IMG/VR virus record: IMGVR_UViG_3300013093_000281
Span: 1 to 23,697 of that record
Direction: 5' to 3' (one strand)
From: a virus
Length of the DNA stretch: 23,697 bases
Positions 1-23,697 of this stretch are shown one piece after another. The notes under the pieces are model-generated. The model was not told where the DNA came from. It made no database searches and was given only the letters and a program-made list of their open reading frames with translations. Each line of letters starts with the position of its first letter. Positions within the stretch are counted from its first letter, which is position 1. The position numbers and the translations under genes are program-made.

Positions 1-1088
1 GATCCAAAGATGGTTCTCATCAGCTTCTCTGTGACTTCATGTGTGGAACCAAAGTCTTTTGTTTCCGTGATGAGTTTCTCCTTGGTCTGAGAAGAGAAGG
101 AACTGTTGACGATATCCGCATTAACGAACAGAAAGATGTGATTTCTGAATTCTGAGGGTTTCACATCGAACTTGTACTTTCTTCTGATCTTCTCCCTCAT
201 CCATGCAGCTATCTGGTTCATGATGTACTCCACGTGAGTTCCGCCATCCTTAGTCTCCACTGAGTTGACAAAGGAAACTTGCTGAAAGTTATCGTCGGAA
301 ACACCAACACCAATTTTCCAACGAGAAGATTCTTCATAGAAGACTTCGTTGACGTACATGGTGCAGTAGTCCTTGAATGATTTGAACTGAAAAGTTTCCT
401 CGTTGAAAGAAACTGTCATCTTAGGATTGCAAGCTGCTGCATCGATGACTCTCTTCTTGAGAAGAGCTAGATGAACATCGTCTATCCTTTCCATTCCGAA
501 ACGGGAAAGATCCGGAGAGTAAGTTATCTCAGTGTAGTTTCTCTTATGATCCTTGATGACTGGAGTAGTCTTCTCATGCATGTTCCTGGAGAAGACTTGA
601 GTGTACTCTTTCTTTCCATCGCATGTCCTAACTTTGAAAGACAGGGAGAAGATGTTGGTCAGAGTTGCTCCTACACCGTTAGTTCCAGCGACCAGACGAT
701 CCTCAGAATCATCAAAGTTGGAGCCAGTTTTGAGATTGGAGAAGATCATCTCAGGAATCCATTCCTGGTACTCTGCGTGAAGTTGCACCGGAATGCCACC
801 GTTGTCCCAAATCCTGATAGTTCCAGTGGACTGATCCACCGTAACTTCCAGCTTGTTGAGTTTGGGATTGCGTTTATGTTCATCGATGGAGTTGGAAACT
901 ATTTCATCGAAAATCTTCAGAAAAGCAGGATTGAAAGTAGTATGTGTCTTTTGGAATTTGTTCTCAGAGTTGAGAACGAAGAGATCAGCTTCATGGGGTT
1001 TGATGGAACCAACGTACATTCCTGGGCGCAGGAGAACGTGTTCGATGTCCGTGAGCTTTCTGTATTTCTTTTCTACAGTTTTTTCCAT
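1..1088 (-). CDS. 39: Type II DNA topoisomerase large subunit, N-terminal part (T4 gp39 / GyrB-like), cut by window edge
   Basis: This is the ATPase-bearing subunit of a type II topoisomerase, which would relieve supercoiling during phage DNA replication. The frame is open from ATG 1088 to the window edge (362 codons visible). The GHKL ATPase motifs are clear: N-box DEIVSNSIDEH (residues 61-71, with E62 and N66), DNGGIPV (95-101) and GTNGVGA (135-141), followed by the start of the transducer domain. The N-terminal phrase LRPGMYVGS is typical of GyrB, ParE and gp39. The start is supported by a host-type promoter box at 1106-1113, leaving a leader of about 14 nt with no Shine-Dalgarno sequence. 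The rest of the gene and any gp60/gp52 partner lie outside the window. Family is certain; the exact subunit split cannot be seen. Confidence 0.93.
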   Translation of the reverse strand, partial: MEKTVEKKYRKLTDIEHVLLRPGMYVGSIKPHEADLFVLNSENKFQKTHTTFNPAFLKIFDEIVSNSIDEHKRNPKLNKLEVTVDQSTGTIRIWDNGGIPVQLHAEYQEWIPEMIFSNLKTGSNFDDSEDRLVAGTNGVGATLTNIFSLSFKVRTCDGKKEYTQVFSRNMHEKTTPVIKDHKRNYTEITYSPDLSRFGMERIDDVHLALLKKRVIDAAACNPKMTVSFNEETFQFKSFKDYCTMYVNEVFYEESSRWKIGVGVSDDNFQQVSFVNSVETKDGGTHVEYIMNQIAAWMREKIRRKYKFDVKPSEFRNHIFLFVNADIVNSSFSSQTKEKLITETKDFGSTHEVTEKLMRTIFG

Positions 1089-1105
1089 TGAATTGATTTG
1101 ATGTA

Positions 1106-1133
1106 CAAATATAACAAATTTTTCTCAATCCAA
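1106..1133 (-). promoter_or_regulatory. Bacteroidota-type promoter for the topoisomerase gene
   Basis: Minus strand: TTG at 1131-1133, a 17-nt spacer, then TATATTTG at 1113-1106. This fits the Bacteroidota vegetative promoter (TTG or TTTG, about 17-23 nt, TAnnTTTG). It shares the spacer text ATTGAG and the run AATTTTGTT with the boxes at 5478, 6195 and 8645. Confidence 0.7.
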
Positions 1134-1202
1134 GAAATTAGCACAAAAATAGTTAAGCAAGAAAGAGGAAAAATTTCCCGGAAAGAAGTTTGAGTATTGA
1201 GA

Positions 1203-1298
1203 TTATACGCAGGGTTGACTTGGAAAAGTTTCTAAGAAGGACTGTACTGAATCTTCTTCTAGCATCCAACGCGCATCATTGATAGGTTTCCACACCAT
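1203..1298 (-). CDS. Possible 31-aa ORF
   Basis: An ATG-started frame (MVWKPINDARWMLEEDS, then a short tail ending FPSQPCV) fills part of the 258-nt gap between the DIP1984-family gene and the topoisomerase promoter. No family is recognised and no promoter or ribosome-binding signal is visible. It reads in the same direction as its neighbours and would be the last gene of the ligA-to-DIP1984 run. The rest of the gap, 1134-1202 and 1299-1346, shows no gene; a GGAAA/TTTCC palindrome near 1170-1182 lacks terminator form. It may be chance. Confidence 0.3.
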   Translation of the reverse strand: MVWKPINDARWMLEEDSVQSFLETFPSQPCV

Positions 1299-1346
1299 AG
1301 CTGGTTTAGTACTCTTTCTCTCTCTTTCTAAGCTTAACTAAGTATC

Positions 1347-1775
1347 TTAGATGCTAGTCTTAGAGTTGTGAAAATCCAACTCTTCCTGAAGAGTTTCGAT
1401 TTCCTTTTCCAGGCCCTTGATGAGAAGGTCCTTCTCCAGGATGGAGATGACTGCTGTTTTGTTGACAGGAGCGTCAGATCTCCAGTGTGTAGACTTACCC
1501 GAAGAGCAGTCAAGGCCTTTGAGCTTAGCAGTCAGAGATTTCAACTCAGCCAACCTGAATATCTTCTCATAGACTCTAGCGTTAGCTTTATGAATGCTAG
1601 TCTTTAAAGCTACTAGCTCATCAAGTTTAGCAATGACGTTGTTGTAAGATTCTTTAGGATCGTAGGGACGTTCCTGACCCTCCACCACGGAGTTGTAGGT
1701 GAGAACTTTGGAGAACTCTTCGTTGAGTTCGTTGACTAATTTGTTCTTAGCTTTAAGCGCCTGTTTTACTTTCAT
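1347..1775 (-). CDS. DIP1984-family (septicolysin-like) protein
   Basis: A 142-residue, mostly helical protein resembling the DIP1984 family of bacterial and phage proteins, whose function is unknown despite the 'septicolysin' name sometimes attached. The family pattern visible is an N-terminal MK-x2-QALKAKNKLVNELN helix, then VVEGQERPYDPKE (family form: VQEGEEPAEDP), a long helix ending in KANARV (family form: I-N-x-T-N), and a C-terminal coiled-coil-like segment. No signal peptide or membrane segment is present. The ATG overlaps the TGA of an upstream frame (1772-1774), so translation may be coupled. It follows bS21 in the same run of genes. Call rests on motif memory. Confidence 0.6.
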   Translation of the reverse strand: MKVKQALKAKNKLVNELNEEFSKVLTYNSVVEGQERPYDPKESYNNVIAKLDELVALKTSIHKANARVYEKIFRLAELKSLTAKLKGLDCSSGKSTHWRSDAPVNKTAVISILEKDLLIKGLEKEIETLQEELDFHNSKTSI

Positions 1776-1944
1776 TTAGTATTCTCTTTAGGATGAAATA
1801 AATCTTGATCGTTAACGTAAATTTTGATTCGTCCGGAAGTCAACGCATCCAGAAATCGGGATGCTTCTCTGGTGGAACAATCTGTGATATCGATTTTATC
1901 GTCCTTTTAGAATCGTCTGTGACGATCTGTGTTTCCTGAATCAT
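1772..1944 (-). pseudogene. Small gene, apparently frameshifted
   Basis: Two overlapping frames fill the space between bS21 and the DIP1984-family gene. The first starts at ATG 1944 (MIQETQIVTDDSK...) and stops at 1840. The second is open from 1906 to a TGA at 1772 that overlaps the next ATG. It reads like protein (DDKIDITDCSTREASRFLDA, then a tail ending HPKENTK), yet it has no ATG, GTG or TTG after its upstream stop at 1907-1909. Joining them by a one-base shift near the AAAA at 1904-1907 would give one protein of about 57 residues. Options are a broken gene, a sequencing error, or a non-standard start. No family recognised. Confidence 0.4.
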
Positions 1945-1974
1945 GATTATTCTAGAAGAGCGAGGAAAAAGTTC

Positions 1975-2166
1975 TCATTCTTCTTTACGAAGAAAAGCTT
2001 CTTTGTACTTAGCTCTCTTGACGACGTCTCTTCTCTTGACGGAGGGTTTGGTAAATTCTCTTCTCTCTCTAAGTTCCTTAACGACTCCGTGTTTTGTGAA
2101 CTTTCTCTTGAGCTCCTTCAGCGCTCTTTCCAAGTTCATGCCATCTTTGATCTCAATCTTTATCAT
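1975..2166 (-). CDS. rpsU: Ribosomal protein bS21, Bacteroidota type
   Basis: Small-subunit ribosomal protein bS21 (63 residues, a normal length). Diagnostic text: ERALKELKRKFTKHGVVKEL (family form: ALKRFKRK-x-EKTGVL-x-EL), RRREFTKPSVKRR-like core and a basic RAKYKEAF tail. The KPSVKRR stretch matches the Bacteroidota form I remember better than the proteobacterial KPTTERK form. In Bacteroidota ribosomes bS21 helps hide the anti-Shine-Dalgarno end of 16S rRNA, and host rpsU is reported to carry a strong Shine-Dalgarno sequence for feedback. Here the 17 nt before ATG contain none, so the phage copy would escape that feedback (inference). It lies 17 nt behind the Nudix gene, probably on the same transcript. 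Confidence 0.88.
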   Translation of the reverse strand: MIKIEIKDGMNLERALKELKRKFTKHGVVKELRERREFTKPSVKRRDVVKRAKYKEAFLRKEE

Positions 2167-2183
2167 ATCTTGGGTTTGAAATT

Positions 2184-2615
2184 TTAGCAGTGCTTAGAGA
2201 TTAGTTCTTTGAGAGGTTCATAGTATCGAGGAAGAACTCTCTCCTTGAACTCATCGGGTAGCATGAAGCGAGCGTCGTCCACTTCTTCAAGCTGCAGCTG
2301 TCCCAGAGGAACTTTCTCACTGGATAGTCCAATCTCAGAGAGGCTCTTTATGATCAACGGAAAGAGTATGACTTTCTTGTAGACCTTTCCCTTGGGATTG
2401 ATATAGAGAACTTCGAAAGGATCCAGGAGATCCGAGGATCGTACTTTGATACCCACTTCCTCCTCAGTTTCTCTGATAGCAGCATCTATGGGTAGCTCTC
2501 CAGCTTCCACACCTCCTTTGGGTGGAGTGTAAGTTCTGAACCAGGAAGCGTTGGAAGCATGAGCTACCAGAACTTTTCCTTTCCAGACTATAGCGATGCC
2601 TGCTGATACTTTCAT
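2184..2615 (-). CDS. Nudix hydrolase
   Basis: A 143-residue Nudix-fold pyrophosphohydrolase. The Nudix box is complete: G34-x5-E40-x7-R48-E49-x2-E52-E53-x-G55-I56, read as GVEAGELPIDAAIRETEEEV. Upstream, TYTPPKGG is the usual lead-in. Substrates in this superfamily include damaged dNTPs, ADP-ribose, diadenosine polyphosphates and RNA caps; nothing here fixes the choice, though the company of ribonucleotide reductase, dUTPase and ligase makes a nucleotide or NAD-related role plausible. Its A-rich leader contains GATAAATAAAAGAAAAA (2617-2635), a possible late promoter. bS21 follows closely. Confidence 0.88.
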   Translation of the reverse strand: MKVSAGIAIVWKGKVLVAHASNASWFRTYTPPKGGVEAGELPIDAAIRETEEEVGIKVRSSDLLDPFEVLYINPKGKVYKKVILFPLIIKSLSEIGLSSEKVPLGQLQLEEVDDARFMLPDEFKERVLPRYYEPLKELISKHC

Positions 2616-2616
2616 A

Positions 2617-2635
2617 GATTTTTCTTTTATTTATC
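2617..2635 (-). promoter_or_regulatory. Possible late promoter before the Nudix gene
   Basis: Minus-strand GATAAATAAAAGAAAAATC, two nt before ATG 2615. It resembles the loop of the 12248-12291 hairpin (AATATATAAAAGAAAAA) and the T4 late box TATAAATA, but lacks the TATATAG core of the best sites. It could equally be an A-rich translation leader. Confidence 0.3.
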
Positions 2636-2652
2636 GACTTCCGGAAAGACCA

Positions 2653-2862
2653 TTAGCTCAATTTTGCGACCAGATCCTCGTAAGTGAGGATCTCCACGCC
2701 GGCTTTCCTGGCTGCTTCCATTTTGGAAGAGTTGGAGTTCAGAGAATCCGTGAGCAAGTATTTAGCTTCCTTGAGAGGTTTGTGAACGTATCCATGAGAA
2801 GCCAGGAACTTGATGAGATCGCTCTTAACTTTGAAACCTGCATCCTTTGGTGACCCGGTCAT
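2653..2862 (-). pseudogene. Displaced original C-terminal tail of DNA ligase (BRCT fragment)
   Basis: A 69-residue frame that matches the last 72 residues of the ligase gene at 3576: about 46 identities, including VKSD, KYLLTDSL, SNSSKMEAARK and TYED. It is the C-terminal BRCT domain. Its ATG corresponds to the internal Met of the ligase phrase FEMTG, and it overlaps the endonuclease stop (ATGA, 2859-2862). Its base usage (for example TCCTCACTTACGAGGATCTG) is like the ligase body, whereas the tail now attached to the ligase is AT-rich. I infer this is the ancestral ligA 3' end, displaced by endonuclease insertion. It could still be made as a free BRCT peptide by coupling to the endonuclease stop. 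Confidence 0.85.
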
Positions 2863-3527
2863 ATAAACCTAAAAATTTTTCCTTTATAATCTTTTCTTTT
2901 TCCTCTGCATACATCTGCTATAGCTCTTCTTGCTACATTTGGGTTTTCAAATTGTTTGGCAGCTTCACTTGCACTATTATAGATATTTCCATCTTGGTCT
3001 CTTATCTTTAAAGCATTAGTAGGAGAAATCCCGCTTCTAGTAGAAAATCTACTCATATCTCCAGTATGTTTTTTCCCATAAAAAGAATTAGATTCTCCAA
3101 AATGTGAATAGTTACTCTTAGGTTTTTTTTCTTTTTCAGGAAAGACTTTTTTTATTCCCTCTTTGATTTTTTCTTTGTGCATTTCGGATAATTTTTTCCC
3201 TTTTCTGGCTTCAGATATTTTCTTACCTCTTTTTTCTTTCTGTTCTTCACTAAGAAAATCTCCACCTTGACCACCAGAAGCTATGTTATATCCTATTTTT
3301 TTATCCCTGGAATTTAACTTTTTTATCCAAAAAATTTCCCTTTCGTTTAATTTTTCTTTATCTTCTATAAAATTTTCTAAAATTTCTTTTTGAAAATTTT
3401 CGATTCCATATTTTTTAATGGCAGCTATCAGTACTAAACCGCTGCCAAAATATCTAGGGTTATACTTTAATTCTTGCCCAACGTAAATTTTACCGTTTAC
3501 GTTATTAGTAATCTTATAGATAAGCAT
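2859..3527 (-). CDS. GIY-YIG homing endonuclease with NUMOD3 and NUMOD1 DNA-binding modules
   Basis: A free-standing homing endonuclease of 222 residues. The N-terminal nuclease starts IYKITNNVNGKIYVG (residues 3-17), the GIY...YIG signature with IYK replacing GIY. FGSG (27-30) and KLNEREIFWI (59-68, candidate metal-binding Glu) complete the domain. Residues 101-124 (KKISEARKGKKLSEMHKEKI) are a NUMOD3 motif. Residues 174-222 (DQDGNIYNSASEAAKQF, then VCRGKRKDYKGKIFRF) are a NUMOD1/IENR1 helix-turn-helix. This is the modular plan of I-TevI and Seg enzymes. It would cut ligA alleles lacking the insertion. Much more AT-rich than ligA, consistent with transfer. Start follows a hairpin carrying TATAAATA. 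Confidence 0.92.
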   Translation of the reverse strand: MLIYKITNNVNGKIYVGQELKYNPRYFGSGLVLIAAIKKYGIENFQKEILENFIEDKEKLNEREIFWIKKLNSRDKKIGYNIASGGQGGDFLSEEQKEKRGKKISEARKGKKLSEMHKEKIKEGIKKVFPEKEKKPKSNYSHFGESNSFYGKKHTGDMSRFSTRSGISPTNALKIRDQDGNIYNSASEAAKQFENPNVARRAIADVCRGKRKDYKGKIFRFI

Positions 3528-3543
3528 GTTTGATTTATTGTTT

Positions 3544-3564
3544 ATCTATTTATATAGAATAGAT
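3544..3564 (-). promoter_or_regulatory. Hairpin with late-promoter-like loop before the GIY-YIG gene
   Basis: Plus-strand ATCTATT (3544-3550) and AATAGAT (3558-3564) form a perfect 7-bp stem around TATATAG. Read on the minus strand the loop and right arm spell TATATAAATAG, containing the T4 late consensus TATAAATA. It lies 17 nt before ATG 3527. Confidence 0.5.
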
Positions 3565-3575
3565 GACAAGATGTC

Positions 3576-5459
3576 CTAAATTTCTCCAATATTTTTCAAA
3601 AAGTCTTCATAAGTAATGATCTCTACTTTGTTTTTTCTAGCTGCTTCCATTTTCGAAGAATTTGAAGTTAAAGAATCTGTCAATAAATATTTAGACTCTT
3701 TAAGAGTCTTATGAACAAATCCATGTTTGGCTGCAACTTTTATGAAATCTGATTTTACTTTAATGAGATCAGTTTGAAATGGTTTTCCGGTCATTTCGAA
3801 TCCAATTCCGTTGAGAACATCCACTTCCTTCTCTATCTGGATACCTCTATCTTCTAGGAGCTTGGTGAACTTTTCAACTTTGAGTCTTTTCTTAGTGCCT
3901 GGTTCGAAACCAGCCACTGCTTTCTTCTCCAGACCTGAGAAGGAGTAGTCCATTCCTGAGATCATCCTGGCCAATTGCTTGGAAGCAGTATTTCCAATCT
4001 TGTCAAATCCAAGAGATAGGATCACTTTGAAATGAGGAATGATCTTCACTTTTTCCACTTCCGCTACCAGAGAATCCAGAGTTTTACCTTCCTTGAAGTA
4101 TCCAGTGGAGATCAGATTCTGTTTGTTGAATTTTTCCGGATCGAAGATGTCCATGACTGATCGGTAACCGGCATCGTAGAGATTCTTGCAAGTTACTGAA
4201 CCGAACTTATCGAATTTGAGAACTCGGATAGCAGTTAGGAACTTTTTGAACATTTTTCCTTCGCATTCGTCATTCGGACAAAGAAGGTGTATGCCTTCGA
4301 TTTCCACCGGTCCACCGCATGAAGGGCAAGTCTTAGGAGCATTGAAGAGTGAGAGGTCTCCCTGTTTGATCACTTTCATGATCTGAGGAATGATGTCTCC
4401 GGATTTGGCTATGACCACTTCAGCGCCTGGGTAGATTTTTTCCTTGAGAATGTATCCGTAATTGAAAGCTGCTACATTTCTCACTGTTGTGCCATCCAGA
4501 TCGATAGGTTCCAAAGTGGCAATGGGAGTGATGTTACCTGAAGTACCGATGTTCCATTTGAATCCTGAGATCCGAGTGATAGCTTCCTTGGGTGGAAATT
4601 TCACGGCTATGGCCCAGTTGGGGTGATGTCCTTTTTCACCAAGAGTTTTTCTCAAAGATTCAGGAGATTTGACTACAAAACCATCCAATTGGAAAGGTGA
4701 GGTCTTTTCTCTGTAGTCTTTCATCCGATTGTAAGTATCCACAAACTCGGATGCTTTGAATGTCTGGAAATACGCATGCTTTGTGTTGAAGCCTTGTGCT
4801 TTCAACCAACCTTGAGTATCGTTGGGATAATCGTAATCTCCATCGTGAATCCTGACCTCCACTGCCATGAACTCTATCTCATCCAGGAGATCCTGGTTGC
4901 TCTCATCCTTGTTGAGGAATCCAGCCACAAAGTTTCTGGGATTCTTGAAATGTGAGTATTTGGCATAGAAGATTTCAGTTGGAATGACCACTTCTCCACG
5001 AATTTCTACATCATTGGTGATACCGTTGAGAAGAAGTGGAACTTTACGAAGAAGCTTGGAAGTTACGTCCCGGCCTTTAGCTTTATCACCACGAGTGATT
5101 CCCTGAGATAGTTTTCCGTTCTTATAGACTAAGTTAACTGCATTACCATCATACTTGGGTGTGGCTTCGAATTGAGTATCCTGAGGAAACCCTGAGAACC
5201 AAGAATTCATCTGTTCCAGTGGAAGAGTTCCATCCAGAAGAGCTTGAGCTTTTGCCAGAGATAGCATCGGAGAAAGATGCTGGTGTTTCAGGTTACGATC
5301 TCCATAACCCACCATTTCCGTAACTTCGGAATCGTTTTCCTTGAGCTCCTGTTCCAGACGATCGAATTCATCATCCGACATAATTTCCTCGCCTTTGTAG
5401 TAAGCTTCTTTGGCCTGTAGATAAAGTTCCTCGAGTTCCTGTAACCGTTGTTTGTCCAT
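3576..5459 (-). CDS. ligA: NAD+-dependent DNA ligase
   Basis: Seals nicks using NAD+. 627 residues against about 670 for bacterial LigA, with nearly all parts present. Domain Ia: AYYKGEEIMSDDEFDRL (19-35). Adenylation: PKYDG with nucleophile K102, RGE (154-156), NPRNFVAG (173-180), DGFVVK (259-264), VKFPP (286-290). OB fold: GTSGNITPIATLEP. Zinc finger: C378, C381, C394, C399. Helix-hairpin-helix region and C-terminal BRCT (about 553-627). From M556 onward the DNA turns AT-rich: this tail came with the downstream endonuclease, and the older tail survives at 2653-2862. A host-type promoter lies at 5478-5505. T4 itself uses an ATP ligase, so an NAD+ enzyme marks a different phage lineage. Confidence 0.97.
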   Translation of the reverse strand: MDKQRLQELEELYLQAKEAYYKGEEIMSDDEFDRLEQELKENDSEVTEMVGYGDRNLKHQHLSPMLSLAKAQALLDGTLPLEQMNSWFSGFPQDTQFEATPKYDGNAVNLVYKNGKLSQGITRGDKAKGRDVTSKLLRKVPLLLNGITNDVEIRGEVVIPTEIFYAKYSHFKNPRNFVAGFLNKDESNQDLLDEIEFMAVEVRIHDGDYDYPNDTQGWLKAQGFNTKHAYFQTFKASEFVDTYNRMKDYREKTSPFQLDGFVVKSPESLRKTLGEKGHHPNWAIAVKFPPKEAITRISGFKWNIGTSGNITPIATLEPIDLDGTTVRNVAAFNYGYILKEKIYPGAEVVIAKSGDIIPQIMKVIKQGDLSLFNAPKTCPSCGGPVEIEGIHLLCPNDECEGKMFKKFLTAIRVLKFDKFGSVTCKNLYDAGYRSVMDIFDPEKFNKQNLISTGYFKEGKTLDSLVAEVEKVKIIPHFKVILSLGFDKIGNTASKQLARMISGMDYSFSGLEKKAVAGFEPGTKKRLKVEKFTKLLEDRGIQIEKEVDVLNGIGFEMTGKPFQTDLIKVKSDFIKVAAKHGFVHKTLKESKYLLTDSLTSNSSKMEAARKNKVEIITYEDFLKNIGEI

Positions 5460-5477
5460 TTGTTATTGATTATAGAG

Positions 5478-5505
5478 TAAAAATAAACAAAATTCTTCAA
5501 AGCAA
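5478..5505 (-). promoter_or_regulatory. Bacteroidota-type promoter for ligA
   Basis: Minus strand: TTG 5503-5505, 17-nt spacer, TATTTTTA 5485-5478 (one mismatch to TAnnTTTG). The spacer CTTTGAAGAATTTTGTT is nearly the same as that of the 6195 promoter. It sits immediately after the hairpin that ends the previous gene. Confidence 0.6.
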
Positions 5506-5508
5506 GAA

Positions 5509-5536
5509 ATTCCAGCATAACTATTTACGCTGGAAT
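5509..5536 (-). terminator. Hairpin terminator after the possible primase-like gene
   Basis: ATTCCAGC (5509-5516) pairs with GCTGGAAT (5529-5536), an 8-bp stem with a 12-nt loop, followed on the minus strand by a short T-rich stretch (TTTCTT). It begins 7 nt after the stop at 5544; the tail is weak. Confidence 0.6.
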
Positions 5537-5543
5537 CTGCAAT

Positions 5544-6173
5544 TTAGGAGCAGTAGAGAAGAGTGGGTGAATTCTTGTGAATGTCCATCTTGAGAAGCGG
5601 ATCCTTAGTGGATTTAGCTTTGAGGCAGATGATGTCTCTGAACTTCTGCATGTTGAAAGGGTTGCTGATCAGATGAACTCCACTCCTAGTGGGAATCTCT
5701 GCCAGAATCTTATAATCGTTTCCCTTGATCTCTGTGTGAAGAGACTGAACCAACTCCCTGATGGTATCCTTGTGTTCCAGGATCTCTGCGTCAATATCGA
5801 TGATCCATCTCTTAGCTTTCTCGGAGTGATGATTTCCGCAAGCTGTAGCATAAGCATTTTTCACAGCTCGGAAATCTCCCTGGATGATGAGTTCGGTGAT
5901 CTGCTTCATGGTGTGAAGGGCAATCTTTTCCAAGTCCAGACGGTTCAAGTTGATGTATGCTCGAGCATTGTGTTTGGTGCAGTCTTCCAAGATTTTTTCT
6001 CTAGTCTTCTCCAAGTCTTCCGGAGAGTAGAGATAGTAGTTGTTGATGACACGAACTCCAGTTTTCATGTCAGGGTTTTCCTTTCTCCTCTTCAGGATCT
6101 GAATGAAGTAGAAAGTGTCCTTCTCGGAGAAATCCAAGAGTTCTGAGATCTGTTTAAAGTTGTCAACTGTCAT
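5544..6173 (-). CDS. Unknown protein, possibly archaeo-eukaryotic primase-like
   Basis: A 209-residue protein. I use ATG 6173 rather than the longer frame to 6221, because a strong promoter box (6195-6202) and a terminator T-tract lie inside the extension. Features: an N-terminal helical part (DNFKQISELLDFSEKDTFYF), RAYINLNRLDLEKIA, then WIIDID and, about 45 residues later, TRSGVHLISNPFN. The pair 'hhhDhD' and 'SGxH' is what the first two catalytic motifs of archaeo-eukaryotic primases and PrimPols look like, but I cannot point confidently to the third acidic motif, and the protein is short. Own promoter and own hairpin terminator, next to ligase, so a DNA-metabolism role is plausible. Otherwise a conserved hypothetical protein. 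Confidence 0.75.
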   Translation of the reverse strand: MTVDNFKQISELLDFSEKDTFYFIQILKRRKENPDMKTGVRVINNYYLYSPEDLEKTREKILEDCTKHNARAYINLNRLDLEKIALHTMKQITELIIQGDFRAVKNAYATACGNHHSEKAKRWIIDIDAEILEHKDTIRELVQSLHTEIKGNDYKILAEIPTRSGVHLISNPFNMQKFRDIICLKAKSTKDPLLKMDIHKNSPTLLYCS

Positions 6174-6194
6174 CTTTTCCAAAAATTTGATATG

Positions 6195-6221
6195 CAAATA
6201 TAAACAAAATTCCTCAAACAA
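6195..6221 (-). promoter_or_regulatory. Bacteroidota-type promoter for the 5544-6173 gene
   Basis: Minus strand: TTG 6219-6221, 16-nt spacer, perfect TATATTTG at 6202-6195. The predicted start of transcription is near 6191, giving a leader of about 18 nt to ATG 6173. It is fused to the end of the terminator T-tract of the upstream operon. Confidence 0.7.
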
Positions 6222-6254
6222 AAAAATAGGGAGAAACTTTTTGCTGTTTCTCCC
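6219..6254 (-). terminator. Rho-independent terminator ending the lysozyme-to-acidic-protein block
   Basis: Minus strand: GGGAGAAAC (6254-6246), loop AGCAAAAA, GTTTCTCCC (6237-6229), then TATTTTTTTG. A 9-bp perfect stem with a clear T-tract, nine nt after the stop at 6263. Confidence 0.9.
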
Positions 6255-6262
6255 TTGTCTTT

Positions 6263-6400
6263 TTAGTAATCTTCGTCGGTTGAGTCTTCTTCGTCATCCC
6301 AATCAAAATCGTCGAAATCTTCAAACTGGAATTCTTCCTCGTTGAAGTCTTCTTCGGTGTAATCTTCTTTCGGGTCAGGGTAAGATGATCTAAATCTCAT
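6263..6400 (-). CDS. 45-aa highly acidic protein
   Basis: ATG 6400 lies one nt after the stop of the previous gene, and the frame ends just before a strong terminator. The product has 22 Asp/Glu in 45 residues, concentrated in the C-terminal three quarters (for example EEDFNEEEFQFEDFDDFDWD), with only Arg2, Arg4 and Lys11 basic. Phe, Tyr and Trp are spaced among the acids, as in DNA-mimic proteins or acidic peptides that bind basic partners. No family is recognised. Perfect placement in the operon and non-random composition argue that it is real. A DNA-mimic or nuclease-inhibitor role is only a guess. Confidence 0.75.
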   Translation of the reverse strand: MRFRSSYPDPKEDYTEEDFNEEEFQFEDFDDFDWDDEEDSTDEDY

Positions 6401-6401
6401 G

Positions 6402-6791
6402 TTAGATGATATTTTTGGGAATTTTGTTGGCAAATTTACCGCCTTTCTTTCTCTTTTCTTCCAACTCCTCGATTGCGGTTTGGTGATTCTTGAGATAGGG
6501 AATGAGGATTCCTGTGGCAGCTTTGGGATCCACCAACGCTAGGATCTGTTTGAAGTCACTGTAAGCTCCGGAATTATCTTTCTGAGCAGCTTTGGCTCGT
6601 TTGAGGCACTCTTCCAGAACAGAAACGACTTTGTTTCTCATTCCCTGTAGGGATTGAACACCGCCGACCCCTTCATTGTAAACTTGAACAGTGTCAGGTT
6701 TGGATGCATCAAATTTGTCATCGTTCCAGTTTTGGACTAGAGACTCTTCTATGATTTCCTGACTTTTCTTGTACTCAGTGTATGTTTTCAT
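6402..6791 (-). CDS. Unknown 129-aa protein with capsid-targeting-like N-terminus
   Basis: Not recognised. It begins MKTYTEYKKSQEIIEES, close to the T4 internal-protein leader MKTYQEFIAE. The middle is helical (MRNKVVSVLEECLKRAKAAQ) and the C-terminus is very basic (EEKRKKGGKFANKIPK). It has no membrane segment. It follows the 65-aa gene by two nt and precedes the acidic 45-aa gene by one nt, so the three are probably translated together. The basic protein and the acidic partner next door could interact (inference only). Late expression is expected from the promoters at 7606 and 8424. Confidence 0.8.
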   Translation of the reverse strand: MKTYTEYKKSQEIIEESLVQNWNDDKFDASKPDTVQVYNEGVGGVQSLQGMRNKVVSVLEECLKRAKAAQKDNSGAYSDFKQILALVDPKAATGILIPYLKNHQTAIEELEEKRKKGGKFANKIPKNII

Positions 6792-6793
6792 AG

Positions 6794-6991
6794 TTAAATG
6801 GTGAAAGGTGTTCTCCAGAAAGGATCGTTAAGAGGAGGAGCAGAAGACTTTTTTCGGTTTTCTTCTCGGATCTTTTCGATAGCCTCGATTTCCTTTGTTA
6901 TTCTTTTTGATGAATAGTCGACTTCTCTTAATTTAAAGTTTTCACCATTTTTGAATAGATCTGACAATTTTGCTTTAACTTCCTTTTTCAT
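6794..6991 (-). CDS. Unknown 65-aa basic protein
   Basis: Not recognised. A short, lysine- and glutamate-rich, probably helical protein (KEIEAIEKIREENRKKSS) with a Pro-rich end (SAPPLNDPFWRTPFTI). No signal peptide or membrane segment. It lies 20 nt behind the 81-aa gene and two nt before the 129-aa gene, inside the block that ends at the 6219-6254 terminator. Coding support is mainly from context and from the lack of any competing frame. Confidence 0.7.
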   Translation of the reverse strand: MKKEVKAKLSDLFKNGENFKLREVDYSSKRITKEIEAIEKIREENRKKSSAPPLNDPFWRTPFTI

Positions 6992-7011
6992 ATGAGTGAT
7001 TTAAGTCCAGT

Positions 7012-7257
7012 TCAGGAATTTCTTAGCATGTCCACTAGAACTGTGAATCTGTTAGTCTCGGATCCTTCCTGCCCTTCTTCCGTTTTGAAGTCATAGACTG
7101 CATAGACATCGGGAACTAGAGAGTTAGCATCGATGTAGATCTCCTTGATAGTCAAAGTGCTTCCCTTCTTAGAAGTGTAAGTTTTACCGGCTTCGATCTT
7201 ATCGAAACCAGCTTCAGATTCGTATAGTTTTCCTATCTCCGTTGTGTACTTCTTCAT
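7012..7257 (-). CDS. Unknown 81-aa protein
   Basis: Not recognised. It begins MKKYTTEIGKLYESEAGFDK and then appears beta-rich (TYTSKKGSTLTIKEIYID, then VYAVYDFKT), perhaps a small SH3- or OB-like barrel. Its ATG overlaps the TGA of the upstream acidic protein (ATGA at 7254-7257), so the two are translationally coupled. No catalytic motif is visible. Confidence 0.75.
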   Translation of the reverse strand: MKKYTTEIGKLYESEAGFDKIEAGKTYTSKKGSTLTIKEIYIDANSLVPDVYAVYDFKTEEGQEGSETNRFTVLVDMLRNS

Positions 7258-7595
7258 TCGAAATCGCGATGAGATTTTTTGTATTCTTTGACAGTGTCCT
7301 CAAAGAATTTCTGGATTTTTTCCATCATTTCTCTGTCCTCGTCGTCCAGTTTATGGACGTTCTTTTTCAGATAATGTTTGATGTACTCAGCTGCAGGCTT
7401 AGGCAGAATTGAAGGCTCTTCGTGATCCTCTTCTTTTTCTTTCTTAGGTTCAGGTTTTTCTTCGGGAGCATCTTCTTCTTGAGGTGCAGCTTCTTCTTCA
7501 GGTTCCTTATGCTTCTTAGCTTCATCAAGCTCCAGATCTTCCTGCTCGAAAGCTTCGTTCACAAAGCTATCGAAACCTTTCATGTAGTTTTTCAT
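7254..7595 (-). CDS. Unknown 113-aa acidic, proline-rich protein with capsid-targeting-like N-terminus
   Basis: I start at ATG 7595, because the longer frame (to 7646) runs through the late-type promoter at 7606-7620. The product begins MKNYMKGFDSFVNEAFEQ; FVNE-A resembles the (L/I)xE-A cleavage sites used by T4 prohead protease. A low-complexity Glu/Pro/Lys stretch (roughly residues 30-62, PEEEAAPQEEDAPEEKPEP) links this to a helical C-terminal part (EYIKHYLKKNVHKLDDEDRE). The build is reminiscent of scaffold or internal head proteins. No enzyme motif. First gene after its promoter; coupled to the 81-aa gene. A virion role is inferred. Confidence 0.8.
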   Translation of the reverse strand: MKNYMKGFDSFVNEAFEQEDLELDEAKKHKEPEEEAAPQEEDAPEEKPEPKKEKEEDHEEPSILPKPAAEYIKHYLKKNVHKLDDEDREMMEKIQKFFEDTVKEYKKSHRDFE

Positions 7596-7605
7596 AGTTC
7601 TTTTA

Positions 7606-7620
7606 TTTTTTCTATATAAC
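7606..7620 (-). promoter_or_regulatory. Late-type promoter (GTTATATAGAAAAA) for the acidic protein
   Basis: Minus strand GTTATATAGAAAAAA, ending 10 nt before ATG 7595. One of at least five sites with the same TATATAG plus A-tract core in this window (see 8424, 9474, 19027, 22473). Confidence 0.55.
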
Positions 7621-7642
7621 ACAAAATGACAACCAATCAGAA

Positions 7643-8410
7643 TCAAAGTTGGGACAGAAACATCTTAGCTTCCTTTTCTCTTCTGATTTTCAGACCGGGA
7701 TACTTATGACTTATGCCCGTGGTTTTTATCATTTCTCCGGCTTTCTTGTAGTCTCCATGTTTGACATGCTGTATGAATTCGGAGCCTCTGAACTTTGTTA
7801 TGCCCATGTTGAATGCCATGGAAACTAGAGCATTGTACTGCTCTTGCGTTATCTTTCTTTCAATTCCCTTCTCAGACCACTGATCGAACATTCTCTTGAC
7901 TCCTTCTTCAGCATCTGAGAGATCCTTTTCGAAAAACTTCTTTGCAGTTTCCAGGTCGATGTGCTGACCTCTTTTCAACTTAGTTTTCTTGATGTCCTCT
8001 GCATGTCCCCAGCCAACTGTGAGCTTATTGTCTCCAAGTTTGTAGACTTTCAGCTTTAGCTTTTCCTCGTTTTTTATGTGTTCTATGCCCTCTTTGTCAA
8101 GGCTCAATTTGAGAGGATCCTTGAAAGCAGCCAACTTGTCAATGAATTTGCTATCCACTATTGTGGTAGTTGCAGGATCCTTGATGGAATGTATGATGTT
8201 GTAGACTGTGGTAGAAGATGCAAGAACTAGAAGTGAGGTTACTAGGCGAGTCAGAACTTTCTTCTTGCTCTCCAGTGGTAAAGTTTTGATCTTGTCAATG
8301 ACTTTAACACACTTAGCTCTGAGAGATTCTGTGTCAATCCCTTCTTGGATCGCAAAGAGAGAATCAACATATTCGAGAATTACATGTTCTTCGAAATTCA
8401 AAATTTCCAT
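7643..8410 (-). CDS. T4-type lysozyme (GH24 endolysin) with N-terminal extension
   Basis: A muramidase cutting the peptidoglycan glycan strand, 255 residues against 164 for T4 lysozyme. The catalytic domain begins near residue 103: IKNEEKLKLKVYKLGD then KLTVGWGH (130-136) aligns with the T4 catalytic stretch, giving Glu116 and Thr131 as equivalents of Glu11 and Thr26. The Asp20 position appears to be Leu125, with Asp127 two residues on. ALVSMAFNMG and YPGLKIRREKE are family landmarks. The first 100 residues are extra and hold a hydrophobic helix (about 52-73, VLTRLVTSLLVLASSTTVY), perhaps a membrane anchor or signal-arrest segment. Late-type promoter at 8424-8440. It could be the lysis enzyme or a virion-associated lysozyme. 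Confidence 0.93.
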   Translation of the reverse strand: MEILNFEEHVILEYVDSLFAIQEGIDTESLRAKCVKVIDKIKTLPLESKKKVLTRLVTSLLVLASSTTVYNIIHSIKDPATTTIVDSKFIDKLAAFKDPLKLSLDKEGIEHIKNEEKLKLKVYKLGDNKLTVGWGHAEDIKKTKLKRGQHIDLETAKKFFEKDLSDAEEGVKRMFDQWSEKGIERKITQEQYNALVSMAFNMGITKFRGSEFIQHVKHGDYKKAGEMIKTTGISHKYPGLKIRREKEAKMFLSQL

Positions 8411-8423
8411 GCAGAAGGAAAGG

Positions 8424-8440
8424 GATTTTGACTATATATC
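8424..8440 (-). promoter_or_regulatory. Late-type promoter (GATATATAGTCAAAA) for lysozyme
   Basis: Minus strand GATATATAGTCAAAATC. Its GAT ATA TAG also forms the last codons and the stop of the upstream gene, as at 19033. It lies 13 nt before lysozyme ATG 8410. Confidence 0.5.
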
Positions 8441-8641
8441 TTCCTCGACAATATTATAGCCATCCCTTTTGAAATGGGATAACCACATGGGAACATCTCT
8501 GACGGTGATCATACTTTCATGAAGAACTTTACGGTCTTTCTTGGCACGCTGAAAAACATCGTAAAACCAATTGTCAGAATCTTTCTGGATGATCTCTGTG
8601 AGTTTCGGAGAGCGAGGTTTGGTCACTGTGAATTTTTTCAT
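8432..8641 (-). CDS. Unknown 69-aa protein, probably leaderless
   Basis: Not recognised. It begins MKKFTVTKPRSPKLTEIIQK, a basic N-terminal segment, followed by WFYDVFQRAKKDRKV and VPMWLSHFKRDGYNIVEEDI. I use ATG 8641; the upstream TTG at 8647 lies inside the promoter box. The TATATTTG box ends at 8645, only three nt before ATG, so transcription should begin at or within the start codon. It seems to be a small early protein with its own promoter in the middle of late genes, a common pattern for host-takeover genes. Its stop is part of the lysozyme promoter. Confidence 0.75.
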   Translation of the reverse strand: MKKFTVTKPRSPKLTEIIQKDSDNWFYDVFQRAKKDRKVLHESMITVRDVPMWLSHFKRDGYNIVEEDI

Positions 8642-8644
8642 AGA

Positions 8645-8671
8645 CAAATATAAACAAAAAATCTCTAAGAA
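8645..8671 (-). promoter_or_regulatory. Bacteroidota-type promoter for the 69-aa gene
   Basis: Minus strand: perfect TATATTTG at 8652-8645 with the same preceding TTTTGTT as at 6195; the upstream element is TTC (8669-8671), weaker than the usual TTG, at a 16-nt spacing. Confidence 0.6.
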
Positions 8672-8690
8672 AAAAATCTAAGCATTAAAA

Positions 8691-9440
8691 TTACTGTTTG
8701 AGTAAGAATCTGATAGCATTCTCCAAGAGCTTGGATTGCGTCAGAGTTTTCTCTATGTGAGGGCTAGTAGCAATCACGTGTCCCTTTCCCTTCTTGACAT
8801 AGATAGCAGCGATGGAACCCTTCACAAAATCTTCGACTCCTTGGTTAGCATGTGGAATCTCTTCATCAAAGATCATCAGGGTTTTGAAACCCTTTTCAGG
8901 AGTGGGAAGGACTACAGGTCCTCCGTGCCAGTAAAGTTTCACAGTGTCTCTAACGGTTCCGAATACTTTTTTACCTTCTGTCGTGAGTCCAAAGTCAGAG
9001 TAGACTGGTTCGGCAGGTAGATCGTCTCCATAGTCATAGGGATTAACTGGAAGAACTCCAAGAGCATGAAGTTCGGCGGGTTGGTTATCATCCGTGATTT
9101 TCAGATGCTCTCCGGTGGAGAGAAGAAAAAAGCCTGCACAAACAGCTAAAACTTTTCCACCCTCTGCTATCCACTTTTCCAGATCTTTCTTTCCCTGATG
9201 AGTCATGCTGATGCTCTGCTTGAGAGAGCTTCCTCCTGGAATGACTACTAAATCCATCTCAGAGAAATTATCGTAGAGAAAAGTCTCAGACGTGAATTCA
9301 GTAGGCTCCAAGTGGAAATAATTTCTGAAGAATACGCTCCATGTCTGAATAGTAGTAACCGTGACTCCGGAATCAAAGTAGATTCCAATTTTGAGATTAG
9401 AATCCTTATCAAAGTCTCCGAAAGATTTTATCAGTTTCAT
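8691..9440 (-). CDS. Class I glutamine amidotransferase-like protein, BPL_N type
   Basis: 249 residues. After a short leader (MKLIKSFGDFDKDSN), the core IGIYFDSGVTVTTIQTW begins a DJ-1/PfpI/glutamine-amidotransferase fold. MDLVVIPGG (62-70) and the nucleophile elbow AVCAGFFLLS (Cys101) are clear, and YWHGGPVV later matches the GGP signature of the 'biotin-protein ligase N-terminal' (BPL_N) family. A catalytic His is plausible near the SPHIE motif close to the C-terminus. Family members outside the fused yeast ligase have unknown activity. It stands alone behind a late-type promoter and hairpin leader, and its N-terminus resembles the other late proteins, so it may be packaged (inference). Enzyme family likely; substrate unknown. 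Confidence 0.8.
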   Translation of the reverse strand: MKLIKSFGDFDKDSNLKIGIYFDSGVTVTTIQTWSVFFRNYFHLEPTEFTSETFLYDNFSEMDLVVIPGGSSLKQSISMTHQGKKDLEKWIAEGGKVLAVCAGFFLLSTGEHLKITDDNQPAELHALGVLPVNPYDYGDDLPAEPVYSDFGLTTEGKKVFGTVRDTVKLYWHGGPVVLPTPEKGFKTLMIFDEEIPHANQGVEDFVKGSIAAIYVKKGKGHVIATSPHIEKTLTQSKLLENAIRFLLKQ

Positions 9441-9457
9441 GCGCTGCTTGGGGTTGA

Positions 9458-9488
9458 GATGACGAGTGTCATCGTTTTTCTATATATC
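9458..9488 (-). promoter_or_regulatory. Late-type promoter with an immediate leader hairpin
   Basis: Minus strand GATATATAGAAAAAC (9488-9474) is followed directly by GATGAC-ACTC-GTCATC (9473-9458), a perfect 6-bp stem with a 4-nt loop. The pair lies 17 nt before ATG 9440. A hairpin at the very 5' end of the transcript could protect it from decay. Confidence 0.55.
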
Positions 9489-9502
9489 CTCGTTTTAGCA
9501 CA

Positions 9503-9531
9503 ACAAAGGGAGCTTCTGAAGCTCCCTTTGT
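9503..9531 (-). terminator. Strong hairpin terminator after nrdA
   Basis: ACAAAGGGAGCTTC (9503-9516) and GAAGCTCCCTTTGT (9518-9531) are exact reverse complements, a 14-bp arm pair around one base. It starts eight nt after the nrdA stop. The T-rich tail on either strand is short, so it may act mostly as a 3' stabilising hairpin. Confidence 0.8.
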
Positions 9532-9538
9532 TTCATTC

Positions 9539-11278
9539 TTAGGATCCGCAGGCTAGACAATCTTCAGGATTGTCCAAGCTACAGGATACTGCATCCATCA
9601 CAGAGTATTCTTCAACGAGAACTTGAGGTTTCTGAACTGAGCTGAGATCCACTCCCAGGCCTGCCAGAGCTTCGGTAGCAGCTTTGGTTCTCAAGTAGTA
9701 CATTCCAGTCTTAAGACCCTTTTTCCAAGCGTGGAAGTGTGCAGCTGTTAATTTAGCAGCATTGACTCCTTCGATGAAGAGGTTCAAGCTTTGAGACTGG
9801 TCGATGAAAGCTCCACGATCAGCCGACATGTCTATGAGATCTCTCTGTTTGAGTTCCCATACAGTCATGTAGAGCTGTTTGATATCAGTGGGTATCTCCA
9901 TGATGCTCTGCACGGAACCCTTAGCGGAGATCAGTCTCAATCTCATCTCCTCTGACCAGAGATTTCTGTTGATCAGATCTTCCACTAGATGCTTGTTGAC
10001 TAGTGTGTATTCTCCAGCCAGTGTTCTTCTCTTGTAGAGATTGGTGGTGAAGGGTTCGAAAGCTTCATTGTTTCCAAGAATCTGTGCAGTCGAAGCTGTT
10101 GGCATCGGCGCTACAAGAAGCGAATTTCTCACGCCATGCTTAGCAATCTTCTCTCTTAGAGATTTCCAATCCCATCTTTCAGAAGGAGATTCATCCCACA
10201 TATCGAACTGTAGGATACCCTTGGAGATTGGAGATCCCTTGTAAGTTTCGTAAGTACCTTCTTTCACTGCTATGTCGCAAGAGGCGCTCAATGCTGCATA
10301 GTAGATAGTTTCAAAGATGTCCCTGTTGAGTTTCTTTGCTTCCGGTGAGGTGAAGGGTAGTCCCAGTATAGCAAACGTGTCAGCCAATCCCTGGATTCCC
10401 AAACCCACTGGTCTGTGTCTCATGTTGGATTTTCTAGCTTCCTTCACTGGATAGTAGTTGACATCTATGACTTTGTTCAAGTTCTTAGTAGCCTGGTATG
10501 TGACTTCGTAGAGCTTGTTAAAGTCGAAACTTCTCTTTGTCTTATCGTTGCTCTTTCTATTTGGAGGATAAGTGATGTACTTAGGAAGAGCTAATGAAGC
10601 TAAGTTGCATACAGCTATCTCATCCGGAGAAGTGAACTCCATGATCTCCGTGCATAGATTGCTACCTTTCAGAGTTCCCAGATTTTTCTGGTTGTTCTTT
10701 CTGTTAGCGCTGTCCTTGTAGAGCATGTAGGGTGTTCCAGTCTCAATCTGAGACTCCACAATTTTTTCCCAAAGTTCTCTAGCTCTAACCGTCTTTCTAC
10801 CTCTTCCCTCTTTTTCGTACTTTTCGTAGAGTTTTTCAAATTCCTCTCCGTAACATTCTTCCATACCAGGTGCTTCATCCGGAGAGAAGAGTGTCCAGTC
10901 TCTATCTTCCTCCACTCTTCTCATGAAGAGATCCGAGATCCAGAGTGCCAGGAAAAGATCTCTAGCTCTAAGCTCCTCCTTGCCGTGATTCTTTCTGAGA
11001 TCGATGAAATCGAAAATGTCTGCGTGCCATGGTTCCAAGTAGATAGCGATCGAACCCTTTCTCTTGCCACCACCATTATGAACATATCCGACATTAGAAA
11101 GATGATAATTTTCGTTTAAAGAAATTTTCAAATCGAAAACTTTTAAATTTTCCACCTTCTCAACTTCTATTTCTTCAATTTCGGAAAAAAAAGAGTGTTT
11201 TTTATCAATTCCGAGATCGATGAGCGGGCTTTCGACGTAAGGAATATTAAAATCTTCCATATCTAATTTTTTATTCAT
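9539..11278 (-). CDS. nrdA: Split intein C-half fused to class Ia ribonucleotide reductase large subunit, C-terminal part
   Basis: Residues 1-68 are the intein C-half: block [19 protein letters not shown] and block G YVHN, ending at Asn68. The extein starts [17 protein letters not shown] and covers the last 511 residues of the reductase: NLCTE (Cys209 and Glu211, equivalents of E. coli Cys439 and Glu441), Cys224 (the Cys462 partner), [18 protein letters not shown], and the C-terminal shuttle CLAC (Cys574, Cys577). Joined to the N-part this makes 799 residues, a normal NrdA length. The +1 residue after Asn68 is Gly, not Cys, Ser or Thr, so ordinary splicing should fail; the DNA reads CAT AAT GGT GGT GGC. 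ATG 11278 overlaps the endonuclease stop by eight nt. Confidence 0.95.
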
Positions 11279-12248
11279 ATTTCATAATTATTTTTTCAGT
11301 TTTTCCATCGGTTCTGAAAATCCAGAACATAAAATTAATCTTTTGTTTTATGACAGCAAAAGATTTTAACAGACTGGTATTTTCATAATCTTCTATCATG
11401 CCTCTTTTGTTAAAAGTCCAATCGCTCTTTACTTCGACAATTAAATTCTCGGATTTAATGTAAATATCCGGCAAGTATTTTCTGATTTTTCCATCAGCGG
11501 TCTTGTAAGAAATAGTTCCTATGTGCTTTCTTATTTCAAAATCATCTATCAATAAGTCATCTTCTTTATATAAAGTTAAAAGTTCTTTTAAGACTAAATT
11601 CTCAAATCCTTGTGTTTTGATGACTAGACCGGATGGTAATGTGAAAGGTTTTCTTTTTCCGCTACAGTTCCATAAAATATGATAGCATTGTTTATCTCCA
11701 CAAGAATTACAAAAATTACCTCTAACATCTTGAAGTTTGACTTGTTTTCCACATCTACATCTAGGAATCTCAGAGATTCCATGTTTCAATGCATAAATCC
11801 TATGTCTAAGAGAAGGATTTAAATCATCTAAAAATGATGTCTTTTTTTCCAGCTCTTTTATAATTTCTTCAAATCTATCATGACATTGTATGAGTTGAGA
11901 TATTTTTCCAGCATCATCTTCAATGCCAGAAAATTTTTCGAAAATTTTCTCTATGTATTTCTTTGAGTCAAATTTGTAATAGTTAAGTTTAAGTTCATTC
12001 ACATCTTCCAGAAAATTGACTGAAATGCCCTTGGAAAAACCTCTGAATATCTGTTTTTTTCCGTTTTGTACTAACGGAAGCTTTTTATATCTAAAATAGT
12101 AACATTTTTCAAAAAAAGAGAAAAATTCAAACTCATTTTGTTTAGCATAGTCCATGATTTTCTCATAAATCTCTGGGTTATGTTTTTTGACATAAAATGC
12201 CTTTTTATTATTTCCAGCTTTATCATTTACCCATATATCTTCTGTCAT
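11271..12248 (-). CDS. PD-(D/E)xK / Vsr-like homing endonuclease in the split intein
   Basis: A 325-residue free-standing endonuclease. N-terminal half: possible DNA-recognition region ([19 protein letters not shown]) and a zinc-ribbon-like cluster C164, C166, C180, C183. C-terminal half: nuclease with [13 protein letters not shown] (Glu216), RKYLPDIYI (Asp261) and [11 protein letters not shown] (Glu272, Lys274), the E...PD...ExK order seen in Vsr-like endonucleases. Endonucleases of that type occur between halves of split inteins. It would cut nrdA lacking the insertion. Unlike its neighbours it has a strong Shine-Dalgarno sequence (AGGAGG, six nt before ATG) buried in a 14-bp hairpin (12248-12291). 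AT-rich, consistent with recent transfer. The exact catalytic set needs a family alignment. Confidence 0.85.
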
Positions 12249-12291
12249 TTTCTTCCTCCTTTTTCTTTTATATATTCAAGGAGGAAGAAAA
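12248..12291 (-). promoter_or_regulatory. Translation-control hairpin hiding a Shine-Dalgarno, with late-promoter-like loop
   Basis: TTTTCTTCCTCCTT (minus 12291-12278) pairs perfectly over 14 bp with AAGGAGGAAGAAAA (12261-12248). The right arm holds AAGGAGG and the A of the endonuclease ATG. The 16-nt loop GAATATATAAAAGAAA contains the nrdA-N stop TAA (12270-12268) and a TATATAAAAG box. Read-through mRNA would mask the start; a transcript starting from the loop would expose it. Confidence 0.8.
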
Positions 12292-13422
12292 AATTCTATC
12301 AGTTTTCAAAAGGTTTTTAGCTTCTATCCAGTCTATTTCTTCATTTTTTCGTTTGACTAAAAATAAATGCTCCGGAGTCACTCTTATAGTTTTACCGTTT
12401 ATTTTTAGAACAATCAACTCTCCAGTGTAACTATATTCCTTACGTTCTAAAACTTCCTGATAAGTATTATCGTGAGTTAATACTTTGTCTCCAGAGCTTA
12501 TTTCTGATATCTTTTTTGACCCTTCCGTGGTGTCAATTTCTGTTTCTTCAGTGAAACATTGATCCACTGCTCGAGCCATCTCATTGAAGATCTTCAGAAA
12601 AGGGATGATGCCGTTGGAAACACCGTTAGTGCCCTTGATGTATGCACCTGAAGCTCTCATCTTGTGCCAATGAATTCCGATTCCTCCTGCGTTCTTTGAG
12701 ATCAGAGAAGCATTTTTCAGAGTATCGAAGATTCCCTCTATGGAATCTTCTTTCAGATCCAGGAGAAAGCAGGAAGAGAGTTGGGGTCTCCTGGTTCCGG
12801 AATTGAAAAGCGTGGGAGTAGCATGAGTGAAGTAACCGTTAGAAAGAAGTTCGTATGTCTTGATAGTCTCTTCCAGGTTACCTGACCAGATTCCACAAGC
12901 TACTCTCATCCACATATGTTGGGGTCTTTCCACCACTTTACCTTCGATTTTCAGAAGATAAGATTTTTCCAGAGTCTTGTAACCGAAGTAATCAAAGTTA
13001 AAATCTCTATCGTAATTGATAGCTTTGTCCAAGACTTCGTGATTTTCCTGAATGTACTTGAAAACTTCAGGATCGATCAGGGATGCTGATTTCCCCGTCT
13101 TACTATCGATGTACTCGTAGAGGTCTTTGATAGTTTCCGAGAAGGATTTCTTGGTGCTCTTATGAAGAGAAGTTACTGCAATCCTACTAGCTAAGATTGC
13201 GTAGTCAGGGTGATAGGAAGTCATGGAAGCAGCTGTTTCCGCTGATAGATCGTCAAGCTCGACCGAAGAAACTCCGTCATAGACTCCTTGGATGACTTTC
13301 TGGGCAACTTCGAAAGAATCCACAAAATTGGAATCCAAACCGTACGTTTGTTTCCTGATTCGTGTGGTTATCTTGTCGTATTTTACAAGCTCTTTTGAGC
13401 CGTCTCTTTTGATAACGTGCAT
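12268..13422 (-). CDS. nrdA: Class Ia ribonucleotide reductase large subunit, N-terminal part, fused to split intein N-half
   Basis: Residues 1-288 are NrdA: an ATP-cone (1 to about 90, starting HVIKRDGSKELVKYDKI), the barrel start with RPQHMWMRVACGI (166-178), THATPTLFNSGTRRPQLSSC (199-218; Cys218 is the E. coli Cys225 equivalent) and ISKNAGGIGIHWHKMRASGA. At 289 an intein begins after MARAVDQ: Cys1 of CFTEETEIDTTEG (block A) and TIRVTPEHLFLV (block B, with the T-x2-H motif). It stops at 12268 after IFSSSLNI. The sequence ([18 protein letters not shown]) is nearer the eukaryote-like class Ia form than E. coli NrdA. Presence of the ATP-cone implies overall activity control by ATP/dATP. Leader is A/T-rich with no Shine-Dalgarno. 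Confidence 0.95.
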   Translation of the reverse strand: MHVIKRDGSKELVKYDKITTRIRKQTYGLDSNFVDSFEVAQKVIQGVYDGVSSVELDDLSAETAASMTSYHPDYAILASRIAVTSLHKSTKKSFSETIKDLYEYIDSKTGKSASLIDPEVFKYIQENHEVLDKAINYDRDFNFDYFGYKTLEKSYLLKIEGKVVERPQHMWMRVACGIWSGNLEETIKTYELLSNGYFTHATPTLFNSGTRRPQLSSCFLLDLKEDSIEGIFDTLKNASLISKNAGGIGIHWHKMRASGAYIKGTNGVSNGIIPFLKIFNEMARAVDQCFTEETEIDTTEGSKKISEISSGDKVLTHDNTYQEVLERKEYSYTGELIVLKINGKTIRVTPEHLFLVKRKNEEIDWIEAKNLLKTDRIFSSSLNI

Positions 13423-13451
13423 ATTAGAATAAAAATGTTTTTAGAATGTAG

Positions 13452-13514
13452 TTAGAAATCCTCGTTGAAAGAAAAAGTGTCCTGGTCATTCTTATTGATG
13501 ACTCCTGCTTTCAT
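13452..13514 (-). pseudogene. Displaced original C-terminal tail of nrdB (20 codons)
   Basis: A 20-residue frame, MKAGVINKNDQDTFSFNEDF, matches the end of the neighbouring NrdB ([20 protein letters not shown]). Its ATG overlaps the stop of the HNH endonuclease (ATGA, 13511-13514). It is inferred to be the ancestral nrdB 3' end. If translated by coupling, the product would be a free R2 C-terminal peptide, the part of R2 that docks onto R1. Confidence 0.85.
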
Positions 13515-14431
13515 TTACTCTCATTTAGTAATTGATAAAAGTCTTCGATACTAAGCTTTGTCCACCCAGATTTTCCCTGGTTTTCTTTGCACCATAGCAT
13601 TTGAAGATTCTTTTTATCTGATATAAGAACGGGATCTATTTTATTTTTCCAACCTTCAACAATTGGATAAATATGGTCTAGATGCCAACCATTTTTGCTT
13701 CTTCTGTATTTGTTGGGATTTATTTCATAGAAATATTTTCTATAGTTTCTTTCTGTAAAATAACTTACAGCTCTCTTATACCAAAAAAAATCTTCCAATA
13801 ATTCTGGTCTTTTTTTCCAGTCTATGAAAATTCCCCTTTCATACTTAGTCTGAAGTGTCTTTTCTGGAAGACCCTCAATCTTCATTGGATTATCCACTCC
13901 ATATTTTTTTAACCATGTCTCTTTTATTTTGTCTCTTACTTTCTTAGATGAAAATGGATGGCCACCATATCGCTCTTGCCAATTTTTTTTTATTTTATCT
14001 TTTACTTCTTCCGATAGGAATGGATGGCCGCCAAATTTAGTCTTAAATGTCTCTTGAATTTTTTCTTTTAATACGCCATGCGCAATATTTCTATGACCAT
14101 ATTTTTCAGTGCATGTTTTCTCGCATTTCTTTCTGGTTTCTTCATAGTTAGCTGAACATTTAACTGAACAGAAATCGAAAAATCCAAAGGAAAACTGTTT
14201 AAATTTTGTAAGTTTTTCGCAGTTTTTGCATTTTGGCCATTCTTCTAATTCATTAAAGAAACAATAAAGTCTACTACTAAATGGTAGTAATTTTACCCAA
14301 TGATGATCTTCTTCGTACGACAAAAGATCATCATATAATTCTGGGAATCTTTTTTTAAAAGATGAACTGATAGGTTTTATTCCAGAATTTCCCTTTTTCT
14401 GGAAGAATTCGTAACATTCTTGTTTTTCCAT
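13511..14431 (-). CDS. HNH homing endonuclease with zinc ribbon and repeated DNA-binding motifs
   Basis: 306 residues. N-terminal part (FKKRFPELYDDLLSYEEDHH) resembles the start of the endonuclease at 11271. A CxxC...CxxxC ribbon follows (C68, C71, C88, C92). Then come three or four copies of a KYG/KFGGHPF...VKDKIK-type repeat (about 109-196), probably DNA-binding. The nuclease motif is NGWHLDHIYPI (H250, D252, H253), then NLQMLW (N275) and KENQGKSG (N284). Repeats of this kind followed by HNH are familiar from phage endonucleases. It should cut the nrdB end lacking the module. AT-rich. The ATG sits just after GATATATAAAAC. Confidence 0.92.
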   Translation of the reverse strand: MEKQECYEFFQKKGNSGIKPISSSFKKRFPELYDDLLSYEEDHHWVKLLPFSSRLYCFFNELEEWPKCKNCEKLTKFKQFSFGFFDFCSVKCSANYEETRKKCEKTCTEKYGHRNIAHGVLKEKIQETFKTKFGGHPFLSEEVKDKIKKNWQERYGGHPFSSKKVRDKIKETWLKKYGVDNPMKIEGLPEKTLQTKYERGIFIDWKKRPELLEDFFWYKRAVSYFTERNYRKYFYEINPNKYRRSKNGWHLDHIYPIVEGWKNKIDPVLISDKKNLQMLWCKENQGKSGWTKLSIEDFYQLLNESK

Positions 14432-14451
14432 GTTTTATATATCGAAACAAG
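14419..14451 (-). promoter_or_regulatory. Inverted repeat with TATATAAAAC loop around the HNH gene start
   Basis: Plus-strand CTTGTTT (14419-14425) and AAACAAG (14445-14451) can form a 7-bp stem whose loop holds both GATATATAAAAC and the ATG at 14431. Weaker than the 12248 hairpin, but of the same layout. Confidence 0.35.
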
Positions 14452-14474
14452 CTTATTCGAATGACGTGTTTCAG

Positions 14475-15461
14475 TTAAAAATCAGCATCTAGTGAAAATG
14501 TTGTATCTTTATCGTTTCGATTCAACACTCCTGCTTTCTGATACTCTGAATTTCTCTTCTCGAAGAAGTTAGTCTTACCTTCCAGGGCAATGTTTTCCAT
14601 GAAATCAAAGGGATTCTTTGAATGATATTCCTTCTCGTATCCGAGTGAGACGAGAAGCCTGTCAGTAACAAATTCCAAGTACTGCTTCATCAGATCCGAA
14701 TTCATGCCGATCAACCTAACCGGCAGGGCGTCAGTTATGAATTCCTTCTCTATTTCCAAAGCAGAACCCAGAATTTCCAAGATCCTTTTACGTGAAAGTT
14801 TCTGATCAATGTGATTACGGTAGAGTAGACATGCAAAATCGGTATGAAGTCCTTCGTCTCTTGAGATGAGCTCATTGGAAAATGATAGACCGGGCATGAG
14901 TCCTCTTTTCTTTAGCCAGAAAATTGAACAGAAACTTCCGGAGAAGAAGATACCTTCCACAGCAGCGAATGCGACCAGTCTCTCCACGAATTTGGGGCTG
15001 TTGATCCATTTCAATGCCCATTCTGCTTTGCGTTTAACTGCGGGAACTGTATCGATCGCGTTGAAGAGATAGTCCTTCTCGGTAGGATCGGTGATGTATG
15101 TATCGATCAGAAGCGAATAGACTTCTGAGTGTATGTTTTCAACCATGATCTGAAATCCGTAGAAGCAACGGGCTTCGGCGTACTGAACTTCCTGAAGGAA
15201 GTTGACTCCGAGATTTTCATTGACTATACCGTCAGAAGCTGCAAAGAATGCTAGAACATGCTTTACGTAGTGCTTCTCGTTTTCAGTGAGTTTCTCTCTC
15301 CAGTCAGTTAAGTCCTGAGCTAGATCGATTTCCTCAGCAGTCCAGAATGCTGCTTCATGGGTTTTGTAGGCTTGCCAGATGTCATGATGTTTGATGGGGA
15401 ATAGCACGAACCTTGTTGGGTCGTCTTGCAAGATCTTTTCAATTTTTGTTTCTTTTTCCAT
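14475..15461 (-). CDS. nrdB: Class Ia ribonucleotide reductase small subunit
   Basis: Makes and stores the tyrosyl radical that NrdA uses to reduce ribonucleotides. 328 residues. Di-iron ligands by comparison with mouse R2: Asp46 (EEIDLAQD), Glu108 and His111 (ENIHSEVY), Glu169, Glu203 and His206 (RDEGLH); radical Tyr115. The sequence ([20 protein letters not shown]) is eukaryote-like. The last 20 residues, from Lys309, are the replacement tail brought by the HNH module and end TTFSLDADF, almost the mouse R2 tail FTLDADF; the older tail lies at 13452-13514. A terminator (15503-15533) separates it from the polymerase gene. No Shine-Dalgarno sequence. Confidence 0.97.
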
Positions 15462-15502
15462 TTAGTTAAATATTTAATTCTTTCGATAATCAGTGACAAG
15501 GC

Positions 15503-15533
15503 TACAAAAACTTTCTTCAGCTTCGAAGAAAGT
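15503..15533 (-). terminator. Rho-independent terminator between polymerase and nrdB
   Basis: Minus strand ACTTTCTTC (15533-15525), loop GAAGCT, GAAGAAAGT (15518-15510), then TTTTGTAG; 9-bp stem with a T-tract. Confidence 0.8.
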
Positions 15534-15564
15534 TTCATTTGGGTGTTGCAAGTAAATATATTGT

Positions 15565-15579
15565 ATATTCTATATAACT
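15565..15579 (-). promoter_or_regulatory. Late-type box (GTTATATAGAATATA) upstream of the terminator
   Basis: Minus strand GTTATATAGAATATA, just after the polymerase stop and about 35 nt before the terminator stem. It has the TATATAG core but lacks the full A-tract. If active it would give a short RNA or read through to nrdB. The 133-nt spacer holds no other gene. Confidence 0.3.
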
Positions 15580-15594
15580 CACTGGACTCATGAT

Positions 15595-16980
15595 TTACTT
15601 CTCCAGGAGAACTTTGTTCAAAAAATCTATCTCAGTTTCGATGTTCTTGTACTTCTTCTGAGAGTCCTTTCTCTTACCGTAAAAGTCAGCAAGGATGGTT
15701 CTCATCACAGAATCTTCAGAATTATCAAAGACTGCTCCTGATGCAGTAGTTATCCAGCCAGAGTTCTCAGGAATGTCCACGTTCTTTCCTTTGTAGGATT
15801 CCGGAGAAATGTTCCACTGTCTCATGGTGGATGGGTACAGAGATGCAAAGTCAAAGGTAGCTAAGTACTGGTGCAATCCCTTTCTCGGATCTTTCACATA
15901 AGCACCTTCAAAAGATTGTGCTTTGCTGGATTTTTTGGTCTCCGCGATGACTCTCTTTCTCTTGTAGAATTCACGAATCATGTTGCATTCCGTCATCCAG
16001 ATCGGAGAAAAAGCTCGAAGAGCTTCCACTCGAGTCACATTAGCTAACATGAGAAATGTTTGCATGGTGTTGATCTTCTTGTCCAAGAGATACACCAAGT
16101 AAGTATCCACTGCGTTATAGAAAACGTAAGTCTCAAAGTCATTGTTATAGAGATCCTGAAGAGATCCGTTGTACTTGATCTTTTCGATTCCCAGAGCTGC
16201 TTTAGCAACGGTATCAAGTTTGTTGTTTTCCTTGATCTTCACCACTCTATCCCATTTCTTGTAGAGATCCAAGTAGTCGACTACGATCTTGTGCATAGGG
16301 ATCTGATCATCACCCTGAAGAGTTCTGTTCTTGTCCAATGCACAGATGGAGGGATCCACTCCCAATCTCTTGCATCGATTGATCAGATATTTCCAGTCGA
16401 ATCCGATGAAGTTCCATCCGGTGATCAGAGGCGCATCCTTGAACCATTTTCCAAAAAGAGTCATCAGCATCTCTGCTTCCGAGAGAAAGTGAAAGTACTG
16501 AAAGGAAGGATTAGGGTTGTATTCCTTGAGGTGCTCAGTGTAACGTTTCTCTATGTTTCTGATCTGCTGAGGTTCCAATTTCTTAGTTCCGAGAACGTAA
16601 GTCTGTCCCTTGCAAACTAGAGCTACTGCTGTGACGGGAGTCTTTGCTAGAGCTGGATCCGGAAATTCATCGAGAACTTCCACCTCAATATCACAGAACC
16701 AGATCTCAGGGTTGTTGAACTCATAGACGTCTTTCATGTATTCCTCACCGAGTGAGTACAGATACTCCTCGATTCTGAAACGATTCAACCAGTAAGATTT
16801 GACTTTCTTCACGGGTTTACCGTCCCAAGATTGAAAGAAAGGATCCTGTCTTTCGGAACCTGCAGGTTCCCATTTGTATTTTTCAGTGCGAGGAATGGGA
16901 ACTTCCTTGAACTTAATTTTTCCGTCCTTTCCGAAATGCGAAATTCTCAAACGATCGTCTAATTGTTCTATGGAGATCAT
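15595..16980 (-). CDS. 43: Family B DNA polymerase, N-terminal half (gp43-like; exonuclease to motif A)
   Basis: Replicative polymerase piece of 461 residues. Proofreading exonuclease: Exo I FCDIEVE (Asp97, Glu99), Exo II GWNFIGFDWKYL (Asn190, Asp195), Exo III YNAVDTYLV (Tyr288, Asp292). Palm motif A: DFASLYPS (377-384), followed by RQWNISPE as in T4 gp43. The frame ends in KNIETEIDFLNKVLLEK, just before the position where gp43 has the fingers motif KxxxNSxYG; motif B and the DTD motif C are missing here. So the gene is split, like 43A/43B of some Aeromonas phages, and the rest must be elsewhere. No endonuclease follows the break, only a terminator. Preceded by a small membrane-protein gene. 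Confidence 0.95.
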   Translation of the reverse strand: MISIEQLDDRLRISHFGKDGKIKFKEVPIPRTEKYKWEPAGSERQDPFFQSWDGKPVKKVKSYWLNRFRIEEYLYSLGEEYMKDVYEFNNPEIWFCDIEVEVLDEFPDPALAKTPVTAVALVCKGQTYVLGTKKLEPQQIRNIEKRYTEHLKEYNPNPSFQYFHFLSEAEMLMTLFGKWFKDAPLITGWNFIGFDWKYLINRCKRLGVDPSICALDKNRTLQGDDQIPMHKIVVDYLDLYKKWDRVVKIKENNKLDTVAKAALGIEKIKYNGSLQDLYNNDFETYVFYNAVDTYLVYLLDKKINTMQTFLMLANVTRVEALRAFSPIWMTECNMIREFYKRKRVIAETKKSSKAQSFEGAYVKDPRKGLHQYLATFDFASLYPSTMRQWNISPESYKGKNVDIPENSGWITTASGAVFDNSEDSVMRTILADFYGKRKDSQKKYKNIETEIDFLNKVLLEK

Positions 16981-16987
16981 GTATTTT

Positions 16988-17242
16988 TTAGTTAGTGGCC
17001 CTTAAAGTTCTTGTGTATTTTCTGGAAGTGATCAGGGATTGCGGTTCACTGCAGAGAAAAACATTGCAGAGAATGATGATGATCACAGAAACTGGAGGAT
17101 AGGGAAGAATCGTGAACATAGAAAGAAAAATCTGGATCGCTCTTCTCATGTCTCTATTTTTGATCCATCTGATCATGATGTCATCTGTGGTTGACAGAAA
17201 AATCAGAAAGCAGAGAAATGAGATGATCCAGATGATTTCCAT
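16988..17242 (-). CDS. Small membrane protein, two predicted helices
   Basis: 84 residues. A hydrophobic helix at about 2-17 (EIIWIISFLCFLIFLS), a short charged turn (RWIKNRDMRR), a second hydrophobic region at about 36-65 (IQIFLSMFTILPYPPVSVII and following) and a basic tail. ATG 17242 comes two nt after the dUTPase stop and the frame ends seven nt before the polymerase ATG, so the fit in the operon is tight. No family is recognised. Size and topology would suit a holin, but it is not beside the lysozyme gene, so this is only a possibility; a membrane anchor for replication is another. Confidence 0.65.
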   Translation of the reverse strand: MEIIWIISFLCFLIFLSTTDDIMIRWIKNRDMRRAIQIFLSMFTILPYPPVSVIIIILCNVFLCSEPQSLITSRKYTRTLRATN

Positions 17243-17244
17243 GA

Positions 17245-17736
17245 TCAGTATCCTCTTTGTTGACGTGCTCTATTTTCTTTGTTCTTTGAGAAGTAGAGAT
17301 TCATCAGATCCGAAGCATCCATCCCAGTAGCAATCATGAGATTGAAAAGGAAGTGCTGGATATCGATGAGCTCCATCCAAAGTTCTTTCTTGTCTTCATC
17401 GGAAAGATCGTTGAAAGTCATATTCGGAGCTTTCTCGTGATAAGCTTTCTTCCAGGGCTTCCAGACTGCATTTCCGATTCCATCTTTAACTCCTCCCAGA
17501 GCATCGAAAGTTTCTCTGAGCTCATCCTGAATAGCATGATAGTTCCAATCGAAAAAAGCTCTCATCTGGGGTAGTGGAGCTTCCCTCATAGCTTGGAAAT
17601 CGTATCCGTAAACATTCTCCTGAATGTCTTTCTGTAAGTTGTAGAGATCTGCTAGAGTATCCTTGGATTCCGAGTAGACATCTTCCACTTCCAGATGTGC
17701 ACATGATTGAAAATTCTTCTGTGTAGTTTCTTGCAT
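17245..17736 (-). CDS. Dimeric-type dUTPase (all-alpha NTP pyrophosphatase, MazG superfamily)
   Basis: Would hydrolyse dUTP (or a related NTP) to the monophosphate and supply dUMP, working beside ribonucleotide reductase. 163 residues. Metal-binding helices: DELRETFDALGG (71-82) and ELWMELIDIQHFLFNL with the E118-x3-E122-x2-D125 pattern. The C-terminal YFSKNKENRARQQRGY is the signature ending of dimeric dUTPase relatives (form: KN-x-N-x2-RQ-x2-GY). First gene after a 220-nt spacer, followed within two nt by the membrane protein and then DNA polymerase. Leader GAATAAAGAAACACG, no Shine-Dalgarno sequence. Exact nucleotide specificity cannot be read. Confidence 0.85.
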   Translation of the reverse strand: MQETTQKNFQSCAHLEVEDVYSESKDTLADLYNLQKDIQENVYGYDFQAMREAPLPQMRAFFDWNYHAIQDELRETFDALGGVKDGIGNAVWKPWKKAYHEKAPNMTFNDLSDEDKKELWMELIDIQHFLFNLMIATGMDASDLMNLYFSKNKENRARQQRGY

Positions 17737-17915
17737 TTTGCGTGTTTCTTTATTCTTTGTATGAAAAAATACGTAAGAGTTCTTCGGAAAAACAGAAATA
17801 AAGTCTCCGAACTATCTGGGAACCTAGCATACAATGATTATCGGAGAGATTCCCCCAGTGTAAGGCCTTAAGGGGCAAGTTAAAGAATCAAAGGGAGCTC
17901 TAGACTGGAGACAAC
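17737..17915. other. Intergenic spacer without a convincing gene
   Basis: About 180 nt between the DUF3008-gene terminator and the dUTPase gene. It holds an inverted repeat TCTCCGA/TCGGAGA (17804-17810 and 17841-17847, 30-nt loop), a perfect 10-bp palindrome TAAGGCCTTA (17861-17870) and a 26-codon ATG frame on the minus strand (17750-17830) of uncertain meaning. I saw no clear promoter and no tRNA. It could be a structured leader, a small RNA or an operator. Confidence 0.5.
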
Positions 17916-17939
17916 AAAAGAGGATCAAAGTCCTCTTTT
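17916..17939. terminator. Hairpin terminator after the DUF3008 gene, usable on both strands
   Basis: AAAAGAGGA (17916-17924), loop TCAAAG, TCCTCTTTT (17931-17939): a 9-bp perfect stem with A's before and T's after, so it can end transcription in either direction. It lies 20 nt past the stop at 17960. Confidence 0.8.
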
Positions 17940-17959
17940 TGTTTATGATGTTACCGAGA

Positions 17960-18742
17960 TCAAGCAGCTGAGTCTTTCCCTTGACGATTTTGGCCATGTC
18001 CTTTCTGAAGAACTTCGTCATGAGTGTGATAGTTGATCTTCTGGAGAAACTGTTCGAAATCGAAGACTCTTCTCTCATTCTTGGAATTGGTGCTCATTGG
18101 GAACTTGTGAAGCTGTGGAGTGTAGATGTTACCCATCACTGATTTCTTGGATGGTTCCATTCCGGGGAACCCTTTATCCCAACTCTTATCCTTTTCGTCC
18201 TTGGAGTTATCTACGACTGGAGGAACTTTTTTGTCCACGTTATCATGAGCTGTCGTATCAGTTTTATCAGATGGAGTTTCCTTGCCCGCTGGCATTGGAA
18301 TCTCGTTCTTGCCATCTTTCACTGTATCCTTTCCATCAGGGAAAGATTTAGTAGCCGGTTTCTCAGGTTTAGCATCCGCTAAGTTTCCTACTTTCTTGAT
18401 ATCATCAGTTTTAGCGTTAGCTAGAGGTTTTCCTCCGTCGGGTTGCTCAATCTTTAGAGCTTTTCCTTCATCCAAGTCCAGTGTTTCGAAATCGTAAGTT
18501 TCCAGATCTTCTCCAAGCTCAGCTTCAACAAGCTCAACGTAAACGTTGAAGAACTCGTCCAGAGATTCCTTAACTTTTTCTGGCAAGTCTTCATGAGAAG
18601 TCTTAGCATACTTTTCCAGTTCCTTCTCGGACATGGAATCAGCTAACTCCTTAACTTTCGCAGAGGGATTTTTCATTTCACCTCTCTTGCAGGCCAGAGC
18701 CATAGCGAAGAGGCGTTGTTGTTTGATTGAAACTGCAGGCAT
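17960..18742 (-). CDS. DUF3008-domain protein with long low-complexity tail
   Basis: 260 residues. The first 60 match the DUF3008 pattern: MPAVSIKQQRLFAMALACKR, then NPSAKVKELADSMSEKELEKYA and HEDLPEK (family form: MPAVSKKQQRFFG..., then SMS..., then ...LPEK). The function of this domain is unknown; it is common in phages. The middle (about 85-215) is an extended Lys/Asp/Pro/Thr-rich stretch, probably disordered (KPLANAKTDDIKKVGN, PMPAGKETPSDKTDTTAHDN). The C-terminus again has a fold-like segment, RVFDFEQFLQKINYHTHDE. Last gene of the late block starting at 22462, so a virion or internal protein is likely. Confidence in the N-terminal domain is good. Confidence 0.85.
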   Translation of the reverse strand: MPAVSIKQQRLFAMALACKRGEMKNPSAKVKELADSMSEKELEKYAKTSHEDLPEKVKESLDEFFNVYVELVEAELGEDLETYDFETLDLDEGKALKIEQPDGGKPLANAKTDDIKKVGNLADAKPEKPATKSFPDGKDTVKDGKNEIPMPAGKETPSDKTDTTAHDNVDKKVPPVVDNSKDEKDKSWDKGFPGMEPSKKSVMGNIYTPQLHKFPMSTNSKNERRVFDFEQFLQKINYHTHDEVLQKGHGQNRQGKDSAA

Positions 18743-18752
18743 TTTATGCTGG

Positions 18753-19016
18753 TTAAATTTTAACTTTCATCTTTTCGTATTCCACACCGTGCTCCTCACA
18801 GAGGATCTCCCATGCTTTGTCCAAATGGTCAATTGCTTCCTGAAGATGTTTTTTCACTTCAGGAGATTTCAAAGCTCCTGAAGTACTCAGATCATTGAGC
18901 TGATGGTAGAAAACAGTGAAAGTGTCAGAGATGTCATTGATAGTCATAACTCTTTCGTTGAGTGCTTCCTTGATCTCCGTGCCGGAGAAACTGCTGTAAT
19001 CTGAAAGGTGTTTCAT
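18753..19016 (-). CDS. Unknown 87-aa helical protein
   Basis: I start at ATG 19016 because the longer frame (to 19067) runs through a late-type promoter at 19027-19041. It begins MKHLSDYSSFSGTEIKEALNE and continues in helices (SPEVKKHLQEAIDHLDKAWE), ending KMKVKI. No family recognised. It begins 17 nt past the stop of the upstream gene, whose last codons are part of the promoter, and it leads into the DUF3008 gene 11 nt later. Confidence 0.78.
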   Translation of the reverse strand: MKHLSDYSSFSGTEIKEALNERVMTINDISDTFTVFYHQLNDLSTSGALKSPEVKKHLQEAIDHLDKAWEILCEEHGVEYEKMKVKI

Positions 19017-19026
19017 TTTATTAGAT

Positions 19027-19041
19027 GTTTTTCTATATATC
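19027..19041 (-). promoter_or_regulatory. Late-type promoter (GATATATAGAAAAAC) for the 87-aa gene
   Basis: Minus strand GATATATAGAAAAAC. The first nine bases also encode the last two residues (Asp-Ile) and stop of the upstream gene. It lies 10 nt before ATG 19016. Confidence 0.55.
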
Positions 19042-19608
19042 GGACAAATTGAAGAACTTAGATGCATTCAGAAAAGATATGTAGTCATCGTAGCCTGAGA
19101 TCTTAATTCCCAATGAGCTAATCGATGTGACCTTTTTCTTTGATCCTTTCTCGATGAAAAGATCACCTTTCCATGAACGATCTGTCAGCTGTGTTCCAAC
19201 AGGACCCTGGGGTTTTTGCTTAAAAATGTCAACTTTGGAGACCAAAATAGTTCCAGGAGTTATCCTGGAGATGAATCGATCTCTAAGTTCTTTCTCTCTG
19301 GATTCATCTTCCTTTCTTCGCTTCTCATCGCTTTCGTGCTTTCCTCTCGAGGAACTGAATTCACTAGCTTCTTTTTTGTCGATCAAGTATTTTCCATTAT
19401 CGAGAACCCAACAGTCTTGAGTCTCTCCGGTGATCTTGAAGGGACCTGTCGCTAAGCTCATATCAGGGTGATGGCCCTTGTAAGTGAAAAGCATATGTTT
19501 GTCTCCATCATCCTTTCTGTGCGCAAGAGCATGTCCGGGTGAAGTTATTATGAGATCTCCGATCTTATGATCGTTTCTGTAATTCTCGAAAAGTTTTACG
19601 TATTTCAT
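19033..19608 (-). CDS. Unknown 191-aa protein with two beta-rich parts
   Basis: Starts MKYVKLFENYRNDHKIGDL; ATG 19608 is chosen over the GTG just before it (19611), since it overlaps the upstream stop by one base (TGATG). The N-terminal half (residues about 15-80) looks like a small beta barrel (GDLIITSPGHALAHRKDDGD, then WVLDNGKYLIDKKEASEF). A charged helix (SDEKRRKEDESREKELRDRF) leads to a second beta-rich half (ITPGTILVSKVDIF). No catalytic motif and no family recognised. Coupled to the 196-aa gene upstream. Short N-terminal leader as in other late proteins. Confidence 0.8.
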   Translation of the reverse strand: MKYVKLFENYRNDHKIGDLIITSPGHALAHRKDDGDKHMLFTYKGHHPDMSLATGPFKITGETQDCWVLDNGKYLIDKKEASEFSSSRGKHESDEKRRKEDESREKELRDRFISRITPGTILVSKVDIFKQKPQGPVGTQLTDRSWKGDLFIEKGSKKKVTSISSLGIKISGYDDYISFLNASKFFNLSDI

Positions 19609-20198
19609 CACAGTTGACGTATGATTAGTGCTTCATCTCCGATCGTATCGAACTGAGGCTTGAAGATATTGAGAAGGAATCTGAGAACTGTTTTCCCCAA
19701 GTCCTTGCTGAAATTTTCCGAATCGAAGGAGATGGAAGAAGATTTTACTTTGATTCTCTTCAGAGAGAGACTCTTCAGAGAGACACCCATTCGTTTCTGG
19801 TGACCGTAATCTGGCTCCGGAATGTCAAAATTTTCCACTCCTTCGTAAGTGATATCGAAATTGACTTGAACTTGGTAGACATCAGCTTCTTTTTCGTACT
19901 TGATGAAGAACTTACAAGGTTCTGTGACTTCTTCCTCCAGCTTTGCTTTTTCCAGAAAGTTTCCCCAACTTCTGATCTCCTGCAGAACTATAATGTCAGA
20001 GAGATGCTGTGCTCCGAGAGAGGGATAGTTGTTGTAATTTCTGTCTATTTCCTGAAAGATGTTGGAAATCTTCGCATCCTCTGAAAGCGCATCGGGTGTT
20101 CCTGTTGTTGTCTTGGGAACGTTAGAAGCATCAGGAGTGGAAGGTGTAGAGATTTCTCCATCCTTTTCAAGTAAGAATTCTTTGAAGTTCTTGATCAT
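19608..20198 (-). CDS. Unknown 196-aa protein with capsid-targeting-like N-terminus
   Basis: Begins MIKNFKEFLLEKDGE, the second closest match here to the T4 leader MKTYQEFIAE, followed by a Ser/Thr/Pro linker (STPSTPDASNVPKTTTGTPD). The body has a helix-rich segment (IFQEIDRNYNNYPSLGAQHL), then beta strands (EADVYQVQVNFDITYEG, KSLSLKRIKVKSSSISFDSE). This 'leader, linker, folded domain' build suits a packaged protein. No enzyme motif recognised. Leader AAATAAAAGAGAGAATC, no Shine-Dalgarno sequence. Confidence 0.8.
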   Translation of the reverse strand: MIKNFKEFLLEKDGEISTPSTPDASNVPKTTTGTPDALSEDAKISNIFQEIDRNYNNYPSLGAQHLSDIIVLQEIRSWGNFLEKAKLEEEVTEPCKFFIKYEKEADVYQVQVNFDITYEGVENFDIPEPDYGHQKRMGVSLKSLSLKRIKVKSSSISFDSENFSKDLGKTVLRFLLNIFKPQFDTIGDEALIIRQL

Positions 20199-20213
20199 GA
20201 TTCTCTCTTTTAT

Positions 20214-20627
20214 TTAGAATGCTGCTGTGAAGAGAATCTCCGACATCGCAGAGTCCTGATCATTGTATCCCTTTCGAGGAACTGTGAATTTTTGTCCTGT
20301 GGGAGTGATGGATTTGATTCTATCCACTCGGAAGAGTCTCCAACCTGGGACTACACTGGGATCCACTCTTCCGGATTTACTGATGCCTCTGATCAGCCAA
20401 GCTCTAACGTAGGTGATTCCTTTGTCATTGACACCTGCAGTGTAGGGTTCTATGACTCTGAGACCGTTGAGAATGTCACTGGGAAATTCACCTCTGTAAT
20501 CCACAGTGCAGGTGATCTTGTTGACTATCAGATCCTGAAGAGCTTCCAGGTTCTGAGATCTGAGATCCTCGAATAGCTGCTGTTCTGCTATCCTGGAGAA
20601 CTGATCGTAAGTGTGGATGCTTTTCAC
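20214..20627 (-). CDS. WYL-like domain protein
   Basis: 137 residues from GTG 20627, two nt after the ligase-fusion stop. N-terminal leader MKSIHTYDQFSRIAEQQLFE; then NKITCTVDYRGE, LRVIEPYTAGVNDKGITYVR, AWLIRG, and WRLFRVDRIKSITPTGQKF. The order 'VxY...(R)VxPY...G...YxRAW...RxFRxDRI' is the core of WYL domains, small SH3-like folds that bind nucleic-acid or nucleotide ligands and control many defence and repair regulators. There is no attached helix-turn-helix here, so the protein would not be a standard transcription factor. Function unknown. Confidence 0.7.
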   Translation of the reverse strand: MKSIHTYDQFSRIAEQQLFEDLRSQNLEALQDLIVNKITCTVDYRGEFPSDILNGLRVIEPYTAGVNDKGITYVRAWLIRGISKSGRVDPSVVPGWRLFRVDRIKSITPTGQKFTVPRKGYNDQDSAMSEILFTAAF

Positions 20628-20629
20628 CG

Positions 20630-22462
20630 TCAGTTCAGATCATTTTTTAGCTTGTAGAAATGATTATGAGTCAGAGGCAGACAGAGTTTCTTGAACTTGT
20701 TAATGTCTCCTTCTTTTAAGCATTCCAGAGCACCGATGTCTCTGAGGTTATCGTTGGAATTGGTGTGCTTCATGTCCGGATCTCCAGACTGTATCTTGAA
20801 ATCGCTAGCACGATTCTTATCGCAACAGATGTGATCTATGCAAAGGTTCTTTTCTCTAGCAACGTTCTGGATCTCCTTGTAATTTGGGAATTTGACGACT
20901 ACTACAGTATGAACTAGATCCTCATGTTTCTTGAGAAAATCCTGAGTCATCTGCTTGAAAGTCTCCATGGACTTGAAAGGATGTCCTGACATGCATAGAA
21001 TAGACTTGTTTCCTGTCAGTTGCTTGGCATCCTTCAGAGATGACAGGATCCCTTCATGGTAGGGAACAGTGTCACAGATCACAAGAGAACAGTTGGAAAG
21101 TTTTCCGGCAGTGGTGCTGGCAGTAGTTTCGCAATTTCTGAGAACTTCCAGGTAAGCTGGAGCAGTTCTTTCAGGCTTTCTGACATCCACGTAGTTGGGA
21201 AATCCCACTTCATTGAGAGAGGAGATTCCATACTCTTCCCATGATTCATCCTGCTCATTGACCAAAAAAACTTCTCGGAACTCTTCGTAACTCAGAAAGC
21301 TCTCCTTGACTCCGGAGTCGATGAAATCTGCTATCTTGTCCACAAGCTGGTTATGATGCCAGATGAGTTCTCTCTTAAAAAATCCAAAAGCTTTCTTCTT
21401 ATGAGTTCTCATGGAAGCCAACATGATCTTGAAGAGCTCCCTGTTAGTGGAACTGGAGTGAAGAAGTTGCAATGTTTCCTCGTTGGTGACGAACTTGTAG
21501 TTGATCTTAGCTTCCTCTCTAGTCAAAAAGACTGGCAACTCGAAATCCACTTCTCCTTCAAAATTATTCTTGTAGTACTGTGACTTGCAGAACATGTTGA
21601 AAGATTTGCAGATGAATTCAATGTACCTTTCCTCGAAAGTCTTACCTCTCAACTTGATCTTGCTGAAATCCATCTCCTGAAAAAATTCCTGAAGAAAGAC
21701 TAGAGTCAAGCTGTATATGTCCGAAGGTTTGACTTCCTGAGATTTCTCTTCTTTCTGGTTTCTGTAGACTGGATTCATCACCTTGAGTGGATTCTTTCCA
21801 TCAAACTTAAAGACTAGAGCTTCTATGTCCTTGTCCAGTGAGTTTTGCATGAAAGTCTTTCCGACTTCGGGATTCAGCGTCTTGATGAAGAAGATAGAGA
21901 ATTTCTCAGTTCTGAACTTCTTATCCAACTCATCAGCTGGAGTGTGCAGAAAGGAGAGAATCTTTTCTCGTTGCTCAGAGTTCAGTTTACCGCTGAACAC
22001 GATGGGAGGACCCTCACATTCAAGCGTGGAAGCCCATTCATCCAGAGTCTTCTTATCGTTTACGATTTCCAGAACTTTTCCCTGAGGATCTCTGACTGTG
22101 ATGTCAGTTAGCACCAAGTGATTCAGAGGAATACGATCGTAAGTTATCTTGACAGGCGAAAGATTGGGGAAGTATTCGAATCCGAATCTCCAACCCTCTG
22201 GGATCTGTGAAAGTTTTTCGTTGTTGAAACTCTCGAAATGATTGATAGCTTTTTCGTAGTACTTTGCTAGAGTCCTATCAATTCTTGTGATGGGAACTGA
22301 ATCATTTCTCTTGAAAAATTTCATCTCGTTTCCGCCTCTGACTTCAAAGCCGAATCGGGAACCGTCTAACTTTTCCTCGACTTCAACTTCAGAGTCCAAA
22401 AGCTTTTCCACAAACTTCGGATCTTTCTTGTAAATGTCGTAAAGGTGTTGAATGCCTGCCAT
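20630..22462 (-). CDS. Fusion: ligase-type nucleotidyltransferase plus adenylyl/cytidylyltransferase-like domain
   Basis: 610 residues. Domain 1 (1 to about 235) is a covalent nucleotidyltransferase of the RNA/DNA ligase group: motif I EEKLDGSRFGFE (Lys31 nucleophile), FKRND, motif III FGFEYF (93-98), motif IV EALVFK (214-219) and motif V-like LKVMNP (226-231). The middle (240-450) is helical. Domain 2 (about 455-605) looks like a HIGH-type nucleotidylyltransferase: VICDTVPYHEGILSSLKDAK, with YHEG where GxFxPxHxGH is usual, ILCMSGHP, and an ending DIGALECLKEGDINKFKKLC resembling the C-terminal helix of phage adenylyltransferases. Late-type promoter at 22473-22486. An RNA-repair enzyme is the best guess; polynucleotide, cofactor and activity of domain 2 are open. 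Confidence 0.82.
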   Translation of the reverse strand: MAGIQHLYDIYKKDPKFVEKLLDSEVEVEEKLDGSRFGFEVRGGNEMKFFKRNDSVPITRIDRTLAKYYEKAINHFESFNNEKLSQIPEGWRFGFEYFPNLSPVKITYDRIPLNHLVLTDITVRDPQGKVLEIVNDKKTLDEWASTLECEGPPIVFSGKLNSEQREKILSFLHTPADELDKKFRTEKFSIFFIKTLNPEVGKTFMQNSLDKDIEALVFKFDGKNPLKVMNPVYRNQKEEKSQEVKPSDIYSLTLVFLQEFFQEMDFSKIKLRGKTFEERYIEFICKSFNMFCKSQYYKNNFEGEVDFELPVFLTREEAKINYKFVTNEETLQLLHSSSTNRELFKIMLASMRTHKKKAFGFFKRELIWHHNQLVDKIADFIDSGVKESFLSYEEFREVFLVNEQDESWEEYGISSLNEVGFPNYVDVRKPERTAPAYLEVLRNCETTASTTAGKLSNCSLVICDTVPYHEGILSSLKDAKQLTGNKSILCMSGHPFKSMETFKQMTQDFLKKHEDLVHTVVVVKFPNYKEIQNVAREKNLCIDHICCDKNRASDFKIQSGDPDMKHTNSNDNLRDIGALECLKEGDINKFKKLCLPLTHNHFYKLKNDLN

Positions 22463-22472
22463 TATGCTGCGA

Positions 22473-22486
22473 TTTTTCTATATATC
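22473..22486 (-). promoter_or_regulatory. Late-type promoter (GATATATAGAAAAA) for the 22462-17960 block
   Basis: Minus strand GATATATAGAAAAA, 10 nt before ATG 22462; a full match to the shared motif. It lies in a 58-nt AT-rich spacer. Confidence 0.6.
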
Positions 22487-22520
22487 TACCTATTGATTAT
22501 ATGCTTTTCTGGATGCAAGT

Positions 22521-23114
22521 TCAAACTTTGGGCCTTCCCAGGAGAATCTTTTCGGATTTCTTTCCGCCAATGGTACGGACGTACCATCCGTCACCGGGCA
22601 TAGTGGATTCAGAAGGCTTTCCTTTCCATTCCACATCTCCGATGACTTTTCTGACTTCTTTCTCATCATCGACTACTGGAACGTTGAATCTCTGGATGAG
22701 AATCGAAGCTAACTTCCCGGAAGCTTCTATGTAGAAACCCTTCTTTTTAAGTTCCTTGCTTTCCTCGTCCAAGTAAACTTTCTTAGCTTCTCGAGAACCG
22801 TCATGGCCCACACCCACATACTTGACACCGTAATGTGTGTTCTTTCCGATGATGATCAAATCCACATCAGGAGATCTGTGTATGTCAATGCCTTTCCAGT
22901 AAGTCCATTCCGGATCCGAAAAGACATCCTCTGGAGATTTGACCTTCAGGTGACCTCCCATCTCCTGGTAAGCAGTGTGAATCAGCTCGAAGAACTCTTC
23001 AGCTAAGTCAGGATGCTTGGTAGGATCGATTTTGATCCAGACGCCTCTCTTAGTGTGAAGTTCGTCTCCGCTACTTTCCAGAAGAAAGTCTTGAAATTGT
23101 CTGATGTGCTTCAC
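22521..23114 (-). CDS. Conserved phage protein of unknown function, capsid-targeting-like N-terminus
   Basis: 197 residues from GTG 23114. Starts MKHIRQFQDFLLESSGDE, the best match here to MKTYQEFIAE; LLE-S would suit a prohead-protease cut. The rest is a compact domain: RGVWIKIDPTKHPDLAEEFF, EMGGHLKVKSPEDVFSDPEW, YWKGIDIHRSPDVDLIIIGK, GVKYVGVGHDGSREAKKVYL, GFYIEASGKLASILIQRFNV. I recall similar phage proteins; the helix and strand order is compatible with a GNAT-like fold but I see no clear acetyl-CoA P-loop, so I leave it unassigned. Its own transcript probably begins upstream with the reductase gene. Confidence 0.82.
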   Translation of the reverse strand: MKHIRQFQDFLLESSGDELHTKRGVWIKIDPTKHPDLAEEFFELIHTAYQEMGGHLKVKSPEDVFSDPEWTYWKGIDIHRSPDVDLIIIGKNTHYGVKYVGVGHDGSREAKKVYLDEESKELKKKGFYIEASGKLASILIQRFNVPVVDDEKEVRKVIGDVEWKGKPSESTMPGDGWYVRTIGGKKSEKILLGRPKV

Positions 23115-23211
23115 GTTTCTTCTTTATTCTTTTGAGTTTGAGGTATCTTAGGATGGGTTGACTTTTTTCATGAAAAGCTGCGATGAATCTGGGATCTATC
23201 TGTGCGTGCAT
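23071..23211 (-). CDS. Possible 46-aa basic ORF
   Basis: ATG 23211 lies nine nt after the reductase stop. The frame reads MHAQIDPRFIAAFHEKSQPI, then a very basic run (LKLKRIKKKREAH), and ends inside the next gene, overlapping it by 44 nt. The position is good for a gene, but the long overlap and lack of homology leave it uncertain. Confidence 0.35.
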   Translation of the reverse strand: MHAQIDPRFIAAFHEKSQPILRYLKLKRIKKKREAHQTISRLSSGK

Positions 23212-23220
23212 AAAATTCTT

Positions 23221-23697
23221 TTAAGGGTTTGGGAAAAAATCTGAGTATCTGTTGACATACTTGCTGAAGCTCTCCTTGCTCTTTTTCAGTCCTCTGAGAA
23301 GGACTTTGAATTTCTCCTGGAAAGCATAAGGAGCTTTTTCGTAGGAAGCTTGCGTCTCATCGTTAAAATCTTCCGTGTACTGCCAATGATAGGAAAGCTC
23401 CAGAGGAGTCCTGAAACCGAAGAATGTTAGAACGTTTCTCTGAGTCTGAAGAACTTGAGCACCGTTCCAGTTCTGACCTATCAGCACCATTCCAGCTTCG
23501 ATGTTTCCGATCACATTATCTTCTCCGAGAGTGCTCCATCTGTTCTCCAGCCATGTCATTCTTTCTATCAGCTTCTGGTAGATGGAGTTTGTCTGTCCCC
23601 AACGTGTTGAGACAAAGAAGACTACCGCTTCTCTTTCGAAAAGTTCCTTGGTGATCTTCCAAAGTTCGTCATCAGGATTGTTGATGGAAGCCCAGCA
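23221..23697 (-). CDS. Flavodoxin-fold (NADPH-dependent FMN reductase-like) protein, C-terminal part
   Basis: The frame is open to the window edge; 158 codons are visible. The text resembles NADPH-dependent FMN reductases and flavodoxin-like quinone reductases: DELWKITKELFEREAVVFFV followed by STRWGQTNSIYQKLIERMTW corresponds to the strand and flavin loop (usual form: 'ADgiifgsPvYwgs.sg.lK.fiDR'), and NIEAGMVLIGQNWNGAQVLQ to the next strand and loop (usual form: 'K.....v.tgg..gg'). The N-terminal FMN phosphate loop is outside the window. Expected role: reducing flavin with NAD(P)H. In a phage that carries ribonucleotide reductase it might supply electrons, but this is speculation. No membrane segment. 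Confidence 0.75.
   Translation of the reverse strand, partial: CWASINNPDDELWKITKELFEREAVVFFVSTRWGQTNSIYQKLIERMTWLENRWSTLGEDNVIGNIEAGMVLIGQNWNGAQVLQTQRNVLTFFGFRTPLELSYHWQYTEDFNDETQASYEKAPYAFQEKFKVLLRGLKKSKESFSKYVNRYSDFFPNP

Follow-up and report, generated by a model that had tools for sequence, protein, structure and literature searches.

The ligA gene in a 23,697-nt stretch of viral DNA (IMG/VR record IMGVR_UViG_3300013093_000281, positions 1 to 23,697; hereafter the window) is a hybrid. A resident ligase body is joined to an AT-rich replacement end, the base usage switches at the border, and the resident end of the gene lies behind a GIY-YIG endonuclease gene, at the place where it directly continues the ligase in related phages that have no insertion. 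We explain this structure by invasion of ligA by a homing cassette, which consists of an endonuclease gene preceded by a recoded, presumably functional copy of the ligA 3′ end, and we assign to this reading a probability of roughly 0.87. The same arrangement recurs at nrdB in the same window, there with a second endonuclease family, and at other genes in other phages, and at thyA a gene end has been transferred jointly with its endonuclease.

Organization of the ligA locus

On the minus strand of the window, ligA (5459-3576) is followed by a 48-nt spacer (3528-3575), a GIY-YIG endonuclease gene (3527-2859), a second ligase tail (2862-2653) and a NUDIX gene (2615-2184; PF00293). Codons 1-555 of ligA (3795-5459) form the resident body and encode an NAD-dependent DNA ligase (PF01653, PF03120, phrog_3869), while codons 556-627 (3576-3794) form the active tail. 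The endonuclease of 222 amino acids matched phrog_314 (E 3e-44) and PF01541 (E 8e-4; 20.1 bits, which is under the Pfam cut-off of 22.6). The characteristic residues of the GIY-YIG domain, IYK..Y.G together with E64 and N81, are invariant among seven homologues of the enzyme. The spacer upstream of the endonuclease gene contains TATAAATA, which by sequence match is a possible late promoter candidate.

The octamer CCGGTCAT on the plus strand, corresponding to ATGACCGG on the minus strand, is found at 3787-3794 and at 2855-2862 and nowhere else in the window, and the stop codon of the endonuclease gene (TGA) lies inside the second copy. The original prediction took this repeat as a mark of both borders. 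It is indeed present at homologous codons of the two borders and carries weight because of this position; the octamer alone is weak, as at least two matches were obtained in 4 of 100 shuffles, and it encodes a conserved Met-Thr-Gly.

An endonuclease inside a gene, in a window whose nrdA has a split intein, may also call to mind splicing, be it of a group I intron or of an intein, by which everything between the border and the left-behind tail would be removed and the native tail would be used. However, Rfam gave no match across the whole window and no intron-like match in the ligA module, a Hint domain is absent from the ligase according to Pfam, and the supposed intron would have to open with a sequence that is homologous to the end of the gene and runs into a stop codon. 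Splicing is thus highly improbable at this locus.

A near-identical structure is present in a second record, IMGVR_UViG_3300013094_000150, which differs from the window by one mismatch across 10,459 nt and possibly stems from the same sample. Because of this near identity the ligA case has to be counted as one event in one virus. Locus L084 belongs to nearly the same virus as the window. When IMG/VR was searched for a donor of the cassette, only the same virus came up, a second copy of the cassette was not found apart from this virus, and phage records, searched at the DNA level, gave no match to the ligase. The sharp intragenic change in base composition, on a metagenomic contig, would also fit a chimera assembled from the ligase genes of two phages. 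Nevertheless the structure is the same in the second record, the reading frames are intact over the joins, and nrdB as well as many contigs of other samples show the same pattern, so that we give an assembly artefact almost no credence.

Sequence and codon usage of the two ligase tails

As originally predicted, the AT-rich tail of the ligase (3576-3794) has a second copy at 2653-2862 with a base usage like that of the ligase body. The two tails are identical at 46 of 69 residues (66.7%, E 1e-19 to 1e-24). The GC content at third codon positions (GC3) falls from 0.45 in the ligase body to 0.22 in the active tail and 0.20 in the GIY-YIG gene, and it amounts to 0.57 in the left-behind tail, which forms an open frame of 69 codons with resident base usage. 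A codon-usage model trained on the other genes of the window versus three AT-rich endonucleases placed the change point within ligA at codon 555 (window position 3797), one codon ahead of ATGACCGG (permutation p 5e-5). By a different codon model the change point was placed at codon 559. The tails agree at 68, 84 and 39% of first, second and third codon positions, respectively, and the same codon is used at 18 of 44 identical residues. The low agreement at third positions shows that the tails are not a recent tandem copy.

Both tails had been labelled as BRCT tails. A Pfam search of the ligase did not detect BRCT, but the fold predicted for the active tail by AlphaFold with relatives as alignment (pLDDT 88) has the order strand-helix-strand-strand-helix-strand-helix, as in a BRCT domain. 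In the PDB this model comes closest to BRCT domains and to the ligase of phage PR1 (9hu3), with TM values of about 0.6-0.7 and a best E value of 0.011, none being below 0.01. Judged by its predicted fold, the active tail looks functional.

Ligase genes of related phages without the insertion

A search with a ligase alignment yielded 43 other loci. The comparison of uninterrupted relatives with the two tails had been set beforehand as a check, and in protein sequence their ends match the type of the left-behind tail. The nearest relative of the ligase, L085 (57% identity over the full length), has no insert, and its end is 59% identical to the left-behind tail versus 43% to the active tail. In a tail alignment of 23 rows the motif GSP..G[FY] stands directly past the border in 21 uninterrupted relatives and in the left-behind tail. 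The active tail is the sole row that lacks it; it has TGKPFQTDLI, while the other conserved positions and the rest of the BRCT-like fold are kept. In L103 and L110 the ligase gene is directly followed by a NUDIX gene with 44% identity to that behind the left-behind tail, and the latter gene therefore serves as a marker of the resident downstream flank. The tail type of the relatives and this adjacency of ligase and NUDIX genes identify the left-behind tail as the resident end of ligA, still at its original position, and the proposal that the endonuclease came with a substitute 3′ end is supported. In most comparisons the left-behind tail received the higher tail score; a few distant ligases (LR756500, L116 and L119) scored slightly closer to the active tail.

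In a tree of ligase bodies the window pairs with L085 (support 100). In a tree of the tails, the active and the left-behind tail of ligA form a pair with weak support (87/66). This pairing does not indicate a distant source, and going by sequence relatedness the cassette probably came from a related phage that is AT-rich, or it has long been resident in such phages. The same pairing would be expected if the phage had duplicated its own ligase tail in place, a free-standing endonuclease had entered between the tandem copies and one copy had drifted. Against such a duplication stand the third codon positions of the tails and the codon usage of the active tail, which equals that of the endonuclease, is unlike that of the phage and sets in at the border. 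In addition, the nrdB arrangement with another endonuclease family would demand the same coincidence, and thyA ends demonstrably move with their endonuclease (see below). We therefore consider a tandem duplication improbable and maintain that the tail most probably arrived with the cassette.

The left-behind tail could also be a separate functional small BRCT-like protein, its translation being coupled to the endonuclease stop by an ATGA overlap. Its 69-codon frame is intact and has native base usage, and free-standing BRCT-like ORFs occur in other phages (L120, L123-L126). However, these free ORFs keep first-strand residues which are missing from the left-behind tail, the left-behind tail of nrdB comprises only 20 codons, and the closest relatives have no such extra gene. 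A separate protein at this place is quite improbable and would add to the invasion of ligA by a cassette rather than displace it.

A BRCT tail copy at this place in phages lacking an endonuclease had been named in advance as an argument against a cassette. In the distant phages L120 and L127 a canonical tail ORF stands behind a divergent ligase tail and no endonuclease separates the two, which is in part the arrangement that had been named. These double tails may be scars or separate BRCT genes.

A second case at nrdB in the same window

The window contains a further, independent case at nrdB, which was overlooked in the original prediction; replacement of a gene end is not a one-off, and 5′ ends are the commoner targets. 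The architecture matches that of ligA: nrdB (15461-14475, minus strand) is followed by an unrelated endonuclease gene of the DUF7487 type, a left-behind tail and nrdA, the gene with the split intein. The resident body of nrdB (14539-15461; PF00268, phrog_86) is joined at the first copy of the 12-mer GAAAGCAGGAGT (14527-14538) to the active replacement tail (14475-14526), which has a GC3 of 0.17. The endonuclease gene (13511-14431; GC 0.31; PF24308 E 2e-14, phrog_3339 E 6e-18) has its stop codon inside the second copy of the repeat (13501-13512), and the left-behind native tail of 20 codons (13452-13514), reading MKAGVINKNDQDTFSFNEDF up to its stop, ends 29 nt ahead of nrdA. All of these features lie on the minus strand.

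The 12-mer is present in two copies in the window, both at the nrdB borders, with 0 expected. At ligA as well as at nrdB the TGA stop of the endonuclease gene is completed by the border repeat. When all six frames of the window were compared, the left-behind tail scored 64 against the C-terminus of NrdB, the next-best other match being 35. The codon usage of nrdB changes at codon 317 of 328 (p 0.009). Nearly all of about 80 nrdB relatives have nrdA within about 40 nt of nrdB and no endonuclease, and once its flanks are joined across the 12-nt repeat, the window shows the same gene order as L137, L138 and L139, with which it is colinear.

Proposed mechanism and comparison with known elements

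According to the cassette reading, the GIY-YIG enzyme would act on a coinfecting phage with native ligA, which it would cut close to the conserved Met-Thr-Gly-Ser-Pro motif. A cassette-bearing genome would then serve as repair template, recombining through homology of the ligase body on one side and of the native tail on the other, and by this route the replacement tail and the endonuclease gene would be copied together into the cut ligA. The ligase would remain complete and presumably functional, the conserved target motif would be gone from the active copy, the hybrid gene would probably resist the enzyme, and the native tail would be stranded behind the endonuclease gene, outside the ligase. 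In its general form, the mechanism supposes an enzyme whose target in the native allele is a conserved motif close to one end of the gene, and a cassette whose own end is probably resistant.

In the WHO elements at FBA1 of Torulaspora and Lachancea yeasts, an endonuclease gene forms one unit with the host-gene 3′ end that precedes it (Coughlan et al. 2020; PMC7282813). It was shown experimentally that homing of WHO elements replaces the host 3′ end, gives resistance and pushes the old end downstream, and no splicing is involved (PMC7282813). Likewise, the endonuclease gene at ligA and at nrdB directly follows a complete host gene with a non-native end, and the native gene end is left on its far side. 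WHO elements, however, reside in yeast nuclear genomes and encode an intein-related endonuclease with a zinc finger, and their cutting and allele-specific resistance are experimental results, whereas the phage cassettes use GIY-YIG or DUF7487 enzymes, are also located at 5′ ends and are known here from sequence. Neither phage enzyme is an intein-related endonuclease with a zinc finger. Since the enzymes differ, the phage cassette would work like a WHO element but is not one by descent.

The hybrid atp6 gene of Allomyces, to which the ligA locus had been likened, is an apt comparison, although the WHO elements are functionally closer. In Allomyces atp6 (Paquin 1994) and in atp6, atp9, cox2 and nad3 of Glomus, as in the phage, a core gene with a foreign C-terminal end is accompanied by an endonuclease ORF and a left-behind native end (PMC3630166). 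The left-behind ends of these fungal mitochondrial hybrids match uninterrupted relatives (PMC3630166). Their endonucleases differ from those of the phage in being mostly of the LAGLIDADG type, with GIY-YIG in Glomus atp9. The parallels to WHO elements and to fungal mitochondria suggest a repeated independent origin of such cassettes.

Among phage systems, the Seg and Mob endonucleases of T4 and those of split genes also lie by or inside essential genes and spread by double-strand break repair with co-conversion, but a replacement end and a left-behind end are unreported there (PMC2988022). In nrdA of Aeh1 and in the large-subunit gene of the T4 topoisomerase, the split yields two polypeptides (PMC2988022). 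Phage endonuclease arrangements are named as introns, inteins, free-standing and split-gene (PMC2988022, PMC10448857). To the three ways of living with an essential gene that are given in reviews (intron, intein, and beside or splitting the gene) the cassette would add a splicing-free one that restores a single intact protein. No phage case of a replacement-end cassette was found in the literature searched, in which coverage of subscription journals is thin, so that novelty is unproven. Such a cassette would be a natural counterpart of rescue-type gene drives and would explain chimeric gene ends, orphan fragments and conflicting trees in phage genes for ligase, ribonucleotide reductase and thymidylate synthase.

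Recurrence in other phages

Loci of other phages were screened for recurrence of the end of the endonuclease-adjoining gene on the other side of the endonuclease, with a threshold of z ≥5. At GIY-YIG loci this threshold was reached by 14 out of 236 flank tests, and near other genes by 3 out of 547 control tests. The three control tests that reached it comprise L084, which is the same virus as the window, L123, in which an N-terminal motif is shared, and one weak match. No fewer than 12 further loci of phages have the same architecture, most of them in mirrored form with the 5′ end of the gene affected; these counts refer to the loci nearest the query enzymes and give no frequency for phages in general.

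The convincing 5′ cases at GIY-YIG loci concern IF-3 (L218), one conserved gene of unknown function (L229, L235, L262, L282), a polynucleotide-kinase-like phosphatase (L243) and NAMPT (L266). A further 3′ case is L293. Cases at thyA involve DUF7487 enzymes (L315, L319) or GIY-YIG enzymes (L330, L360/L362), and the 5′ case L008 at thyA was found by a separate screen since another gene intervenes. A mirror form with a replaced 5′ end and the old start upstream, as seen at the thyA, IF-3 and NAMPT loci, is also known from Tremella (PMC7315562). In Tremella, however, this form is described as introns (PMC7315562), and an intron was not found in the modules of the window.

Several other screen matches were not counted. 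The match of L107 is a chance match to deoxyribosyltransferase, the 5′ match of L123 is due to an N-terminal motif common to small proteins, those of L221 and L285 represent endonuclease copies, and that of L279 could be a tandem gene copy. The match of L236 is weak, and those of L194, L012 and L223/L226/L228 were judged false or unsure. Screens of nine stretches around GIY-YIG genes from named phage records (eight isolates and LR756500) and of the first 50 kb of T4 revealed no clear hybrids.

Taken beyond the individual loci, it is likely, though held with less confidence than the reading of ligA, that phages host widespread homing cassettes with diverse endonuclease families, a further kind of element next to those of introns and inteins and the usual free-standing ones. 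These would carry recoded, cleavage-resistant 5′ or 3′ ends, which would let them home into conserved motifs of essential genes while rescuing the gene, swap gene ends between distant phages and leave behind old ends or endonuclease-free scars.

Joint transfer of gene end and endonuclease at thyA

Five DUF7487 loci (L314, L315, L319, L326, L327) share a nearly identical thyA start. Between L315 and L327 the first 138 nt of thyA are 98% identical, while thyA past residue 90 shows 51% identity, and the endonuclease end together with the thyA start is 91% identical over 434 nt. The relatedness of the gene end is thus discordant with that of the gene body, and the contrast between start and remainder shows that the replaced end travels with the endonuclease.

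Native thyA starts were left behind in L315 and L319, where they lie upstream, as well as in L330, L360 and L008. At the GIY-YIG loci the remnants stop within or just past DRTG, a conserved motif that is replaced by TRNG in the active copies. TRNG starts are associated with a neighbouring endonuclease, since an endonuclease gene adjoins 8 of 23 unique TRNG starts versus 3 of 37 (Fisher p 0.015, with kinship ignored). As 15 TRNG starts have no adjacent endonuclease, TRNG is also a free allele. In L353 the left-behind thyA start is retained with no endonuclease in between, an arrangement that is likely a scar.

nrdA and the motif upstream of the endonuclease genes

In the window, nrdA is divided by a split intein (9539-13422). 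The nrdA part with a Hint domain at its end (12268-13422) and the part starting with the intein C-part (9539-11278) have a gene for a DUF7487/TnsA-like endonuclease between them (11271-12248), an arrangement that corresponds to the 'fractured gene' architecture described by Dassa et al. (2009). Together with the endonuclease genes at ligA and nrdB, the window thus shows two distinct ways of accommodating an endonuclease in an essential gene.

The motif TATATAAA lies immediately upstream of all three endonuclease genes of the window (3556, 14441 and 12274, minus strand), and its only other minus-strand occurrence there (11572) is inside one of these genes. Judged by its sequence, the motif may be promoter-like, resembling the T4 late promoter TATAAATA.

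The left-behind nrdB tail (13452-13514) has its own ATG, which overlaps the endonuclease stop codon (ATGA). As predicted from the reading frame, the tail would encode a 20-aa peptide corresponding to the NrdB C-terminus, and this peptide, if translated, could compete for NrdA. The family B DNA polymerase of the same phage appears to be encoded by two genes located far apart (window 15595-16980 and 920-2095 of the comparison locus L129).

Ligase and thyA genes in other loci

Among the loci fetched for comparison, a DUF7487 endonuclease splits the NAD ligase in mid-gene in L081 (4941-8053, LR756500.1) and likewise in L307, with a short stretch repeated on both sides of the split (VWVITIKF/LWAIAIKF). 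Phage NAD ligase halves with a DUF7487 endonuclease between them were also observed in L131 (1668-4711) and L132, and L039 (3171-5592) carries a split phage NAD ligase with a GIY-YIG gene in opposite orientation.

A divergent ligase tail is followed, with no endonuclease, by a canonical BRCT-like ORF in L120/L127 (3980-5355), and BRCT-like ORFs stand free, with no ligase within reach, in L123 (3980-4291) and L124-L126. In L090 a left-over ligase 5′ end of about 50 residues (3-305) is fused to unrelated sequence; a complete ligase follows downstream, with no recognised endonuclease. In L353 a left-behind thyA start (about 2280-2420) adjoins a complete thyA on its upstream side, again without an endonuclease, and is likely a scar following endonuclease loss.

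What the first reader, a model, noticed from the sequence alone, without database searches (positions are those of the whole stretch)
12248..12291. I-TevI-like control: perfect hairpin hides the endonuclease start, late promoter in its loop
A 14-bp perfect stem buries AAGGAGG and the A of ATG, while the loop carries TATATAAAAG. Transcripts reading through nrdA would fold and block translation; transcripts starting from the loop box would lose the left arm and expose the ribosome site. T4 I-TevI uses just this design (RBS-masking hairpin plus an internal late promoter). Here it occurs in a split-intein endonuclease, apparently convergent. The same bases also encode the end of intein N (SSSLNI and stop).
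Basis: partly seen in the sequence, partly recalled or inferred. Interest (0 to 1): 0.88.

Follow-up and report, generated by a model that had tools for sequence, protein, structure and literature searches.

The report
Hairpin and late promoter timing endonuclease
In an uncultivated phage that probably infects Bacteroidota, a perfect RNA hairpin hides the start of a homing-endonuclease gene lying between the two halves of a split intein, and its loop carries what looks like the phage's own late promoter, so the nuclease is probably switched on only late; the same layout recurs before other such nuclease genes in related phages.

Summary
The hairpin is real: a 14-bp perfect stem (minus strand, 12291-12278 / 12261-12248) with a 16-nt loop. 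It buries AAGGAGG and the A of ATG of a homing-endonuclease gene lying between the halves of a split-intein nrdA. The loop box ATATATAAAAG fits a clade motif: TATATA(G/A)A is sense-strand-biased before genes of the window and three sister contigs, which encode a T4 gp55-type late sigma factor. In the related huge phage LR756500.1, GATATATAA precedes tail-sheath, head, tail-tube, terminase and endolysin genes. With T4 geometry the late transcript would start at 12261, the foot of the right arm, and lose the left arm.

The layout recurs: start-masking stems containing a late-type box precede nuclease genes in LR756500.1 and three further IMG/VR contigs, and a probable one in G009 (21-bp stem). 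The left arm is translated and the stop codon lies in the loop, so ribosomes finishing intein N could open the stem, unlike in T4. The phage hardly uses Shine-Dalgarno sites, so masking of the whole start region matters, not only AAGGAGG. Known kind (I-TevI/II/III, segB, Aeh1 mobE), new variant. No transcript or protein data exist.

The parts
12278..12291 (-). left arm of the stem, also codons of the intein-N tail (TCT TCC TCC = SSS)
12262..12277 (-). 16-nt loop, holding the stop codon of nrdA-intein N (12270-12268)
12265..12275 (-). ATATATAAAAG, late-promoter-like box; with T4 spacing the start would be at 12261 (inferred)
   Evidence: motif; T4 geometry from PMC2988020, section 3 part 1
12248..12261 (-). 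right arm: AAGGAGG (12261-12255), spacer, A of ATG
11271..12248 (-). 325-aa homing-endonuclease gene (DUF7487, PD-(D/E)xK-like pattern)
   Evidence: PF24308 3.4e-21; endonuclease PHROG 2.1e-4; E216, D261, E272, K274 invariant in 4 of 4 aligned. No PDB sequence relative at E 0.1 or better; structure model unusable, pLDDT 32.8
12268..13422 (-). nrdA N-extein plus intein N (intein from 12558)
9539..11278 (-). intein C (to about 11075) plus nrdA C-extein
22477..22485 (-). same-family box ATATATAGA before the 610-aa gene
19032..19040 (-). same-family box ATATATAGA, about 24 nt before an internal Met of the 104-aa ORF
   Evidence: start re-reading by eye
9479..9487 (-). same-family box ATATATAGA before the 249-aa gene
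8431..8439 (-). box variant ATATATAGT before the 255-aa gene (lysozyme-like by eye)

Best explanation
The hairpin is a timing switch for a homing endonuclease. On long (early or middle) transcripts running in from nrdB/nrdA, the end of the intein-N coding sequence pairs with the endonuclease start region and hides it. Late in infection a gp55-type RNA polymerase starts at the box in the loop, at about 12261; that mRNA lacks the left arm, its roughly 13-nt leader is unstructured and the endonuclease is made. Shown here: the stem, the masking in silico, the box as a sense-strand, start-linked motif of the clade, its place before virion genes in LR756500.1, gp55 homologues in the sister contigs, and recurrence of the layout at other endonuclease genes. 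Inferred: that the box is active, that transcription starts at about 12261, that read-through RNA is poorly translated, and that the host is a Bacteroidota.
For: Stem and stability. Start region 0.14 unpaired on read-through RNA against 0.92 on a late transcript. ATATATARA sense:antisense 5:0 window, 6:0 G001, 10:0 G003, 7:0 G004, 4:0 G002. In LR756500.1 GATATATAA lies 12-42 nt before a start in 23 of 39 copies, 0.8 expected, before tail sheath, major head, tail tube, head protease, baseplate, terminase and endolysin genes. gp55 family in 6 of 12 records searched, among them G002, G003, G004. Same layout at other nuclease genes: strict test 8 of 2184 starts against a summed shuffle mean of 0.275; IMG/VR pattern scan, 6 of the 8 start-linked matches are nucleases. 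T4 I-TevI/II and Aeh1 mobE show the same layout (PMC2988022 section 12).
Against: No expression data. One phage only, so no covariation. The loop box is the A-variant and scores low on the G-form matrix; ATATATARA in G002 (4) is within its shuffle range (mean 1.1, maximum 5); the reversed-pattern control is also strand-biased or start-linked in some records, partly because it overlaps the motif. gp55 was not found in G001, a 34-kb fragment. The left arm is translated, so read-through RNA may not stay folded. Some hairpin genes are not nucleases: in LR756500.1 a 649-aa gene, and with G-U pairs a baseplate and a head-protease gene; in G005 an 88-aa gene; L178 and L182. Other nuclease genes lack the hairpin, e.g. 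13511-14431 in the window.
Confidence: 0.7

Rival explanations
1. Translational coupling. The stem makes endonuclease synthesis depend on translation of nrdA-intein N: a ribosome reaching the stop codon in the loop has melted the left arm and can reinitiate at the ATG 19 nt downstream. The hairpin then sets the ratio of endonuclease to NrdA rather than its timing. It could also act together with the late promoter.
For: Left arm wholly coding, stop in the loop, 19 nt to the ATG. With the left arm held open the start region is 0.67 unpaired. Coupling is proposed for T4 mobE, whose start overlaps the nrdA stop (PMC2988022, passages).
Against: Does not explain the late-type box in the loop. The left arm is not translated in the ligase-interrupting case (upstream ORF ends 59 nt before that ATG), and in the T4 introns the host stop is 129-227 nt away, so coupling is not the shared feature.
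Confidence: 0.3
2. DNA-level operator: the inverted repeat around the box is a binding site for a repressor, perhaps the endonuclease itself, as I-TevI represses its own late promoter.
For: I-TevI binds an operator overlapping its late promoter (PMC2988022, passages).
Against: Arm sequences and lengths (about 7-29 bp) and spacers vary widely between nuclease genes, while cover of the start region is shared. No binding test was possible.
Confidence: 0.12
3. Specialised-ribosome control: the strong SD is read by ribosomes lacking bS21, as for rpsU in Flavobacterium, so the endonuclease responds to ribosome composition during infection.
For: The only strong SD among 160 starts of G001-G004; Bacteroidia ribosomes without bS21 favour strong SDs (PMC9976891, abstract and section 32).
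Against: Pairing with the recalled core anti-SD is -10.6 kcal/mol, weaker than the below -13 typical of rpsU; the leader also has A at -3, -6, -12 and -13, so it needs no SD; the other hairpin nucleases seen have no SD; the host is inferred.
Confidence: 0.06
4. Chance inverted repeat without function.
For: 2 of 200 whole-window shuffles hold some perfect repeat of 14 bp or more.
Against: Position on the start codon, late-type box in the loop and recurrence at nuclease starts.
Confidence: 0.06

Closest known systems
mobE of Aeromonas phage Aeh1 (hairpin plus late promoter, endonuclease gene inside nrdA)
   Same: Endonuclease gene splits nrdA; stem masks the start region; late promoter and hairpin control reported in the review (PMC2988022 section 12)
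   Different: HNH endonuclease; nrdA halves not joined by an intein in that report; left arm lies after the nrdA-A stop, which ends 46 nt before the ATG; host uses SD (recalled). The two original papers are not held
I-TevI, I-TevII, I-TevIII of phage T4
   Same: Late-promoter box and RBS in one hairpin; late transcripts lose the left arm (PMC2988022 section 12; my folds)
   Different: Intron-encoded, GIY-YIG or HNH nucleases; arms far from the translated host ORF (129-227 nt); box TATAAATA
Fractured genes with split inteins and a free endonuclease (Dassa et al. 2009, seen only as a citation in PMC3653736 and PMC10448857)
   Same: Host gene split by intein N - endonuclease gene - intein C; PMC3653736 cites that study for 7 nrdA and 2 nrdJ interrupted by inteins (passages)
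   Different: I could not open that paper; no report of hairpin or late-promoter control of such endonucleases appeared in the listings
Endonuclease gene splitting the DNA ligase gene of LR756500.1 (L019 3344-4357)
   Same: 45% identity over 124 residues; 11-bp start-masking stem with the late box
   Different: No SD; the box itself forms the left arm; no intein seen

Membership tests
T4-type hairpin/late-promoter control of homing endonucleases | Stable stem that sequesters RBS and/or start codon | tested here: met
T4-type hairpin/late-promoter control of homing endonucleases | Late-promoter motif placed so that the late RNA lacks the left arm | tested here: met
   Motif level only (geometry from PMC2988020); weak on the G-form matrix
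T4-type hairpin/late-promoter control of homing endonucleases | gp55-type late transcription in the phage | tested here: inconclusive
   gp55 family in sister contigs G002-G004, not in the 34-kb fragment G001 of the phage itself
T4-type hairpin/late-promoter control of homing endonucleases | Mapped late 5' end, and translation blocked on long transcripts | not testable with these tools
   needs RNA and protein data
T4-type hairpin/late-promoter control of homing endonucleases | Left arm outside the translated host ORF (seen in T4 and Aeh1; my own criterion) | tested here: not met
   why this is filed as a variant
Fractured gene with split intein and free endonuclease | IntN fused to the N-extein, IntC fused to the C-extein, endonuclease ORF between | tested here: met
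Fractured gene with split intein and free endonuclease | Uninterrupted allele in relatives | tested here: met
   [12 protein letters not shown] in G002, G003, G004
Fractured gene with split intein and free endonuclease | Trans-splicing and cleavage of the empty site | not testable with these tools
   note the +1 Gly
PD-(D/E)xK-type (Vsr-like) endonuclease | Family match and conserved catalytic-like pattern | tested here: inconclusive
   PF24308 is a family of unknown function; endonuclease PHROG 2.1e-4; E216, D261, E272, K274 invariant in 4; no usable structure

The most novel reading that the evidence does not exclude
Start-masking hairpins built around the late-promoter box are a recurrent timing device of homing endonucleases of at least two nuclease types (GIY-YIG and PD-(D/E)xK, perhaps also HNH) in gp55-encoding phages of Bacteroidota and kin. 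In the window the repressing arm is the coding tail of an intein half, giving two modes: coupled to NrdA translation early, autonomous from its own promoter late.
Probability: 0.3. Interest if true: 0.8.

Novelty: new variant of a known kind. Interest (0 to 1): 0.63.

Why it matters
The hairpin/late-promoter design was described in T4 and relatives such as Aeh1. Finding it at split-intein, ligase-interrupting and free-standing nucleases of very different phages, whose probable hosts hardly use Shine-Dalgarno sites, suggests that selfish nucleases repeatedly need late timing. It offers a sequence signature (late box mirrored onto the start codon) for finding them and their phages' late promoters, and a testable case in which protein-coding sequence doubles as an RNA switch.

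Tried and rejected
Exact TATATAAAAG as the phage's late motif: rejected, one copy in G001, none in G002-G004; the broader TATATA(A/G)A stands. sigma-70 promoter scan of 9400-15600: no excess over shuffles. TTTG-TAnnTTTG promoters: none in the window or G001. Hairpin as terminator: no T-run after the stem on either strand (sequence). Close relatives of the endonuclease: only the same phage in IMG/VR, none in genome contigs. Rfam: no match in the window or L018. Structure of the endonuclease: single-sequence model unusable, so no fold search was run.

Extension to other phages, strict test (perfect stem of at least 10 bp, covering ATG, box inside): G001 1 of 40, G002 0 of 22, G003 0 of 59, G004 0 of 39, G009 1 of 49, LR756500.1 5 of 625; G005 1 of 284, G006 0 of 72, G008 0 of 119, LR756504.1 0 of 875. 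Shuffle means: 0.125 for LR756500.1, 0.15 for LR756504.1, 0.0 for the others. The G005 case is an 88-aa gene with no sign of being a nuclease. GATATATAA in LR756502.1 and Lak-C1 is not above its reversed control; these two were not pursued. In LR756500.1 a 23-bp start-masking stem sits on an AAA+ gene (by eye) and a 15-bp one on a 366-aa gene without a family above E 0.04; neither has the box. Fisher tests on its 52 late-box genes, 34 of them scanned against PHROGs (hairpin of 9 bp or more, up to two G-U, against nuclease class): 7 of 10 against 4 of 24, p 0.005; p 0.0002 if the 18 unscanned genes count as non-nucleases; p 0.02 (or 0.003) if genes hitting only phrog_22677 are not counted as nucleases; p 0.02 for strict stems. 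The hairpin thresholds were chosen after seeing data.

Shine-Dalgarno with a looser definition: 3 of 28 starts in the window (0.6 in shuffles), 2 of 38 in G001 (0.5), 0 in G002, G003 and G004. The two window cases besides the endonuclease are an in-frame start I doubt and a plus-strand ORF.

Full report
OBSERVATION. The genes concerned are on the minus strand. The stem is 12291-12278 / 12261-12248, 14 of 14 pairs, with a 16-nt loop. The sense RNA folds at -18.7 kcal/mol, z -4.8, 0 of 200 shuffles as good. AAGGAGG is 12261-12255, and the A of ATG is the last paired base. The upstream ORF ends FSSSLNI-stop; its TAA is 12270-12268 in the loop, 19 nt from the ATG.

WHAT THE LOCUS IS. nrdA is split: N-extein plus intein N (12268-13422), a 325-aa endonuclease gene (11271-12248), intein C plus C-extein (9539-11278). 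Sister contigs G002, G003 and G004 (NrdA 73-76% identical) carry nrdA with neither intein nor endonuclease, [12 protein letters not shown], so the insert looks like a mobile unit; its GC (0.29-0.32) is far below the exteins (0.43-0.45). The endonuclease matches DUF7487 (3.4e-21) and an endonuclease PHROG (2.1e-4), and shares 45% identity over 124 residues with a gene that interrupts the DNA ligase gene of the 462-kb phage LR756500.1. The element was seen only in this phage (the second contig is 99.98% identical). LR756504.1 has a split intein at the same nrdA site with another ORF between; the longest start-masking stem there is 6 bp.

HOST. Among the best named phage relatives of NrdA, ligase and polymerase are phages of Tenacibaculum, Cellulophaga, Chryseobacterium and Prevotella; Sphingomonas phage PAU, and for NrdA further down Pseudomonas phages, are also listed. 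The start regions are A-rich, and a GGAGG/AAGGAG-type site occurs at 1 of 160 starts of G001-G004, that of the endonuclease, and at 3 of 625 in LR756500.1. I infer a Bacteroidota host; this is not proven. Bacteroidia ribosomes fail to recognise SD sequences in general, and initiation there relies on A at -3, -6, -12, -13 and low structure (PMC9976891: abstract, section 32 and found passages). The endonuclease leader AAGGAGGAAGAAA has A at all four positions, so once unfolded it could be read with or without the SD.

THE PROMOTER IN THE LOOP. The exact string TATATAAAAG occurs once, but k-mer counts in upstream regions put TATATAG(A) and GATATATA among the top motifs in the window, G001, G003 and G004. 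ATATATARA is found on the sense strand only: window 5:0, G001 6:0, G003 10:0, G004 7:0, G002 4:0; dinucleotide shuffles give means of 0.1, 0.1, 1.8, 1.3 and 1.1, so G002 alone is within its shuffle range (maximum 5). The sites are mostly intergenic and often 22-35 nt before a start; TATATARA lies 15-39 nt before a start in 4 of 9 (window), 4 of 10 (G001), 5 of 10 (G003), 6 of 10 (G004) and 2 of 5 (G002) cases, where 2-3% is expected by position. The G002 sites have the A-form, as the loop does. The controls are not spotless: the reversed pattern is also strand-biased or start-linked in some records, partly because it overlaps the motif, and a matrix dominated by the G-form scores the loop box 7.6, below the best antisense site at 11.2. 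The clearest support is LR756500.1: GATATATAA lies 12-42 nt before a start in 23 of 39 copies (0.8 expected; three altered motifs gave 1 of 25, 0 of 69 and 1 of 13). Of 30 late-box genes scanned, hits include tail sheath, major head protein, tail tube, head protease, baseplate wedge, terminase and endolysin families; 13 had no family. gp55 homologues occur in G002, G003, G004, G009, LR756500.1 and LR756504.1, 6 of 12 records searched; G001, a fragment, has none. T4 late boxes start at -13 (PMC2988020, section 3, part 1 of 5); applied here, transcription starts at 12261, the first base of the right arm. The start region is then 0.92 unpaired against 0.14 on read-through RNA.

RECURRENCE. I scanned ORF starts for perfect stems reaching the start region. 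Strict cases (at least 10 bp, covering ATG, box inside) number 8 of 2184 starts in ten records against a summed shuffle mean of 0.275: the window phage 1, G009 1, G005 1, LR756500.1 5. The LR756500.1 cases are genes of 430 aa (26-bp stem; only phrog_22677 of unknown function), 337 aa (homing endonuclease), 272 and 232 aa (endonucleases), and a 649-aa gene without a PHROG, with an A/T-run stem. G009, whose own box is TATAAATA (6 of 12 copies near starts), has a 21-bp stem with that box in the loop before a 298-aa gene with a zinc-finger-like N-terminus; its HNH-like motif is read by eye. The G005 case is an 88-aa gene without sign of a nuclease. With up to two G-U pairs, 7 of 10 nuclease-class late-box genes of LR756500.1 have a stem of 9 bp or more against 4 of 24 other scanned ones (p 0.005; 0.02 with the stricter nuclease class). 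Those four include a baseplate and a head-protease gene; PMC2988022 section 12 notes that T4 uses such masking for ordinary late genes too. A pattern scan of IMG/VR for GATATATAAAATA-N1-8-ATATATC gave 18 matches; in 8 an ORF of at least 50 aa starts at the stem, and 6 of those 8 hit homing-endonuclease or endonuclease PHROGs, three of them outside the contig that resembles LR756500.1 (3 of 5 there). In these the box itself forms the left arm and is mirrored just before or over the ATG.

MECHANISM. Most likely the hairpin hides the endonuclease on long transcripts and the loop promoter makes a hairpin-free mRNA late. The special feature is that the left arm is translated. In T4 the unspliced host stop lies 129, 167 and 227 nt before the endonuclease ATG; in Aeh1 it is 46 nt, with the arm after the stop. 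Here a ribosome reaching the stop has opened the stem (0.67 unpaired with the left arm held open). Coupled low-level expression early is therefore a real rival or addition. The arm falls in a tail (FSSSLNI) beyond the stretch shared with the LR756504.1 intein N (..TDRI), so it could evolve to fit the RNA.

KNOWN OR NEW. The principle is known for I-TevI, I-TevII, I-TevIII, segB and Aeh1 mobE (PMC2988022, passages and section 12). Fractured genes with split inteins are known (Dassa 2009, seen only as a citation). Eight full-text searches showed, in their listings, no report of this control in split-intein endonucleases or in phages of Bacteroidota; the library lacks most subscription papers. 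I file it as a new variant of a known kind.

Noticed in passing
window 12558 and 11072-11077 (intein borders): The intein ends ..VHN but the next extein residue is Gly, not Ser/Thr/Cys; L007, L008 and L018 show the same VDQ|C..HN|GGG site. An intein with +1 Gly would need an unusual splicing route (recalled knowledge) or may only cleave.
   Followed up: partly
window 15595-16980: DNA polymerase B gene ends at 461 aa before nrdB; sister contigs G002-G004 also match only about residues 1-456 before nrdB, so the polymerase looks split in this clade; the C-terminal part was not seen.
   Followed up: partly
window 14434-14442 and 3549-3556: Two other endonuclease genes (13511-14431, DUF7487; 2859-3527, GIY-YIG) also have TATATAAA-type boxes close to their starts but no comparable hairpin; the first box is only 11 nt from the ATG.
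   Followed up: partly
window 11565-11572: A further TATATAAA(G) inside the endonuclease gene, 294 nt before the intein-C ORF; could drive late expression of the nrdA C-half.
   Followed up: no
window 9502-9532: 15-bp perfect inverted repeat just after the end of nrdA, terminator-like on the + strand.
   Followed up: no
L018 (LR756504.1) about 7370-7736: nrdA seems interrupted again just after GGGK by about 0.3 kb without a long ORF; Rfam finds no intron there.
   Followed up: partly
LR756500.1 108673-109662: 23-bp perfect stem masking the start of an AAA+ ATPase-like gene (by eye), without a late box: another hairpin-hidden start of unknown purpose.
   Followed up: no
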